A DNA stretch of 64,000 bases from Azospirillaceae bacterium. Lineage in GTDB: Bacteria; Pseudomonadota; Alphaproteobacteria; Azospirillales; Azospirillaceae. The notes beneath the pieces are model-generated. The model was not told where the DNA came from. It made no database searches and saw only the letters and a list, made by a program, of their open reading frames with translations. Below, piece after piece: positions 1 through 64,000 of the stretch (position 1 is the stretch's first letter; each line of letters begins with the position of its first letter). The stretch lies in contig DASQNC010000002.1 of the NCBI GenBank assembly GCA_035645145.1, positions 1 to 64,000 of the forward strand, read 5' to 3'. Both the position numbers and the translations under genes were made by a program.

Positions 1-924
<924 letters not shown>

Positions 925-947
925 CTTCGGGCGGATTGCGCGACATC

Positions 948-977
948 GGGCCGCGTCGGAACCTACCGACGCGGCCC
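948..977 (+). terminator. 12-bp perfect hairpin after ctaD
   Basis: Arms at 948-959 and 966-977 (GGGCCGCGTCGG and its complement) pair perfectly around a 6-nt loop. There is no T-tract. It lies 24 nt after the ctaD stop and could attenuate readthrough into ctaB. Confidence 0.5.
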
Positions 978-1067
978 TCACGTTGGTTGAAGGTTGAAGA
1001 CAAGGGGGCCGCACGGCCCTGGACGAATGCCGCAACGGATGCCAGTGGACGGGTCCACCCAGCCGCA

Positions 1068-2033
1068 ATGACCGACGCCATCTACACCGACACCACCTAC
1101 CCGGAGCACGCCGAGGGCGTCGCGTCCGCCGCCCGTTCCGGCGGCGAGGTGCGCGACTATGTCGAGCTGCTGAAGCCCAAGGTGATGTCGCTGGTGGTGT
1201 TCACCGGGTTCGTCGGCCTGTGGGTGGCCCCCGGGCACCTGCACCCGCTCCTGGCCTTCGTGTCCGTGCTTTGCATCGCGGTGGGCGCCGGGGCGGCCGG
1301 CGCCATCAACATGTGGTACGACCGCGACATCGACGCGGTGATGACCCGCACGGCCAACCGTCCGATCCCGGAGGGCCGCGTCGATCCGGGTGAGGCCCTG
1401 TCCTTCGGCATCATCCTGTCGGTCGGCGCCGTGCTGTTGATGGGCCTCGCGGTGAACTGGGTTGCGGCCGGGCTCCTGGCGCTCGCCAACCTGTTCTATG
1501 TGCTGGTCTACACCATGTGGCTGAAGCGGCGGACGCCGCAGAACATCGTCATCGGCGGCGCCGCCGGCGCCTTTCCGCCGATGATCGGCTGGGCCGCGGT
1601 GACCGGCGACGTCGGCCTGGCCTCGATCGTCCTCTTCCTGATCATCTTCATGTGGACGCCGCCCCACTTCTGGGCGCTGGCCCTGTTCGCCTGCAAGGAC
1701 TATGCCCGGGCCGGGGTGCCCATGCTGCCGGTGGTGGCGGGCGAGCAGGCGACCAAGCGGCAGATGCTGGCCTACACCGTGCTGCTGTTCCCGTTGGCGC
1801 TGGCGCCGTCGTTCCTGGGTGTTGCGGGGCCGCTTTACCTCGTGGGCGCGGCCGTGCTCGGGGCCTTGTTCGTCGTGGCCGCCGTGCGTGTCCTGCGCGA
1901 GCGCGAGGGGACCCGGGCGGCCAAGCAGATGTTCGCCTATTCGGTCCTGTACCTGTTCCTGATCTTCACGTTTCTGATCGTCGACCCGCTGGCGGCCGCC
2001 GGTGCCCTGCGGGCGGCCGCCCTGCCGGGCTGA
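1068..2033 (+). CDS. ctaB: Protoheme IX farnesyltransferase (heme O synthase)
   Basis: UbiA-family membrane prenyltransferase that adds a farnesyl group to heme b to make heme O, the precursor of heme A for the oxidase encoded next to it. 321 residues, normal for CtaB. The polyprenyl-diphosphate-binding motif [19 protein letters not shown] is near residue 85, and a second conserved stretch, [13 protein letters not shown], is near residue 195; eight to nine hydrophobic segments are visible. The ATG at 1068 is chosen because the homologous region starts soon after it ([17 protein letters not shown]); the frame remains open far upstream only because of high GC. First of the assembly genes after ctaD. 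Confidence 0.95.
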
Positions 2034-2044
2034 GGAGGACTCCC

Positions 2045-2215
2045 ATGTCCAATTCCGGCCCCGATCCCCGCCAGTCGCCCAGCCCCGCCGGTCGGTCCGT
2101 CGATGCGGACGCGCGGCGCCGACTGCGTGGCAAGAACATGGCCATGCTGTTGGTCCTGTTGGCCCTGGTCGCCCTGATCTATCTGGTCGCCATCGTCCGT
2201 ATGAGCGGGGGCTGA
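2045..2215 (+). CDS. Small single-pass membrane protein of the cox operon (CoxF-like)
   Basis: 56 residues: a polar N-terminal half rich in Pro, Ser and Arg, then one hydrophobic helix (MLLVLLALVALIYLVAIV) and a short tail. A small protein of this shape sits between ctaB and ctaG in many alphaproteobacterial oxidase operons and is often labelled CoxF or 'cytochrome c oxidase assembly protein'. It starts 11 nt after ctaB, with an AGGAGG element (2034-2039) a few bases before the ATG, and ends 5 nt before ctaG, so it is clearly cotranslated with them. The function is not established; position and size are the main evidence. Confidence 0.8.
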   Translation: MSNSGPDPRQSPSPAGRSVDADARRRLRGKNMAMLLVLLALVALIYLVAIVRMSGG

Positions 2216-2220
2216 GTGCC

Positions 2221-2802
2221 ATGGATCCCAATCTGCACCGCCGCAACCTGCGTGTGATGGCCGGTCTGGTCCTGGTGGTCGCCGGCATGACCGGCCTGTC
2301 CTTTGCAGCCGTGCCGCTCTACGACCTGTTCTGCAAGGTGACCGGGTTCGGCGGCACCACCCAGGTGGCCCAGGCGGCACCGGGACAGGTGTCCGAGCGC
2401 ACGGTGAAGGTCCGCTTCAACGCGGACGTGAACGGCGGCCTCAACTGGTCCTTCCGTCCCGCCGTGCGGGAGGTCGAGGTCCGTTTGGGCGAGCCCGCAA
2501 CCGTCGAATACATCGCCAAGAACCTGTCGCGGCAGGCGGTCACCGGCACCGCGACCTACAACGTCACTCCGGAAAAGACCGGTGTCTACTTCTCCAAGGT
2601 CCAGTGCTTCTGCTTCACCGAGCAGCGGCTGGAGCCGGGCGAGGAGGTGCGCATGCCGGTCATGTTCTTCGTGGATCCCGAACTGGCGGACGACGTCCGC
2701 ACGCAGGACGTGACCACGATCACGCTCTCCTATACGTTCTTCCGCGCCGCGTCCGACCAGGTCGCGGTGCGCACTCCCGCGGCGACGGCTGCGGGCAACT
2801 AG
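2221..2802 (+). CDS. ctaG: Cytochrome c oxidase assembly protein CtaG/Cox11
   Basis: Periplasmic copper chaperone, anchored by one N-terminal helix, that delivers copper to the CuB site of subunit I. 193 residues. The anchor is at about 12-32 (VMAGLVLVVAGMTGLSFAAV). It is followed by YDLFCKVTGFGGTTQ, with a conserved Cys, and by the copper-binding CFCF motif in KVQCFCFTEQ. The C-terminal beta-sandwich and the TITLSYTFF end are typical. The start ATG at 2221 lies 5 nt after the preceding small gene, in line with translational coupling. Confidence 0.95.
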   Translation: MDPNLHRRNLRVMAGLVLVVAGMTGLSFAAVPLYDLFCKVTGFGGTTQVAQAAPGQVSERTVKVRFNADVNGGLNWSFRPAVREVEVRLGEPATVEYIAKNLSRQAVTGTATYNVTPEKTGVYFSKVQCFCFTEQRLEPGEEVRMPVMFFVDPELADDVRTQDVTTITLSYTFFRAASDQVAVRTPAATAAGN

Positions 2803-2827
2803 CGTCGCACAGAGGCGGACTGAAGTC

Positions 2828-3673
2828 ATGGCAGCCGAGACCCACGCCACCACCGCGCACGCGCACGCGACGGATGCTCCGGGCGTGCCGCACCCCTACC
2901 ATCTTGTGAACCCCAGCCCGTGGCCGATCCTGGGCGCCTTCGCCGGCGGCCTGCTGGCGACCGGGCTCGTCCTGTTCATGCACAACATGGGCACGATCGT
3001 GCTCTACGCCGGCCTCGCGTCGGTGCTGGCCGTCATGTTCGGCTGGTGGCGCGACGTCCTGAATGAGTCGGTCAAGGAAAAGGCCCATACCCCCGTCGTG
3101 AAGATCGGCCTGCGCTATGGCATGGCCCTGTTCATCGCGTCGGAAGTGATGTTCTTCGTGGCCTTCTTCTGGGCCTACTTCGACGCCGCCCTGTTCCCGC
3201 GCGAAGCGATCGGTGGGGTGTGGCCGCCGGCCAACATCCAGACGGTCGACCCGTTCGACCTGCCGCTGATGCTGACGCTGATCCTGCTGCTGTCCGGCAC
3301 CACGGTCACCGCGGCGCACCACGCGATCATCGAGGGTGACATCAAGCTGGCCGGGCGCATGCTGGGCTACACGGTCGGCCTGGGCGTCCTGTTCACCGGC
3401 TTCCAGATTTACGAGTACGCCCACGCCCACTTCGGCTTCACCGAGGGCATCTACGCCTCGACCTTCTACATGGCGACCGGCTTCCACGGCTTCCATGTGT
3501 TCGTCGGGACGGTCTTCCTGGCGGTCTGCTGGTACCGGACCGTCCGCGGCCACTTCACCTCCAGCAGCCACTTCGGCTTCGAGGCCGCAGCCTGGTACTG
3601 GCACTTCGTCGACGTGGTGTGGCTGTTCCTGTTCGTGGCCGTCTACTGGTACGGCTCGGGCGGCGGCCACTGA
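2828..3673 (+). CDS. ctaE: Cytochrome c oxidase subunit III
   Basis: Core membrane subunit of the aa3 oxidase. 281 residues with seven hydrophobic segments. Family marks include NPSPWPILGAF near the N-terminus, FIASEVMFFVAFFWAYF, the TAAHHAI segment, the glutamate-containing helix end FTEGIYASTFYMATGFHG, and the C-terminal WYWHFVDVVWLFLF. It begins 25 nt after ctaG and is part of the same cox unit. Its N-terminal His-rich leader (residues 4-20) is more variable in the family. Confidence 0.96.
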   Translation: MAAETHATTAHAHATDAPGVPHPYHLVNPSPWPILGAFAGGLLATGLVLFMHNMGTIVLYAGLASVLAVMFGWWRDVLNESVKEKAHTPVVKIGLRYGMALFIASEVMFFVAFFWAYFDAALFPREAIGGVWPPANIQTVDPFDLPLMLTLILLLSGTTVTAAHHAIIEGDIKLAGRMLGYTVGLGVLFTGFQIYEYAHAHFGFTEGIYASTFYMATGFHGFHVFVGTVFLAVCWYRTVRGHFTSSSHFGFEAAAWYWHFVDVVWLFLFVAVYWYGSGGGH

Positions 3674-3703
3674 TCGTGGCCTCCGGCCTGTGACCACGGG
3701 TCC

Positions 3704-4078
3704 GTGAGTGCCGTGCCGACGGCGCCCGGACAACCCGTTTCCCCCCTGGCCGCGGCATTGCGCGGGACGTGCCCGCGCTGCGGCCAGGGGCCGCTTTTCG
3801 AACGTTTCCTGGACGTCCGTGGGCAGTGCGACGTCTGCGGTCTGGACCTTCGCAAGCACGACAGCGGCGACGGTCCGGCGGTTGCCCTCATCTTCATCCT
3901 GGGCTTCCTGGTCGTTCCACCCGCCCTTTGGGTGGGCATGAGCGTGGACTGGCCCTTGTGGCTCCACGCCATCGTCTGGTCCATCGTGCTTCTGGCCCTG
4001 ACCCTCGGCATGCTGCGCCCGGCCAAGGCGTTCTTCGTGGCCATGCAGTACCGCCACCGCCGCAGCGAACTCGAGTAG
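3704..4078 (+). CDS. DUF983 zinc-ribbon membrane protein
   Basis: 124 residues. The N-terminal half carries a Cys4 zinc-ribbon pattern, CPRCGQG followed by CDVCGLDL; two hydrophobic segments follow (ALIFILGFLVVPPALWVGM and LHAIVWSIVLLALTLGML). This is the DUF983 family, regularly found between ctaE and SURF1 in alphaproteobacterial cox operons, and therefore probably an oxidase-biogenesis accessory; its precise function is unknown. The start is GTG at 3704, 30 nt after ctaE. A role in metal or heme handling is only an inference from the ribbon and the neighbours. Confidence 0.87.
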   Translation: MSAVPTAPGQPVSPLAAALRGTCPRCGQGPLFERFLDVRGQCDVCGLDLRKHDSGDGPAVALIFILGFLVVPPALWVGMSVDWPLWLHAIVWSIVLLALTLGMLRPAKAFFVAMQYRHRRSELE

Positions 4079-4112
4079 ACCCGCGGCCCGGCCGCTTCTC
4101 AGGCCATCCGAA

Positions 4113-4847
4113 ATGACCCAGACCGCGACGCCTTTCCGCCGTTTCCGCCCGACCCTCTGGTTCACCGTCTTCGCGGTGTTCGGCGTGGCCGCCCTGCTGG
4201 CGCTGGGCACGTGGCAGGTGCAGCGGTTGACGTGGAAGAACGACCTGATTGCGCGCCTGGAGGTTCGGCTTGCCGCGCCTCCGGAACCCTTGCCCGCACG
4301 CATCGACGACCCCGCCGCGTGGGAATACCGTCGGGCCAGTGTTGCCGGCCGCTTCCTGCACGACAAGGAGATGCTGATCGCCGGCCGGACGTGGCAGGGG
4401 CAGGCGGGTTGGCACGTGGTCACGCCGCTGGTGCGCGACGATGGTGCGGGGGCCGTCCTGGTCAACCGCGGCTTCGTCCCGCACGACCGCCGGGACCCGG
4501 CGCTCCGGAGGGAGGGGCAGGTTGCCGATTCGGTCACCGTCGAGGGACTGGTGCGGCCCGGTGGCCGCCAGAGCTGGATGCAGCCCGGCAACCGGCCCGG
4601 CGAGAACACCTGGTTCTGGTACGACATCCCGGCCATGGCCGCCCACGCCGGCCTGAAGGAGGCTCCGCCCGTCGTGTTGGAGGCCGGGCCGGCCGCGAAC
4701 CCCGGTGGCCTGCCCATCGGCGGCCAGACCGTGGTCCGCATCCGCAACGACCATCTGACCTATGCCCTCACCTGGTACAGCTTGGCGGTTGCGCTGGGTG
4801 TCATCTGGTTCTTCTATCACTGGCGCCGGCGGCCGACGGGCGGCTGA
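4113..4847 (+). CDS. SURF1 family oxidase assembly protein
   Basis: Inner-membrane factor that helps insert heme A into subunit I. 244 residues with the expected topology: a first transmembrane helix at about 13-33, a large periplasmic domain and a second helix near 215-236. Visible family features are LLALGTWQVQRLTWKNDLI just after helix 1, VLVNRGFVP in the middle, and the NDHLTYALTWYSLA segment leading into the last helix. It ends the cox cluster; 38 nt separate it from the next gene. Confidence 0.93.
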   Translation: MTQTATPFRRFRPTLWFTVFAVFGVAALLALGTWQVQRLTWKNDLIARLEVRLAAPPEPLPARIDDPAAWEYRRASVAGRFLHDKEMLIAGRTWQGQAGWHVVTPLVRDDGAGAVLVNRGFVPHDRRDPALRREGQVADSVTVEGLVRPGGRQSWMQPGNRPGENTWFWYDIPAMAAHAGLKEAPPVVLEAGPAANPGGLPIGGQTVVRIRNDHLTYALTWYSLAVALGVIWFFYHWRRRPTGG

Positions 4848-4885
4848 GAATGCCGGGTGGATACACAGGGGGGGGACACCACGAC

Positions 4886-6400
4886 ATGACCGCCGACGCC
4901 TACGCGACGCTGGAACGCCGCTTCGCACGCCTGGATCTCCTGTCCGACGCCTTCGGCATCCTGAGCTGGGACAATCAGGCCATGATGCCCGACGGCGCGT
5001 CCGAAAGCCGGGCGGAGCAGTTGGCGGCGCTCAGCGTCGTGAAGCATGAACTGCTGACGGCGCCGGACATGGGCGACCTGCTGGAGCAGGCCCTGGGCGG
5101 CAACGGGACCGGCGATCCCGCCGTCGACGGCTGGCGCCGGGCCAACCTTGCCGAGATGCGCCGCGAGTGGCTGCACGCCACCGCCGTGCCGGCCGACCTG
5201 GTGGAGGCCAGCTCCCGCGCATTTTCGAAGTGCGAGCATGTCTGGCGCACGGCGCGGCCGGCCAACGACTTCGCCGCGCTCCGCCCGCACCTCGAAGAGG
5301 TGCTGGGCCTGGTGCGCGACATCGCGGCGGCCAAGGCCGACAAGCTCGGCGTGTCGCCCTACGACGCGCTGCTGGACGAATACGAGCCCGACGGCCGGTC
5401 GGCGGAGATCGACGTGATCTTCGACGATCTGGCCGCCTTCATCCCGGGCTTCGTGGACGAGGTGGTGGAGCGGCAGGCCAAGGCTCCGGCGATCCTGCCG
5501 CTGGACGGCCACTACCCGATCGAGCGGCAGCGCGCGCTCGGCATCGAGCTGATGAAGGCGGTCGGCTTCGATTTCAACCGGGGCCGCCTGGACGTCAGCC
5601 TGCACCCGTTCTGCGGCGGCGCCACCGACGACGTGCGCATCACCACCCGTTACGAGGAGCGCAACTTTGCCCGCGCGCTCATGGGCGTGCTGCACGAAAC
5701 CGGGCACGCCATGTACGAGCAGAACCGCCCCCGCGACTGGCTGCGCCAACCGGTCGGCCATGCCCGCGGCATGGCCATGCACGAAAGCCAGAGCCTGATC
5801 GTCGAGATGCAGGCGGCCCGCTCGCGCCCGTTCCTGTCCTGGCTCGCACCCAAAGCCAAGGCGGCCTTCGACGGCAGCGGTCCGGCTTGGGACGCCGACA
5901 ACCTGACGCGCATCTACACCCGCGTTGGCCGCACCCTCGTCCGGGTCGATGCGGACGAGGCGACGTACCCGGCCCACGTCATCCTGCGCTACCGGCTGGA
6001 GCGGGCGATGGTTGCGGGGGATCTCGCCATTGCCGACCTTCCGGGCGCCTGGGCGGACGGTCTCCGGGCGCTCCTCGGCGTGGCCCCGCCCGACGACCGG
6101 CTGGGCTGCCTGCAGGACATCCATTGGCCGAGCGGCGGCTGGGGCTATTTCCCCTGCTACACCCTGGGCGCGATGATCGCGGCGCAGCTTTTCGACACCG
6201 CGACCCGTGCGGACCCCAACATCCTGCCGGCGCTGGGCGAAGGCGACTTCGGCCCGCTGATGGCGTGGCTGACGCCCAACGTCCACCAGAAGGCCAGCTC
6301 GGCCAGCACCCGGGATCTGCTGATCCAGGCGACCGGCCGTCCGCTGGACGCGGGGGTGTTCAAGGCGCACCTGCGCCGGCGGTATCTCGACGCCGCCTGA
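4886..6400 (+). CDS. M32 family metallocarboxypeptidase (Taq-type)
   Basis: Cytosolic zinc carboxypeptidase of family M32 that removes C-terminal residues from peptides. 504 residues, the usual length. The zinc site is HETGH at residues 270-274, and a third ligand is supplied by the downstream HES at 299-301. Other family segments are ILSWDNQAMMPDGASESRAEQ near the N-terminus and YPAHVILRYRLERAM near residue 355. The ATG at 4886 begins the conserved N-terminus. It follows SURF1 on the same strand after 38 nt; a functional link with the oxidase genes is not implied. A perfect hairpin follows. Confidence 0.94.
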   Translation: MTADAYATLERRFARLDLLSDAFGILSWDNQAMMPDGASESRAEQLAALSVVKHELLTAPDMGDLLEQALGGNGTGDPAVDGWRRANLAEMRREWLHATAVPADLVEASSRAFSKCEHVWRTARPANDFAALRPHLEEVLGLVRDIAAAKADKLGVSPYDALLDEYEPDGRSAEIDVIFDDLAAFIPGFVDEVVERQAKAPAILPLDGHYPIERQRALGIELMKAVGFDFNRGRLDVSLHPFCGGATDDVRITTRYEERNFARALMGVLHETGHAMYEQNRPRDWLRQPVGHARGMAMHESQSLIVEMQAARSRPFLSWLAPKAKAAFDGSGPAWDADNLTRIYTRVGRTLVRVDADEATYPAHVILRYRLERAMVAGDLAIADLPGAWADGLRALLGVAPPDDRLGCLQDIHWPSGGWGYFPCYTLGAMIAAQLFDTATRADPNILPALGEGDFGPLMAWLTPNVHQKASSASTRDLLIQATGRPLDAGVFKAHLRRRYLDAA

Positions 6401-6406
6401 CGGACG

Positions 6407-6438
6407 GGGAGGGGCGGGGACCCATTCCCGCCCCTCCC
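6407..6438 (+). terminator. 12-bp perfect hairpin between M32 peptidase and nadR-like gene
   Basis: Arms at 6407-6418 (GGGAGGGGCGGG) and 6427-6438 pair perfectly around an 8-nt loop; only two T residues follow. Placed 7 nt after the M32 stop, so probably its terminator. Confidence 0.6.
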
Positions 6439-6462
6439 TTGCTCATTGCGGAGATGGAGCCC

Positions 6463-7434
6463 ATGCCGACGGGGCTCGTGACCGGGCGGTTCATGCCCCC
6501 GCACAGGGGGCATGAACACCTTGTGGCCTTCGCCCGCGCCTTCTGCGGGGGCGGGCCTGTCCTGGTCGTCCGGGTGCGTCCGGACGATCCGATCCCCGGC
6601 GACTTGCGGCTCGCCTGGATGCGGGAAAGCTTCCCTGACTGCCGGGTTCTCGCACTGGACGAGCCGGACCTGCCCGGCGCATGGCCGGGCCTTCTGCGTG
6701 GGGCCCTGCGGACCGCGGGCATTCCCTCCGGGCGCCCGGACATCCTGTTCGCCGGCGATGCCGAGGACCAGGTCCTTGCCCGCGGCCTCGGCGCCCGCTT
6801 CCTGCCGGTGGATCCCGCCCGCGGGCAGGTTCCCGTTTCCAGTGCCGCCTGCCGGGCCGATCCGGCCGGCATGTGGGCGGACATCCTGCCGGCCGCGCGG
6901 CCGTACTTCCTGAAGCGCGTGTGCATCTTCGGGCCGGAGTCCTGCGGGAAGACGACCCTGGCCCACGACCTCGCCCGCCGCTACGGCACGGCCTGGGTTC
7001 CGGAATACACCCGCACCTACCTGGATGTCTTCGGGCCGGTGCCGACATACGAGATGCTGCCGGTGATCGCCCGTGGGCACGCCGCGAGCCTGGCGGCGGC
7101 GGAGCGCCGCGCGGTGCGTGTGCTGTTCTCGGACACCGACGCGCTGACGACCCGGATGTGGTCGGATCTGGTCTTCGGACGCGTGGCGCCGGAGGTGGAG
7201 GCGGAGGTGGCGGTCCAGCGCTGGGACCTGACCCTTCTGACCGCGGACGACGTGCCCTTCGTGCCCGATCCGCAGCGGACGGGCGGCAACCGGCGCGAGG
7301 TCGACCTCGACCACTGCCGCCGCGTGCTGGAGGCGCATGGCCGCGACCACCTCATCCTCCGGGGCGACTGGGAGGCGCGGATGGCAGCGGCGGTTGGGGC
7401 GGTGGACAGGTTGTTGGGCGGGACACCCAGGTAG
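6463..7434 (+). CDS. NadR-like NMN adenylyltransferase / ribosylnicotinamide kinase
   Basis: Two-domain NAD salvage protein, 323 residues. The N-terminal nucleotidyltransferase domain has the HxGH motif as HRGH (residues 14-17) within TGRFMPPHRGHEHLV; the C-terminal domain has a P-loop GPESCGKT (157-164) like ribosylnicotinamide kinase, with a following EYTRTYLD segment. No DNA-binding helix-turn-helix precedes the enzyme domains, so this is the short, non-regulatory form. Start chosen at ATG 6463 because GCGGAG at 6448-6453 sits 9 nt upstream; an in-frame ATG at 6454 is possible but abuts that element. Expected activities are NMN to NAD and phosphorylation of ribosylnicotinamide; substrate use is inferred from the family. 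Confidence 0.85.
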   Translation: MPTGLVTGRFMPPHRGHEHLVAFARAFCGGGPVLVVRVRPDDPIPGDLRLAWMRESFPDCRVLALDEPDLPGAWPGLLRGALRTAGIPSGRPDILFAGDAEDQVLARGLGARFLPVDPARGQVPVSSAACRADPAGMWADILPAARPYFLKRVCIFGPESCGKTTLAHDLARRYGTAWVPEYTRTYLDVFGPVPTYEMLPVIARGHAASLAAAERRAVRVLFSDTDALTTRMWSDLVFGRVAPEVEAEVAVQRWDLTLLTADDVPFVPDPQRTGGNRREVDLDHCRRVLEAHGRDHLILRGDWEARMAAAVGAVDRLLGGTPR

Positions 7435-7452
7435 GGACGCCCGTTGCCGTTG

Positions 7453-7487
7453 GAGCACGGCTCGATCCGCGGGATCGAGCCGTGCTC
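7453..7487. terminator. 16-bp perfect hairpin shared by convergent genes
   Basis: Arms at 7453-7468 and 7472-7487 (GAGCACGGCTCGATCC and complement) pair perfectly around a 3-nt loop. It lies exactly between the stop of the NadR-like gene and the stop of the minus-strand GNAT gene, whose TAG begins at its last base. A bidirectional terminator without T-tracts. Confidence 0.65.
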
Positions 7488-7948
7488 TAGGCGTTGCGTT
7501 CCGGCGGAATGTGGCCGTGCGCCAAATGGATCAACGGGAAGGGCCGTCCGCTGCCGTCGGACTCCGAACGGCCGAGCTCGTGGAACCCAAGGCTTGCATA
7601 GAAACGGCGGGCGCCATGGTTCTGCTCGTTGACGTCCACCGTCAGGCCGTCCGCCTTCTCAAGCAGGCTTGCGACGAGCGTGCGGCCCACCCCCTTCTTG
7701 TGCCATGCCGGGTCGACAAACAACGCGTCGATCTTCTGCCCCGTCACGCCCATGAACCCGATCGGTTTCCCGCTGCCATCGACGGCGACCAGGAATTCCG
7801 TACCGGGAAGGTATTCCTCGCGAACGTACCGGGCATAGACGTCGATATCCGCCTCCGTCAGAAATCCATGCGTGCTGCGGACGGCGGCATGCCAGATCTC
7901 GAAGAGTGGCCCAATATCGTTTGAAGTGGAGGGGCGAACCGAAAACAT
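7487..7948 (-). CDS. GNAT acetyltransferase, YjaB-like
   Basis: 153-residue single-domain GNAT N-acetyltransferase. The acetyl-CoA binding motif A is DPAWHKKGVGRTLV (Q/R-x-x-G-x-G type), followed by LTVDVNEQNHGARRFYASLGF, the motif B segment with the Asn and Tyr common to this fold. The whole sequence resembles E. coli YjaB in length and in the segments FMGVTGQKIDALFVDP and GRSESDGSGRPFPLIHLA. The acceptor substrate is unknown. Convergent with the NadR-like gene. Confidence 0.86.
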   Translation of the reverse strand: MFSVRPSTSNDIGPLFEIWHAAVRSTHGFLTEADIDVYARYVREEYLPGTEFLVAVDGSGKPIGFMGVTGQKIDALFVDPAWHKKGVGRTLVASLLEKADGLTVDVNEQNHGARRFYASLGFHELGRSESDGSGRPFPLIHLAHGHIPPERNA

Positions 7949-8070
7949 TCGTCCGTGTCCGATTCAGGTCAGGGACCATCGTTGACCATAACCTCGGTCC
8001 GGGCGACCGCTCCGCACATTGAAATGCCGGCCTCCGGTGGGGCCGGGATTTCAATCACCGGGTTTTCCGC

Positions 8071-8580
8071 CTAGCGTGCCGCGGCGCGGCGATTGGCGGG
8101 CTGGTGGACACCGATCTGCGGGACCGGGCGGTGGAAATCCGTCCAGCCCATCAGCGCCCCGGTGCCGCCCCATACCAGAAGGGCCAGGGGCATGCCGAAC
8201 GGGGTCAGCGGGGACTGCCCAAGGGCCAGGATGGCGAAGGCCGCATGGCCGCACAGCAGCCAGACACCCCAGCTGGCGACGCTTTCGGCAATGGTCGTGT
8301 AGAGGCCGCGGGCCTGCCGGTCGCGGTGGACCGCGGCCCGGACCGCGTCGGCGGTCATCGGCGGCCGCCCGATCGCCCAGCCCAACACGGTGCCCACGAG
8401 CAGGGCCAAAACGTAGGAGGACATCAGGAGCGGGATGAAGACGACGACGGCTCCGACCAGGCCGGGCAATTGCCCCAGCCCGTAGGCCCATCCGACCGCG
8501 AGGCCGCCGGCGAGCCACATCTCCGTGATCCGCTGCCACAGGGGGCGGTCGCATCCGACGATCACGTCGCGCAGCGCCAT
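8071..8580 (-). CDS. Hypothetical multi-pass membrane protein
   Basis: Not recognised as a named family. 169 residues with about four hydrophobic segments (AGGLAVGWAYGLGQLPGLVGAVVVFIPLLM region, SYVLALLVGTVLGWAIG, SWGVWLLCGHAAFAILALG, LALLVWGGTGALMGW) and a basic C-terminus. ATG at 8580 is chosen because GGAGG stands 5 nt before it on the minus strand; the in-frame ATG at 8592 overlaps that ribosome-binding site and is less likely. Single gene, downstream of and codirectional with the lytic transglycosylase gene but separated from it by a terminator. Confidence 0.6.
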   Translation of the reverse strand: MALRDVIVGCDRPLWQRITEMWLAGGLAVGWAYGLGQLPGLVGAVVVFIPLLMSSYVLALLVGTVLGWAIGRPPMTADAVRAAVHRDRQARGLYTTIAESVASWGVWLLCGHAAFAILALGQSPLTPFGMPLALLVWGGTGALMGWTDFHRPVPQIGVHQPANRRAAAR

Positions 8581-8710
8581 CGTGTCCTCCATCACGAAGA
8601 TGGGGCCCTTGCCGCGCGCCAAGGGCCGCAGCCGGGCCCTTCTGTCCTTTTACGAAAGCATAGGAACGCGGCGGACGGTCCGCAATCTTCTTTCCCTCTT
8701 TCCCAATGGC

Positions 8711-8745
8711 AAAAAAGAAAAGGACGGGCCTTGCGGACCCGCCCT
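8711..8745 (-). terminator. Rho-independent terminator of the lytic transglycosylase gene
   Basis: On the minus strand a GC-rich stem (8722-8745, arms GGGCGGGTCC / GGCCCGTCC with wobble pairs and a 4-nt loop) is followed by a T-rich run (8711-8721, TTTTCTTTTTT). It lies 40 nt beyond the stop of the gene at 8785. Confidence 0.8.
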
Positions 8746-8784
8746 CGATCACCGTCCCATGCCCGGACCGGTCGGACGTGCTGG

Positions 8785-10017
8785 TCAGACCTGGTTGGGC
8801 GGCAGCACGCGGCAGTCGTTGCCGCGGGCGGAGATCTGCTTGCAGGCTTCCTGGGCCGCCTGGGCGTCCAGGCCGATCAGACGGGCGCGGTAAAGCGTGC
8901 CGGCGTTGGTCACCACCTCGGAGGCGGATGGCTTGGCGCCCTTGAGTGCGCTGGCCAGGGTTGTCGCCTTCCGGGTGGCTTGGTTCGCCTGGTCGCGTGT
9001 CCGGAAGGCGCCGACCTGGACACCCCAGTTCTCGCCCCCGCGTGCGGCGAGGACCACCGACGGAACCGCGGGCGCCGGCTGCGACCCTTGGGGGGCGAGC
9101 GGACGGGCCGGTGCGGTCCGCGTGGCTTCCTGGGCGCTGATCACCGGGCGCGATGCCGTGGGCGGCATGGGCAGGGTTGAAACCTGGGCGGTCTGGTAGC
9201 CGCCGACGGCCGGCGACGCCGCCTCGATGACCGGCGAGGAGGCCGTGGGCGGGGCGGACGGCGCCGAGGCCAGTTCGATCCGGCTGACCGAGGGGCGCGG
9301 AGCGGCCGCGACCACGGGCATGTCGGCATAGGCCCCACCGGCCAGGGCGGCCATCTGCACGCGCCGGGCGCGGTCGCCGCTCGCCGGCCGCTCGATGGCA
9401 ACGGCGCGGATGTTTTCCGACGGTGCCAATTGCCTCGGCTGGCTGCCTTGGACGGCGGGCCAGATCAGGGCGATGTAGTTGCGTGTTTCCGCCGGCAGCG
9501 GTTTGCCGGAGGCGGCATACTCGTCCATCCGCCGCGGGCCGGCGTTGTAGGCCGCGAAATTGCCGGGGGCGCCGAAGCGGTCGTACATCTCGCGCAGATA
9601 GGCGGTGCCGGCCAGGATATTGTCCCGCGGGTTGTGCGGATCGTCGCCCAGCCCGTGCCGACGGCGCAGGTAGTTCCAGGTGTCCGGCATCAACTGCATC
9701 AGACCCATGGCACCCGCGCGGCTGACGATCGGGTTGCCGTTCACATGGGTGTTGCCGCCGGACTCCACCTCGATCACCGCGCGGATCCAGGGCTCCGGCA
9801 CATCGAAGCGGGCCGAGGCTTCGCGGACGTATTCGCCCCAGGGGTCCAGCGCATTGACCGGAATGGCGCGACCGGCATCCTGCCGGTTGGGACCTTCGCT
9901 GGTTCCGCAGGCGGACAAGGTCGCCGCCGCGAGGGCCAGGGCGATCACCGATGCAAGGCCGGAGGTGCGCAGGGATGCGAACGGGGGGCGGGAGCGTGGC
10001 AAGAGGGAACCCAGCAT
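8785..10017 (-). CDS. Lytic transglycosylase lipoprotein with C-terminal SPOR-like domain
   Basis: Murein-degrading enzyme, 410 residues. An N-terminal signal ends in the lipobox LSAC, so the protein should be a lipoprotein. The SLT domain (about 60-190) has the catalytic-Glu segment AVIEVESGGN, the GAMGLMQLMPDT motif and the AYNAG motif. A long Ala/Pro-rich linker follows, and the C-terminus (GENWGVQVGAFRTRDQANQA ... YRARLIGLDAQAAQEACKQI) is a SPOR domain, which binds denuded glycan at septa. ATG 10017 is preferred; GTG codons at 10029 and 10050 in frame are alternatives. Divergent from thrC. Confidence 0.92.
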   Translation of the reverse strand: MLGSLLPRSRPPFASLRTSGLASVIALALAAATLSACGTSEGPNRQDAGRAIPVNALDPWGEYVREASARFDVPEPWIRAVIEVESGGNTHVNGNPIVSRAGAMGLMQLMPDTWNYLRRRHGLGDDPHNPRDNILAGTAYLREMYDRFGAPGNFAAYNAGPRRMDEYAASGKPLPAETRNYIALIWPAVQGSQPRQLAPSENIRAVAIERPASGDRARRVQMAALAGGAYADMPVVAAAPRPSVSRIELASAPSAPPTASSPVIEAASPAVGGYQTAQVSTLPMPPTASRPVISAQEATRTAPARPLAPQGSQPAPAVPSVVLAARGGENWGVQVGAFRTRDQANQATRKATTLASALKGAKPSASEVVTNAGTLYRARLIGLDAQAAQEACKQISARGNDCRVLPPNQV

Positions 10018-10053
10018 TGTCACAACCCGCACGGGAATTGTCCGTAACACTGT

Positions 10054-10082
10054 TCTTACGTGTGTCTCCGGTGCAACGTCAA
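10054..10082 (-). promoter_or_regulatory. Candidate promoter for the lytic transglycosylase gene
   Basis: On the minus strand, TTGACG (10077-10082) is separated by 17 nt from GTAAGA (10054-10059). It lies 37 nt upstream of ATG 10017 in the divergent region shared with thrC. The -10 match is only moderate. Confidence 0.4.
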
Positions 10083-10261
10083 GATCAAACCCTAATCCGC
10101 TGACTCTTCACAAGAATCGACTTTCGATCGGATGTGGTTCCGATCACGGCCCCTGGGGCGGGCACCGCGCCGGAAGGGTGTGCCCGGCGGCCTCCGCTGC
10201 GCTTGCCTCGGTTCGCTCAGCGCCGCTAGTGTAACGGATCACCCGCCTTAGATCGGTTTGC

Positions 10262-11686
10262 ATGGTGCGCTACATCAGCACCCGTGGCATGGCGCCGGCC
10301 CTGCCGTTCCTCGATGTCCTGCTGACCGGCCTCGCACGCGACGGTGGTCTTTATGTGCCGGAGGCGTGGCCGTGCCTGTCGCCGGCCGACCTGCGCGCGC
10401 TGGCCGGCCGTCCCTATGACGAGGTCGCGGTCGCGGTGACGGCTCCGTTCGTCGGCGGGGCGATTGCGCCCGACCTGTTCCGGTCGATGGTCCGCGATGC
10501 CTACGCCGGCTTCCGGCATGCGGCCGTGGCCCCCCTGGTCCAGACCGACTCGTCCACATGGCTGATGGAGCTGTTCCACGGGCCGACGCTGGCCTTCAAG
10601 GATGTGGCGATGCAGCTCCTGGGCCGGCTGTTCGACCACGCGCTGGCGCAGCGTGGGGAGCGCGTGACCATCGTCGGGGCCACGTCGGGCGACACCGGGG
10701 CGGCCGCGATGGAGGCTTTCCGCGACCGCGCGCACCTGGATGTCTTCATCCTCTTCCCGCAGGGCCGCGTGTCCGAGGTTCAGCGGCGGCAGATGACCAC
10801 GGTGGACGCCCCCAACGTCCATGCCATCGCCGTCGATGGCACGTTCGACGATTGCCAGGACCTGGTGAAGGCGATGTTCAACGACGCCGCCTTCCGGGAC
10901 GAGCTGGCCCTGTCGGCGGTGAATTCGATCAACTGGGCCCGCGTGCTGGCCCAGACCGTCTACTATGTCGCCGCATCCCTTGCGCTGGGCGGACCGGACC
11001 GGCCGGTGCGCTTCGTGGTGCCGACCGGCAATTTCGGCAACGTCTACGCCGGCCATGCGGCGCGGGCGATGGGGATTCCCTTGGACCGGTTCGTCGTCGC
11101 CTCCAATGCGAACGACATCCTGGCCCGGTTCCTCGAAACCGGGGCCATGGAGGTGCGCGGGGTCGTTCCCACGCTGAGCCCCAGCATGGACATCCAGATT
11201 TCCAGCAACGCCGAACGGCTGCTGTTCGAGTTGATGGACCGGGACGGTGCCGCGCTCGGCCGCTGGATGCAGGACTTCCGCAGGACCGGGCGTGGTTCCT
11301 TGGCCCCGGCCCAGGCCGATGCCGTCCGCGCCACGTTCGCCGGCTGCCGCACCGACGACGCCGAGACCACGCGGGTGATCGCCCAAACCTATGCCAGCAC
11401 GGGCATGGTGGTCGATCCCCACACCGCGGTCGGACTGTCCGCGGCTGCGCGGGTGCCGGGCGATCCGGCGGTGCCGACCGTCGTGCTGTCCACCGCCCAC
11501 CCCGCCAAATTCCCCGATGCCGTCGAACGCGCCATCGGCCGGCGGCCGGCATTGCCCGACGCGTTGTCGGATCTTTACGAACGAAAGGAACGGGTGACCC
11601 TGTTGCCGAATGATCTTGGGGCCGTTCAGGCCCATGTCCGCGCACATTCCAGGTTCCGCACCGCGTCCATCGGGGGAACGGTATGA
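10262..11686 (+). CDS. thrC: Threonine synthase
   Basis: PLP enzyme that converts O-phosphohomoserine to threonine in the cytosol. 474 residues. It starts with the family signature MVRYISTRGMAP and has the cofactor lysine in GPTLAFKD (K113), the phosphate-binding GATSGDTGAAAMEAF loop and PTGNFGNVYAG. It overlaps the next gene by four bases (ATGA at 11683-11686), so the M16 peptidase is translationally coupled. The homoserine kinase gene is some 11 kb away on the other strand. Confidence 0.96.
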   Translation: MVRYISTRGMAPALPFLDVLLTGLARDGGLYVPEAWPCLSPADLRALAGRPYDEVAVAVTAPFVGGAIAPDLFRSMVRDAYAGFRHAAVAPLVQTDSSTWLMELFHGPTLAFKDVAMQLLGRLFDHALAQRGERVTIVGATSGDTGAAAMEAFRDRAHLDVFILFPQGRVSEVQRRQMTTVDAPNVHAIAVDGTFDDCQDLVKAMFNDAAFRDELALSAVNSINWARVLAQTVYYVAASLALGGPDRPVRFVVPTGNFGNVYAGHAARAMGIPLDRFVVASNANDILARFLETGAMEVRGVVPTLSPSMDIQISSNAERLLFELMDRDGAALGRWMQDFRRTGRGSLAPAQADAVRATFAGCRTDDAETTRVIAQTYASTGMVVDPHTAVGLSAAARVPGDPAVPTVVLSTAHPAKFPDAVERAIGRRPALPDALSDLYERKERVTLLPNDLGAVQAHVRAHSRFRTASIGGTV

Positions 11687-12945
11687 CCGTACGCGTCACC
11701 ACGCTGCCTTCGGGCCTGCGCGTTGCCACCGACGCGATGGACACGGTCGAAACCGTGTCGCTGGGCGTCTGGGTGGGGGCCGGGACCCGCAACGAGGCGC
11801 CGGAGGTGAACGGCGTCGCCCATCTGGTCGAGCACATGCTGTTCAAGGGCACGGCCCGGCGCAGCGCCTTCGAGATCAGCCAGACGATCGAGGCCGTGGG
11901 CGGTCAGCTGAACGCCCACACCACGCGCGAGCACACGGCCTATTACGCCAAGGTCCTGCGCGAGGACGCCGGCCTGGCCCTGGACGTGATCGCCGACATG
12001 GTCCAGCACAGCCTGCTCGATCCGCAGGAACTGGACCGCGAGCGGACGGTGATCCTGCAGGAACTCGGCCAGGTCGACGACACGCCCGACGACATCATCT
12101 TCGACCGCTTCGCCGAGCGGGCGTTTCCGGACCAGGCGGTCGGCCGCCCCGTCCTGGGCCGGCCGGAGATCATCGCCAACGTCCCGCGCGACGTGGTGGC
12201 GGATTATGTCCGGCACAGCTACACGGCACCGAACACGGTCGTGGCGGCCGCCGGCCGGATCGACCACGACTGGCTGGTGGAGCAGGCCGGCCGCCTGTTC
12301 ACCCACCTGCCGGGGCCGAACGGTCCGTTGCCGGACCAGCCGGCGCGGTACGCCGGCGGGGATGTCCGCGAGGATCGGGACCTGGAACAGCTCCACCTCG
12401 TCCTGGGCTTCGAAGGGGTGGGCTACCATCATCCCGACGACTATGCGGCGTCGGTCCTGTCCACGCTCCTGGGCGGGGGCATGTCGTCCCGCCTGTTCCA
12501 CGAGGTGCGGGAGAAGCGGGGGCTGGTCTACAGCATCTATTCCTTCGTCTCGCCCTATGCGGATGGCGGCTTGTTCGGCATCTACGCCGGCTGCGACCCC
12601 GACCAGGCACGCGAACTGGTGCCGGTCGTCTGCGCCGAGGTGGCGAAGATCGCGGACGAGATGACCGAGGAGGAGGTGCTCCGCGCCAAGGCCCAACTGA
12701 AGGCCGGCATGCTGATGTCGCTGGAAAGCACCATGTCCCGGGCCGAGCAGTTGGGCCACCAGTTGCTGGCATTCGGCCGCCCCATTCCGACCGAGGAGGT
12801 GCTGGCGCGCATCGCGGCCGTCGACCGTGCCACCGTCGCAGGCGCGGCCAGGGCGATGTTGGCCAAGCCACCGACGGTGGCCGCCATCGGCCCCCTGGCG
12901 GGGCTCGAATCCTACGAGCGCATTGCAGAGAGATTGGCGCCGTGA
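11683..12945 (+). CDS. M16 family zinc peptidase (processing-peptidase type)
   Basis: 420 residues. The inverted zinc motif HLVEH is at residues 47-51, with the distal Glu expected in the following ~75 residues (around HSLLDPQELDRERTVI). The N-terminal LPSGLRVATD and VSLGVWVGAGTRNE segments and the C-terminal half with SRLFHEVREKRGLVYSIYSF are standard for the mitochondrial-processing-peptidase-like bacterial members. No signal peptide is seen, which suggests a cytosolic oligopeptidase. The ATGA overlap with thrC is a gene arrangement common in Rhodospirillales; the link with threonine synthesis is unexplained. Confidence 0.93.
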   Translation: MTVRVTTLPSGLRVATDAMDTVETVSLGVWVGAGTRNEAPEVNGVAHLVEHMLFKGTARRSAFEISQTIEAVGGQLNAHTTREHTAYYAKVLREDAGLALDVIADMVQHSLLDPQELDRERTVILQELGQVDDTPDDIIFDRFAERAFPDQAVGRPVLGRPEIIANVPRDVVADYVRHSYTAPNTVVAAAGRIDHDWLVEQAGRLFTHLPGPNGPLPDQPARYAGGDVREDRDLEQLHLVLGFEGVGYHHPDDYAASVLSTLLGGGMSSRLFHEVREKRGLVYSIYSFVSPYADGGLFGIYAGCDPDQARELVPVVCAEVAKIADEMTEEEVLRAKAQLKAGMLMSLESTMSRAEQLGHQLLAFGRPIPTEEVLARIAAVDRATVAGAARAMLAKPPTVAAIGPLAGLESYERIAERLAP

Positions 12946-13028
12946 TGATCCCGCGGTGCCGGGCGTTGGATGGCGGCCTCCGGTGACTGCGCCGTGGTGA
13001 GGCGACGGGCGTGAAGGGATCGCCTGGG

Positions 13029-13619
13029 ATGATACGCCTGCTCGGCGTCGGGCTGATGCAGCCGCCCGCCATCCGGCTCGACGGCGAGCGGGTCTACCTG
13101 CGCTCGCCGCGTGGCCGCGATTGGCAGGCGTGGGCCGACCTGAGGGGGGAAAGCCGCGCGTTCCTGGAGCCGTGGGAGCCGACCTGGCCGGCCGATGCGC
13201 TGACCCGGGCGGCCTTCGCGCGCCGGCTGCGGCGGGCCGCGCAGGAATGGCGGGACGATCTGGGCTACGGGTTCCTGACCTTCGAGTTGGCGACCGACCG
13301 CCTGGTTGGCGGCATCACCATTTCGAACGTCCGGCGCGGCGTCGCCCAGATGGGCACCGTCGGGTACTGGGCGGGCGAGCGCTTCACCCGCCGCGGCTTC
13401 ACCAGCGAGGCCTGCCGTCTGGTACTGGGCTTCGCGTTCGGGCAATTGGGCCTGCACCGGATGGAGGCCGCATGCCTTCCCAACAACGAGGCGAGCATCA
13501 CCCTGCTTGAACGGGTCGGGTTCCGCCGGGAAGGGCATGCGCGCGGGTATCTGCGCATCGACGGTGCCTGGCGCGACCATCTCCTCTACGGGATCACCCG
13601 CGAGGAATGGCCGCGCTGA
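13029..13619 (+). CDS. GNAT acetyltransferase of the RimJ/RimL type
   Basis: 196 residues with the RimJ/RimL family layout: IRLDGERVYLRSPRGRDW near the N-terminus, a central GGITISNVRRG, the acetyl-CoA site GERFTRRGFTSEACRLVLGF and a C-terminal LLERVGFRREGHARGYLRIDG. Probably acetylates a protein N-terminus or an antibiotic-like amine; in alphaproteobacteria this position downstream of the M16 peptidase is common. ATG 13029 is selected since AAGGGA at 13014-13019 is 9 nt upstream; GTG 13011 is an in-frame alternative. Confidence 0.87.
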   Translation: MIRLLGVGLMQPPAIRLDGERVYLRSPRGRDWQAWADLRGESRAFLEPWEPTWPADALTRAAFARRLRRAAQEWRDDLGYGFLTFELATDRLVGGITISNVRRGVAQMGTVGYWAGERFTRRGFTSEACRLVLGFAFGQLGLHRMEAACLPNNEASITLLERVGFRREGHARGYLRIDGAWRDHLLYGITREEWPR

Positions 13620-13637
13620 CGGCCGGCGCGTCCGCCG

Positions 13638-15197
13638 CTACAGCACCACGTCGATCAGCTTCGGGCCGCGGCCGCGCATCGCCGCCTCGAACCGGCGGGC
13701 GAAGTCGTCCTGGGTGCGTGCGGTGTGGCTTTCCACGCCCATCGAGCGGGCAAGCGCCGCCCAGTCGATGTCGGGCCGGTCCAGGCTCATCATGTCCAGG
13801 GCCTTGCGGCCGGCGTTCCGGGCGCCGACGTTCGCCAGCTCGCCCTGAAGGATCGCGTAGGCGCGGTTGTTGAGCAGGACGGTGGTCACGTCCAGGTTCT
13901 CGCGCGCCATGGTCCAAAGCGCCTGCACCGTGTACATGGCGCTGCCGTCGGCCTGCAGGTTGACCACCTTGCGCCCGGGGCAGGCGATCGCGGCCCCCAC
14001 CGCCATGGGCAAGCCATCGCCGATGGCACCGCCGGTCAGTTGCAGCCAGTCGTGCGGACGGGCATTGCGGGTCGCCGTCCGCAGCGCCAAGCCACCCGAT
14101 ACGGCCTCGTCCACGACGATGGCGCCTTCGGGCATGAGGGCACAGAGCGTGCGGCCCATGCTCTCGTGCGTCACCGGCACGTCGCCGCGGGGCGCTTCCG
14201 GCAGCTCCGAGGGTTCCAACGGGGCCGGGACATTGTGGGCGCCCACCGCCTCGGCCAGATCCGCCAGGGCCTGCACCAGGTCGCCGTCGGACCCGGCCAG
14301 CGCCAGCGTGGCGCAGCCCGGGGGCGCCATCAGGCTGGGTTTCCCGGGATAGGCGAAGAAGCCGACGGGTGGGGGCGCCCCCAGCAGGATCAGGTGCCTG
14401 AGCCCGGAGAGGAAGGCTTGCGCGGCATCCACCGCATAGGGGATCCGGTCCACGTGGACGCGTCCGGCCCCACGCTCGATCCGTGCCTCCAACGTGGGCG
14501 CGAACAGCCGGGCTCCCGTCGCCTTGGCAATCCGGCCGGCCAGGGCCGTTCCAGCGGCCCGCAACGCCGTCCCGGCGATCAGCAGCCCGACCGGCTCGCC
14601 CGAGCGCAGCACCCGCGCCGCCTCGATCACCGCCGCGTCCGGCACCCGGACCCGTTGCGGCACGGGGGGAAGCGGGGCGGGGCCGGCCTGTGCCCCCGCT
14701 TCGGTCCATGCGGTGTCCGCCGGTAGGATCAATGTGGCGATCCGGCCCGGCGGGGTCAGGGCCGCCGCGATGGCGGATGCCGCATCCGCCGCCACGGTCG
14801 CGGCACTCTGCGCCGTGCGGACCCAATGGGAGAAGGGCCGAGCCGCGGCCTCGACGTCGGCGGTCAGCGGCGCGTCGTACCGCAGGTGGTGGGTGGCGTG
14901 GTCGCCCACCACGTTCACCATCGGCGTGCCCGCCTTCCGGGCGTTGTGGATGTTGGCAAGCCCGTTCGCCATGCCGGGGGCAAGGTGCAGCAGCGTGCAG
15001 GCCGGCCTGTCGGCCATGCGGGCGTAGCCGTCGGCCGCTCCGGTCGCCACCCCCTCGAACAGGCCGAGCACGCAGCGCATGCCGTCGAACCGGTCCAGTG
15101 CGGCGACAAAGTGCATCTCGGACGTGCCGGGATTGGCGAAGCAGGTGTCCACCCCGTTCGCCAGGAATGTGCGGACCAGGGCCTCGGCGCCGTTCAT
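13638..15197 (-). CDS. Thiamine-diphosphate enzyme, acetolactate-synthase-like
   Basis: 519 residues with the three-domain layout of ThDP decarboxylases/synthases. The activating glutamate is E48 in LGLFEGVATGAADGYARM, and the C-terminal ThDP/Mg motif runs from GDGLPMAVGAAIACPG through QADGSAMYT to VLLNN. It resembles the proteins annotated as 'acetolactate synthase large subunit' that act without a regulatory subunit gene; no ilvN-like gene is adjacent and the protein is shorter than true IlvB (about 570-590). The substrate is therefore open: benzoylformate-decarboxylase-like or sulfopyruvate-like chemistry is possible. Convergent with the RimJ-type gene. Confidence 0.83.
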   Translation of the reverse strand: MNGAEALVRTFLANGVDTCFANPGTSEMHFVAALDRFDGMRCVLGLFEGVATGAADGYARMADRPACTLLHLAPGMANGLANIHNARKAGTPMVNVVGDHATHHLRYDAPLTADVEAAARPFSHWVRTAQSAATVAADAASAIAAALTPPGRIATLILPADTAWTEAGAQAGPAPLPPVPQRVRVPDAAVIEAARVLRSGEPVGLLIAGTALRAAGTALAGRIAKATGARLFAPTLEARIERGAGRVHVDRIPYAVDAAQAFLSGLRHLILLGAPPPVGFFAYPGKPSLMAPPGCATLALAGSDGDLVQALADLAEAVGAHNVPAPLEPSELPEAPRGDVPVTHESMGRTLCALMPEGAIVVDEAVSGGLALRTATRNARPHDWLQLTGGAIGDGLPMAVGAAIACPGRKVVNLQADGSAMYTVQALWTMARENLDVTTVLLNNRAYAILQGELANVGARNAGRKALDMMSLDRPDIDWAALARSMGVESHTARTQDDFARRFEAAMRGRGPKLIDVVL

Positions 15198-15282
15198 GAA
15201 CCACCTTTACCGTCGCGTTCCGCCGCACTTTGGCAGAATGCCGGCAGCCTGTCCCGCCCCGCACAACCTTGGGGGGCCGGCC

Positions 15283-15849
15283 TCAGGCGTGGCCGGCTTC
15301 GGCGGACAGAAGGTGCAGGCTGACGCCGATCTTGGCGATGGACCGTTCCCACTTGGTGTCCAAATCCTTGTCGAACACCAGGGCTTCGTCGGCAGGGCAG
15401 TGCAGCCAGTCGTTGCGCTGGATCTCGCCGTCGAGCTGGCCTGCGCCCCAGCTCGCATAGCCGAGGCACAGCAGCCAGTGGCGCGGGCCGGTGCCCTCGG
15501 AGATTGCCCTCAGAATGTCCACCGTCGCGGTCAGGGCGAAGGCGTCGTCGATCACCAGCGTGCCCTCGCGGACGTAATCCGTGGAGTGCAGGACGAAGCC
15601 GCGCCCGCTCTCCATCGGTCCGCCATAGTGCACCTGTTCGCCCGCGGCTCCCCCCTCGTTCTCGATGCCGAGCTGGTCGAGCAGTTCGTTGAAGGTGATC
15701 GACCCGAACAGCCTGTTGACCACCAGACCCATGGCGCTTTCGTCGGTGTGCGCGCACATGTAGATGACAGACCGTTGGAACCGCGGATCGCTCATCTGCG
15801 GCATCGCGATCAGCAGTTGGCCGGTCAGGTACTGCGCCTCGGTTGCCAT
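15283..15849 (-). CDS. YqgE/AlgH family protein
   Basis: 188 residues of the AlgH (UPF0301) family. Diagnostic segments are YLTGQLLIAMPQMSDPRF at the N-terminus, YMCAHTDESAMGLVVNR, GGPMESGRGFVLHS and the C-terminal GYASWGAGQLDGEI. The biochemical role is unknown, though AlgH was named as an alginate regulator in Pseudomonas. ATG 15849 gives the usual N-terminus; ATG 15858, three codons upstream, is equally open. It is divergent from the DsbD-like gene. Confidence 0.92.
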   Translation of the reverse strand: MATEAQYLTGQLLIAMPQMSDPRFQRSVIYMCAHTDESAMGLVVNRLFGSITFNELLDQLGIENEGGAAGEQVHYGGPMESGRGFVLHSTDYVREGTLVIDDAFALTATVDILRAISEGTGPRHWLLCLGYASWGAGQLDGEIQRNDWLHCPADEALVFDKDLDTKWERSIAKIGVSLHLLSAEAGHA

Positions 15850-15992
15850 TTTCCTCATCCGCGTGCATCCAGCCTTGGCCTCGGGAACTCCCGTGCAGGC
15901 GATGCGTCAAATGTGGCAGCATCCCCCCACGGGAGCAAATCACCATATCCAGGTCCGGATTATCCGATCCGGGTGTAGGAGACCAAACCACG

Positions 15993-18209
15993 GTGCACGC
16001 AAAAACGTTGCGGATGGGATTCGGTTGGATCGCCGCACCCGTGCTTTGCCTCGTGTGGGCGCTGACGGGCGGCGGGCCGGTCGGTCCAGGCATGGCCCTG
16101 GCGGCCGAAAGCGCGTGGGCGCGCGGCGGCAAGGCCGAAGCGCGCCTTGTGGCGGCCGTGGACGGTGCCGGCGACCTGTCGGCGGTGCCGCTGGGGCTTG
16201 AGATCCGGATGTCGCCGGGCTGGAAGACCTATTGGCGCAGCCCTGGGGACGCCGGTCTGCCGCCCCGTCTGGATTGGACCGGTTCCGCCAACCTGGAAGG
16301 CGCCACGCTGCGATATCCCGCACCGCACCGGTTCACGTTGTTCGGGCTGGAAACGGTGGGCTACTCCGGCGAGGTGCTGTTTCCCCTGACCGTCCAACCG
16401 GAGCGGCCGGGCGGCGCGCTGGATCTTCGTCTCGGCCTGGATCTGCTGGTCTGCGACGACACCCTTTGCATCCCCGATCGGCTGGATCTGGCGCTGTCCC
16501 TTCCGGCCGGCCCGGCCGGCCCCGACGCCGACGCCGCCAACCGCATCGCCCGCGCGCAGGCGCAGGTGCCCGGCGACGGCACCGCCCACGGCCTGTCGGT
16601 GCGGGCGGTGGGGACCGGAAGCGGTCCGCGGAGCCAGCCGGAACTGGTGGTCCGGGCGGCGGCGCGCGAGCCCTTCGTCGATCCCGACCTGTTCATCGAG
16701 CCGCCCGGCGGCCAGCGAATCGCGTTCGGGGCGCCGCGGCTGGCGTTTTCCCGCGACGGCCGCGAGGCCACCATCCGCGTGCCCGTGACCGAGGCGCCCG
16801 CCGACCTGCGCCTGGAGGGGCTGCCGGTCGTCCTGACCCTTGTCGACGGTGCCAGGTCTGCGGAAGTGCGGGCCACCGTCGGGCCGGCTGGTTCGGTGGT
16901 CGGACCGTTGGGGGCCGCGGACGTGGCCGGGCCGGCTCTCTGGCTTGCAATGCTGGCCACGGCCTTCCTGGGCGGCCTGGTGCTGAACCTGATGCCCTGT
17001 GTCCTGCCGGTGCTGTCGCTGAAGCTCCTGTCCGTCGTGTCCCATGCCGGCGAGGCCCGGCGCGGGGTGCGCATCGGGTTCCTGGCGTCGGCCGCGGGCG
17101 TCCTGTTCTCGTTCTGGGTCTTGGCCGCCGGTTTGGTCGCGTTGAAGGCGGCCGGGGCGGTGGTCGGCTGGGGCATCCAGTTCCAACAGCCGCTGTTCCT
17201 GGTGCTCATGGTGGCTGTGGTCACGCTGTTCGCGTGCAACCTGTGGGGCCTGTTCGAAGTGCCGTTGCCTCGCGCGCTGGCCGATGCGGCCGCGGGCCGG
17301 GGCGCGCATGCCGGGCAAGGGACGCCGTCGCCGGCCGGCCATTTCGCCACGGGGGCGTTGGCCACCCTGCTGGCCACACCCTGTTCCGCCCCCTTCGTCG
17401 GCACCGCCATCGGCTTTGCCCTGGCCCGCGGCCCTCTGGAGGTGGTGTCCATCTTCACCGCGCTCGGGCTGGGCCTGGCGCTGCCCTATCTGACCGTTGC
17501 CGCCGCTCCTGGTCTGGTCCGGCACCTGCCACGGCCGGGTCGCTGGACGATCGTCCTGCGCCGGGTGCTGGGCGGGCTTCTGGGCCTGACCGCGGTGTGG
17601 CTGTTGTCGGTCCTGGCGGCGCAGGTGGGGCCGGTCGCGGCGGTGGCGGTTGGTGGCCTGATGGTCGCGTTCGCCGCCGTGCTGCTGGTCCGGCGCCGGA
17701 CCGGCGGCGGCCTGCGCGCCGCGACTGCGGCGGCGGCGGCTGTCGTCCTGCTCGCCGCCTTCGGGGCGCCGGCGGCCCTGGACCATGCCTCCGGCCCGGT
17801 CCCGCATGGGGGCGAAGGGGGGGGCGAAGGGCGCGGTTCGGTCCCGGGGCCGCAGTGGATGCCATTCGCCCGGCCGGCCATCGTTGCCGAGGTGGCGGCC
17901 GGCCGCGTGGTCTTCGTGGACGTGACGGCGGATTGGTGCGTCACCTGCCAGGTGAACAAGCGGCTGGTCCTGGGGCGCGCGGCTGTGGCCGCCGCACTGG
18001 AAGACGAGGGCGTCGTCCCGATGCGGGCGGACTGGACACGGCCCGACCCGGCCATTGCCGTCTACCTGCAGGAGCGGGGGCGCTACGGCATCCCCTTCAA
18101 CGCGGTTTACGGCCCCGGCGCGCCGGACGGCATCGTGCTGCCCGAACTGCTGACCGAAGGGGCTGTCCTGGACGCACTGGCCCGGGCCGGCGGCCCGGCC
18201 GGTGGGTGA
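15993..18209 (+). CDS. DsbD/ScsB-type thiol:disulfide interchange protein
   Basis: 738-residue inner-membrane electron conduit that passes cytosolic thioredoxin electrons to the periplasm. Order: signal peptide (to about residue 40); periplasmic N-terminal domain with a Cys pair C154/C159 (VCDDTLC); eight-helix transmembrane domain with the two redox cysteines in LMPCVLP (C336) and LATPCSAPF (C464); C-terminal thioredoxin domain with WCVTC (C649/C652). The N-domain resembles ScsB more than E. coli DsbD. GTG 15993 is preferred because AGGAGA (15977-15982) is 10 nt upstream and the signal peptide is then complete; ATG 16014 is the alternative. The peroxiredoxin gene follows after 88 nt. Confidence 0.88.
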   Translation: MHAKTLRMGFGWIAAPVLCLVWALTGGGPVGPGMALAAESAWARGGKAEARLVAAVDGAGDLSAVPLGLEIRMSPGWKTYWRSPGDAGLPPRLDWTGSANLEGATLRYPAPHRFTLFGLETVGYSGEVLFPLTVQPERPGGALDLRLGLDLLVCDDTLCIPDRLDLALSLPAGPAGPDADAANRIARAQAQVPGDGTAHGLSVRAVGTGSGPRSQPELVVRAAAREPFVDPDLFIEPPGGQRIAFGAPRLAFSRDGREATIRVPVTEAPADLRLEGLPVVLTLVDGARSAEVRATVGPAGSVVGPLGAADVAGPALWLAMLATAFLGGLVLNLMPCVLPVLSLKLLSVVSHAGEARRGVRIGFLASAAGVLFSFWVLAAGLVALKAAGAVVGWGIQFQQPLFLVLMVAVVTLFACNLWGLFEVPLPRALADAAAGRGAHAGQGTPSPAGHFATGALATLLATPCSAPFVGTAIGFALARGPLEVVSIFTALGLGLALPYLTVAAAPGLVRHLPRPGRWTIVLRRVLGGLLGLTAVWLLSVLAAQVGPVAAVAVGGLMVAFAAVLLVRRRTGGGLRAATAAAAAVVLLAAFGAPAALDHASGPVPHGGEGGGEGRGSVPGPQWMPFARPAIVAEVAAGRVVFVDVTADWCVTCQVNKRLVLGRAAVAAALEDEGVVPMRADWTRPDPAIAVYLQERGRYGIPFNAVYGPGAPDGIVLPELLTEGAVLDALARAGGPAGG

Positions 18210-18297
18210 GGGCATTGGCCGCCGGAGACCTTGCCGCGTTGGCATCCGCCCCCTAAAACCACAGCGTGAGAGTCAAAGCCCGGAAGAAGGTGCAACC

Positions 18298-18780
18298 ATG
18301 ACCATCAAGGTTGGCGACAAGATCCCGTCCGTGACGTTGAAGCGGCTCGGCCCCAACGGCATGGAGGAGGTGAAGACCGACGAGCTGTTCGCCGGCAAGA
18401 AGGTGGTGATGTTCGCCGTTCCGGGGGCCTTCACCCCGACCTGCTCGGCCAAGCACCTGCCGGGCTTCGTCGAGAAGGCCGAAGAGCTCAAGGCCAAGGG
18501 CGTGCAGGAGATCGTCTGCATGTCCGTGAACGACCCGTTCGTCATGAAGGCCTGGGCCGACTACGGCAAGGTCGACGGGACGGTCACCATGCTGCCCGAC
18601 GGCAATGGCGATCTGACCCGCGCGCTGGGTCTGGAGATGGACGGCACCGCCTACCAGCTCGGCAAGCGCAGCCAGCGTTTCGCCCTGGTGGCCGAGAACG
18701 GCGTGGTGACGATGCTGAACGTCGAAAAGCCCGGAACCTTCGAGGTGTCCTCGGCCGACGCCGTACTGAAGGCGCTCTGA
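18298..18780 (+). CDS. Peroxiredoxin (Prx5/AhpE-like, glutaredoxin-dependent type)
   Basis: 160-residue cytosolic peroxidase reducing H2O2 and alkyl peroxides. The peroxidatic cysteine is C49 in PGAFTPTCSAKHLPGF, the Prx5 signature, with the conserved Thr and Arg expected around it. Further family segments are VNDPFVMKAW and LPDGNGDLTRALGLEMD. No second resolving Cys of the 2-Cys type is evident apart from C75, in EIVCMSVND, so it likely uses glutathione/glutaredoxin. Located directly after the thiol transporter; a strong terminator follows. Confidence 0.94.
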   Translation: MTIKVGDKIPSVTLKRLGPNGMEEVKTDELFAGKKVVMFAVPGAFTPTCSAKHLPGFVEKAEELKAKGVQEIVCMSVNDPFVMKAWADYGKVDGTVTMLPDGNGDLTRALGLEMDGTAYQLGKRSQRFALVAENGVVTMLNVEKPGTFEVSSADAVLKAL

Positions 18781-18803
18781 TCCCGGACGCCGTCGACCGT
18801 CGC

Positions 18804-18842
18804 GGCCCCGCCCCCGGCAACGGCGGCGGGGCCTTTCGTTTT
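18804..18842 (+). terminator. Rho-independent terminator after the peroxiredoxin gene
   Basis: Arms GGCCCCGCC (18804-18812) and GGCGGGGCC (18825-18833) with a 12-nt loop, followed by TTTCGTTTT. It ends the plus-strand unit just before the convergent MFS gene. Confidence 0.88.
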
Positions 18843-18858
18843 CAGGCGCTGCAAAGCC

Positions 18859-20100
18859 TCAGCCGCGGGCGAAGGCGCGCCCATAGACGGCGGGCAGCAG
18901 GGCCAGCGACAGCGCCACGGTGACGGCGGAGGCCGCGGTGAGCGCGGCAAGCGTGCCATCGGCGCCCACACCTTCCAGAAGCAGCGCCCCGATCGAGGGC
19001 GACGCCGCTTGCACGATCAGGTTCGGCATCGCCAGCCGTCCCATGGTCTCGGCGTATCCGCGGGGGCCGAACAGGGCCAATGGCAGCGTTCCGCGGGCGA
19101 TCGACTTGATCCCGATCCCGGCCCCGTAGAGCACCAGACAGGCCGACAGCAGCGGCAGGCCGGCGAACAGCAATCCCAGCCCGGCGGTGACCAGAAGGTT
19201 GGAGACGATGACCGTCCAGACGGGATGGTAGCGTTCGCCCGCCAGCTTTTCGACCATGCGGGCCGCCACCTGCGACGGCCCGACCACCGCGCCCAAGGCC
19301 ACGGCGGCCGCAAGGGCGATGTCGCGGGCCTGCAGGATCGTCAGCAGGTGGACGGAGACGACCGACGATATGGCCGAGCCGAGGGTCAGGCCGGCGGCGA
19401 CCAGGACGAACAGGCCGGGGTGCGGTCGCGCCCCGTCGTCGTCCCGCGTCGCCCCCGAGACCGGCCGGTGCGCCGGTTCGCGGGGCAGGGCGCACAGATA
19501 GGCCGGCAGCACCACGGCGAGATGAACAGCCGCATAGCCGAGGCAAACCCCCCGCCATCCGAACGCGTCGAGCATCACGGCACTGAGCGGCCAGCACACG
19601 GTGCTGGCGAACCCGCCGAACAAGGTCAGGTTGGTGATCGCCGACCGCGCGTCCCGGCCGTAGAGGCGTCCCAGCGTCGAGAATGCGGCGTCGTAAAGCC
19701 CGGCGGCCATGCCCAGGCCGGTCACCAGCCAAGCCGCGATGTAGACGGGCAGGGAGGGCGACCAGGCCAGGCCGGCGAGCCCCACGACGATCAGGCCGGT
19801 GCCGGCGGCCAGGACCGGACGGCCACCGAACCGTTCGATCCACCGGCCCACCGACGCCGCCATCAGGCCACCGGCCAGCAGGGCCAGCGAGAACCCGCCG
19901 ACGATCCACGCCAGCGGCCAACCCGTGTCGGCCGCCATCGCCGGTGCCAGCACGGCCGGCAGATAGTACGTCGAGCCCCAGGCCAGGATCTGGCCGATGC
20001 CCAGGATCGTAACCACCCGCCCCCTGGAATGGGGCGCCTCCCGCAATGGTTCGGCGGGTGGTTCGGCAGGCGCATCGGCAGGCGGAATGGTCCCGGACAT
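18859..20100 (-). CDS. MFS transporter in arsR-led operon
   Basis: 413 residues, about 12 hydrophobic segments, a typical major-facilitator permease. Cytoplasmic loop 2-3 carries GRWIERFGGRP, matching the G-x-x-x-D/E-R-x-G-R-R/K pattern; the N-terminus is a Pro/Ala-rich cytosolic tail of about 30 residues. It is the third gene of the minus-strand unit led by an arsR-type regulator, starting 9 nt after the stop of the flavoprotein gene. By position it is a candidate efflux pump for arsenicals or another thiophilic compound; that substrate is inference only. It is not ArsB or Acr3. Confidence 0.85.
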   Translation of the reverse strand: MSGTIPPADAPAEPPAEPLREAPHSRGRVVTILGIGQILAWGSTYYLPAVLAPAMAADTGWPLAWIVGGFSLALLAGGLMAASVGRWIERFGGRPVLAAGTGLIVVGLAGLAWSPSLPVYIAAWLVTGLGMAAGLYDAAFSTLGRLYGRDARSAITNLTLFGGFASTVCWPLSAVMLDAFGWRGVCLGYAAVHLAVVLPAYLCALPREPAHRPVSGATRDDDGARPHPGLFVLVAAGLTLGSAISSVVSVHLLTILQARDIALAAAVALGAVVGPSQVAARMVEKLAGERYHPVWTVIVSNLLVTAGLGLLFAGLPLLSACLVLYGAGIGIKSIARGTLPLALFGPRGYAETMGRLAMPNLIVQAASPSIGALLLEGVGADGTLAALTAASAVTVALSLALLPAVYGRAFARG

Positions 20101-20108
20101 CGGCCGGC

Positions 20109-21428
20109 TCAGCCGCAACAGGACCGGGCCGGAACCCCGGCGGCGCGCGGTTCGCCGGCCGTATCCCGTACCCGCGGCGTCGCCCGGCAAACGCCGGTTT
20201 CGGGGAGGACCAGTTCGACCCGTGCCGCGGCGGCCTCGTCGCCGACAAGGCTCGCCACCACCGACCGGACCTGTTCGTAGCCGGTCAGCATCAGGAAGGT
20301 CGGGGCCCGGCCGTAGCTTTTCATGCCGACCACGAAGAAGCCCGCTTCGGGGTGGGCCAGTTCCTTGGCGCCGTGCGGGCGCACCGTGCCGCAGGAGTGG
20401 ATGTTGGGGTCGATCAGGGGACCGAGTGCCGCGGCGCATTCCAGCCACGGGTCGAGGCCCAGCCGGATTTCCGAGGCGAAGGTGAAATCCGGCCGGAAGC
20501 CGGTGGCCGCCACCACCCGGTCCACGACCAGGGACCGCGCCTCGCCGCCCGCATCGCCCACGACCTCCAAACGGCCGCCGGCCGCGTCGCGGAACGCGCG
20601 CACCCGGAACGGCGCGACCAGTTCCACCATCCCGTCACGCACGGCGTTCCGGGCCGTCGCCCCCAAGGCGCCGCGCAGCGGCAGTTGGTCGGCCGCACCG
20701 CCGCCGAATGCCGTATCCACGTCGGCCCGACGGATCGCCCACAGGATGCGGGTGTCCGGCCCCTCGGCCTTGAGGGCCTGGAGGTCGAGGATGGCATTCA
20801 TCGCGGAATGGCCGGAGCCCAGGACCAGCACGGTCCGTCCCGCAAAGGCCGCACGCGCGGCACCGCGGACATCGGGGATGGCGTAGTCGATGCGGTCGGC
20901 CGCCGCGCGTTCGCCGGGGGCCGGAACCCCGCCGGATCCCGCCGGGTTCGGACGCGCCCAGGTGCCCGATGCGTCGATCACGGCGCGCGCCTCGATCCGG
21001 TCGGTGCCGCCGTCCGCCCGCTCCACCTCGACCACGAAGGGTTGCGCCTCGCGGCCGGCGGTCTTCACCTTGTCGAAATCCTTGCGCCCGACCGAAATCA
21101 CGCGGGCGCCGAAGCGGATGTGGGGGGCCAGCGCCGGCAGCGCCGCCAGCGGCTCCAGGTACAGCGCGCACAGGGCATCGCCGTCCGGCACCTCCTCCGG
21201 GTCGGGGTGGGCCCAGCCGTGGCGGCGCAGAAGCTCCACCGAAGCCCGGTCCGTCACCTCGCGCCAGGGCGAAAACAGCCGCACATGGCCCCACTGGCGC
21301 ACCGCATGGCCGGCCCGCGGCCCCGCTTCGACCACGACGAACGGTTCGCCGCGCCGGTGCAGGTGGGCGGCGGCGGCGAGCCCGACCGGACCTGCACCGA
21401 TGATGGCGACGGGGGGCGTGCGGGTCAT
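20109..21428 (-). CDS. FAD/NAD(P)-binding flavoprotein monooxygenase-like (ArsO-like)
   Basis: 439 residues with two dinucleotide-binding sites: N-terminal GAGPVGLAAAAHLHRRG for FAD and, near residue 210, VLVLGSGHSAMNAI for NAD(P)H. Between them is the ATG/ASG-type segment AVIDASGTWARPNP. This is the architecture of flavin-containing (Baeyer-Villiger-like) monooxygenases, and such a protein is recurrent in arsR-linked operons, where it has been called ArsO. The C-terminus ends in Ser-Cys-Cys-Gly, which could bind thiophilic metalloids. ATG 21428 is preferred (GAGGGG 8-13 nt upstream); ATG 21443, overlapping the arsR stop, is an alternative. Substrate unknown. Confidence 0.82.
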   Translation of the reverse strand: MTRTPPVAIIGAGPVGLAAAAHLHRRGEPFVVVEAGPRAGHAVRQWGHVRLFSPWREVTDRASVELLRRHGWAHPDPEEVPDGDALCALYLEPLAALPALAPHIRFGARVISVGRKDFDKVKTAGREAQPFVVEVERADGGTDRIEARAVIDASGTWARPNPAGSGGVPAPGERAAADRIDYAIPDVRGAARAAFAGRTVLVLGSGHSAMNAILDLQALKAEGPDTRILWAIRRADVDTAFGGGAADQLPLRGALGATARNAVRDGMVELVAPFRVRAFRDAAGGRLEVVGDAGGEARSLVVDRVVAATGFRPDFTFASEIRLGLDPWLECAAALGPLIDPNIHSCGTVRPHGAKELAHPEAGFFVVGMKSYGRAPTFLMLTGYEQVRSVVASLVGDEAAAARVELVLPETGVCRATPRVRDTAGEPRAAGVPARSCCG

Positions 21429-21439
21429 TCGGTGTCCCC

Positions 21440-21772
21440 TCATTCCGCGGCGATGCGCGTGGAGCCTGTCTCGTCCCCGACCGGGCCCGCGGTGGTTTGC
21501 AGCCATCTCGCGAGCTCGTGGAAGCGGGGCCGGTTCAGCCGGTAGTGGACCCATCGCCCGTCCTTTTCGGCCTGCACCAGACCGGCCCCGACCAGCAGCT
21601 TCATGTGATGGCTGACGGTGGGCTGGCTGAGGCCGAGCAGGGCTTCGAGGTCACAGGCGCAAACCCGGTCCCGGGTCGAACAGCAGGCCGCGTCCGGGCG
21701 GCTGAGGAACTCCAGGATGCGGATGCGCGCCGGATCGGCGAGCGCCTTGAAAAGTGTGTCGATGGCGTCCAT
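21440..21772 (-). CDS. ArsR/SmtB-family metalloregulator
   Basis: 110-residue winged-helix repressor. The helix-turn-helix is LLGLSQPTVSHHMKLL, and just before it stand four cysteines in AACCSTRDRVCACDLE, the region where ArsR proteins bind As(III) (the CxC part precedes DLE as in classic ArsR). Wing region: DGRWVHYRLN. ATG 21772 is chosen because a promoter overlaps the upstream ATG at 21796, which would place that codon inside the -35/-10 spacer. It is the first gene of arsR-flavoprotein-MFS, and probably autoregulates them. Confidence 0.88.
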   Translation of the reverse strand: MDAIDTLFKALADPARIRILEFLSRPDAACCSTRDRVCACDLEALLGLSQPTVSHHMKLLVGAGLVQAEKDGRWVHYRLNRPRFHELARWLQTTAGPVGDETGSTRIAAE

Positions 21773-21781
21773 GCCGGGGAC

Positions 21782-21809
21782 GATATATCGATACATTTCG
21801 ATGAGTCAA
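21782..21809 (-). promoter_or_regulatory. Promoter and candidate ArsR operator of the arsR operon
   Basis: On the minus strand, TTGACT (21804-21809), a 16-nt spacer and TATATC (21782-21787). The spacer and -10 carry overlapping dyad elements (TATCGATA at 21786-21793; repeated ATCGA), unusually AT-rich for this window. The start point would fall close to ATG 21772, giving a very short or absent leader. Confidence 0.6.
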
Positions 21810-21820
21810 TGTGTGGCCGC

Positions 21821-21881
21821 GCGGAACAGGGCGGAACAGGGTCGAGGGGCGGGCGGTCCCGCCCCTCGACCCTGTTCCGCC
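21821..21881. terminator. 24-bp perfect hairpin downstream of rnhA, with a repeated arm decamer
   Basis: Arms 21830-21853 and 21858-21881 are perfectly complementary around a 4-nt loop. The decamer GCGGAACAGG at the outer edge of the left arm (21831-21840) is also present once more immediately before it (21821-21830). No T-tract. It follows the rnhA stop by 2 nt on the minus strand and lies upstream of the arsR promoter, so it likely insulates the ars operon from rnhA transcription. Confidence 0.65.
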
Positions 21882-21883
21882 CC

Positions 21884-22351
21884 TTAGCCGTCGCGCAGTG
21901 CTTTGATCGCGGCGCGCGCCAGGGCGTCGGCGCGTTCGTTCTCGGGATGGCCGGCGTGGCCTTTCAGCCAATGCCATTCCACATCCATGCGCTGGGCCAG
22001 CTCGTCCAGACGCACCCACAGGTCCTGGTTCTTGACCGGGTCGCGGCCGCTGGTCTTCCAGCCGTTCCGCTTCCAACCGTGGATCCACTTGGTGATGCCG
22101 TCCTTCAGGTACTGGCTGTCGGTGTGCAGCCGCACCTTCACCGGGCGGCGGATGGCCTCCAGGGCGGAAATGGCGGCCAGGATCTCCATCCGGTTGTTGG
22201 TGGTCAGCGCCTCGCCGCCCGACAGTTCCTTTTCGTGCCCGCCCCAGCGCAGGATGGCGCCCCAGCCGCCGGGGCCGGGATTGCCGCTGCATGCGCCGTC
22301 GGTGAAGGCGTCGACGAAGGCCGGCTTTTCGGTCACGGGCCTTTCGGTCAT
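21884..22351 (-). CDS. rnhA: Ribonuclease HI
   Basis: 155 residues, standard length. It degrades the RNA strand of RNA-DNA hybrids. The carboxylate set is visible: D in [17 protein letters not shown] in [10 protein letters not shown] in [11 protein letters not shown], and the late His/Asp in [16 protein letters not shown]. Its ATG overlaps the stop codon of thrB (ATGA at 22348-22351), giving the ispH-thrB-rnhA unit seen across alphaproteobacteria. Confidence 0.97.
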
Positions 22352-23313
22352 GGATCGAGTCCGTAGTCGCCCGGCCCGCGCACCCGGGCGTGGAAGCGGA
22401 GCTTGCCCAGGTATTCCAGCGGATCCTTCCGCTTCACGAAGGCGCCGGCCGGCGTGTTCAGCCAGTCGTAGAGGCGGGTCAGCAGGAAACGCATCGCGCC
22501 GCCGCGGCACAGCAGCGGCAGCCGGTCCATCTCCTCCGCCGAAAGGGGCCGAACCCGGCGGTAGTTGGCCAGCAGCAGGCGGGCCTTGGTGGCGTTGAAC
22601 TCGCCGTTCGCCTCGAAGCACCAGGCGTTCAGGCAGATCGCGATGTCGTAGGCGAAGGCATCGGTGCAGGCGAAGTAGAAGTCGATCAGGCCGGACACCC
22701 GGTCGCCCTGGAAGAACACGTTGTCCGGGAACAGGTCCGCGTGGATCACCCCGGACGGCAGCCCGTCCGGCCAACCGGCCTCGAGCGCATCCAGTTCGCG
22801 CGCCAGCTCGTCCGCCAGTCCGGCCTTCACCTCGTCCGCCCGTGCCCCCGCGGCTTCCAGCAAAGGGCGCCACCCCCCCACCGACAGGTTGTTGGGCCGT
22901 TGCCGCGGGAAGTCGACGCCGGCCAGGTGCAGCCGTGCCAGGGCTTCGCCCAGTCCGGCGCAATGTTCGGGCCGCACGCGGCGGGGCCACAGGCCGGGCA
23001 GGAAGGTGACGATGGCCGCCTGGCGTCCGCACAAGGTGCGCAGCGCCTGGCCGTCGCGGGCCCTCACCGGCTGCGGGCAGTCGAGGCCGCGGGCGGCCAG
23101 ATGCTCCATCAGGTCCAGGAAGAAGGGCAGGTCGTCGGGCCGGACGCGCTTTTCGTACAGGGTCAGGATGAAGCTGCCCCGTTCGGTCACCAGCAGGTAG
23201 TTCGTGTTCTCCACGCCTTCGGCAATGCCCTTGCACGAGAGCACCTTGCCAAGGTCGTAGCCGGCGACGAAGGACGCCAGCTCCTCGTCGGAGACTTCGG
23301 TGTAGACGGCCAT
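22348..23313 (-). CDS. thrB: Homoserine kinase (APH-fold type)
   Basis: 321 residues. Phosphorylates homoserine for threonine synthase. It belongs to the aminoglycoside-phosphotransferase-fold homoserine kinases rather than the GHMP type of E. coli: the N-terminus [20 protein letters not shown] is diagnostic, as are [10 protein letters not shown], the catalytic loop [13 protein letters not shown] and the following [10 protein letters not shown]. Second gene in ispH-thrB-rnhA, 14 nt after ispH. Confidence 0.95.
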
Positions 23314-23327
23314 GCGCCCGGCGACCC

Positions 23328-24275
23328 TCAGGCCGGCTGCAACGCGCGCGGCAGCTTGAACGTGATGCCTTCCTGGGCGACCACCGCCTCTTCGACGGTC
23401 ACATCGAAACGCTCGCGGCAGGCGGCCAGCAGCTCCTCCACCAGCACTTCCGGTGCCGATGCCCCGGCCGTGACGCCAAGCCGCTCCACGCCCTCGAAAA
23501 GGGTCCAGTCGATGTCGGCGGCCCGCTGCACCAGGATCGAGCGCGCGCAGCCATAGGTCTTGGCCACCTCGACCAGCCGGACCGAGTTGGAGGAGTTGGG
23601 CGCCCCGATGACCAGCAACGCTTCCACCTTGGGGGCGATGGCCTTCACCGCCGCCTGCCGGTTGGTGGTGGCGTAGCAGATGTCCTCCTTGCGCGGACCG
23701 GCGATGGACGGGAACCGGGTCTTCAGGGCGTCCACCACGGCGACCGTCTCGTCCACGGACAAGGTCGTCTGGGTGCAATAGGCGAGGTTGTCCGGATCAT
23801 CGACCTGGAGGGCGGCCACGTCTTCCGCGGTTTCGACCAGAAGCACGCTTCCCGGCGGAAGCTGGCCCATGGTCCCGACCACCTCCGGATGGCCGGCATG
23901 GCCGATCAGGACGATCTGCCGCCCGTCCGCATGATGGCGTTCGGCCTCGCGGTGGACCTTGCTGACCAGGGGGCAGGTCGCGTCCAGGTACAGCATGTTG
24001 CGGCGGGCCGCCTCGGCCGGCACCGATTTCGGCACGCCGTGGGCCGAGAACACCACCGGCCGGTCGTCCGGGACCTGGTCCAGCTCCTCCACGAAGATCG
24101 CGCCCTTGGCCCTGAGCGTGTCGACGACGAAGCGGTTGTGCACGATCTCGTGCCGGACGTAGACCGGCGCTCCGAACCGCGTGATCGCCTGCTCCACGAT
24201 CTGGATCGCCCGGTCGACGCCGGCGCAGAAGCCCCGCGGACCAGCCAGAACGATGGTGAGCGGCCGTTTTGCCAT
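23328..24275 (-). CDS. ispH: 4-hydroxy-3-methylbut-2-enyl diphosphate reductase
   Basis: 315 residues; last step of the MEP isoprenoid pathway, forming IPP and DMAPP with a 4Fe-4S cluster. The cluster cysteines are C17 in [13 protein letters not shown], the Cys of [12 protein letters not shown] and the Cys of TYGCARSI. Other family segments are [46 protein letters not shown] and GAPNSSNS. First gene of the ispH-thrB-rnhA unit; a divergent lipoprotein gene lies 150 nt upstream. Confidence 0.97.
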
Positions 24276-24425
24276 GGTCGGTTCTCCGATGCCGGACGGT
24301 TTCGAAACGGACCGCCCGTGCCGCCCGTGGGCGGGACGACGCTTTTGGGGGGCGTTGTGCCCGGTCCGGGGCTTCTCTATTGTCCGCGCGATCCTGGTGC
24401 AACCGCAACCTTATAGCCCATCCGC

Positions 24426-24983
24426 ATGGCCGAACCCCACAGCGCCCTTTGTCGCCGTCTCAAGATGGGACTGCTGACCGCGTCCGTCGCGGTCGTCCCG
24501 TTGCTTGCCGCCTGCGCCTCGGACGATCGGGCCACCGCCGGGCTCGGCTGCCCGCAGGTGGGGATCGTGCGGGACGTCGCCAGCGTGACGACCTTCCGGC
24601 CGGGCTCCGGGCGCGACCCGACCGACGTGGTGTCCCGGGCGCGAATCCACGACTACGGCGGGCGCTGCGCGTACGAGCAGGGCGGCGTGGTGGTCGAGCT
24701 GGATTTGAAGATGGCCGCCCAGCCGGGCCCGGCCATGTCCGGCAACCAGGCGACCTATACGTACTTCGTCGCCGTTCTGGACGGTGCCCAGAACGTGCTG
24801 GCGCGCGAGCAGTTCCCGGTCCAGTTCGAGTTCAAGGGCCCGCAGCCGGTGCAGATGACCGAGCCGCTGTCCCCGCGCATCCCGCTGGCCGCCGGGGTCG
24901 ACGGGCGCGGTTACGAAATCCTCGTCGGGTGGGTTGTCGATGCCGCTCAGTTGGAGTGGAATCGGACCCAAGCCCCCGAATAG
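24426..24983 (+). CDS. Hypothetical lipoprotein
   Basis: 185 residues, not recognised as a characterised family. The N-terminus has a basic stretch, a hydrophobic core and a lipobox LAAC, so it is predicted to be lipidated. The mature part is mainly beta-like with no catalytic motif seen; two further Cys residues (in LGCPQVG and GRCAYEQ) might form a disulfide. Similar 'hypothetical lipoprotein' genes often sit divergent to ispH in Rhodospirillales. Expected location is the cell envelope. Confidence 0.7.
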   Translation: MAEPHSALCRRLKMGLLTASVAVVPLLAACASDDRATAGLGCPQVGIVRDVASVTTFRPGSGRDPTDVVSRARIHDYGGRCAYEQGGVVVELDLKMAAQPGPAMSGNQATYTYFVAVLDGAQNVLAREQFPVQFEFKGPQPVQMTEPLSPRIPLAAGVDGRGYEILVGWVVDAAQLEWNRTQAPE

Positions 24984-24997
24984 GCAACTCCGAACAG

Positions 24998-25588
24998 GTG
25001 GTGGCCGGGCCCGTGCCCCCCGACCTCGACATTCGCCCTCTGGAGCGCGGCGACTGGCCGGCCATTGAGGCGTTGTTCGGCCCGAAGGGGGCCTGTGGCG
25101 GATGCTGGTGCATGTGGTGGCGCGTCCGCGGGGGCCGGGCCTGGGACGCGGCCAAGGGCGGGCCGAACCGGGCGGCGTTCCGTGACCTGGTGGAGTCGGG
25201 GCGGGTTCACGGGGTGCTGGCCTTTGCGGACGGTACGCCGGTCGGATGGTGCAACACCGAGCCGCGGGCCGACTATGTCCGGCTGGCCCATTCCCGCGTG
25301 CTGCGGCGGGAAGGGGCGGGGCCGGGCACATGGTCCATCGGCTGCTTCTATGTGAAGGCCGGCTGGCGCGGCCGGGGGGTGGCCACCCGGCTGCTCGCGG
25401 CGGCCGTGGATCTGGCCTTCGCGCGGGGCGCGCGCGAGGTGGAGGGATATCCGAAGCCGGTCGGGCCGGGGCCGGCCCCGGCCGCTTTCGTGTGGACCGG
25501 GACGCCCTCGCTCTACCGCACCTGCGGCTTCGCCCCCCTCCCGCGGGCGGAGGGGCAGCGGGATATCTGGCTGCGCCGCGCGCTTTAA
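24998..25588 (+). CDS. GNAT family acetyltransferase with CGGC motif
   Basis: About 196 residues. The fold is visible from LDIRPLERGDWPAIEALFG to the acetyl-CoA site VKAGWRGRGVATRLLAAAVD and the C-terminal LYRTCGFAPLPR. A feature is the cysteine-rich segment ACGGCWCMWWRV near residue 32, typical of a subgroup of uncharacterised GNAT proteins. The start is uncertain: GTG codons at 24998, 25001 and 25013 are in frame and none has a clear ribosome-binding site. It follows the lipoprotein gene by 14 nt. Confidence 0.75.
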   Translation: MVAGPVPPDLDIRPLERGDWPAIEALFGPKGACGGCWCMWWRVRGGRAWDAAKGGPNRAAFRDLVESGRVHGVLAFADGTPVGWCNTEPRADYVRLAHSRVLRREGAGPGTWSIGCFYVKAGWRGRGVATRLLAAAVDLAFARGAREVEGYPKPVGPGPAPAAFVWTGTPSLYRTCGFAPLPRAEGQRDIWLRRAL

Positions 25589-25601
25589 GCCGCCCCCGTC
25601 G

Positions 25602-25629
25602 TTGACTTGGCGGCCCGGTTGGCTACTTT
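25602..25629 (+). promoter_or_regulatory. Promoter of the gcv operon
   Basis: TTGACT (25602-25607) and TACTTT (25624-25629) with a 16-nt spacer. It sits about 25 nt before the first riboswitch aptamer, so the predicted start point would leave a short lead into the riboswitch. Confidence 0.55.
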
Positions 25630-25649
25630 ACGACCACATGCCGTAGACC

Positions 25650-25846
25650 CCATGCGGGAGAGATCCTGGGCTGGACCCAGGACGCCGAAGGCGCAACCGC
25701 CCCGGAAACGCTCAGGCACCAGGGACCGCTGGGGAAGGCGCATCTGGAAAGCAGGTCGGACCTCGGTCCGGCCTCACCGAAGGAGTAAGCCGGCGCGCGG
25801 ACAACGGGCGCGGTGAATCTCTCAGGTTCGGGACAGACGGGGGCCG
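25650..25846 (+). ncRNA. Tandem glycine riboswitch
   Basis: Two glycine aptamers in series upstream of gcvT. The first runs from GCGGGAGAGATC (25654) through the conserved GCCGAAGGCGCAACC and GGAAACGCTCAGGCACC elements to about 25732. The second contains CACCGAAGGAGTAAGCC (25775-25791), then GGTGAATCTCTCAGGTTCGG and GACAGACGGGG, ending near 25843. These are the canonical Rfam glycine-riboswitch core sequences. It should turn on gcvT-gcvH-gcvPA-gcvPB when glycine is plentiful. The expression platform is the 57 nt between the second aptamer and GTG 25900. This explains the 312-nt stretch before gcvT. Confidence 0.95.
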
Positions 25847-25899
25847 AAACCGTGCGCGACAGGCGCGGGTGAGTGGCCGTATCCGGGAGTCCCTGCGCC

Positions 25900-27009
25900 G
25901 TGACCGATGCCCCCTTGAAGCGAACCCCCCTTCATGCCCTGCACCTCGAGCTGGGGGGCAAGATGGTGCCCTTCGCCGGCTACGAGATGCCGGTGCAGTA
26001 CCCCGCCGGCATCCTGAAGGAGCATCTGCACACCCGCGCCGGTGCCGGCCTGTTCGACGTGTCCCACATGGGGCAGGTCCGTCTGCGCGGGGCGGGCGCG
26101 GCGGCCGCGTTGGAGCGTCTGCTGCCGGCCGACATCCAGGGGCTGGGCACGGGGCGCCAGCGCTACAGCTTCTTCACCAACGACCAGGGCGGCATCCTGG
26201 ACGACCTGATGGTCGCCAACATGGGCGACCACCTGTTCGTGGTGGTCAACGCCTCCTGCAAGGAGGCCGACATCGCCCACATGAGGGCGGCGTTCGGCTC
26301 GCAGGTCGATGTCGAGTACCTGGGCGACGACCGCGGCCTTCTGGCCCTTCAGGGGCCGGCGGCGGCGGCGGTGATGGCGCGCTTCGTGCCCGAAGCCGCG
26401 GCCATGCCGTTCATGGCGGTGGCCACGGCCGAGATCAAGGGCATCCCGGTCCAGTTCAGCCGTTCCGGCTACACCGGCGAGGACGGGTACGAAATCTCGG
26501 TCGCGGGCCATCAGGCCGCCGATCTGGCACGCATCCTCCTGGCCGAGCCCGAGGTGATGCCCATCGGCCTGGGCGCGCGCGACTCGCTCCGCCTGGAAGC
26601 GGGCCTGTGCCTCTACGGCCATGACATCGACACCGACACCACACCGGTCGAGGCCGGGTTGACCTGGGCCATCCAGAAGCGCCGGCGCGAGGCGGGCGAC
26701 TTCCCCGGCGCCTCCAAAATCCTGGCACAGATCAAGGAGGGGCCTGCCCGGCGCCGCGTCGGCCTGCTGCCCGAAGGGCGCCAGCCCGCCCGCGAGGGCA
26801 CGCCGGTGACCGACACGGACGGCCGCGGGATCGGCACCGTGACCAGCGGCGGCTTCGGCCCCTCGGTCAACGGGCCGGTCGCGATGGGCTATGTGGACGC
26901 GGCGCATGCGGCCACCGGCGGGACCGTGCACCTGGTTGTCCGGGGCAAGCCGCTGGTCGCCAAGGTCGCCGCCATGCCGTTCGCACCGCACCGCTACTTC
27001 CGGGGCTGA
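25900..27009 (+). CDS. gcvT: Aminomethyltransferase (glycine cleavage T protein)
   Basis: 369 residues. Transfers the methylene group from the H-protein aminomethyl-lipoyl arm to tetrahydrofolate, releasing ammonia. Family segments: [29 protein letters not shown] at the N-terminus (positions 5-33), [24 protein letters not shown] and [15 protein letters not shown]-like [11 protein letters not shown]; the C-terminal domain has [13 protein letters not shown] 25900 is chosen over GTG 25873 since GGGAG (25885-25889) lies 10 nt upstream and the length matches E. coli GcvT (364). First gene after the glycine riboswitch. Confidence 0.95.
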
Positions 27010-27110
27010 GACGCACCGGTTTCGGGCCGGGAGCTATGGGACCGAGGACTTCGGGGCCGGGGCGACCCGGCGATTTCTGGACAGCCGACAACGAGAATAG
27101 GGGACAGGCC

Positions 27111-27482
27111 GTGATCAAGTTCACCAAGGACCATGAGTGGGTGCGCGTCGAAGGCGATGTCGCGGTCGTGGGCATCACCGAGTTCGCCCAGGGCCAGTTG
27201 GGCGACGTCGTGTTCGTCGAGGTGCCGGAGCCGGGCCGCAAGGTGGTCCAGGGCAAGGACGCGGCGGTCGTCGAGTCCGTGAAGGCCGCCAGCGAGGTCT
27301 ACGCCCCCATCGACGGCACGGTGGCCGAAGGCAACCAGGCGGTCGTGGACGACCCGTCGCTCGTCAACCGCGATCCGGCGGGCGAGGGCTGGTTCTTCAA
27401 GCTGCGCGATTTCAACAAGGCGCAGCTCGACGCCCTGATGGACGAGGCCGGCTACAAGGCCTACGTCGAGGGCCTTTCCTGA
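27111..27482 (+). CDS. gcvH: Glycine cleavage system H protein
   Basis: 123 residues. Small lipoyl-carrier protein shuttling the aminomethyl group between the P, T and L proteins. The lipoylated lysine is K58 in [10 protein letters not shown]; the surrounding [18 protein letters not shown] and [10 protein letters not shown] segments are typical. It starts with GTG 27111, preceded by AGGGG about 8 nt away, 101 nt after gcvT, and its TGA overlaps the ATG of gcvPA by one base. Confidence 0.97.
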
Positions 27483-28831
27483 TGCGCTATCTCCCCCTGA
27501 CCGAGGCGGACCGCAAGGCCATGCTGGCGCGGATCGGCGTCGGCTCGGTCGACGACCTGTTCCGCGACGTGCCGCAGGAAGCGCGGCTTTCCGGGCCGGT
27601 GGAAGGCCTGCCGAACCACCAGGGCGAGCTGGCCGTGGACCGTCTGGTCTCCGGCATGGCGGCACGCAACATGGCGGCCTCGTCGGTGCCCTTCTTCGTG
27701 GGTGCCGGCGTCTACAAGCACCATGTGCCGTCGTCGGTGGACCACCTGATCCAGCGCGGCGAGTTCCTGACCAGCTACACCCCATACCAGCCGGAGGTGA
27801 GCCAGGGCACGCTGCAGTACCTGTTCGAGTTCCAGACCCAGGTGGCGATGCTGACCGGCATGGATGTGGCCAACGCCTCCATGTACGACGGCTCCACCGC
27901 CTGTGCCGAAGCCGTGATGATGGCCAACCGCGTCACCCGGCGCGGCAAGGCCCTGCTGTCCGGCGGCCTGCACCCGCACTACCGTGAGGTGACCGAGACC
28001 AACGCCCGCTTCGTCGGCTTCCAGGCGGACCTGCGCCCGGCCGATGTGGACGGGACCGAGGATCTCGCCGCGCTGGTGGACGAGCAGACCTCGTGCGTGG
28101 TCGTGCAGAACCCCAGCGTGTTCGGGCATGTCCGCGACTACACCGCGCTGGCCCAGGCCTGCCATGCCAAGGGCGCGTTGCTGGTGGTGGTGGTGACCGA
28201 GGTGGTGTCGCTGGGTCTGCTCACCCCGCCGGGTGACATGGGCGCCGACATCGTCGTCGCCGAGGGCCAGTCCCTTGGCGTGGGCTTGAACTTCGGCGGG
28301 CCCCACGTGGGCCTGTTCGCCACCCGCGAGAAGTACGTGCGGCAGATGCCGGGCCGCCTGTGCGGCGAGACGGTGGACGCCGACGGCCGCCGCGGTTTCG
28401 TGCTGACGCTGTCCACCCGCGAACAGCACATCCGCCGCGAGAAGGCCACCTCCAACATCTGCACGAACTCCGGCCTGTGCGCGCTGGCGTTCACCATCCA
28501 CCTGTCGCTCCTGGGCGAGCAGGGCTTCACCGGCCTGGCGGAAATCAACCACGCCAAGGCGGTGCAGCTGGCCGAAAAGTTGTCGGCGGTGAAGGGCGTC
28601 GAGGTCGTGAACGACGCCTTCTTCAACGAATTCACCGTGCGCCTGTCCAAGCCCGCCGTCGGGGTGGTCGATGCGCTGGCGGCCAAGGGGATCCTGGCCG
28701 GGGTGCCGGTCGGCCGCTTCTATCCCAAGGACAAGGACCTGGCGAACCTGCTGCTGGTCTGCGCCACCGAAGTGAACACCGAGGCCGACATGGACGCGCT
28801 CGTCGCCGGCCTGAAGGAGGTGCTCGCATGA
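27482..28831 (+). CDS. gcvPA: Glycine dehydrogenase (decarboxylating) subunit 1
   Basis: 449 residues; the N-terminal half of the P protein, encoded separately as in many bacteria. Segments seen are [15 protein letters not shown] at the N-terminus, [37 protein letters not shown], and the late [17 protein letters not shown]. With subunit 2 it forms the PLP-dependent decarboxylase that loads glycine carbon onto GcvH. The start overlaps gcvH by one base and the end overlaps gcvPB by four (ATGA). Confidence 0.97.
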
Positions 28832-30417
28832 GCATGAACACCCAAGGTCGCCAGACCCGCCCCGCGGAGGCCGAGGAAGAGCACGGCCTGGCCGAGATCC
28901 GCACCATCACCGGCAACCGTGGTCTGGTGATCGAAGAGGCGCTGATCTTCGAGCTGGACAGCCCCGGTTCGGTCGGCGTCGACCTGCCGCCGGCCCCCAA
29001 GGTGCAGCCGCGCCTGGGCGCGGTGAAGCGCCGGGCGTCGGTCGGCCTGCCGTCGCTGTCCGAGCCGACGGTGGTCCGGCACTACACCCGCCTGTCGCAG
29101 AAGAACCTGGGGATCGACTCGACCTTCTACCCCCTGGGTTCGTGCACGATGAAGCACAACCCGCGCCTGAACGAGAAGATGGCGCGGCTGCCGGGGTTCG
29201 CCGACGCGCACCCGTTGCAGCCGGTTTCGACCGTCCAGGGCGCGTTCGAGCTGATCGACCAGCTGGCGCACTGGCTGAAGACCCTGACCGGCATGCCGGC
29301 CGTGGCCCTGTCGCCCGCGGCGGGCGCGCATGGCGAGATGTGCGGCATGATGGCGATCCGCGCCGCCATCGAGGCACGTGAAGGCAAGGACAGCAAGCGC
29401 AAGCGCGTGCTGGTCCCGGAAAGCGCCCACGGCACCAACCCGGCCACCGCGGCCGCCATCGGGTTCGTGGTTGACCCGATCCCCGCGGACGCGTCGGGCC
29501 GCGTGGACGTGGCCGCGCTCGAAGCCAAGCTGGGCGACGACGTGGCGGCGATCATGCTGACCAACCCGAACACCTGCGGGCTGTTCGAGCGGGACATCGT
29601 CCGGATCGCACGGATGGTCCACGACGCCGGCGGCTACTTCTACTGCGACGGCGCCAACTTCAACGCCATCGTCGGCCGTGTCCGCCCCGCCGACCTGGGC
29701 GTGGACGCCATGCACATCAACCTGCACAAGACCTTCTCCACTCCGCACGGCGGTGGCGGTCCGGGCGCGGGGCCGGTGGTGCTGTCCGAGGCGCTGGCCC
29801 CGTTCGCGCCGCTGCCCCACATCGTCCACGGCAAGGACGGCTTCCGGATCGTCGAGCACGACGACCAGCCGGGCGCCACCGGCAAGTCGTTCGGGCGCAT
29901 GAAGGCCTATCACGGCCAGATGGGCATGTTCGTCCGTGCGCTGACCTATATGCTCAGCCATGGTGCGGACGGGCTGTGGCAGGTGGCCAGCGATGCGGTG
30001 CTGAACGCCAACTACGTGATGGCGAGCCTGAAGGACGTGATGAGCGCGCCGTTCGAGGGGCCGTGCATGCACGAAGCCCTGTTCGACGACCGCTTCCTCA
30101 AGGGCACCGGGGTGTCCACGCTCGACTTCGCCAAGGCGATGATCGACGAGGGCTTCCATCCGATGACCATGTACTTCCCGCTGGTCGTCCACGGCGCCTT
30201 CCTGATCGAGCCGACGGAAACCGAGAGCAAGGCGACGCTCGACCAGTTCGTCGACACGATGCGGGCCCTGACGGAGCGCGCGAAGGCCGGCGATGCGGCC
30301 CACTTCACCGGCGCTCCGCGGCTGACCCCGCGCCGCCGGCTGGACGAGACGCTGGCCGCCCGCAAGCCGGTCCTGCGCTGGCAACCGGGCGCCCAGCAGG
30401 CCCGCGCGGCCGAGTAG
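28828..30417 (+). CDS. gcvPB: Glycine dehydrogenase (decarboxylating) subunit 2
   Basis: 529 residues; the C-terminal half of P protein with the PLP-binding lysine K301 in [16 protein letters not shown]. Other family segments are [40 protein letters not shown], and near the end [21 protein letters not shown] (split over residues 440-461). The N-terminal 20 residues are an acidic extension of variable sequence. Last gene of the riboswitch-controlled operon; a perfect hairpin follows the stop. Confidence 0.97.
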
Positions 30418-30435
30418 CGCCGGGCGGAGAGTGCT

Positions 30436-30476
30436 CGAACGACCCTGCCCGGGACCCTTCCGGGCAGGGTCGTTCG
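30436..30476 (+). terminator. 17-bp perfect hairpin ending the gcv operon
   Basis: Arms 30436-30452 and 30460-30476 (CGAACGACCCTGCCCGG and complement) pair without mismatch around a 7-nt loop. No T-tract. It begins 19 nt after the gcvPB stop. Confidence 0.7.
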
Positions 30477-30527
30477 TGACTTCAAGGCGGCAGCGCGCCA
30501 TAATCGATCGGATTAGAAGGGGCGCGG

Positions 30528-30911
30528 ATGAAAGAACTTCGCTGCATTCTGTTCAATGAGCGCGAGGTTGCCACCGCCACGGTGGAGCGTCGCCGCCGCA
30601 TGCGCGAGTACCTGCCCGTGGGCACGGTGCAGAAGGCGGTCTTCGAGGCCGCCCCCGGTGGCGGCTACCGCACCATCCTGCACATGATGGCCGATGACGG
30701 CATGCGGCACGAACTGCCCCTGGGCGAGGCCGAAGTGGCGTCCGCGTTGGTCGCCTATTGCCTGAGCCGCAAAGTCCCGCTGCCCGCCGACGCGGACAAG
30801 TTCCTGCAGGTCATCAACGACCACATGGCCTTGATGATCATGATGGATGTCGAGAAGGGCAAAACGCGAAAGGCGTCGGCGGCCCGCAAGCCGACCAGCA
30901 CCGCCGGTTGA
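30528..30911 (+). CDS. Conserved-looking hypothetical protein
   Basis: 127 residues, not recognised. It begins MKELRCILFNEREVATATVE and is a soluble alpha/beta-looking protein with a basic, Lys/Arg-rich tail after residue 108. The central part (ILHMMADDGMRHELPLGEAE) has no catalytic motif I can name. A GGGGCGG element precedes ATG 30528 closely. Stand-alone gene after the gcv terminator, convergent with the methyltransferase gene. Confidence 0.65.
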   Translation: MKELRCILFNEREVATATVERRRRMREYLPVGTVQKAVFEAAPGGGYRTILHMMADDGMRHELPLGEAEVASALVAYCLSRKVPLPADADKFLQVINDHMALMIMMDVEKGKTRKASAARKPTSTAG

Positions 30912-30960
30912 TCGGCCTGCCGCGCAGACCGCCCGCCGGATAGGGGGGGACGAGGGGGCT

Positions 30961-31593
30961 TCACCCCGCCCGTTGGTAGCACCAGACATGGGCCGGCGGC
31001 ACGTTGCGCAGGGCGTGACCGGCGAGGCGCGCGGTCAGGCCCCACGCCCGCAACCGCTTCGCCGGCACGGGCGAGCTGAAACCATAGGTGAACTGGACGA
31101 AGATCCCGGTCGCATCCATCAGGTCGAACGCCGCCGTCAGGATGCATTCCTGCTGGTCCGCCGGGAAGGTCAGGATCGGCAGGCCGGAGACGACCGCGGA
31201 CACCCGGCGGTCGCCAAGCCCCGCATCGCGCAGAAGCCGCCCCATTTCCTGTGCGTCGCCCTTCAGGACATGGGCCGCCGGGAACCGTTCCCGCAGAATG
31301 CGGTGGAAGATCGGGTCGCGTTCGATGACGACCAGTCGGTCCGGCTCGACGCCATGCGCGACAAGGCCCTCGGTCAGGGCGCCGGTTCCGCCCCCCAGTT
31401 CCACCACCAGGTCGCCGTCCAGTGGAACCTGCGCCGCCATGGTGGCGGCGAGGTCGCGTCCGCTTGGCACCACCGCCGCCACCTTGAGCGGTGAGCGCAG
31501 CCATTTGGTGAAGAACAGCAAGCTGTCCTGGAAGCGCCGGGCGGGTTCGCCACGCGCATGCAGGGTGCCGCGTTGCTGGAGTCCCGACCTCAT
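30961..31593 (-). CDS. SAM-dependent methyltransferase, phospholipid N-methyltransferase (PmtA)-like
   Basis: 210 residues, class I methyltransferase. Segment FFTKWLRSPLKVAAVVPSGR resembles the membrane-binding N-terminus of PmtA-type enzymes, which methylate phosphatidylethanolamine toward phosphatidylcholine; the SAM motif is VVELGGGTGALTEGL and the post-I acidic segment is LVVIERDP. Family members are often mislabelled rRNA adenine dimethylases. ATG 31593 is chosen, with AGGA about 9 nt upstream. Activity on phospholipids is probable but not proven from sequence. Confidence 0.75.
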   Translation of the reverse strand: MRSGLQQRGTLHARGEPARRFQDSLLFFTKWLRSPLKVAAVVPSGRDLAATMAAQVPLDGDLVVELGGGTGALTEGLVAHGVEPDRLVVIERDPIFHRILRERFPAAHVLKGDAQEMGRLLRDAGLGDRRVSAVVSGLPILTFPADQQECILTAAFDLMDATGIFVQFTYGFSSPVPAKRLRAWGLTARLAGHALRNVPPAHVWCYQRAG

Positions 31594-31654
31594 CGTGTCC
31601 GATCCTGCCAGGGATGGTGCGTAATCAAGACTGAACACGCAAAGGGAGCAATCG

Positions 31655-32500
31655 TCACCCGCGGGCCACGACCTGCTGGCGTTGCTCGCCCAGTCCCTGG
31701 ATGCCGAGACGCATGACGTTGCCTTCGCGCAGGAACACCGGCGGCTTCTGACCGCTGCCCACCCCGGGCGGCGTGCCCGTGGTGATGATGTCGCCCGGCA
31801 TCAGCGTCATGAACTGGGATACGTAGCTGACGAGGAACGGCACCTGGTAGACCATGGTTCGGGTGGACCCGTCCTGGTACCGCTTTCCGTCCACCTCCAG
31901 CCACAGGGCCAGATTCTGCGGATCCGGCACCTCGTCCTTGGTGACCAGCCAGGGGCCGACCGGGCCGAAGGTGTCGTAGCTCTTCCCCTTGGTCCATTGG
32001 CCGGCGCGCTCGAGCTGCCAGGACCGTTCGGAGACGTCGTTCACCACGCAGTAGCCGGCCACATGGTCCATGGCCTGGGCTTCGGTCACGTGGCGGGCGA
32101 CGGTGCCGATCACGACGCCCAGCTCGACCTCCCAGTCCAAACGGGTGGAGCCCGGCGGAAGCACCACGGCGTCGTTCGGGCCGCAGATGCAGGTGCTGGC
32201 CTTCAGGAAGAAGATGGGCTCGGGCGGAACCTGCATGTTCGCTTCGGCCGCGTGGTCGGCGTAGTTGAGGCCGATGCCGATCAACTTGCCGATTCCCGAC
32301 ACGGGCGGGCCGATCCGGGGCGAGCCGGTGACCGCCGGCAGGGTGGCGGGGTCGATGGCCGCAAGTCGGGCGAGAGCATCCGGCGCCAGTTGTGCCCCGG
32401 TGATATCGGGGATCACCCGTGACAGGTCGCGGACCGTACCGCCTGCATCCAGCAGACCAGGCTGTTCGTGTCCCGGCAATCCGTAGCGCAGCAGTTTCAT
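31655..32500 (-). CDS. Fumarylacetoacetate hydrolase family protein
   Basis: 281 residues of the FAH fold: N-terminal small domain from MKLLRYGLPGHEQPGLLD, then the metal-binding core with GLNYADHAAE, PIFFLKASTCICGPND, the acidic metal ligands in DWEVELGVVIG and VNDVSERSWQ, and GDIITTGTPPGVG near the end. Members cleave or decarboxylate 2-oxo acids (ureidoglycolate lyase, acylpyruvase, 2-keto-4-pentenoate hydratase types). The substrate cannot be told from the sequence, and the neighbours give no pathway. Downstream (to the left) is the methyltransferase gene, 61 nt away. Confidence 0.86.
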   Translation of the reverse strand: MKLLRYGLPGHEQPGLLDAGGTVRDLSRVIPDITGAQLAPDALARLAAIDPATLPAVTGSPRIGPPVSGIGKLIGIGLNYADHAAEANMQVPPEPIFFLKASTCICGPNDAVVLPPGSTRLDWEVELGVVIGTVARHVTEAQAMDHVAGYCVVNDVSERSWQLERAGQWTKGKSYDTFGPVGPWLVTKDEVPDPQNLALWLEVDGKRYQDGSTRTMVYQVPFLVSYVSQFMTLMPGDIITTGTPPGVGSGQKPPVFLREGNVMRLGIQGLGEQRQQVVARG

Positions 32501-32696
32501 ACGTGATGATTTCCAAAGGTTCGTGCCTTGGCAAAATGACCGATTGCCGGGCCCTTGGAAAGGATTTCGGGGCGGGCGCATCGATCTCGTCGGGATAAGC
32601 GAGGTGCGGTTACGTCCTTCGTCCCGGTGTTCGACGGCACCCGTCCCCCCATATGTTCTGGACCGGCGGTTCGGCCGGCCCTTTCAGGAAGGCTCC

Positions 32697-32975
32697 ATGA
32701 TCCGCACTGCCATGTCCGTGCTTGCGCGGGGGTCGTCGCTTCGGCAGCGCGCCCTGGTCATCGCCGGGTGGACCATCATCGCCGCCGGTGTCCTGGTCTC
32801 GCCGCTGCCTGGTCCGGGCGGGATTCCCGTCATGCTGGTGGGGGCCATGGTGCTGCTGCGCAATTCACCGTCCGCACGACGCAGCTATGTCCGGTGGAAA
32901 CGGCGCAAGCCCGCCTGGTTCGCCCCGGCGGAGCGGTTCCTGCGCCGGAACAAGCGGCGCACCGGTGCGGGTTGA
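32697..32975 (+). CDS. Small PGPGW-like transmembrane protein
   Basis: 92 residues with one long or two short hydrophobic segments (ALVIAGWTIIAAGVLVSPLP and GIPVMLVGAMVLL) joined by PGPGG, then a strongly basic tail (RRSYVRWKRRKP). This matches the layout of the PGPGW small membrane family, though the Trp after PGPG is replaced by Gly here. AGGAAGG lies 5 nt before ATG 32697. Function unknown. Confidence 0.72.
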   Translation: MIRTAMSVLARGSSLRQRALVIAGWTIIAAGVLVSPLPGPGGIPVMLVGAMVLLRNSPSARRSYVRWKRRKPAWFAPAERFLRRNKRRTGAG

Positions 32976-33065
32976 GCGTCGCGGCGCATCCAACCCCATG
33001 GAGAGGCTGGACAAGGCGCCCCCGCTTCGCTATTGCCCGCCCCCGCGCATAGGGGGGCAGGGCCC

Positions 33066-34232
33066 TTGAAGACAGCGAATTCCGTTCTTTCCGGCTACGG
33101 CACCACCGTCTTCGAGGTGATGTCGCGGTTGGCCGTGCAGCACCAGGCCATCAACCTCGGTCAGGGCTTTCCCGACGACCGCGGGCTTCCGGACCTGCTC
33201 AAGGCGGGGGCGGACGCCCTGACGGACGGCTGGAACCAGTACCCGCCGATGATGGGCGTGCCCGATCTGCGCAAGGCGGTGGCCGACCATGCCCGCCGTT
33301 TCTATGGGTTGGACGTGGATTGGCAGGGGGAGGTGATGGTCACCTCCGGCGCCACCGAGGCCCTGGCCGCCTGCCTGTTCGGCCTGATCGAGCCCGGCGA
33401 CGAAGTCGTGCTGTTCGAGCCGCTGTACGACAGCTATGTGCCGATCATCCGGCGTGCGGGCGGGATTCCGAAGTTCGTCACCCTGCGCCCGCCGTCCTGG
33501 GGGTTCACGGAGGCGGATCTGGCCGCCGTGTTCTCGGCGCGGACCAAGCTGGTGCTGCTGAACAACCCGTTGAACCCGGCTGCCAAGGTCTTCAGCCGGG
33601 ACGAGTTGGAACTGCTGGCCCGCTTCGTCCGCGACTTCGACTGCTACGCCGTCTGCGACGAGGTGTACGAACACCTCGTGTTCGACGGACGGCCGCACAT
33701 CCCCCTGATGGCCCTGCCCGGTATGCGCGACCGGTGCCTGCGCATCGGTTCGGCCGGCAAAACCTTTTCCCTGACGGGGTGGAAGGTCGGGTATGTGACC
33801 GCGGCGGCCACGCTGCTGCAACCGGTCGCCAAGGCGCACCAGTTCCTGGTGTTCACGACGCCGCCCAACCTCCAGACGGCCGTCGCCCACGGATTGAACA
33901 TGCCCGACGCCTACTTCTCCGGCCTTGCGGCCGAGATGCAGCGCCGACGCGACCGGCTGGCCCGTGGTTTGGCCGACATCGGTTTCGGCGTGCTGCCGGC
34001 CGATGGTACCTATTTCGTGGTCTGCGACATCCGCCCGTTGGCGAACGGCATGGACGACGCGTCCTTCTGCGAACACATCACCGTCGAGGCCGGGGTTGCC
34101 GCCATTCCGGTCGGCGCCTTCTACGTTCAGGAGCGCGTCGACCACTGCGTCCGGTTCTGCTTCGCCAAACAGGACTCCGTGCTGGACGGCGCGATCGAGC
34201 GTCTGACACGCCATTTCAAGGCATCCGCGTGA
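33066..34232 (+). CDS. Class I/II PLP aminotransferase (kynurenine/methionine aminotransferase-like)
   Basis: 388 residues, fold type I. The cofactor lysine is K232 in GSAGKTFSLTGWKVGY; others are the N-terminal NLGQGFPDDRGLPDLL, YPPMMGVPDLRKAVA, VTSGATEALAA, LNNPLNPAAKVF (family usually NPHNPTG, here NPLNPAA) and CDEVYEHLVFDG. It is closest in layout to YbdL/kynurenine aminotransferase. The start is probably TTG 33066, which has a run of G (33052-33057) 8 nt upstream and a usual N-terminus; no ATG is available before residue 19. Confidence 0.88.
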   Translation: MKTANSVLSGYGTTVFEVMSRLAVQHQAINLGQGFPDDRGLPDLLKAGADALTDGWNQYPPMMGVPDLRKAVADHARRFYGLDVDWQGEVMVTSGATEALAACLFGLIEPGDEVVLFEPLYDSYVPIIRRAGGIPKFVTLRPPSWGFTEADLAAVFSARTKLVLLNNPLNPAAKVFSRDELELLARFVRDFDCYAVCDEVYEHLVFDGRPHIPLMALPGMRDRCLRIGSAGKTFSLTGWKVGYVTAAATLLQPVAKAHQFLVFTTPPNLQTAVAHGLNMPDAYFSGLAAEMQRRRDRLARGLADIGFGVLPADGTYFVVCDIRPLANGMDDASFCEHITVEAGVAAIPVGAFYVQERVDHCVRFCFAKQDSVLDGAIERLTRHFKASA

Positions 34233-34341
34233 CCGGCGATGTTCCCGGCGGGCGCCGGATGCCGCATGGCGGCCGCGTGCCCGTATCTGCCATAGTGCCC
34301 GCAGGTTGTGACAACCCTTCTTTGATGGTCCTCGCTTTACC

Positions 34342-37300
34342 ATGACGCGTCCGTTCTGGCTTGCGCTTGCCGCCGGCGTCTGCCTCACCTCCGTTGCCCT
34401 CGCCCAGGATGCGTCATTCGAGATCACGGCCCGCGAGGTGGTGGCCGAACGCGACCGGCCGCAGGCGTGCTTTTCCTTTTCCGAGCGGCTGCTCCGGCCC
34501 GGGCTGGTGCGGTACGGGCGCTACGTGCAGGTCGAGCCGGCCGTGCCGGTCGAAACGGTGGTCCGGGACCGGTCGCTGTGCATCGAAGGCCTCGCCCACG
34601 GGACCACATACAAGCTGACACTGAAGGAGGGGCTGCCGTCCGCCTCCGGCCGCGCCCTGGCGCAGCCGGTCGAGGAGACGGTGGAGGTGCCGAACCGCCA
34701 GCCTGCGCTCGCATTCCGCGGTACGGGCTATGTTCTGTCCCAGATCGGCCCGGAAGGGCTGCCGCTGCGCAGCGTCAATGTCGCCAAGGCCCGTCTGCAG
34801 ATCCTGCGGATCAAGGACAGGAACCTGGTGGAGCGGATCTATTTCGGCCGCCTGTCGCAGTCGATGAGCGAATACGACATCGGCGAGCTGATCGACAAAT
34901 CCGCCGAACAGGTGTGGCAGGGCGAAATGGCGATCGAGGGCGGGCGCAACGTCCCTGCGGTCACGCCCTTTCCGATCGAGGCCGTCCTCGGCGGCCTGGA
35001 GCCGGGCGTCTATATCGCCGTGGCCGCCAATGCCGAGACGCCGAACCAGGGATGGCAGGGCAGGGCCAGCCAGTGGTTCATCGTGTCCGACCTCGGCCTG
35101 ACCACATTCGAGGGCGGGGACGGGCTGCTGGTTTTCGCGCGCAGCATTGCCAGCGGCGAGCCGCTGGCCAATGCCGAACTGCGCCTTCTGGCCCGCAGCG
35201 GCCGTGAACTGGGCAAGGCCGAGACAGGCCCGGACGGAACGGCCCGGTTCGATTCCACCGCGGTCGGCGGGGCCGGCGACGCGGCGCCCCAGGCGCTGTT
35301 CGCCCATGGTCCGTCCGGCGCCTTCTCTTTCCTGGACATGGGCCAACCCGCCTTCGACCTGACGCGTCGCGGGGGCGACGGGCGCGAAGCGCCCGGCGCG
35401 CGCGATGCGTATGTCTTTGCGGACCGCGGCACCTACCGCCCGGGCGAGACGGCGCACCTCACCGTTCTGTTGCGCGACGCCGACGCAAAGGCGGTGCCTG
35501 GCCAGACCCTGACGCTTCGCCTCGTCCGGCCGGACGGCCAGGAGGTTCTGCGTCGCGAGGTCCCCGACGCCGGTGCCGGCGGCCATGCGGTGTCGCTGAC
35601 ACTGCCGGCCACGGCCATGCCCGGCCGCTGGACGGTGGCGGTGCACGTCGATCCCGCCCGGCCGCCCGTCGGCCACGTGGGCCTGGCGGTGGACGATGTG
35701 GCGCCCGCCCTGCTGGAGCTGGCCCTTACCCCTGGGAACGCCACTCCCGGAAGTGGCCCTGCCGCCGGACAGGCCGATGCCCGTCCCACGCTGCAACCCG
35801 GCGCCGGATTGCCCCTGGACATCGAGGCCCGTCACATCCATGGGGCCGCCGGGTCCGGGCTGCCGGGTGAACTGTCGATGCTGCTGCGCCCCGCGGAGAC
35901 CCCGTTCCCGCAGTTCGCCGGGTTCCAATTCGGGTTGGTCCAGGAGGAGCCGGAACCGCGCCGCCAGGACTTGCCCGGCTTCACCACGGACGCCCGGGGG
36001 CGGGCCCGTGTCCAAATCGCATTGGATGGCCGGCCCGAGACCTCGCGGCCGCTCGAAGCCGTTCTCCGGGCCGTGGTCTACGACGTCGGCGGACGTCCCG
36101 CCGGCCGCGAGCTGGTGCTGCCGGTCCGGTCGCATCCCGTTTTCATCGGCATCCGGCCGCGGTTCGACGGGGATGGCGTTCCCGATGGCGCGACCGCCGG
36201 GTTCGATGTGATCGCCGTATCCCCCGATGGTGCGCGCGTGGCCCTGCCCGCACTCCGCTACGAGGTCTTCGAGGAGGCGTTCGAGTTCTCCTGGTTCGAG
36301 GCCGGGGGCCGTTGGGACTACAAGCGTGTGGTCACGGACCGGCGGGTCGGTGGCGGCGATCTCGCGGTGGCCGCGGATGCGCCGGCGGTCGTGGAGCAGA
36401 CCGTCGCCGCCGGCCGCTACAGGATCGAGGTCTTCGACCCGCAGACGGGGGCGGCCACCAGCGTCCGTTTCGCCGCCGGCTGGTGGGCGCAGCCCTTGCC
36501 CAGCGACAAGCCGGACCAGGTGGACGTGGTGGCGATGATGCCCGCCTACAAACCGGGGCAGTCGGCCTGGGTCTATGTCCGCCCGCCGTACCAGAGCCAG
36601 GTTCTTCTGGCGCTCGCCGACCGCAATGTCCGGCAGGTGCTGACGCGGCAGATGGGACCCGAAGGCGGTTTCTTCGAGATTCCGGTTTCCGAGGACTGGA
36701 TGCCCGGCATCAACGTTGTCGCCACCGCCTTCGCGGTCGGCGAACCGTCGGCACGGGCGATACCCCGCCGTGCCATCGGCATGGGCTGGATCGGGCTGGA
36801 CCCGGCACCGCGCGTGCTGTCCGTCGGAATCGATGCGCCTGCGCAGGTGCGTCCGCGCGCACGGGCCGACGTGTCCGTGCGCGTCGACGGTGCGGAGCCC
36901 GGCGCGACGGTGATGGCCACCCTGACCGCGGTGGACGGGGCGGCCCTGGGGACCTCCGGCGAGACCGCGCCGGAACCGGTCGACCATTTCCTCGGCCGCC
37001 GCCGGCTGGGGGTCGAGATCCGCGACCTCTACGGCCGTCTGGTGGAGCCCGCGGAAACGCGGACGCGCACCCGTGCGGCCGGTGGGCGGGCACGGCCCGC
37101 CGTGGCGCCAACGGCCCGGCGGCAGGGGACGATCATTTCGCTGTTCTCGGGCGTGGTCCGGGTCGGCGACGACGGAATGGCCCGCATCCCGCTCGATCTG
37201 CCGGATTTCGACGGCCGGCTGCACCTGATGGCGATGGCGTGGAGCGGCGACAAGGTCGGCCAGGCCGAAACCTCCATCGAGGTTCGTGACCCGGTCGTGG

Positions 37301-39111
37301 CGGATCTGGTGCTGCCGCGCTTTCTGGCGCCCGGCGACACGGCGCGGGTCCAGTTGAACCTGCGCAATGTGTCGGGGCCGGTCGGCGACTACACGGTGTC
37401 GCTCGAAGCGGCGGACGGGCTGACGGTTGCGGACGGCCGGATCCGGGTGGTGGGTCTGACCCGGGGCAAGCAGGTTGCGGTCACCCGGGAGCTGCAGGCC
37501 GGTCAAGCCGGTGCCGGCGACCTGCGCCTGATGGTGACGGCACCCGATGGATCGGTGCTCGAGCGCCGTTACACGCTTCCGGTCCGTCCGCCGGAGCCGA
37601 CGGTGCTGCGCCGCGCCGCCGGCCGCCTGCAGCCCGACCAGCGCTTCACCCCGACCGCCGAGTTGGCCGAAGGCTTGCGCCCGGAAACGGTGAGCATGGC
37701 GGCTTCGGTCGGTCCGGGTCCGCTGTTGGGGCTTCCCGGTGTGTTGGCCGATCTCGACCGGTACGCTTACGGCGCTGCGGACCAAGTGGGTGCGCGCGCG
37801 CTGCCGTTGATGGGAATGCTCGACACCGCCGCGGAATTGGGATTGGGCACCGAGCCGCAGTTGCGGGAACGGGTGCAGCGCTCGGTCGACCGGCTGGCCG
37901 GCCTCCAGCGTCCGGACGGCGCCTTCGCCCTGTGGTCGCCCCGTGGGCCGGCCGAACGTTGGCTCACCGCGTTTGCCGTGGACGTCCTCGGTCGGGCGCG
38001 GCAGTCCGGTTACCAAGTGTCGGAAGCGGCGATCCGCCAGGGCCAGGAATGGCTGACCCGTATGCTGGACAACAGTTGGGTCGAGCCGACCGAGGTGCCC
38101 GCCCGCGCCTATGCCTACTATGTGCTGGCCCGGTCCAAGGCGATCGAGGCCCCGCCCGTGCGGTTCTTCGCCGAAACCTACGGTCAGCAGTTGCAGACCG
38201 ACCTCGCCCGCGCCCAGGTGGCGGCCGCCTTTGCCCATCTGGGCGATGCACGGCGGGCACAGCAGTTCGCCGAACAGATCCAGCTGCGCCGGACCGCCGT
38301 GTACGGCGTCCGGGATTACGGCTCGACCCTGCGCGATGTGGCCGCGGCCTATGTGGTCCTGGCGGAAAGCAACGCCCTCCCGGCGGACCGCCTGACCCGG
38401 CTGGCCGAGCAGTTGGCGGCGCTTGCCGGCGAGACACCGGTCTACAGCGCGCAGGAGGCCGGTTGGCTGCTGCGGGCGGCCCGGCTGGTGGCCGAACGCG
38501 GGGGTGAGATGCAGCTTGCGGTCAACGACCAGCCCGCGACGGTTTTGAACCGTCCCCTCTATCGGCGGCTCGACCCGTCGGCCCCGGCGCTCGACGTGGT
38601 GAACGCGGGGCAGCAAACCCTCAACCAGATGGTCACCGTCGTCGGTGTGCCGCAGGACCCGCTGTCCGCGGACCGCAACGGCATGGCGGTCGAGCGCCGG
38701 ATCCTGGACATGACCGGCAAGCCCGCCGACCTGTCGAAGGTGAAGCGGAACGACCTGCTGGTGGTTGTGCTGGAAGGAAGCGGCAACGAGGGTGAGGTGC
38801 ACCAGGCCCTGATCGTCGACCGTTTGCCCGCCGGTTTCGAGGTCGAGGCGGTGCGGGTCGCGGGCAGCGCGCAACTCGGGGGTCTGTCCTGGTTGGGCGA
38901 ATTGAGCGAGGCCCAGCATGTCGACTACCGGGACGACCGTTTCGTTGCCGCGGTCGAGCTGGGGCCGCTTTCGCCGACCTTCCGGCTGGTCTACGTGGTG
39001 CGGGCCGTGACGTCCGGCGACTATGCGCTGCCGGCGACCCAGCTCGAAGACGCATGGCGTCCGACGCTGTTCGCCCGCGGCACGCCGGGCCGCGTCAGAA
39101 TCGTCGACTGA
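34342..39111 (+). CDS. Alpha-2-macroglobulin homologue lacking the thioester cysteine
   Basis: 1589 residues. Signal peptide with cleavage likely after VALA; the mature protein is periplasmic. MG-like beta domains fill the first ~1080 residues, including RGTYRPGETAHLTVLLRD, YKPGQSAWVYV and the A2M-domain LFSGVVRVGDDGMARIPLDLPDFDG. The helical thioester domain begins near residue 1130, but the usual CxEQ reads GAADQ (within YGAADQ, 1143-1148), so no thioester can form. This resembles E. coli YfaS more than YfhM. No pbpC gene is adjacent. Probable role: protease trapping or envelope protection. Confidence 0.9.
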   Translation: MTRPFWLALAAGVCLTSVALAQDASFEITAREVVAERDRPQACFSFSERLLRPGLVRYGRYVQVEPAVPVETVVRDRSLCIEGLAHGTTYKLTLKEGLPSASGRALAQPVEETVEVPNRQPALAFRGTGYVLSQIGPEGLPLRSVNVAKARLQILRIKDRNLVERIYFGRLSQSMSEYDIGELIDKSAEQVWQGEMAIEGGRNVPAVTPFPIEAVLGGLEPGVYIAVAANAETPNQGWQGRASQWFIVSDLGLTTFEGGDGLLVFARSIASGEPLANAELRLLARSGRELGKAETGPDGTARFDSTAVGGAGDAAPQALFAHGPSGAFSFLDMGQPAFDLTRRGGDGREAPGARDAYVFADRGTYRPGETAHLTVLLRDADAKAVPGQTLTLRLVRPDGQEVLRREVPDAGAGGHAVSLTLPATAMPGRWTVAVHVDPARPPVGHVGLAVDDVAPALLELALTPGNATPGSGPAAGQADARPTLQPGAGLPLDIEARHIHGAAGSGLPGELSMLLRPAETPFPQFAGFQFGLVQEEPEPRRQDLPGFTTDARGRARVQIALDGRPETSRPLEAVLRAVVYDVGGRPAGRELVLPVRSHPVFIGIRPRFDGDGVPDGATAGFDVIAVSPDGARVALPALRYEVFEEAFEFSWFEAGGRWDYKRVVTDRRVGGGDLAVAADAPAVVEQTVAAGRYRIEVFDPQTGAATSVRFAAGWWAQPLPSDKPDQVDVVAMMPAYKPGQSAWVYVRPPYQSQVLLALADRNVRQVLTRQMGPEGGFFEIPVSEDWMPGINVVATAFAVGEPSARAIPRRAIGMGWIGLDPAPRVLSVGIDAPAQVRPRARADVSVRVDGAEPGATVMATLTAVDGAALGTSGETAPEPVDHFLGRRRLGVEIRDLYGRLVEPAETRTRTRAAGGRARPAVAPTARRQGTIISLFSGVVRVGDDGMARIPLDLPDFDGRLHLMAMAWSGDKVGQAETSIEVRDPVVADLVLPRFLAPGDTARVQLNLRNVSGPVGDYTVSLEAADGLTVADGRIRVVGLTRGKQVAVTRELQAGQAGAGDLRLMVTAPDGSVLERRYTLPVRPPEPTVLRRAAGRLQPDQRFTPTAELAEGLRPETVSMAASVGPGPLLGLPGVLADLDRYAYGAADQVGARALPLMGMLDTAAELGLGTEPQLRERVQRSVDRLAGLQRPDGAFALWSPRGPAERWLTAFAVDVLGRARQSGYQVSEAAIRQGQEWLTRMLDNSWVEPTEVPARAYAYYVLARSKAIEAPPVRFFAETYGQQLQTDLARAQVAAAFAHLGDARRAQQFAEQIQLRRTAVYGVRDYGSTLRDVAAAYVVLAESNALPADRLTRLAEQLAALAGETPVYSAQEAGWLLRAARLVAERGGEMQLAVNDQPATVLNRPLYRRLDPSAPALDVVNAGQQTLNQMVTVVGVPQDPLSADRNGMAVERRILDMTGKPADLSKVKRNDLLVVVLEGSGNEGEVHQALIVDRLPAGFEVEAVRVAGSAQLGGLSWLGELSEAQHVDYRDDRFVAAVELGPLSPTFRLVYVVRAVTSGDYALPATQLEDAWRPTLFARGTPGRVRIVD

Positions 39112-39286
39112 GCGGTGGGGGGCGGGCCGGGACGGCCCGCCGCGCGCGCGTGATCCCCGCCGCCATCGCCGCGCCGGCAGCGACGGTTCCGGCATGGAAG
39201 GCCGGTCCGTCGCCCACGGTGAGCGTGCCGACAAGGACGAGGGCTAGGACGCAGAGCCCCACGGCCACGATCGCACGGTCGGTCAT
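39095..39286 (-). CDS. Small hypothetical membrane protein
   Basis: 63 residues, two short hydrophobic segments (IVAVGLCVLALVLVG; FHAGTVAAGAAMAAGI) and an Arg/Pro-rich tail. Supported by AAGGGGA 8 nt before ATG 39286 on the minus strand. The 3' end overlaps the end of the alpha-2-macroglobulin gene by 17 bp in convergent orientation. Not recognised; it could be a chance frame. Confidence 0.4.
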   Translation of the reverse strand: MTDRAIVAVGLCVLALVLVGTLTVGDGPAFHAGTVAAGAAMAAGITRARRAVPARPPPLSRRF

Positions 39287-39412
39287 TGCGGCATTCCCCT
39301 TGCCGGGCAGCGGATGCCGTCAGAATGGCGCAGCCGCCGGCCGTGGACCGCGTGGCAGCCTGTCGCCGTGCCAGCCTGCCGCAGCGCGTGGCCGTCCTGC
39401 CGGGGTCGGATG

Positions 39413-39721
39413 TCAGATCAGGGCAAGCCAGGTGGCTTCGCGGCCCTTGTCCGTCCCGGCGACGCGCATACGGACGCGCTGACCCGGCCGCAACTGCATC
39501 AGTCCGCAGCGGCGCAGCATGCTTTTGTGGACGAAGACGTCCTTGCCGCCGTCGTCCGCCGTGACGAAGCCGAAACCCTTGTCCGTCTTGAACCACTTCA
39601 CATTGCCCGACAACTCGGCGGCCGGGCTCGGCGCAGCCGCGTGGACGGGGCCGGATACGAGGTCGTCGCAGCCCGGGTCGTCCGGATGGGGCGGGTCATC
39701 CTGTGGAGTCGGGGCGGACAC
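39413..39721 (-). CDS. Cold-shock domain protein with N-terminal extension
   Basis: 102 residues. One cold-shock domain begins at SGNVKWFKTDKGFGFVTAD, with RNP1 (KGFGFV) and RNP2 (DVFVHK), then the LRPGQRVRMRV strand. A Pro/Asp-rich segment of about 33 residues precedes the domain, whereas standard CspA proteins start at it. GTG 39721 is supported by GGGAG 7 nt upstream. RNA/ssDNA chaperone, likely. Divergent from fadD. Confidence 0.85.
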   Translation of the reverse strand: MSAPTPQDDPPHPDDPGCDDLVSGPVHAAAPSPAAELSGNVKWFKTDKGFGFVTADDGGKDVFVHKSMLRRCGLMQLRPGQRVRMRVAGTDKGREATWLALI

Positions 39722-39904
39722 GCATGGGCTCCCGGTCGTCGGGGGTCGGGGCGGCCGAATCCACACCTTTGTTCCACGCCTGTGCAAATGATTTTCGCGT
39801 CATGGTATTTTTTGCGCACTGGAACCCTGGATCCTGTCGCTGTATCTCGAAGTGGAAAAGAAAGCCGGCCAAGCACCGGGCCGCGCATAAGGGGAGGTCC
39901 GTCG

Positions 39905-41608
39905 ATGACTGCGTTCGCAACACCTCAGGCCGCCGACCCGATTTGGCTGAAGACCTACCCGGCCGGCCTGGATTGGAGGGCCGAGATCCCGGTGCGTCCG
40001 GCAACCGATCTGCTGGACGAAACCGTCCGGGCCTATGGCGACCGCCCGTTCCTGGACTTCCTGGGCAAGAAGTACCGGTACCGTGAAATTGCCGGGCTGG
40101 TGGACCGTTTCGCGACGGGCCTGCAGCGCATCGGCCTGCGCAAGGGCGACAAGGTCGGCCTGTTCCTGCCGAACACCCCCTACTACGTGATCGCCTATTT
40201 CGGCATCCTGCGGGCCGGCGGCATCGTCGTGAACTTCAACCCGCTCTACGCCGACCGCGAGGTCAAGCACCAGATCGACGACGCGCAGGCGAAGATCATG
40301 GTGACGCTCGACCTCGACGTGGTGCTGGGCAAGCTCCAGCGCATGCTGGGTCAGACGGTGCTGGAGAAGATCATCGTCTGCCCCATGGCCCATGTGCTGC
40401 CGTTCCCCAAGAACCTGCTGTTCCCCCTGGTCAAGCGCAAGGAGTTGGGCTCCGTTCCCAACGACGGCCGCCACCTGTCCTTCAAGGACATCATCGCCAA
40501 TGACGGCAAGCCGGCGAAGGTGGCCATCGACCCGGGCGAGGATGTGGCGGTGCTGCAGTACACCGGCGGCACCACCGGCCTGCCCAAGGGGGCCATGCTG
40601 ACCCACGCCAACATCTATGCCAACACCGTCCAGTGCACGGACTGGTTCCCGGGTGCACGGCTGGGCGAGGAGCGGATGCTGGGCGTGCTGCCCTTCTTCC
40701 ACGTCTTCGCCATGACGGCGGTGATGAACCTGTCCATCCGCCTGGGGGCGGAGATCATCATGTTGCCCAGGTTCGAGTTGGATACCGTGATGGAGACCAT
40801 CGCGGGCAAGAAGCCGACGCTGTTTCCCGCGGTGCCGACCATCTACACGGCGATCCTCAATCATCCCAAGTGCGCGCAGTACGACCTGTCGTCGATCCGC
40901 ATGTGCCTTTCGGGGGGCGCGCCGCTGCCGGTCGAGACCAAGAACGCGTTCGAAAAGAACACCGGTTGCCGGCTGGTGGAGGGCTACGGCCTGTCGGAAG
41001 CGTCGCCCGTGACGAACTGCAACCCCATCGACGGGGTGAACAAGACCGGGTCCATCGGCCTGCCGTTGCCCGGGACAAGCGTTGAAATCGTGAGCCTGGA
41101 GGACGGTGTCACGGTGCTGCCGCCGGGCGAGCGGGGCGAGTTGTGCGTGCGCGGGCCGCAGGTCATGAAGGGCTATTGGAACAAGCCCGAGGAAACCGAG
41201 CGGACGCTGCGCAACGGGCGCCTGCATACCGGCGATGTCGCCTACATGGACGAGGACGGCTACGTCTTCATCGTCGACCGGATCAAGGACATGATCCTGT
41301 GCTCCGGCTACAACGTGTATCCGCGCAATGTGGAAGAAGCGATCCTGCAGCACCCGTCCGTGGCCGAGGTCATTGTGGGCGGGATCCCCGACGAGTACCG
41401 CGGCCAGACGGTGAAGGCCTGGGTCCGGTTGAAGGAGGGCGCGGCCCTGACCCAGAATGAGCTGATCGCCTTTCTCGAGGACAGGCTTTCGAAGATCGAG
41501 CAGCCGAAGTTTGTGGAATTCCGCAGCGAACTGCCCAAGACCCTCATTGGCAAGCTCGACCGCAAGGCCCTCTTGCAGGAGGAAGCCGCCAAGTCGGGCA
41601 AGGCGTAA
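39905..41608 (+). CDS. fadD: Long-chain fatty acid--CoA ligase
   Basis: 567 residues of the ANL superfamily; activates fatty acids via an acyl-AMP. Motifs: A3 P-loop YTGGTTGLPKGAMLTH, A5 GYGLSEASPVT, A7-A8 LHTGDVAYMDEDGYVFIVDR and IKDMILCSGYNVYP, and the catalytic lysine in TLIGKLDRKAL near the C-terminus. ATG 39905 has AAGGGGAGG about 8 nt upstream. It is separated from the beta-oxidation operon by the MscS gene but feeds the same pathway. Confidence 0.93.
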   Translation: MTAFATPQAADPIWLKTYPAGLDWRAEIPVRPATDLLDETVRAYGDRPFLDFLGKKYRYREIAGLVDRFATGLQRIGLRKGDKVGLFLPNTPYYVIAYFGILRAGGIVVNFNPLYADREVKHQIDDAQAKIMVTLDLDVVLGKLQRMLGQTVLEKIIVCPMAHVLPFPKNLLFPLVKRKELGSVPNDGRHLSFKDIIANDGKPAKVAIDPGEDVAVLQYTGGTTGLPKGAMLTHANIYANTVQCTDWFPGARLGEERMLGVLPFFHVFAMTAVMNLSIRLGAEIIMLPRFELDTVMETIAGKKPTLFPAVPTIYTAILNHPKCAQYDLSSIRMCLSGGAPLPVETKNAFEKNTGCRLVEGYGLSEASPVTNCNPIDGVNKTGSIGLPLPGTSVEIVSLEDGVTVLPPGERGELCVRGPQVMKGYWNKPEETERTLRNGRLHTGDVAYMDEDGYVFIVDRIKDMILCSGYNVYPRNVEEAILQHPSVAEVIVGGIPDEYRGQTVKAWVRLKEGAALTQNELIAFLEDRLSKIEQPKFVEFRSELPKTLIGKLDRKALLQEEAAKSGKA

Positions 41609-41617
41609 GGCATCGTG

Positions 41618-41648
41618 GCGGGGTGGCCGGAACCGCGCGCCGCCCCGC
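41618..41648 (+). terminator. Hairpin after fadD
   Basis: 10-bp stem (41618-41627 with 41639-41648, one G-T wobble) and 11-nt loop, 10 nt past the fadD stop; no T-tract. Confidence 0.45.
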
Positions 41649-41700
41649 TGTCCAACTGCTCCCAGGGGGTGCAGGGCGGGTGCGGTAGGACCTGCCTAGC

Positions 41701-41729
41701 TTGTGAAATCCGCCCGGTTCTGCTAGTTT
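41701..41729 (+). promoter_or_regulatory. Candidate promoter before the small gene at 41819
   Basis: TTGTGA (41701-41706), 17-nt spacer, TAGTTT (41724-41729) in a locally AT-richer stretch, 90 nt before ATG 41819. The leader contains GTGGGTG / CACCCAC arms (about 41746 and 41790) that could pair. Confidence 0.4.
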
Positions 41730-41818
41730 CAATCGTTAGAAGGTGTGGGTGTTTGTCCGCACCACGGGATCTCCGGCCCTAAAGGGTGTCACCCACGGGC
41801 TTGGCAAGCGAGGCAACC

Positions 41819-42013
41819 ATGTCGGGTCTCATCGTGCATCCGGTGCAGGCGGCCTTGGACGAAATCCGGGCGCGCGCGAATGCGCAAATGAACGCCACGC
41901 GGGAGGCCATTCGTTCCAACGACGCCGTGGTCCAGCAGGGCCAAAATCTCTTCCAATCCATGAAGAAGAACATGCAACATTCGCTGACGGCGAAGGTTGA
42001 CCTTCTGGCCTGA
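41819..42013 (+). CDS. Small hypothetical helical protein
   Basis: 64 residues, hydrophilic, no membrane segment; predicted helical with many Gln, Asn and Ala (MSGLIVHPVQAALDEIRARA; later DAVVQQGQNLFQSMKKNMQ). GAGG stands 5 nt before the ATG. Not recognised. It has its own candidate promoter and a 200-nt leader, and lies between fadD and the MscS gene. Confidence 0.6.
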   Translation: MSGLIVHPVQAALDEIRARANAQMNATREAIRSNDAVVQQGQNLFQSMKKNMQHSLTAKVDLLA

Positions 42014-42151
42014 CTGGGCGGCGTTGATCGGCCGAATGGACCGTTTGTCAGGGCCCTGCCGGTAAACCCCGTCGTTCCCGGATCGTGAACCAAGCTGGAC
42101 CGAGCCTGTTGGCTCCGGCGATCTTTGCCGTGATGCCCAGAGGCTTGGTTC

Positions 42152-43243
42152 ATGAGTTCCGATTTTGGCCTGCCACCCTGGCTGGTTTCCGCGATCATTC
42201 TCCTGATTGCGCTCGCCGCCGGTCTGCTGGCCCATGGCGCCGTGACGGCCGTGATCAGGGAAGTCCTCACCCGCCACCCCGCACCCGTATTGCGCCCCCT
42301 GCTGCATCGTCTTGATGCACCGGCACGGGCCGTGTTCATGCCCGCCGCGGCCCTGGCCGCCCTGCCATCGGCGAGCTTGAGCCCCCGCATCGAAGACAGC
42401 GTGGTCCGGGTTTTGGGCGTCTGGCTGGTGGCGGCGCTGGGCTGGACGCTGGTGCGGGCGACGGACGCGATCTTCGACGCCTATCTCCACCGCGGCCAGC
42501 CGGACACCGCCGACATTGATGTCCGGCGTCGGCGCACGCGCTTGGCGGTGTTCCGCCAGTTCGCGATGGCCGGCATCGTCCTTGTCACGATGGGGCTGGT
42601 CCTGACCGCCATTCCGGCCGTGCGGAACATCGGCCTGTCGCTGTTCGCATCCGCGGGCGTGGCGGGCCTGGTGGTCGGCATGGCGGCGCGGCCGGCCGTG
42701 GCGAACTTCATCGCCGGCCTCCAGATCGCCATGACACAGCCCATCCGGATCGGGGACGCGGTGCTGGTCGAGGGGGAGTTCGGCTTCATCGAGGACATCG
42801 GCGCAGCCTTCGTCGTCCTCCGGACCTGGGATCAGCGCCGGATGGTGGTGCCGCTGGCCTATTTCCTGGAGAAGCCGTTCCAGAACTGGACCCGCCAAGC
42901 GCCGGAGCTGCTCGGCGAGGTCAAAATCCATACCGACTACGCGGTGCCGGTCGATGCGGTCCGGGCCCGCGTGCACGAGATCCTGAAGTCGTCGCCGCTT
43001 TGGGATGGCCGGGTCTGGGGTCTCCAGGTCTCGGACCTGAAGGAGCGGTCCGTGGAATTGCGCGCCCTGGTCAGCGCCCGCAACGCCGGCGATGCCTGGG
43101 ACCTGCGCTGCCATGTGCGCGAACAGCTGCTGAAGTTCCTGCGCGAGGAGTGCCCAGACTGTCTGCCGCGGGTTCATGTGGCATTCGACCGCGAGACCGG
43201 GGCGTTCGCGGGGCGGGCGGCGGAGGGGTGCCGGGCGGCGTGA
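42152..43243 (+). CDS. MscS-family mechanosensitive channel
   Basis: 363 residues. Four hydrophobic segments, the last (LFASAGVAGLVVGMAARPAVANFIAGL, about residues 165-191) being the Gly/Ala-rich pore helix TM3 and the start of the beta domain; QPIRIGDAVLVEGEFGFIEDI and NWTR(Q) complete the MscS signature, followed by the alpha/beta cage domain. It should release solutes on osmotic downshock. Stand-alone gene. Confidence 0.92.
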   Translation: MSSDFGLPPWLVSAIILLIALAAGLLAHGAVTAVIREVLTRHPAPVLRPLLHRLDAPARAVFMPAAALAALPSASLSPRIEDSVVRVLGVWLVAALGWTLVRATDAIFDAYLHRGQPDTADIDVRRRRTRLAVFRQFAMAGIVLVTMGLVLTAIPAVRNIGLSLFASAGVAGLVVGMAARPAVANFIAGLQIAMTQPIRIGDAVLVEGEFGFIEDIGAAFVVLRTWDQRRMVVPLAYFLEKPFQNWTRQAPELLGEVKIHTDYAVPVDAVRARVHEILKSSPLWDGRVWGLQVSDLKERSVELRALVSARNAGDAWDLRCHVREQLLKFLREECPDCLPRVHVAFDRETGAFAGRAAEGCRAA

Positions 43244-43354
43244 ACCGCCAAGGCGACCCGTGCCGATCCTGGTTTCCGGGTTGTGGCGCCCGGAACCTGC
43301 CCCACCGGCCGGGGCTTCGGAGTCCTCTTGTCAGGGCGGAGCGATGCCCTTACC

Positions 43355-43370
43355 TTTACGTAAACGTAAA
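43355..43370. promoter_or_regulatory. MerR-type operator dyad before the beta-oxidation operon
   Basis: A 16-bp element with arms TTTACGT (43355-43361) and ACGTAAA (43364-43370) separated by AA; perfectly complementary arms. It is 51 nt upstream of the merR-type gene, and dyads of this form are the expected targets for LiuR-like MerR regulators of acyl-CoA catabolism. Confidence 0.7.
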
Positions 43371-43421
43371 CAGGCTGCCCGCAGTCAAGACGGGCGCCGC
43401 CGGGGAGGGGATCGTCGAACC

Positions 43422-43850
43422 ATGCCGGATGCGGCGCAGGCGCGGACCTACACGATCGGCGAGCTGTCCCGTGAGCTCGGCCTGACGGCGCGCTCGATCC
43501 GCTTCTACGAGGACGAGGGGCTGCTCTCCCCCGGACGCGACGGCCAGAACCGTGTCTATACCCACGCCGACCGTGGGCGCCTGCTGCTGATCTGCCGGGG
43601 CAAGCGTCTTGGTTTCTCGCTCCGGGAGATCAAGGGATTCCTCGACCTGTACGAGGCCGATCCCGAACAGCGCGAGCAAATGCGTTTCCTGAAGGAGCGG
43701 TGCCGCGAGCGGATCGAGGCACTGGAAGGGCAACTTCGCGATGTGCAGCTGACGCTGGCCGAGCTGCGCGAGGTCGAACGCCAGATCGATGAACACCTGT
43801 CCCCCCGCGCCGCCCGGCCCCGGACGGTGTACCCGGAGGATGCCGCCTAG
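43422..43850 (+). CDS. MerR-family regulator (LiuR-like) of the beta-oxidation operon
   Basis: 142 residues. The MerR DNA-binding domain starts TYTIGELSRELGLTARSIRFYEDEGLLSP (residues 9-37), with wing NRVYTHADRGRLLLICRGKRLGFSLREIKGF, then a long coiled-coil dimer helix and a short tail with no metal-binding cysteines, which fits a regulator sensing acyl-CoA rather than metal. It heads an operon with fadA, fadB and an acyl-CoA dehydrogenase and has a dyad operator upstream. ATG 43422 fits the family N-terminus. Confidence 0.87.
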   Translation: MPDAAQARTYTIGELSRELGLTARSIRFYEDEGLLSPGRDGQNRVYTHADRGRLLLICRGKRLGFSLREIKGFLDLYEADPEQREQMRFLKERCRERIEALEGQLRDVQLTLAELREVERQIDEHLSPRAARPRTVYPEDAA

Positions 43851-43903
43851 GATCCGAACAACCGCCGCCCGAACCCCGGCGACCCAGCCAAGGAGCCAAA
43901 CGC

Positions 43904-45025
43904 ATGCGCAACGTCGTGATCGCGGGCTATGCCCGTTCCCCCTTCCACTTTGCGAACAAGGGGGCGCTGACCAAGGTCCGGCCGGACGACATGGTGGCGG
44001 CCGTCGTGAAGGCCCTGGTTGAACGCACGGGCGTCGATCCCGGCGACATCGAGGATCTGATCCTCGGCAATGCCTTCCCGGAAGGCGAGCAGGGCTTCAA
44101 CATGGCCCGGAACGTCGTCTTCCTGGCGGGCCTGCCCAAGTCGGTGGCCGGCACCACGGTCAACCGCTTCTGCGGCTCGTCCATGCAGTCGATCCACATG
44201 GCGGCCGGCGCCATCCAGTTGGGGGCCGGCGAGGCGTTCATCTGCGCGGGCGTGGAAAGCATGACCCGCATCCCGATGGGCGGCTTCAACCCGATGCCGA
44301 ACCCCACCCTCGCGACCAACACCGCCGCCTACATCTCGATGGGCCAGACGGCTGAGAATCTGGCGAGCCGCTACCAGATCACCCGCCAGGACCAGCAGGC
44401 GATGGCGGTCGACAGCCATCGCAAGGCCGCCGCCGCGCAGGCCGCCGGCAAGTTCGCCGACGAGATCGTCGCCATCGACGGCGTGACCGCCGACGGCTGC
44501 ATCCGCCCCGACACCACCCAGGAGGCCCTGTCCGGCCTGAAGCCGGCCTTCAGCACCGAAGGCACGGTGACCGCCGGCACCTCCTCGCCACTGACCGACG
44601 GCGCCTCGGCCACGCTCGTCACGTCCGAGGAGTACGCCAAGGCCCATGGCCTGAAAATCCTGGCGCGCATCCGCTCGGTCGCGGTTGCCGGCTGCGACGC
44701 CGAGATCATGGGCATCGGTCCGGTCCCGGCGACGCAGAAGGCGTTGCAGCGTGCCGGTCTGCAGGTCAAGGACATCGACATCGTCGAGCTGAACGAGGCC
44801 TTCGCCGCCCAGGCGTTGGCCTGTGTCCGCGATCTCGCGATCCCCATGGACAGGATCAACCTGGATGGCGGCGCGTTGGCGCTCGGCCATCCGCTGGGTG
44901 CCACCGGTGCCCGCATCACCGGCAAGGCGGCCGCGCTGCTCAAGCGCGAAGGCAAGCAGTTCGCACTGGCCACCCAGTGCATCGGCGGCGGCCAGGGTAT
45001 CGCCACCGTCCTCGAAGCGGTCTGA
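43904..45025 (+). CDS. fadA: Acetyl-CoA acyltransferase (3-ketoacyl-CoA thiolase)
   Basis: 373 residues. Thiolytic last step of beta-oxidation. The nucleophilic cysteine is C90 in VNRFCGSSMQ; the active-site His is H329 in ALALGHPLGATG and the second Cys is C359 in TQCIGGGQG. NEAFAAQAL is also standard. 53 nt downstream of the merR-type gene; a hairpin separates it from fadB. Confidence 0.94.
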   Translation: MRNVVIAGYARSPFHFANKGALTKVRPDDMVAAVVKALVERTGVDPGDIEDLILGNAFPEGEQGFNMARNVVFLAGLPKSVAGTTVNRFCGSSMQSIHMAAGAIQLGAGEAFICAGVESMTRIPMGGFNPMPNPTLATNTAAYISMGQTAENLASRYQITRQDQQAMAVDSHRKAAAAQAAGKFADEIVAIDGVTADGCIRPDTTQEALSGLKPAFSTEGTVTAGTSSPLTDGASATLVTSEEYAKAHGLKILARIRSVAVAGCDAEIMGIGPVPATQKALQRAGLQVKDIDIVELNEAFAAQALACVRDLAIPMDRINLDGGALALGHPLGATGARITGKAAALLKREGKQFALATQCIGGGQGIATVLEAV

Positions 45026-45033
45026 ACGGAAGC

Positions 45034-45060
45034 GGCCCGGCGGGACCATCCCGCCGGGCC
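45034..45060 (+). terminator. Intergenic hairpin between fadA and fadB
   Basis: 11-bp perfect stem (45034-45044 with 45050-45060) and 5-nt loop. No T-tract. Inside the operon, so it more likely tunes fadB expression or mRNA stability than ends transcription. Confidence 0.45.
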
Positions 45061-45121
45061 CCCAGCGGGCCCGCACCGGGTCCGGCAAGACCGAACACAG
45101 GAAATTCAGGGAGCGAAACCC

Positions 45122-47461
45122 ATGGAAATCAAGTCCGTCGCCGTGATCGGGGCCGGTCTGATGGGCAGCGGCATCGCCGCCCATGTCGCGAACGCCGGCG
45201 TGCCCGTGCTGCTGCTGGACATCGTGCCGGACGCGGCCAGGAACGGGAACGACCGCAGCGTCGTCGCCCGCACCGCGATCGAGAGGATGCTGAAGGCCGA
45301 TCCGGCCCCGTTCATGCATCCCCGGAACGCCAAGCTCGTCACCCCCGGCAACATCGAGGACGATCTGGAGAAGTTGGCCGGCGTCGATTGGATCGTCGAG
45401 GCGGTTGTCGAGAACCCGCAGATCAAGTCCGACATCTACGCCCGCGTGGACAAGCATCGGAAGCCGGGCTCCATCGTCTCGTCCAACACGTCGACGATCC
45501 CGCTGAACATCCTGGTCGAAGGCCAGTCCGATGCGTTCAAGCGCGACTTCTGCGTCACCCACTTCTTCAACCCGCCGCGCTACATGCGCCTGCTGGAGGT
45601 GGTGAAGGGGCCGGACACCCGTGCCGACGCCGTGGAGGCGGTCAGCCGGTTCGGCGACGTGGCATTGGGCAAGGGCGTGGTCGCGTGCAAGGACACGCCC
45701 GGCTTCATCGCCAACCGCATCGGCACCTTCTGGGTCGAGACAGCCTTCAACGCCGCGCTGGACTTGGGCCTGACGGTCGAGGAGGCGGACGCCGTCGGCA
45801 GCCGACCGATGGGCATCCCCAAGACCGGCGTCTTCGGCCTGATGGATCTGGTCGGCATCGACCTGTCGCCGTTGCTGGCGCAGAGTTTCCTGCGCACGCT
45901 GCCCAAGGACGACGCCTACCGTACGATCCACCGGGACAGCCCCCTCGTCACGCGGATGATCGCCGAGGGCTTCACCGGCCGGAAGGGCAAGGGCGGCTTC
46001 TACCGCCTGAACAAGGCTGCGGACGGCAGCCGGGTCAAGGAAGCGCTCGACCTCCGGACCGGCCAGTACCGTCCGTCCGAGAAGGCGCGCCTGGACAGCG
46101 CGTCCGTCAAGGGCCTGAAGGCGCTGGTGGAACATCCCGACAAGGGCGGCCGGTTCGCCTGGGCGGTGCTGTCGCAGACCCTGTCCTACGCCGCCGATCT
46201 GGTGCCGGATATCGCCGACGACATCCATGCCGTGGACGAGGCCATGCGCCTGGGCTACGCGTGGAAGTCCGGCCCGTTCGAGATGATCGACCAGCTGGGC
46301 ACCGGCTGGTTCGCCGAGAAGTTGGCGGCCGAGGGCCGACCCATCCCGAAGATGCTGAAGGTTGCGAACGGCCGGCCCTTCTACAAGACCGAGAACGGCA
46401 AGCTGTTCTTCCTCGGCACCGGCGGCGAATACCAGGAGCTGAAGCGCCCCGAGGGCGTGCTGCTTTTGGCCGATATCAAGCGCGGGTCGAAGCCGGTGGC
46501 CAAGAACGGCTCGGCCGCGCTGTGGGACATCGGGGACGGCGTGCTGTGCCTTGAGTTCACGTCCAAGATGAACGCGCTCGACGCCGACATCATGGCGATG
46601 CTGGGCAAGGCGACGGACCTGATCGGCGAAGGCAAGGGTCCGCACAAGGCGCTGGTCATCTACAACGAGGGCAGCAACTTCTCGGTCGGCGCCAACCTGG
46701 GCCTGGCCCTGTTCGCCGTGAACATCGCCATGTGGCCGGTGGTGGAGGAGGGGATCGCCCAGGGCCAGCAGGCCTACAAGGCGCTCAAGTACGCGCCATT
46801 CCCCTCGGTCGCGGCCCCGTCCGGCATGGCGTTGGGGGGTGGGTGCGAGATCCTGATGCACTGCTCGGCGGTGCAGGCGCACGCCGAAACGTACACCGGC
46901 CTGGTGGAGGTCGGCGTGGGCGTGGTCCCGGGCTGGGGCGGCTGCAAGGAGCTGATCGCCCGCTACAACGCGAACCCGAAGCGGCCGGGCGGGCCGATGC
47001 CGCCGGTCGCCAAGGCGTTCGAGGTGATCGGCACGGCCAAGGTCTCGAAGTCCGCGGCGGAGGCCAAGGAGCTGGGCTTCCTGCGCCCGGACGACGGCAT
47101 CACCATGAACCGCGACCGGCTGCTGTTCGACGCCAAGCGCAAGGCGCTGGCCCTGCTCGACGGCTACAAGCCGCCCGAGCCGGTGGAGATCCGCCTGCCC
47201 GGTGCCACGGGCAAGGCGGCGCTGATGCTGGCGGTCCGGGACTTCGCCGCCCAGGGCAAGGCGACGCCGCATGACGTCGTGGTGTCGGAGGCGCTGGCCA
47301 CGGTCCTGACCGGCGGCGAAGGGGCCGACTGGACGGTGCCGGTCAAGGAGGACGACCTTCTGGATGCCGAACGCGCGGCATTCATGACGCTGCTGAAAAC
47401 GCCGGGCACCGTGGCGCGGATCGAGCACATGCTCGAGACCGGCAAGCCCCTCAGGAATTGA
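45122..47461 (+). CDS. fadB: 3-hydroxyacyl-CoA dehydrogenase / enoyl-CoA hydratase
   Basis: 779-residue bifunctional beta-oxidation enzyme. The dehydrogenase comes first: NAD site GAGLMGSGIAAHVANAG at residues ~10-26, catalytic segment VTHFFNPPRYM, and KDTPGFIANRIG. The hydratase (crotonase) domain is C-terminal, with the oxyanion segments SNFSVGANLGLAL and APSGMALGGGCEILMH. This order is reversed relative to E. coli FadB and is like FadN-type proteins. Followed 22 nt later by the acyl-CoA dehydrogenase. Confidence 0.93.
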   Translation: MEIKSVAVIGAGLMGSGIAAHVANAGVPVLLLDIVPDAARNGNDRSVVARTAIERMLKADPAPFMHPRNAKLVTPGNIEDDLEKLAGVDWIVEAVVENPQIKSDIYARVDKHRKPGSIVSSNTSTIPLNILVEGQSDAFKRDFCVTHFFNPPRYMRLLEVVKGPDTRADAVEAVSRFGDVALGKGVVACKDTPGFIANRIGTFWVETAFNAALDLGLTVEEADAVGSRPMGIPKTGVFGLMDLVGIDLSPLLAQSFLRTLPKDDAYRTIHRDSPLVTRMIAEGFTGRKGKGGFYRLNKAADGSRVKEALDLRTGQYRPSEKARLDSASVKGLKALVEHPDKGGRFAWAVLSQTLSYAADLVPDIADDIHAVDEAMRLGYAWKSGPFEMIDQLGTGWFAEKLAAEGRPIPKMLKVANGRPFYKTENGKLFFLGTGGEYQELKRPEGVLLLADIKRGSKPVAKNGSAALWDIGDGVLCLEFTSKMNALDADIMAMLGKATDLIGEGKGPHKALVIYNEGSNFSVGANLGLALFAVNIAMWPVVEEGIAQGQQAYKALKYAPFPSVAAPSGMALGGGCEILMHCSAVQAHAETYTGLVEVGVGVVPGWGGCKELIARYNANPKRPGGPMPPVAKAFEVIGTAKVSKSAAEAKELGFLRPDDGITMNRDRLLFDAKRKALALLDGYKPPEPVEIRLPGATGKAALMLAVRDFAAQGKATPHDVVVSEALATVLTGGEGADWTVPVKEDDLLDAERAAFMTLLKTPGTVARIEHMLETGKPLRN

Positions 47462-47483
47462 TTTCGGGCAGGAGGATACGAGG

Positions 47484-49283
47484 ATGCCGACCTACAAGGC
47501 GCCGCTTGAGGACATCCGCTTCGTCCTGCACGAGCTGCTGGGCATGGAGCGTCTGACGAAGCTTCCGGGATACGGGGACGCCAGCCCCGAGCTGGTCGAC
47601 CAGATCCTGGAGGAGGCGGCCAGGTTCATGGAAAGCGAACTGTTCCCGCTCAACCAGTCGGGCGACGAGGAGGGCTGCCACTACGAGAACGGCGTTGTCC
47701 GCACGCCCAAGGGCTTCAAGGAGGCCTACGACAAGTTCCGCGAGGCCGGCTGGACGTCGTTGGCCGCCGAACCCGAGTACGGCGGCCAGGGCCTGCCGCA
47801 GACCATCCACTTCGCCCTGTCGGAACTGATGAGTTCCGCCAACATGGCGTTCGGGATGTACCCCGGCCTCAGCTACGGGGCGTACGAGGCGCTTCTGCTC
47901 CACGGGACCGAGGAGCAGAAGCAAATCTACCTGCCCAAACTGGTCGACGGCACCTGGACCGGCACCATGTGCCTGACCGAGGCGCACTGCGGCACGGATC
48001 TGGGCATGATCCGGACCAAGGCCGTTCCGGTCGGCGATGGCAGCTACAAGATCACGGGCACGAAGATCTTCATCTCGGCCGGCGAGCACGATCTGGCCGA
48101 CAACATCGTCCACCTGGTCCTGGCCAAGCTGCCGGACGCCCCTGCGGGCACGCGTGGCATCTCGCTGTTCGTGGTGCCGAAGTTCCTGCCGAAGGAACAG
48201 AACGGCACGTGGGTGGCGGGGGTCCGCAACGGGGTGATGTGCGGCTCCATCGAGCACAAGATGGGCATCAAGGCCTCGTCCACCGCCGTCCTCAACTTCG
48301 ACGAGGCGGTGGGCTGGCTGGTGGGCAAGCCCCACGCCGGCATGAAGGCCATGTTCACGATGATGAACGCGGCCCGCCTGGGCGTGGGCTTCCAGGGACT
48401 GGGGGTCGCCGAAGTGGCCTACCAGAACGCCGTGGCCTATGCGAAGGACCGCCTGCAGGGCCGTTCCCTGACGGGCGCCAAGGCACCGGACAAGCCGGCC
48501 GATCCCATCATCGTCCACCCGGACGTCCGCAAGAACCTGATGTGGATCAAGGCCCTCAACGAAGGGGCACGGGCGCTCGGGCTCTGGGTCGGCACGCAGA
48601 TCGACACCTACCTGAAGCACCCGGATCCGGCGGAGCGGCAGAAGGCCGAGGACTTCGTCGCCCTGATGACCCCTATCGTGAAGGCCTTCTTCACCGACTA
48701 CGGGTTCGAGGCCACGGTCCGTGCGCAGCAGATGTACGGCGGCCACGGCTACATCCGGGAATGGGGGATGGAGCAGTTCGTCCGCGACGCCCGCATTGCC
48801 CAGATCTACGAGGGGGCGAACGCCATCCAGGCGCTGGATCTGGTGGGCCGCAAGCTGCCGGCGCACATGGGCCGCCTGCTGCGCACCTTCTTCCATCCCC
48901 TCGGCGCGGAGCTGGAGGAGGCCATGGCGGATCCGGCCATGGCGGCCTATGCGGGCCAGCTCGCCAAGGCCTATGGCCGGTTGCAGCAGGCCACGGCCTG
49001 GATCGCGCAGAAGGGCATGGCGAACCCGGAGGAAGCCGGTGCCGCATCCACCGACTACCTCAAGATGTTCGCGCTGGTGGCATTCGGGTGGATGTGGCTG
49101 CGCATGGCCAAGGTGGCGGCGGCCAAGCTGCCCCAGGCCGATGGGCGGGCGGGCTTCTACGACGCCAAGCTGAAGACGGCGGAGTTCTTCTATGCCCGCA
49201 TCCTGCCCGAAACCTCCGCCCTGTTCGCGGGCATCATGTCCGGCGCCAAGCCGATGATGCAGATGGCCCCCGAGCAGTTCTGA
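47484..49283 (+). CDS. Acyl-CoA dehydrogenase (large, ~600-residue type)
   Basis: 599-residue flavoenzyme performing the first oxidation of acyl-CoA. Seen are MCLTEAHCGTDLGMIRTKA (FAD site), YKITGTKIFISAGEHD, the QQMYGGHGYIREWGMEQFVRD segment (about 412-434) and catalytic E443 in AQIYEGANAIQALDLVGRK. The C-terminal extension and AcdN-like N-terminus (LHELLGMERL) put it with the FadE/DmdC-like large enzymes. Last gene of the MerR-controlled operon; a terminator follows. Confidence 0.93.
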   Translation: MPTYKAPLEDIRFVLHELLGMERLTKLPGYGDASPELVDQILEEAARFMESELFPLNQSGDEEGCHYENGVVRTPKGFKEAYDKFREAGWTSLAAEPEYGGQGLPQTIHFALSELMSSANMAFGMYPGLSYGAYEALLLHGTEEQKQIYLPKLVDGTWTGTMCLTEAHCGTDLGMIRTKAVPVGDGSYKITGTKIFISAGEHDLADNIVHLVLAKLPDAPAGTRGISLFVVPKFLPKEQNGTWVAGVRNGVMCGSIEHKMGIKASSTAVLNFDEAVGWLVGKPHAGMKAMFTMMNAARLGVGFQGLGVAEVAYQNAVAYAKDRLQGRSLTGAKAPDKPADPIIVHPDVRKNLMWIKALNEGARALGLWVGTQIDTYLKHPDPAERQKAEDFVALMTPIVKAFFTDYGFEATVRAQQMYGGHGYIREWGMEQFVRDARIAQIYEGANAIQALDLVGRKLPAHMGRLLRTFFHPLGAELEEAMADPAMAAYAGQLAKAYGRLQQATAWIAQKGMANPEEAGAASTDYLKMFALVAFGWMWLRMAKVAAAKLPQADGRAGFYDAKLKTAEFFYARILPETSALFAGIMSGAKPMMQMAPEQF

Positions 49284-49307
49284 CCTCGGCCGTACGCACC
49301 GGTCCGG

Positions 49308-49346
49308 AACGGCCCGTCCGCCTCGCGCGGGCGGGCCGTTTCATTT
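49308..49346 (+). terminator. Terminator of the beta-oxidation operon
   Basis: 14-bp stem (49308-49321 with 49327-49340, one G-T wobble), 5-nt loop, then TCATTTC. 25 nt after the stop. The rest of the gap up to 49473 holds only a smaller GC hairpin near 49358-49375. Confidence 0.75.
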
Positions 49347-49473
49347 CGCGGCGACTTGCCCGCGCCTGTGCGGGCGGGTGGCACGGACGGGTGGCATCGA
49401 ATGGAGCGGCGTGTTTGACTGATGCCCGCTGGTGGTCCTGCCGGCATTGTCCAAGAACAATCAATCGGATGCC

Positions 49474-50940
49474 ATGACCGACGCCCAGAACGCGCCTGCC
49501 AAGCCCGTGCACGCGGAACCCATTCCTGCGCCGAGGCGCTTCGAGTCCCGCCATTCGGGCACCTTCGGCGGCCGGAAGATCAGCTACCGCGCCATCGCGG
49601 GCGAGACGCACATCAAGGACGAGGCCGGCAAGCCGCGGGGCGCGATGTTCTCGACCTCCTATGTGGCCGAGGACGCGGGCGACGCCGCCAAGCGGCCGGT
49701 GACGTTCGTGTTCAACGGCGGCCCCGGATCCTCGTCCATGTGGTTGCACATGGGGATGCTGGGCCCGAAGCGCGTGGTCGTGCCGTCCGACGCCAGGAGC
49801 GCCGGCGCCCCGCCGTTCCCGGTGGTGGAGAACCTTCACTGCCCGTTGGACAGCACCGATCTGGTGTTCATCGATCCTGTCGGGACGGGCTTCAGCCGCC
49901 CGGTGGGCGAGGGCAAGGTCGAGGAGTTCTGGGGCCTCGATGTGGACGCCAAGTCCATCATCTCCTTCATCCGGACCTGGTTGACCGAGCACAAGCGCTG
50001 GAATTCGCCCCGCTATCTGGCCGGCGAGAGCTACGGGACCACCCGCGCCGTGGCGCTGGTCGAGCGCATGCATGGCGATTTCCAAGGCCTGGCCGTCAAC
50101 GGCGTGCTGCTGATCTCGGCGATCGTCGATTTCCTGACCGCCCGCTTCGATCCCGGCAACATCATGCCCGAGATCGGCTATCTGCCGACCTATGCGGCAA
50201 GTGCGCTTTACCATGGCAAGGTGCAGGCGTCCGACCGCAACCGGTTCCTGGACGAGGTCCGCACCTTCGCCCGGACCGACTACGCCGCCGCACTTCTGTC
50301 CGGCGCCCAGCACGACCCGGCACGGCGGCGCGAGATCGCGGCCCGGATGGCACGCTACACCGGTCTTTCGGCCGAGTTCATCGAGCGCTGCAAGTTGCGC
50401 ATCGAGCCGGCCCGCTTCCGCAAGGAGCTGCTGCGGGATCGGGGCCTGACCGTCGGCCGCTTCGATACGCGCTACACCGGCGTCGATCCCGACGAGGCGG
50501 GCGACGCGCCGGAGGCCGATGCCTCCAGCTACGCCATCGACACGGCCTATGTGGCGGCCATCAACGCCCATCTGGCCGAGCTGGGCGTCGAGATGGACCG
50601 GCCCTACATCGGCCTGAACCGCGAGGCCCTGAAGAAGTGGGACTGGCTGGCCAAGGGCGACAATGGCGGGAACTTCCTGCGCAATTGGCCGATGGCGGTG
50701 AACGTCATGCCGGCGTTGGCCCGTGCCCAGCGCGAGCAGCCGGGCTTCCGGACCTTCATCGCCAACGGCTATTTCGATCTGGCCACGCCGTTCCACTCGG
50801 TGGAAGTGTCGATGACGACCAACGGCGTCGACGCGTCGCGCGTGGTCATGACCTACTACGACGGTGGCCACATGATGTATGTGCACGAGCCGTCGCTGGA
50901 CGCGCTCGCGGCCGACGTCCGGTCCTTCTACAAGGGCTGA
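49474..50940 (+). CDS. Serine carboxypeptidase (family S10)
   Basis: 488 residues, alpha/beta hydrolase fold of family S10. Oxyanion motif FNGGPGSSS, nucleophile S186 in GESYGTT, Asp D435 in NGYFDLATP and His H466 in DGGHMMY are all present, so it should be active. No signal peptide is visible at ATG 49474 or from GTG 49432, the in-frame alternative, although S10 enzymes are usually secreted or vacuolar in eukaryotes; this suggests a cytosolic or unconventional location. Stand-alone gene. Confidence 0.92.
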   Translation: MTDAQNAPAKPVHAEPIPAPRRFESRHSGTFGGRKISYRAIAGETHIKDEAGKPRGAMFSTSYVAEDAGDAAKRPVTFVFNGGPGSSSMWLHMGMLGPKRVVVPSDARSAGAPPFPVVENLHCPLDSTDLVFIDPVGTGFSRPVGEGKVEEFWGLDVDAKSIISFIRTWLTEHKRWNSPRYLAGESYGTTRAVALVERMHGDFQGLAVNGVLLISAIVDFLTARFDPGNIMPEIGYLPTYAASALYHGKVQASDRNRFLDEVRTFARTDYAAALLSGAQHDPARRREIAARMARYTGLSAEFIERCKLRIEPARFRKELLRDRGLTVGRFDTRYTGVDPDEAGDAPEADASSYAIDTAYVAAINAHLAELGVEMDRPYIGLNREALKKWDWLAKGDNGGNFLRNWPMAVNVMPALARAQREQPGFRTFIANGYFDLATPFHSVEVSMTTNGVDASRVVMTYYDGGHMMYVHEPSLDALAADVRSFYKG

Positions 50941-50957
50941 TCGAAAGGATTGGTATG

Positions 50958-50995
50958 GACGGGGGGCGGACGGGTGCAGCCCGTCCGCTCCCGTC
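50958..50995 (+). terminator. Hairpin after the S10 peptidase gene
   Basis: Inner perfect 9-bp stem (50966-50974 with 50980-50988, 5-nt loop) extended by an imperfect outer stem. 25 nt after the stop codon. Confidence 0.55.
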
Positions 50996-51068
50996 TCCTC
51001 GACCGTGGTACGAATACCGACGGGGGATGGTGATTTTCCTTGACATGCCTTGTTGATATTAACCCGGC

Positions 51069-51293
51069 ATGAACAAGGTGGCTCCCGTGACCTCGAAGTT
51101 CCTTCTCGATCCCGATCTGGTGCATGCGCGTGCACTCCGCGCGCGCGCGCTGCTGTTGTGGAAGGACGGCTTCCCAAAAGCGGCGGAGGCTATGGCGGCG
51201 TTCGCCGACGCGTTGGAAAACAATGCGATCGCCTCGTTCAACCAGACCAATCCTGGGTGGGATGCGACGGTCCGCGTGCGTCCGCCACGCTGA
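51069..51293 (+). CDS. Small hypothetical protein
   Basis: 74 residues, not recognised. Helical (DPDLVHARALRARALLLWKDG; AAEAMAAFADALENNAIA), no signal or membrane segment. It lies in a locally AT-richer stretch, 128 nt after the S10 gene. A ribosome-binding site is not obvious. Confidence 0.5.
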   Translation: MNKVAPVTSKFLLDPDLVHARALRARALLLWKDGFPKAAEAMAAFADALENNAIASFNQTNPGWDATVRVRPPR

Positions 51294-51418
51294 TTCCGCC
51301 AAGTGCTCGACACTTCCACCATCGATCGATCAAGCCCCATCACCTGACGCTAGAGGCGTGGGCTCATTCCGCCGGGTCGAGCGTTGCCGACTCGGAATGT
51401 TACGGAAAAGGAGCCGCC

Positions 51419-51910
51419 ATGCCGCTGAGCGCCCGCCCGTCCATCGTTGCCGGCCTGCTTACCTTTTTTCTACTCGCAACGTCCGCAGGTCAGGCTGGGG
51501 CGAAACGGCTGGACGAGGAGCGGCAACCCCAAGGCGACGCGGTTCAATGCGTGGCGTTGGCCGTGTATTTCGAGGCGCGTGGCGAACCCCCCGCCGGCCA
51601 GCGGGCGGTGGCCGCGGTTGTGATGAACCGCACCCGCCACCCCGCCTTTCCCGACCACCCCTGCGACGTGGTGTGGCAGCGCAACGCGAACGGGTGCCAG
51701 TTCGCGTGGGCCTGCGCGCTGCCGAAGCCGTACCCCACCGATCTCGACGCATGGGACCGGGCGGTCGGCATCGCCGAACGCGCGGTTGCCGGCCGCCTGT
51801 CCGATCCGACCGGGGGCGCGCTCTATTTCCACAATTCCGCCGTCGACCCGTATTGGCGCCACGCTGTCCGGCCGGTGGGCGCGGTCGGAGGGCATCGCTT
51901 CTACCGATGA
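51419..51910 (+). CDS. SleB-type cell wall hydrolase
   Basis: 163 residues. N-terminal signal peptide (cleavage near AGA/KR, residue 28), then the Hydrolase_2 domain: CVALAVYFEARGEP with the catalytic Glu, AVAAVVMNRTRHPAFPD, CDVVWQ, CQFAWAC, and the late GALYFHN. Such proteins are lytic-transglycosylase-like peptidoglycan hydrolases; non-sporulating alphaproteobacteria use them for wall remodelling. AAAAGGAG stands 6 nt before the ATG. Convergent with the EamA gene. Confidence 0.88.
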   Translation: MPLSARPSIVAGLLTFFLLATSAGQAGAKRLDEERQPQGDAVQCVALAVYFEARGEPPAGQRAVAAVVMNRTRHPAFPDHPCDVVWQRNANGCQFAWACALPKPYPTDLDAWDRAVGIAERAVAGRLSDPTGGALYFHNSAVDPYWRHAVRPVGAVGGHRFYR

Positions 51911-51937
51911 CGCCTGACATCCCGCGCCGGTCCGTGC

Positions 51938-52846
51938 TCAACGGCTGCCCAGCCGCGCCAGGACGATTCCCGCCAGGATCACCGCGGCTCCCAGCGCATC
52001 CCACAGGCCGAGCGGTTCCGCCAGCAGCACCCAGGCGAGCCCGGCCGCGATGGCAGGTTGCAGCAGCAGCGCCACGGATGAATATGCCGCCGACAGGTGT
52101 GCAAGGGCATAGGCGATCAGGCTCTGTCCGCCGGCGTGGCAGAGCAGGCCGAGTGCGGCCACGACCGCCCAGCCGTAGAGGCTCGGTGCCAGCAATGCCT
52201 CACCCGACAGGATTGTCAGAGGCAACAGCACGGCAGCGGCTGCGACCCCGCTCCACAGCATGATCGTGGCGGTGGAAAATTCCCTCCGCAGGCGCCCCAC
52301 GGTGACCATGTACCCGGCGTAGAAGACGGCCGCGACCAGGGCGAGCCCGTCCCCGAGCGGATGCTGGGACCCCAGGCCGAAGCCGCCCCCCATCAATACG
52401 CAGGCCCCCGCGATGGACAAGGCCAGTCCGGCCAGGAACAGTGGCGTGAACCGCTGTCCGAACAGAATCCAACTGGCCAGCGCCACGAAGACCGGGGCGA
52501 AGTTCCCCAACAGCGTGGCGTTGGCCACGGTGGTGAAGGTGAGCGACCAATGCCAGACCGCCAGGTCCAGGGCCAGGAACGCCCCGGCGGCGGCGAGCCG
52601 CGCACGGTCGCGTAACGCGGCGGGCCGGCGCGGGGCGCGCGTGCCGCCCGCCTCCAGCGCCATCCAGACCCCCAGGGCCGGCAATGAGAACAGGATGCGC
52701 CAGAACCCGATTGCGACCGGGCCCAAATCCGACAGGCGCACGAAGATCGGGGTGAGCCCGATCGCGACGGCACCCAGGAGGAGGGCGGGCGGGGCGAGGC
52801 GGGCGGCGTTGCCGGATTGGTGGGTGGCCGTCGCGGTGCTGGTCAT
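51938..52846 (-). CDS. EamA/DMT-family transporter
   Basis: 302 residues with about ten hydrophobic segments in two EamA repeats (first ALLLGAVAIGLTPIFVRLSD, second around ALVAAVFYAGYMVTVGRL). Members export metabolites or amino acids; substrate unknown. ATG 52846 is chosen; the open frame upstream lacks conserved character. Divergent from the N-formylglutamate amidohydrolase gene, with 126 nt between the starts. Confidence 0.88.
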   Translation of the reverse strand: MTSTATATHQSGNAARLAPPALLLGAVAIGLTPIFVRLSDLGPVAIGFWRILFSLPALGVWMALEAGGTRAPRRPAALRDRARLAAAGAFLALDLAVWHWSLTFTTVANATLLGNFAPVFVALASWILFGQRFTPLFLAGLALSIAGACVLMGGGFGLGSQHPLGDGLALVAAVFYAGYMVTVGRLRREFSTATIMLWSGVAAAAVLLPLTILSGEALLAPSLYGWAVVAALGLLCHAGGQSLIAYALAHLSAAYSSVALLLQPAIAAGLAWVLLAEPLGLWDALGAAVILAGIVLARLGSR

Positions 52847-52972
52847 GGACCGTTTATAGTGTCCCGTGCGGTCCGCCGGTACCCGCGTCGAGTACCGCTC
52901 CGCCCCTTCGGCTTCCTGCCTTCGCGGTCCCGCCATTTCGCCGCGGTGCGAAACGGGATATAACCCCGGCCC

Positions 52973-53821
52973 ATGCCTGCGACCGCTTCCCTCGCCGCAA
53001 CCCGGCCCCTGACGTTACCGCCGCTCCTCGGACCCGGCGATCCGCCCCCTGTGGAGGTTCTGAACCGCCAGGGCCGGTCGAAAGCCCTGCTGCTGTGCGA
53101 TCACGCCTCGAACCGCGTCCCGTCCGGCTTGGACCTCGGCGTGCCGCAGGCGGAATTGGAGCGACACATCGGCTACGACATCGGCGGACGGTGGATGACC
53201 GAGCGGCTGATGGAACGGTTGGATGCCGCCGCGGTGTTCTCGGCCTATTCCCGCCTGGTGGTGGACCTGAACCGTGGCTACGGCGATCCGACATCGATCC
53301 CCGAGGTCAGCGACGGCACCGTGGTTCCCGGCAACCGCGGTATCGGCGAGGAGGAGGTGGCGCGCCGCATGGACGCGCTCTACCACCCCTACCACGCCGC
53401 GGTGGCGGGGGAGTTGGCCCGCATGTCGGCCGAGGGGTACGCCCCCGCCGTCATCTCGATGCACAGCTTCACGCCCTGCATGAAGGGATTCCGCCGCCCC
53501 TGGCATGTGGGGGTGCTGTGGGATTACGATCCGCGCATGCCGGTTCCTCTGATCGCCAGCCTCCTGCGCCGGGGTGACGTCTGTGTCGGCGACAACCAAC
53601 CCTATTCGGGCCGTGGCCTGACCGGGCACACGATCGACGTCCACTGCGCCGCCGCCGGCCTGCCCAACGTCCTGATCGAGGTCCGCCAGGATTTGATCGC
53701 CACCGAGGCGGACGCCCATCGCTGGGCCGACATCCTGTACGAGCCGCTTGTTGAGATCCTGTTCGACCCGGACCTGTATGTGGCCCGCCGCTATGAGGCG
53801 CCCGGGCTGCCGGTCCCATGA
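52973..53821 (+). CDS. N-formylglutamate amidohydrolase family protein
   Basis: 282 residues. Zinc amidohydrolase family PF05013: LLLCDHASNRVP with a metal ligand, LERHIGYDIGGRWM, YSRLVVDLNR, ISMHSFTPCM, and LIEVRQDLI near the end. It could act on N-formylglutamate (histidine breakdown) but no hut genes are near. The stop codon overlaps the start of the ligase gene (ATGA at 53818-53821), suggesting a joint function with YbdK-type ligase. Confidence 0.9.
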   Translation: MPATASLAATRPLTLPPLLGPGDPPPVEVLNRQGRSKALLLCDHASNRVPSGLDLGVPQAELERHIGYDIGGRWMTERLMERLDAAAVFSAYSRLVVDLNRGYGDPTSIPEVSDGTVVPGNRGIGEEEVARRMDALYHPYHAAVAGELARMSAEGYAPAVISMHSFTPCMKGFRRPWHVGVLWDYDPRMPVPLIASLLRRGDVCVGDNQPYSGRGLTGHTIDVHCAAAGLPNVLIEVRQDLIATEADAHRWADILYEPLVEILFDPDLYVARRYEAPGLPVP

Positions 53822-54960
53822 GCAGGGGTGCCATGGCCGAAGGCCTTTCGTTGGGTATCGAGGAGGAATACCTCCTCGTCGACCTGCAAACCCGGGACAT
53901 CGTGCCGGAGCCGCCCGACAGCCTGCTCTCGGCCTGCGAACAGGAATTGGGGGATCAGGTCCATCCCGAATTCCTGCGCTGCCAATTGGAGGTTTCGACC
54001 AGGGTCTGCGGCTCGCTGGCCGAGGCCCGGGCCGATCTGGCGCGCCTCCGGTCCACGGTCGCCCGCATCGCGCGCGACCACGGCATGGCGCCGATCGCGG
54101 CGTCGGCCCATCCCTTTGCGGTCTGGCGTCCGCAGAAATACACCGACCGCGACCGTTACAAGCTCCTGGCCCGTGCGCTCGGCGCACCGGTGCGCCGGCT
54201 CATGATCTGCGGCCTGCACGTGCATGTGGGCGTGCCGGACCCCGAGCTGCGCATCGACCTGATGAACCAGGCCCGCTATTTCCTGCCCCATATCCTGGCG
54301 CTGACCACCTCGTCGCCGTTCTGGCAGGGGCATGAGACGGGGCTCTACTCCTACCGCCTGGCGGTGCTGCAGGAGCTTCCGCGCACCGGCATGCCGGAAA
54401 CCTTCGCAAGCTGGGGCGAGTACAGGCAGGCGGTGGAGGTATTGGTCGGGACCGGCGTGATCCGCGACGGCAGCGAGCTGTGGTGGGACATCCGTCCATC
54501 GGTCAAGTTCCCAACGCTGGAGATGCGCATCTCCGACGTTTGCACACGCCTGGACGACAGTCTGACCGCCGCCGCCATCTACGTCTGCCTGCTCGGCATG
54601 TTGTCCCGGTTGCGGCGCGAGAACATCACATGGCGCCCGTACCGCAACATGCTGATCGGCGAGAACCGCTGGCGGGCGCAGCGGTACGGTTTCGACGAAG
54701 GGATGGTCGATTTCGGCCGGGGCGAGTTGGTGGGATACCCCGACCTGCTGGAAGAGATCCTGACCCTGTTGGCGCCGGATGCCGAAGTCCACGGTTGCCA
54801 GGCGGAACTGGCGAACGCCCGCCAGATCGTCGCCCGCGGCACCAGCGCCCACCGCCAGCTCGCCATCTTCCGCGAGGCGCGTGCGGCCGGGGCGGACGAG
54901 CGCGAGGCCTTCCAAAAGGTCGTGGATTGGCTGGTTCAGGAGACCGTCGAAGGGGTGTGA
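53818..54960 (+). CDS. Carboxylate-amine ligase, YbdK family (glutamate-cysteine ligase-like)
   Basis: 380 residues of the GCS2 family. It opens with SLGIEEEYLLVDL, the ATP/Mg site; others are EFLRCQLEVSTRVC, HPFAVWRPQKYTDRDRY, ICGLHVHVGVPD and WDIRPSVKFPTLEMRISDVC. E. coli YbdK has weak glutamate-cysteine ligase activity; the true substrate is unknown. Coupled to the preceding amidohydrolase gene. Confidence 0.92.
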   Translation: MSRGAMAEGLSLGIEEEYLLVDLQTRDIVPEPPDSLLSACEQELGDQVHPEFLRCQLEVSTRVCGSLAEARADLARLRSTVARIARDHGMAPIAASAHPFAVWRPQKYTDRDRYKLLARALGAPVRRLMICGLHVHVGVPDPELRIDLMNQARYFLPHILALTTSSPFWQGHETGLYSYRLAVLQELPRTGMPETFASWGEYRQAVEVLVGTGVIRDGSELWWDIRPSVKFPTLEMRISDVCTRLDDSLTAAAIYVCLLGMLSRLRRENITWRPYRNMLIGENRWRAQRYGFDEGMVDFGRGELVGYPDLLEEILTLLAPDAEVHGCQAELANARQIVARGTSAHRQLAIFREARAAGADEREAFQKVVDWLVQETVEGV

Positions 54961-55033
54961 GCCGATTCGGCGGCTACCGCCCAGGTGGATGTGTGGCCAT
55001 ATATTGGTGCGTGCAACCGCGACGGAGGCCCCC

Positions 55034-55336
55034 ATGGACGATCGCACCCGCACGGAGTTGGAAGCCGCCGCGTTCCGGCGGCTGGTCGCGCACCTGCGCG
55101 AGCGCACCGATGTCCAGAACATCGACCTGATGAACCTGGCCGGCTTTTGCCGGAACTGTCTGTCGAAATGGTACCGCGCGGCGGCCGAGGAGCGCGGTGT
55201 GCCCTTGGCCGACGCCGAGGCGCGCGAGATCGTCTACGGCGAGCCGTACGAAACCTGGAAGGCCAAGCACCAGAAGGACGCTTCGGCCGACCAAAAGGCC
55301 GCCTTCACGGCCGCCCGGGACCAGGGCGGTCACTGA
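55034..55336 (+). CDS. DUF1244 family protein
   Basis: 100 residues, a compact helical protein of the DUF1244 family, with the signature [20 protein letters not shown] and [18 protein letters not shown] (the conserved CxxC) and [11 protein letters not shown]. Function unknown. GGAGG precedes ATG 55034 by about 5 nt. Codirectional with the ligase gene (73 nt gap) and gapR. Confidence 0.9.
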
Positions 55337-55451
55337 TTTCACATCCTGCGCGCGGCCTGCGCGCCTTGACAGTGCTCAGTCCGAAGGGGTAACCGAACGG
55401 GTCTGGGTGGCGCTTGCCGCCCACCTTCCCCGACATCCAGGCTGTTTTTCC

Positions 55452-55745
55452 ATGGCGCAGGACGCGATGACCCAGTCTTACCAGACCTCCACCACGGACT
55501 CCGGCGACGTGGGCGGTATCGCTGCAGGCAAGCTGCGCAGCTTCGTCGAGCGCATCGAGCGCCTGGAGGAGGAGAAAAAGGGCTTGTCGGACGACATCAA
55601 GGACGTCTACGGCGAGGCCAAGGGCGAAGGCTTCGACGTCAAGATCATCCGCAAGATCATCAGCCTGCGGAAAAAGGACAAGCAGGAGCGCCAGGAGGAA
55701 GAGGAGATCCTTGAACTCTACAAGGCCGCGCTCGGCATGGATTAA
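55452..55745 (+). CDS. gapR: GapR, nucleoid-associated DNA-binding protein (DUF2312)
   Basis: 97 residues. It matches the GapR/UPF0335 family: [20 protein letters not shown] coiled coil, then [20 protein letters not shown] and [19 protein letters not shown]. In Caulobacter GapR binds overtwisted AT-rich DNA and aids replication and topoisomerases; it is almost limited to alphaproteobacteria. ATG 55452 gives the MAxDA start seen in Caulobacter; ATG 55467 has a CAGGA site 5 nt upstream and is a real alternative. A terminator follows closely. Confidence 0.92.
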
Positions 55746-55751
55746 AGCGTA

Positions 55752-55784
55752 GGGACCTGGAAACGGTGTGGCCGGGTCCCTTTT
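55752..55784 (+). terminator. Rho-independent terminator of gapR
   Basis: Stem GGGACC(TGG) 55752-55760 with (CC)GGGTCCC 55772-55780, about 9 bp with one wobble, followed by TTTT. It starts 7 nt after the gapR stop. Confidence 0.8.
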
Positions 55785-55830
55785 CATCCGCCCACGGCCC
55801 GCCGAACGCCCCAAGGTTCGAGGTGCCGCC

Positions 55831-56187
55831 GTGAAACCCCACGTGATCAGCCTGCTGGCCGGAGCCTTGCTGGCCGTCGCGGCCCTGGGTTTCCTGGCAG
55901 TGTCCTGGCTCGGCATCGGTGCGGACGACCCGCAGTCCCGTGGGCGCCAACTGGCCGAACGCATGTGCGCCGGGTGCCATGCCCTGGCGCCCGGCCAAGC
56001 CAGCCCGGTGCCCCAGGCGCCGTCGCTGACCCGTATTTCCGAGCGTTACCCGGTAGATAGCCTGGCCGAGTCCCTGGCGGAGGGGGTCGTGACCGGCCAT
56101 AACGGGATGCGCATGCCGGAATTCCAACTGACGACCGACCAGATCAACGATCTGCTGGCCTATCTCGGCAGCATCCAGGCGCGCTGA
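55831..56187 (+). CDS. Small class I cytochrome c, membrane-anchored
   Basis: 118 residues. One N-terminal hydrophobic segment (ISLLAGALLAVAALGFLAVS) serves as signal or anchor; heme attachment motif CAGCH follows at about residue 49 and a candidate Met ligand is in GHNGMRMPEF. The fold is complete to YLGSIQAR. GTG 55831 is chosen because upstream codons add an unlikely Arg-rich head. Electron carrier; the partner is unknown, but it sits beside a probable copper-response locus. Confidence 0.83.
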   Translation: MKPHVISLLAGALLAVAALGFLAVSWLGIGADDPQSRGRQLAERMCAGCHALAPGQASPVPQAPSLTRISERYPVDSLAESLAEGVVTGHNGMRMPEFQLTTDQINDLLAYLGSIQAR

Positions 56188-56396
56188 CCCGATGCAATCG
56201 GGTGCGCGTTGGCAGGTTGCTTTGACAAGGCGGCCTCGTGCCGACCCTTTGTCGCGCCGAAGATGTGCCCCTAGGCTTGTAGGGGGCCGGGCGGCCGTCC
56301 CCGTGACTGTTGGGGCTCCGGGCACATGGGCGTGCCCGGGTTGTTCCGCCCCTTGGGAACCCGCGGACTCAGGTGTCGCGGGCGTCCAGAGGTTTT

Positions 56397-56434
56397 GACG
56401 CGGGCACACCCTTTTGGGATGGCGTACCCGCGTC
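56397..56434. terminator. Hairpin between convergent cytochrome c and CusF-like genes
   Basis: Arms GACGCGGGCACACCC (56397-56411) and GGCGTACCCGCGTC (to 56434) pair with wobbles and small bulges. The 254-nt gap 56188-56441 otherwise contains only a further GC hairpin near 56268-56287. Confidence 0.5.
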
Positions 56435-56441
56435 CAATTCG

Positions 56442-56786
56442 TCAGGACTTTGCGCTGATGCCGGTGATGATGTAGGTGCCCTTGGCATTCTTCGCGAGAG
56501 TGAACGAAACCGCCTGACCGGGCGCGAGCGCGCCCAGGTCCACCGCCGGGTCGACGTCGAAGTCCATCGTCATCTTGGGCCAACGGATGGCCGGGATGGG
56601 CTCGTGATCGATGTTCAGCTTGCGCTTGGCCGCGTCCACCTTCTTGATCACGCCCACACCCGTGACCCCCGGCTGGGTGGCCTGGGTTGCGGTGCCGTGG
56701 CCGCCATGACCGCCGTGCGTGGACTGGGCAAGGACGGGGCCGGCGGTCAGTGCGGCCAGGACCGTCAAGGCTGCAATTCGGATCAT
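56442..56786 (-). CDS. CusF-like periplasmic copper-binding protein
   Basis: 114 residues. Signal peptide ending VLA/QST, then a His-rich stretch (THGGHGGHG) and a CusF/EcpR-like beta domain with the metal motif WPKMTMDFDV (Trp and two Met, as in the Cu(I)/Ag(I) site of CusF), and HEPIPAIRW upstream. AGGAG is 8 nt before ATG 56786. A CueR-like promoter lies 52-82 nt upstream, so copper induction is likely. Periplasmic Cu(I) chaperone or sequestering protein. Confidence 0.9.
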   Translation of the reverse strand: MIRIAALTVLAALTAGPVLAQSTHGGHGGHGTATQATQPGVTGVGVIKKVDAAKRKLNIDHEPIPAIRWPKMTMDFDVDPAVDLGALAPGQAVSFTLAKNAKGTYIITGISAKS

Positions 56787-56837
56787 GTTGGTTCTCCTGT
56801 CGTGGATGGCCGGGCGGTGTGTCGGCGTTCCGCGACA

Positions 56838-56868
56838 GGTCTGGGGCTTCCAGCAACTGGAAGGTCAA
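56838..56868 (-). promoter_or_regulatory. CueR/HmrR-like copper promoter of the CusF-like gene
   Basis: On the minus strand TTGACC (56863-56868), a 19-nt spacer and CAGACC (56838-56843). The spacer holds a perfect dyad, CTTCCAG-N3-CTGGAAG (56847-56863). Spacing, dyad and sequence follow the E. coli copA promoter pattern bound by CueR. Confidence 0.8.
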
Positions 56869-56910
56869 TCCCTGTCCCGCAAATATCATGAATGGGGGGA
56901 TAGGGCCGCG

Positions 56911-56960
56911 CTTCCGCATGAGGAAGTCCTTGACCTTCCCATCGTTGGAGGCCTGAGCGT
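56911..56960 (+). promoter_or_regulatory. Second CueR-like promoter, facing the reductase gene
   Basis: TTGACC (56930-56935), 19-nt spacer holding CCTTCC...TGGAGG (imperfect dyad), and GAGCGT (56955-56960) as a weak -10. A further dyad CTTCC-N6-GGAAG (56911-56926) is just upstream. ATG 56997 follows. Confidence 0.6.
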
Positions 56961-56996
56961 CGCCGGAGGTTCGCCAACTCCGCAGAGGAAGGACGC

Positions 56997-58055
56997 ATGG
57001 GCCATCAGCTGAACATCCGGCAGGTCGGCAGCCCGATAAAAGCCAAGCCGGGCGCCACCATTCTCGATGCCGCCCTTGACGCCAGTGTCGGCTACCCGCA
57101 CGGATGCCGCTCGGGTCGTTGCGGCATGTGCAAGTCCCGGCTGCTGGAAGGGCGCGTCGAGATGGGCGCCCATACCAAATTCGCGCTTCCGCCCGAACAG
57201 CGGGAACAGGGCCTGATCCTGGCCTGCCGCGCCGTACCGCTCGAGGACTGCACGGTGTCCTGGCTCGGGGACGAGGTGCCGGTCAACCACCCGGTCGAGC
57301 GGATCGCCTGCCGGGTCGAGGCGGTGGAAGACCTCACCCACGACATCCGTCTGGTCCGGCTGGCGTCGAATGACGGCCAATGCATGGTGTTCTCGCCCGG
57401 CCAGTATGCGCGGGTCACCTTCCCCGGATGTCCCACGCGCGACTACTCGATGGCCAACCTGCCGGGCACTCCGGTGCTCGAGTTCTTCGTCCGGCGGGTG
57501 CCGGGAGGAGCCGCCAGCACCTATGCCGCCGAGCGGCTTGCGGTGGGCGACAAAGTCACCGTCGAAGGCCCGTTCGGCAGCGCCTACCTGCGCGAGAGCC
57601 ACGCCGGACCAATCCTTGCCATCGCCGGTGGTTCCGGCTTGGCGCCCATCAAGGCCATTGTCGAAGGGGCGTTGAGCGCCGGGATGCGGCAACCGATCCA
57701 CGTCTACTTCGGGGCGCGGACCGAGCGCGATGTGTACCTTGAGCCGCACTTCGACAGGCTGGCCAAACGGCATCCGAACCTGCAATTCATCCCGGTGCTG
57801 TCCGCGGCGGTGGACGTCACCCACCGCAGGGCCGGCCTTGTGACCCAGGCCGTCGCCGTCGACTTTCTGAGCCTTCGCGGCTGGAAGGTCTATCTGGCCG
57901 GCCCGCCGGGCATGGTCGAGGCGGCGACGGCCCTGGCTGGACGCCGTGATGCCCAGCCGGGCGACATCCACGCCGATGCGTTCTATACCCTGGCCGATAC
58001 GCTTGGTATCGCCGATCCGCCCCAGACAGGGGACGCCGTGCTGATCCAGGAATAA
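56997..58055 (+). CDS. 2Fe-2S/flavin oxidoreductase (class IA/IB-type reductase)
   Basis: 352 residues. N-terminal plant-type ferredoxin domain with cluster cysteines in PHGCRSGRCGMCKSRLLEG and a fourth Cys in LILACRAVP; FAD-binding domain with the RDYSMAN segment (RxYSxxN); NAD(P)H domain with IAGGSGLAPIKAI and YLAGPPGMVEAA. This is the layout of reductases of aromatic dioxygenases, CDP-glucoseen reductase and methane monooxygenase C. No oxygenase gene is near; it is preceded by a CueR-like promoter, so it may serve a copper-stress function. AGAGGAAGG precedes the ATG. Confidence 0.88.
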   Translation: MGHQLNIRQVGSPIKAKPGATILDAALDASVGYPHGCRSGRCGMCKSRLLEGRVEMGAHTKFALPPEQREQGLILACRAVPLEDCTVSWLGDEVPVNHPVERIACRVEAVEDLTHDIRLVRLASNDGQCMVFSPGQYARVTFPGCPTRDYSMANLPGTPVLEFFVRRVPGGAASTYAAERLAVGDKVTVEGPFGSAYLRESHAGPILAIAGGSGLAPIKAIVEGALSAGMRQPIHVYFGARTERDVYLEPHFDRLAKRHPNLQFIPVLSAAVDVTHRRAGLVTQAVAVDFLSLRGWKVYLAGPPGMVEAATALAGRRDAQPGDIHADAFYTLADTLGIADPPQTGDAVLIQE

Positions 58056-58156
58056 GGGAGCTTCGCTTCCATGGCGTCCGGAGCGGCGGGAATGTGGATC
58101 GGGTGGGTGTCGTCATCATTGATGCCCGTTGCCCCACACCCCGCATTCCCGCTGCC

Positions 58157-58182
58157 TGCCGCATCGGTGCACCGATGCGGCA
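58157..58182. repeat. Perfect 26-bp palindrome
   Basis: Two 13-nt arms (TGCCGCATCGGTG and complement) with no spacer, in the 284-nt gap between the reductase and the Spy-like gene. It could act as a terminator, an operator or an mRNA hairpin. The rest of the gap shows nothing else I can support. Confidence 0.7.
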
Positions 58183-58339
58183 CTCCCCAAGCCGGTTGGA
58201 TCAAGGAGCCGCAACGTGCGCCCGTTGATCCTCGGGTCATCGGCAGGCATTCCGGTGCGGAGTGCGCCAGTAGATCGGCCGGTTGCCACCCACAGAGGTC
58301 GCCCCTCCGGGCGGCCAGTAAGAAGGAATAGGACAAACC

Positions 58340-58903
58340 ATGCTCCTCCGTGCGGCTCTTGCAGCCATTCTTCTGCTGCCGGCCCTGGCTTCGGCGCAGA
58401 CGTCGCCTTATTCCGGGCAGCAGGTCCGTGACATCAAGGCGCTTACCCAGGCCGACGTGGACGGCCTTCTGCAAGGCAAGGGAATGGAGATGGCCCTGCC
58501 GGCCGAGCTGAACGGCTATCCCGGCCCGTCCCATGCCCTGGAGTTGGCAAAGGAACTTGGGCTGACGCCGGATCAGATCGCCGCCCTCAAGCCGGTCAAG
58601 GACCGCATGACGGCCGAGGCCACGGCCGTTGGTGCGGAGATCGTCGAAAAGGAACGCACACTCGACCGCATGTTCGCCGACCGCACCGTCGATGCGGGCA
58701 AGCTCCGGTCGATCACCTCGGAGATTGGCGTGCTGCGTGGACGCCTCCGGGCCATCCACCTCTCTGCGCACCTCGACACCGCTGCCATTCTGAGCGCGGA
58801 GCAGGCCCGCCGCTACGACACGTTGCGCGGCTACACCGAGGCGTCGGGCTCCGGCCACCAGCATCCGCCTGCGTCCAACGCGCACGGCCATAAGAAGCCC
58901 TGA
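58340..58903 (+). CDS. Spy/CpxP-like periplasmic protein with His-rich tail
   Basis: 187 residues. Signal peptide cleaved near ALASA/QTS. The mature protein is helical with the LTPDQIAALKPVKDRM and ILSAEQARRYDTLRGY segments typical of Spy/CpxP/CnrX-like 'heavy-metal resistance' proteins (LTxxQ). The C-terminus is His-rich (GSGHQHPPASNAHGHKKP), suggesting metal binding. Downstream of the reductase and CusF-like genes; joint copper regulation is plausible. AGGAATAGGA is 5-7 nt before ATG 58340. Confidence 0.78.
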   Translation: MLLRAALAAILLLPALASAQTSPYSGQQVRDIKALTQADVDGLLQGKGMEMALPAELNGYPGPSHALELAKELGLTPDQIAALKPVKDRMTAEATAVGAEIVEKERTLDRMFADRTVDAGKLRSITSEIGVLRGRLRAIHLSAHLDTAAILSAEQARRYDTLRGYTEASGSGHQHPPASNAHGHKKP

Positions 58904-58929
58904 ACAGACACGTCGACCTGACATCTGGA

Positions 58930-58962
58930 AGCGGCGCCTTTGGCGGATGGCGCTGCTTTTCC
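58930..58962 (+). terminator. Terminator of the Spy-like gene
   Basis: Stem AGCGGCGCC (58930-58938) with GGCGCTGCT (58949-58957, one wobble), 10-nt loop, then TTT. 27 nt after the stop. Confidence 0.75.
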
Positions 58963-58984
58963 GCTGGCCAGGCAACGTGATCCG

Positions 58985-59098
58985 GCATTTGACACTCGTC
59001 GGAACCTGTCCGGTTGGGTAAGCCAATCTTCCAATTTGGGTTGCCCACATTGGAGGGTTCAGCATTTGACACTGCTCCCGCCCTATTCAATTGGGTAG
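58985..59098. repeat. Two copies of a bipartite repeat upstream of the RTX gene
   Basis: Each copy is GCATTTGACACT, 17 variable nt, then TTGGGTA. Copy 1 starts at 58985 and copy 2 at 59062, a 77-nt period. The 12-mer contains a consensus -35 hexamer (TTGACA) but no good -10 follows at the right distance. It may be a regulatory site pair or the end of a decayed insertion sequence. Confidence 0.65.
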
Positions 59099-59164
59099 GG
59101 TGAACCTCCACTTTAGTCGGCCCCTGGCCCGGCCAGACGGGTTCTCGATAAGGCGTTTCCAGAC

Positions 59165-62100
59165 ATGACGATCCGTGACGACATCCAGCAGGCGTACATT
59201 GCCTTCTTCAACCGGCCCGCGGATCCGGCCGGCCTGGCCTGGTGGGAGCAGAAGGCGACCGAGGCCGGCGGCAGCCTGGCCGCCGTCCTCAACGCCTTCA
59301 GCGCCTCGGCCGAGTACCAGCAGATGTACGCCGGCAAGGCCCCGGCCGAGGTCGTCAACCAGATGTACCGCAACCTGTTCGGCCGCGACGCCGAGGACGC
59401 CGGCCTGGCGTTCTGGACCGACGCGCTGGCCAAGGGCACGGTGGACGTCGGCAACATGGCCTTCACCATGGCCACCGGCGCTCAGGGCTCGGACGCCAAG
59501 GTGGTCGTCAACAAGGTCGAGGTCGCGCAGGAGTTCACCAAGGCGCTGGACACGCCGGAGAAGGTCCAGGCCTATTCCGGCGCCGCGGCGGCCAAGGTCG
59601 CCCGCGACTTCCTGGCCGGCATCGATGCCTCCGAGCGCTCGGTGCAGGCGGCCAAGGGCGCGGTGGCCGAGAAGGTCCGGGAGACCGTCGCCGCCGGGCC
59701 CAAGCCCGGCCCCGTCGATCCCGGCCCCGGCACCCCGGCCGGCCAGACCTACACGCTGACCGCCGGCCAGGACACCGTCACCGGCACCAAGGCCGCCGAC
59801 ACCATCAACGCCACGCAAACGACGCTGAATTCGAACGACACCCTGAACGGCGACGACGGCAGCGACACCCTGAACGTCACCGTTGCCGGCGGCCCGCTGG
59901 CCACGGCGGTGGTGCTGACCAGCATCGAGACGGTGAACCTGAACGCCGGCAGCACGGCGTTCACCGCCGACCTGTCCGGCTGGACCGGCGCCCAGGACGT
60001 CCGAGTCGCCAACACCGGCACCTCCACGGTGACGCTGGGCACCGGCACCGCCTACACCGGCGGCGCAGGGGCCGACGTGGTGACGGTCGGCGCCACCACC
60101 AAGGCCATCAACCTGGGCGGCGGCGACGACACCGCCATCGTCTCGGTGGCGGTGGGCACCGGCGGCTCCATCAACGGCGGCGCCGGCACCGCCGACACCC
60201 TGTCCATGACCGCCGCCGATGCGGCCGCACTGTCGGTCGACTCCACCTTCGAGAATGGGGTGAGCGGCTTCGAGCGGGTGGCGGTCGGTGCGGTGGGCGC
60301 CACCACCGCCATCAACATGGCCAAACTGGACGACATCGCCCATCTGACCGTGGCCGGTGTGACCACGGGCGGCTTGACCGTCGACAACATGGCGTCGACC
60401 GGTACGGTGGTGCTGACCGACGCGGTGAATGCGGCGTCCACTATCGCGGTGGAGGATGCGGCGACCGGCACCGCCGATGTGCTGAACCTGCGGCTGGCGG
60501 CGACCGACGGCTTCGCCAACACCGCCGGCACCACGGTGGCGGACGTCGAGACCGTCAACGTCGCGGTCGACGACACCGACACCACTCCGGCCACCACCGC
60601 CTTCACGGTCCGGCTGAACGCGGCGCAGGCGAAGACGGTGGTGCTGTCGGGTGACGCCGGCGTGAACCTGACCGGCTCGACCCTGACCGCGGCGACCACC
60701 ATCGACGGCAGCGGGCTGACCGCCACCGGCACGGCCGGCCGGCTGACCGTGGCCGCCGCCGTGCTGGCGACCACCGGCGTGACCGTGACGGGCGGCGCCG
60801 GCGACGACCAGATCACCGGCAACTCGGCGACCGGCAATGTGGACACGCTGTCCGGCGGCGCCGGGGCCGACACCGTCACCGGCGGGTCGGGCAACGACGT
60901 CCTCAATGGTGGCGATGGCAACGACACGCTCAATGGTGGCGCCGGCAACGACACCCTGACCGGTGGCGCCGGCGTGGACGTGCTGACCGGTTCGAACGGC
61001 GCCGACACCTTCGTGGTCGGCGTGCCGGCGTCCGGTACGCAGCACGACACCATCACCGACGCGGCCGGTGGCGACCGGATCACGCTGGTCGACCGCGGCA
61101 CCGAGACGTTCGCCACGTCGATGATCGTGCTGGGCGGCACGCCGGTGCTCAAGGACTACCTGGACGAGGCGGCCAAGGGCAACGGCAGCACCAACGGCGC
61201 CATCTCCTGGTTCCGGTACAATGGCGACACCTACCTGGTGCAGGACCTGAGCGCCGGCAACACCTTCCAGGACGGCACCGACCTGGTGGTCAAGCTCACC
61301 GGTCTGGTTGACCTCGGCACCGCCGCGGGTGCCGGGACGCACGTGCTGACGCTGCCCTACGTGCTGACCACCGGCACGGATACCCTCACCGGCACCAGCG
61401 CCGACGACACCTTCAGCGCCATGTTCCTCGGCGACACGACCGACACGCTGACCGTCAACGACGCGATCAACGGCGGCGGCGGCAACGACACCCTCAACGT
61501 CACCCTCAACGGCTCGTTGACCGCGGTCCGCACCAACGCGGTGACGGTGAGCAGCGTGGAGACGGTGAACTTCAACGTCACCGGGAATCTGCCGTTCACC
61601 GCCGACCTGTCCGATCCCGCCAGATGGGCCGGCGTGCAGACCGTCAACGTCACCAGCACCGGCGTCAGCACCGTCGTCCTCGGCAACGACACCGCCTACA
61701 ACGGCGGCGTGGGCATCGACGTGGTGACGGTCGGCGCCACCACCAAGTCGGTGAACCTGGGCGGCGGCGACGACTTCGCCGTGGTCTCGACGGCGGCGGG
61801 CACCGGCGGCTCGATCAACGGCGGCACCGGCACCAACACGCTGTCCATGAGCGCGGCGGTGGCGGCGGCGCTGTCGAGCACCGCGGCTTTCGAGGCCGGC
61901 GTCAGTGGTTTCCAGCGGGTGGCGGTCGGCGCGGTGGGCGCGGCCACCACCATCGACATGGCCAATCTCGACGACATCAATCACCTGACCGTGGCCGGCG
62001 TGACCGCGGGCGGCCTGACGGTGACCAACCTGGCGTCGGGTGGAACGTTGATGCTGACCGCCCCCGTGGGGGCTGCGTCCAGCGTAGCGGTGAAGGATAC

Positions 62101-63097
62101 CGGCGCGACCGACGTCCTCAACCTGAGCCTCGAGGGGACGGACGGCTTCGGCAACACCGGGGCCCTCACCGTCACCGGCGCCGAGACCATCAACATCGTC
62201 ACCAACGACTCCAACAGCGGCGCCGGGACCATGACCTTCCTGGCCAATCTCAAAGCGGCGACCGCGACGAAGATCACGGTGTCCGGCGAGATGGGTGTGG
62301 ATTTCACCTTTTCCACGCTGACGGCGGTCACCGTGATCGACGGCAGCGGAATCACCGCCACCGGTTCCGCCGGCGCGCTGACCGTGGACGCCGAGGCGAC
62401 CAGCGGCGTGACCATTACGGGCGGCGCTGGCGACGACCAGATCACCGGCAACTCGGCGACCGGCATGGTGGATACCCTGTCCGGCGGTATGGGCGCCGAC
62501 ACCATCACCGGCGGGTCGGGCAACGACGTCCTCAGCGGCGGCAACGACAACGACACCCTTGATGGGGGGCTTGGCAACGACACCATCGACGGCGGTTGGG
62601 GCATCGACATCCTCAACGGTGGCGACGGCAACGACACCCTCGTTGGGGGGGGCAGCAACGACACCGTCATGGGCGGTGCCGGCAACGACACCCTGACCGG
62701 CGGCGCCGGCATGGACCAACTGACCGGCGGGACCGGCGCCGATACCTTCGTGGCCGAGGCACCGGCAATGATCGCACAGCGCGACACCATCACCGACGCG
62801 GAGGCCGGTGACCGGATCCAGGTCGTGAACCGGGGAACCGAGAGCTTCAACAGCACCGCGCTGACCGGTGAAGCGAGCGTCGCGGCCTACCTGAACCTCG
62901 CGGCCGCCGGCGACGGCGGTGTCAACGGCGCCATTTCCTGGTTCCAGCTCAATGGCGCCACCTACGTGGTCCAGGACCTGAGCGCTGCCGGGTACTTCGT
63001 GGAGGGAACCGATCTGGTGATCCAGCTCACCGGCTTGGTCGATCTCAGCACCGCCACGCTCGGCGGCACTACCGGGAACCTGCTGACGCTGGTGTAA
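59165..63097 (+). CDS. DUF4214/RTX-repeat exoprotein (S-layer or adhesin-like)
   Basis: 1310 residues, probably exported by a type I system since no signal peptide is present and glycine/aspartate-rich calcium-binding repeats are. Residues 1-165 hold DUF4214-like repeats (AYIAFFNRPADPAGLAWWEQ; MYRNLFGRDAEDAGLAFWTD). A Pro/Gly linker (about 180-196) precedes two related halves: 197-730 and 731-1310. Each has a beta-rich part (AINLGGGDDTAIVS / SVNLGGGDDFAVVS) and an RTX block of GGxGxDxL nonapeptides (near 560-615 and 1100-1195). It ends in a hydrophobic tail TGNLLTLV, typical of type I signals. Thr, Gly, Ala and Asp are very frequent; Cys appears absent. No secretion genes are in the window. 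Confidence 0.85.
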   Translation: MTIRDDIQQAYIAFFNRPADPAGLAWWEQKATEAGGSLAAVLNAFSASAEYQQMYAGKAPAEVVNQMYRNLFGRDAEDAGLAFWTDALAKGTVDVGNMAFTMATGAQGSDAKVVVNKVEVAQEFTKALDTPEKVQAYSGAAAAKVARDFLAGIDASERSVQAAKGAVAEKVRETVAAGPKPGPVDPGPGTPAGQTYTLTAGQDTVTGTKAADTINATQTTLNSNDTLNGDDGSDTLNVTVAGGPLATAVVLTSIETVNLNAGSTAFTADLSGWTGAQDVRVANTGTSTVTLGTGTAYTGGAGADVVTVGATTKAINLGGGDDTAIVSVAVGTGGSINGGAGTADTLSMTAADAAALSVDSTFENGVSGFERVAVGAVGATTAINMAKLDDIAHLTVAGVTTGGLTVDNMASTGTVVLTDAVNAASTIAVEDAATGTADVLNLRLAATDGFANTAGTTVADVETVNVAVDDTDTTPATTAFTVRLNAAQAKTVVLSGDAGVNLTGSTLTAATTIDGSGLTATGTAGRLTVAAAVLATTGVTVTGGAGDDQITGNSATGNVDTLSGGAGADTVTGGSGNDVLNGGDGNDTLNGGAGNDTLTGGAGVDVLTGSNGADTFVVGVPASGTQHDTITDAAGGDRITLVDRGTETFATSMIVLGGTPVLKDYLDEAAKGNGSTNGAISWFRYNGDTYLVQDLSAGNTFQDGTDLVVKLTGLVDLGTAAGAGTHVLTLPYVLTTGTDTLTGTSADDTFSAMFLGDTTDTLTVNDAINGGGGNDTLNVTLNGSLTAVRTNAVTVSSVETVNFNVTGNLPFTADLSDPARWAGVQTVNVTSTGVSTVVLGNDTAYNGGVGIDVVTVGATTKSVNLGGGDDFAVVSTAAGTGGSINGGTGTNTLSMSAAVAAALSSTAAFEAGVSGFQRVAVGAVGAATTIDMANLDDINHLTVAGVTAGGLTVTNLASGGTLMLTAPVGAASSVAVKDTGATDVLNLSLEGTDGFGNTGALTVTGAETINIVTNDSNSGAGTMTFLANLKAATATKITVSGEMGVDFTFSTLTAVTVIDGSGITATGSAGALTVDAEATSGVTITGGAGDDQITGNSATGMVDTLSGGMGADTITGGSGNDVLSGGNDNDTLDGGLGNDTIDGGWGIDILNGGDGNDTLVGGGSNDTVMGGAGNDTLTGGAGMDQLTGGTGADTFVAEAPAMIAQRDTITDAEAGDRIQVVNRGTESFNSTALTGEASVAAYLNLAAAGDGGVNGAISWFQLNGATYVVQDLSAAGYFVEGTDLVIQLTGLVDLSTATLGGTTGNLLTLV

Positions 63098-63145
63098 CCG
63101 GCGCGGGGCCACTTCGGCGGCTCTGTAAAAAGACCTTTCGGGTGG

Positions 63146-63178
63146 GGGGCCGGTCCTTCGGGGTCGGCCCCTTTCCAT
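63146..63178 (+). terminator. UUCG-tetraloop terminator after the RTX gene
   Basis: Stem 63146-63156 with 63161-63171 (11 pairs, two G-T) closed by a C(TTCG)G tetraloop, then TTTCCATTT. 48 nt after the stop. Confidence 0.85.
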
Positions 63179-63330
63179 TTGCATGATCCGCTGGTCGCCG
63201 CCCGCCATGGCAGGACGGGCACTGTCCACACCATGAGCTCACCCGCGAAGCTTGCCACTTGTTTCCGCCGCATCCAGGCACGTCGACGCGCGGCGGCTGT
63301 TCGGTCTCCCATGAGGACACGGATGGGAGC

Positions 63331-63798
63331 ATGACGGCCGAACGGACGCTTTTCCTGGACCTGGACGGGGTCCTGGCGGATTTCGACCGGGGTGTGCGCG
63401 CAGTCACCGGTCGCGACCCCAAGGGGCTGGGCACGCGGGAGATGTGGCGCGCACTGGCCCGCCACCCCGACTTCTTCAACACGTTGGAGATGATGGCCGA
63501 CGCCGAGGCGCTTTGGGCCTTCTGCCGGCCGCACCGCCCGGTGATCCTCACCGGACTGCCGCTCGGCGATTGGGCGCCCGAACAAAAGCGGCGCTGGGTG
63601 GCGCGTGTGCTGGGCGGCGATGTGGAGGTCGTCACCTGCCTGTCGCGCGAAAAGCACCGCTGGTCCGGCCCCGGCCGGGTGCTGGTGGACGACCGCGCTT
63701 CATTGCGGGACGCGTGGGAGGCCGCAGGCGGCGACTTCATCCTGCACACCGATGCGGCCCGTTCCATCGCCGCGCTGCGGCGGCTGGGGTTCGATTAG
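63331..63798 (+). CDS. HAD-family 5'-nucleotidase-like phosphatase
   Basis: 155 residues. Motif I is LFLDLDGVLADFDRG (nucleophile Asp), motif II is VILTGLP, and motif III/IV is GRVLVDDRASLRDAW with the paired Asp. Fits 5'(3')-deoxyribonucleotidase (NT5C)-like proteins of similar size. ATG 63331 (preceded by GGATGGGAG) is chosen; an in-frame ATG at 63259 would add an unlikely His/Thr-rich head. Confidence 0.82.
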   Translation: MTAERTLFLDLDGVLADFDRGVRAVTGRDPKGLGTREMWRALARHPDFFNTLEMMADAEALWAFCRPHRPVILTGLPLGDWAPEQKRRWVARVLGGDVEVVTCLSREKHRWSGPGRVLVDDRASLRDAWEAAGGDFILHTDAARSIAALRRLGFD

Positions 63799-63852
63799 CG
63801 GAACCGCGCCATCCGGGGACGGTTTCCCTCGGGACCGCATCGGGAGGGTCTT

Positions 63853-64000
63853 ATGAAGCAGCCCCATACGGAAGCCGACATCAAGCACACCGACGACCAG
63901 CAGAACACCGGCAACCACAAGAAGCCGGGCACCATCGACGAGAAGGGCTCCGATCGTTTCGGCGGCACCCGCAAGGGGGCCGAAAACGTGGAGCGGACGG
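63853..64000 (+). CDS. Small hydrophilic hypothetical protein, cut by window edge
   Basis: At least 49 residues open to the window end, no stop. Very hydrophilic, rich in Lys, Asp, Gly and Thr (ADIKHTDDQQNTGNHKKPGT). Its ATG has GGGAGG 5 nt upstream, so the frame is credible. Looks like a stress-type or disordered protein; not recognised. Confidence 0.6.
   Translation, partial: MKQPHTEADIKHTDDQQNTGNHKKPGTIDEKGSDRFGGTRKGAENVERT

Follow-up and report, generated by a model that had tools for sequence, protein, structure and literature searches.

We identified, in a 64,000-nucleotide stretch of an Azospirillaceae genome (hereafter the window), a gene for a ferredoxin-type NAD(P)H reductase of a copper-linked clade, apparently a copper-defence branch, not described before, of a family of reductases that are otherwise known as electron suppliers of oxygenases. 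From the genome's own set of CueR boxes and from a conserved linkage of related reductase genes with CueR boxes, copA and cueR (36 of 37 loci), we strongly infer that the gene is a member of the CueR regulon and is controlled by copper through CueR. No description of this reductase subfamily in a CueR/HmrR regulon was found in the open-access papers searched, including those checked on rhizobial and Methylorubrum copper clusters, in which the reductase is not mentioned, and a prior description elsewhere is possible. The initial annotation of this DNA had likewise regarded a reductase in a copper regulon as unfamiliar.

Gene content of the locus

The following features were annotated in the locus.

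56442-56786, minus strand: cusF-like gene encoding a periplasmic Cu(I)-binding protein (Pfam CusF_Ec, 1.3e-24; signal-peptide-like N-terminus)
56838-56868, minus strand: CueR-type promoter of cusF (-35 TTGACC at 56863-56868; 19-nt dyad spacer; weak -10 CAGACC at 56838-56843)
56930-56960, plus strand: CueR-type promoter of the reductase gene (-35 TTGACC at 56930-56935; 19-nt dyad spacer; weak -10 GAGCGT at 56955-56960)
56997-58055, plus strand: reductase, 352 aa (Pfam Fer2, FAD_binding_6 and NAD_binding_1, each above cut-off)
57117-57119, plus strand: codon of Arg41, the diagnostic residue of the copper-linked clade, located in the cluster loop C37-RSG-R41-C42-GM-C45
58340-58903, plus strand: exported Metal_resist/LTXXQ (Spy/CpxP/CnrX-like) protein with a His-rich tail (Pfam and sequence)

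The product of the minus-strand gene retains the copper ligands of CusF in the pattern H-x7-W-x2-M-x-M, equivalent to H36/W44/M47/M49-type ligands, and its best PDB match is CusF (2vb2, 3.9e-12), with the H/W/M/M ligands conserved. The CusF-like protein named in the initial annotation is thereby confirmed. No cusCBA genes were found adjoining cusF, and their presence is not essential for the identity of CusF. A gene of the GCS2 glutamate-cysteine ligase family lies 1.5 kb from cusF (window 53818-54960).

The reductase comprises a [2Fe-2S] ferredoxin domain (residues 1-92) followed by an FAD domain and an NAD(P) domain, and no signal peptide or other export signal is evident in it. Its earlier description as a ferredoxin-type NAD(P)H reductase without an oxygenase partner agrees with these domains and with the genome: no oxygenase gene is adjacent, and a genome search for oxygenases of the PaaA_PaaC type gave no match.

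The exported protein scores 34.5 bits against Metal_resist (cut-off 29.2) and 24.5 against LTXXQ (cut-off 24.3, barely exceeded), and a signal-peptide-like start accompanies the His-rich tail, which upholds the original Spy/CpxP-like assignment. Its gene is located 284 nt 3' of the reductase gene and has no CueR box of its own before it. No intrinsic terminator was detected in the 284-nt gap, and co-transcription of the two genes is no more than a possibility. Further downstream (window 59165-63097), a 1310-aa protein with DUF4214 and RTX repeats (HemolysinCabind) is encoded, probably a secreted or surface protein with no relation to copper.

CueR-type promoters and the copper regulon of the genome

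The cusF promoter reads TTGACC-TTCCAGTTGCTGGAAGCCC-CAGACC (minus strand, 56868 to 56838) and the reductase promoter TTGACC-TTCCCATCGTTGGAGGCCT-GAGCGT (plus strand, 56930-56960), the -35 hexamer of the latter starting 67 nt 5' of the ATG. Both -10 hexamers are poor, and the conserved element is the dyad CTTCC-N7-GGA(A/G)G. A general sigma-70 scan misses both promoters because it permits spacers of 16-18 nt only. Just 5' of the reductase -35 hexamer, at window 56911-56926, there is a second perfect dyad, CTTCC-GCATGA-GGAAG, with a centre of 6 nt instead of 7, which may represent an auxiliary or degenerate pair of CueR half-sites.

The 3.89-Mb genome contains four exact matches to the pattern TTGACCTTCCNNNNNNTGGA, compared with about 0.01 expected from base composition. 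Two of these matches are the sites in the window (56849-56868, minus strand, and 56930-56949, plus strand) from which the pattern was derived, and the other two, both on contig C71, therefore constitute an independent test. They are located before a DUF4396 gene and before copA, which is directly followed by cueR. A box with one mismatch on the same contig precedes a copZ-like HMA gene and then genes that include one for a multicopper oxidase, and the sole other one-mismatch box in the genome is on contig C25. The MerR-family protein encoded on contig C71 passes the NCBI equivalog model for CueR (TIGR02044; 179.2 bits, cut-off 147.4) and carries the metal-loop motif ACHGDHRPDC. At the level of sequence, these results confirm that the boxes are not due to chance and that the two divergent CueR-type promoters recognised in the initial annotation, each with TTGACC, a 19-nt spacer and a dyad, are present. 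The DUF4396 gene (L040:10119-10730), which precedes copA and has an exact CueR box before it, encodes a His-rich membrane protein that is a probable but unexplained member of the copper regulon.

Distribution of copper-linked relatives

The proteins most closely related to the reductase (44-61% identity) form two sets. In the copper-type set, which derives from rhizobial plasmids and genomes, Halomonadaceae and one further family, the reductase gene is found with copA, cueR, a glutaredoxin gene, copZ or DUF305, whereas in the other set, mainly from Reyranella and other Alphaproteobacteria, copper genes were not detected and there is no CueR box nearby. Once proteins with identical first 330 residues had been reduced to one representative, the sets comprised 37 copper-type and 102 other loci, the copper-type label being assigned by the presence of a CueR box or copA and not by protein sequence.

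The commonest conserved partner is the Cu(I) pump CopA, the others being CueR and, often, a glutaredoxin. Operons of the form copA-(grx)-reductase-(cueR) with a CueR box before copA account for 20 of the 37 loci, and in 16 a box lies directly 5' of a grx-reductase pair or of the reductase gene itself; L224 is the sole copper-type locus with neither arrangement by these criteria. In 35 of 37 copper-type loci, but in none of the 102 others, a box with at most one mismatch lies no further than 4.5 kb away (Fisher p = 7e-31, a value that overstates independence because many of the 37 loci are close kin, with independent cases estimated at perhaps a dozen). The contrast between copper-type and other loci remains stark despite such kinship.

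The copper-response locus proposed in the initial annotation was borne out in part. The copper link of the reductase stands, through the CueR boxes and the linkage with copA and cueR, but a conserved CusF-reductase-Spy neighbourhood was rejected, because no related locus has close relatives of this CusF or of the His-rich protein.

Copper-type matches were identified in three of 385 genomes sampled from the class (including the genome of the window), five of 201 Halomonadaceae genomes and, in one rhizobial family, 21 of 298 genomes; a CueR box or copA lies close by in each of the 21 rhizobial loci that were read. Within the family of the present genome, a relative at E<=1e-60 occurs in six of 82 genomes (again including its own), and in the same-family loci that were read (L043-L047), no CueR box appears even when up to two mismatches are allowed. 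Since few same-family genomes have a relative and a same-genus genome has only one of 38% identity, the reductase gene is patchily distributed.

Signature residues and structure of the clade

A tree that also included 34 non-copper relatives places the window protein together with the 37 copper-type proteins on one side of a branch supported at 98/98.6; the corresponding support was 93/80 in an earlier tree with fewer copper-type sequences. The residue before the second Fe-S cysteine (Arg41 in the window protein, CxxG-R-CGxC) is Arg in 37 of 37 copper-type proteins and in none of the 102 others, nearly all of which have Asn at this position, although this and the other residue differences between the sets represent one evolutionary split and not independent events. 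This one-residue signature makes the clade easy to find and test. His59 is fixed in the copper-type set and also present in a few other proteins, and the window protein has both R41 and H59.

The changes between the two sets are concentrated in the Fer2 domain, and several of the strongest ones there alter charge (N to R at position 41, E to R/P at 61 and E to T at 86). Net charge in this domain averages -5.9 in the non-copper set and -0.8 in the copper-type set and is +2 in the window protein, whereas the mean charge of the FAD and NAD domains is hardly altered. Such a pattern would follow from a change of electron acceptor that left the NAD(P)H-FAD part as it was, and it suggests that the copper-linked clade has a new electron acceptor. 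The cluster loop is the place where ferredoxin domains of this kind contact their acceptor. The reductases of Halomonadaceae (L048, L049, L199-L202) end in CSCC (five of six) or SCC (one of six), a tail present in no other member of the clade and a possible Cu(I)-binding or relay site.

The AlphaFold2 model of the reductase (mean pLDDT 84.9) has a pTM of 0.69, and the placement of its domains is therefore less sure. Its top structural matches are GcoB, CarAd, BenC and T4moF, and it has the fold of a soluble reductase that carries sites for NAD(P)H, FAD and [2Fe-2S]. The nearest solved structures, GcoB (PDB 5ogx) and BenC (PDB 1krh), share with the window protein the domain order, fold, Fe-S cysteines and NAD(P)H/FAD domains. 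The window protein differs from reductases of this type in having no oxygenase partner, an Arg in the cluster loop, predicted CueR control and linkage to CopA, and its score against the BenC equivalog model is 204, far below the cut-off of 430.

Sister-clade reductases from Reyranella and other Alphaproteobacteria show about 55% identity to the window protein, with equal length and domains. Unlike the copper clade, they have a GNC instead of a GRC loop, an acidic Fer2 domain, no CueR box and no copper genes. Several of their genes (L056:4289-6981, L145, L057, L067 and L094) adjoin an SDR gene, accompanied in L056 and L145 by a gene for a PaaA-like diiron protein, and these loci look like an uncharacterised oxygenase system. 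A paralogue with 49% identity and the loop CRTGECG is encoded on contig C16 of the same genome (L041:3225-5970), where its gene follows a cytochrome b561/ethylbenzene-dehydrogenase-type fusion gene and no copper genes were noted nearby.

Proposed function of the reductase

It is plausible, though somewhat short of probable, that the reductase is a cytosolic NAD(P)H-driven enzyme that maintains copper, or copper-thiol complexes, in the Cu(I) state for export by CopA. This reading is based on CopA, a Cu(I) pump, being the most frequent partner, on the thiol-rich CSCC tail in Halomonas, which could bind copper, and on the known Fe-S-based reduction of Cu(II) by CcoG and Archaeoglobus CopZ. For this reaction, which in Archaeoglobus CopZ belongs to the [2Fe-2S] domain, the electron donor is unknown in both proteins (PMC7558416). 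A CueR-regulated flavo-iron-sulfur enzyme that uses NAD(P)H and accompanies CopA in dozens of genomes is a ready candidate for the missing source of electrons.

In the proposed mechanism, Cu(I)-bound CueR would switch on the genes for the reductase, CopA, the run from copZ to the multicopper oxidase, the DUF4396 membrane protein and CusF. Judging from the conserved domains, electrons would pass from NAD(P)H to FAD and then to the [2Fe-2S] centre, from which the remodelled, more basic Fer2 face may hand them singly to cytosolic Cu(II) or to an oxidised copper-thiol complex. Copper would thereby be held as Cu(I), the form exported by CopA and sensed by CueR, and CusF would afterwards bind Cu(I) in the periplasm. 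The co-operonic CPDC glutaredoxin of many rhizobia or the C-terminal CSCC tail of Halomonas may hold or relay copper or electrons. For the clade as a whole, we tentatively put forward a dedicated soluble bacterial cupric reductase, namely a former oxygenase reductase with a rebuilt ferredoxin face that might reduce copper directly or via glutaredoxin or the CSCC tail and provide Cu(I) to CopA, comparable to MerA for mercury under MerR. If true, this would illustrate cleanly how metal defence can recruit a reductase of the oxygenase type through changes concentrated in the ferredoxin domain.

Parts of this proposal have counterparts in known systems. CcoG (FixG) is an Fe-S protein proposed to supply Cu(I) to P1B ATPases, but it lies in the membrane, carries two 4Fe-4S clusters and lacks a flavin, whereas the window reductase consists of Fer2, FAD and NAD domains only; a FixG_C domain was not found in the genome by a search that a YccM-like form without that domain would escape. 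The CopZ of Archaeoglobus fulgidus has a [2Fe-2S] centre tied to Cu(II) reduction and to CopA, but it lacks FAD and NAD domains and its cluster domain is of another kind, fused to a chaperone domain. The E. coli CueR regulon (copA, cueO) resembles the present one in box architecture, regulator, CopA and a multicopper oxidase, and it is not known to include a reductase of the window type.

Several points argue against a cupric reductase. The cytosol is already reducing, and glutathione reduces Cu(II) unaided. Arg41 and the basic cluster face seem ill-suited to free Cu2+ and would better suit an anionic complex or an acidic protein, and the window protein itself has neither a CSCC tail nor a neighbouring glutaredoxin. 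Two close rivals of the cupric-reductase reading remain live, one of them Fe-S repair, which the initial annotation had named alongside re-reduction of Cu(II).

As copper displaces iron from exposed clusters and disturbs their assembly, the reductase could instead be a copper-induced stand-in for ferredoxin and ferredoxin reductase that feeds Fe-S cluster assembly or repair. We consider this role unlikely, if by no means far-fetched. The fused ferredoxin-ferredoxin reductase architecture and the remodelled electron-output domain are consistent with it, and copper damage to iron proteins is established (review PMC7558416). However, no Fe-S assembly gene was found among the neighbours examined, where the constant partners are CopA and CueR, and the reductase itself holds a [2Fe-2S] cluster.

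It is more doubtful that the reductase and the CPDC glutaredoxin perform an NAD(P)H-dependent disulfide or peroxide defence. A precedent is the copZ-prxgrx-gorB operon of Bordetella pertussis, in which a glutaredoxin and an NADPH-dependent flavoenzyme serve copper defence under CueR (PMC7794356), although GorB is a glutathione reductase of another fold without a [2Fe-2S] domain. A glutaredoxin gene is present in 22 of 37 copper-type loci, directly 5' of the reductase gene in 20, and in none of the 102 others, but it is missing from Halomonas, several rhizobial loci and the window locus, and a search without a positive control found no relative of the copper-type glutaredoxin in the genome of the window. 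Moreover, disulfide reduction is not a usual role for a plain [2Fe-2S] donor of single electrons.

Very improbable, in our view, is an ordinary oxygenase reductase that adjoins cusF by chance: the fold, the characterised oxygenase and P450 reductases nearest to it and the PaaA-like neighbours of two sister-clade genes fit such a role, whereas the gene's own exact CueR box, the copper linkage conserved across Alphaproteobacteria and Halomonadaceae and the lack of PaaA_PaaC in the genome argue against it. The transfer of electrons to the nearby c-type cytochrome (55768-56187), as the initial annotation had suggested, has next to no likelihood, since only proximity speaks for it, the two proteins are expected in different compartments (c-type cytochromes being periplasmic) and a cytochrome c of that type is absent from related loci.

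Genes associated with copper-type loci in rhizobia

In Ensifer and relatives (L132:3076-7612, L130, L133, L210-L215 and L218), a multidrug-type RND pump with its own CueR box is encoded divergently from the copper-type reductase. This pump is OqxB/AcrB-like and not CusA-like, which together with the box suggests copper-induced efflux of the multidrug type. Near-identical copper islands were identified on conjugative plasmids of Rhizobium, Ciceribacter and Agrobacterium (L128, L129, L131 and L139:1-17011), and these islands carry genes for two heavy-metal ATPases, a glutaredoxin-reductase pair and several genes of sugar-phosphate metabolism.
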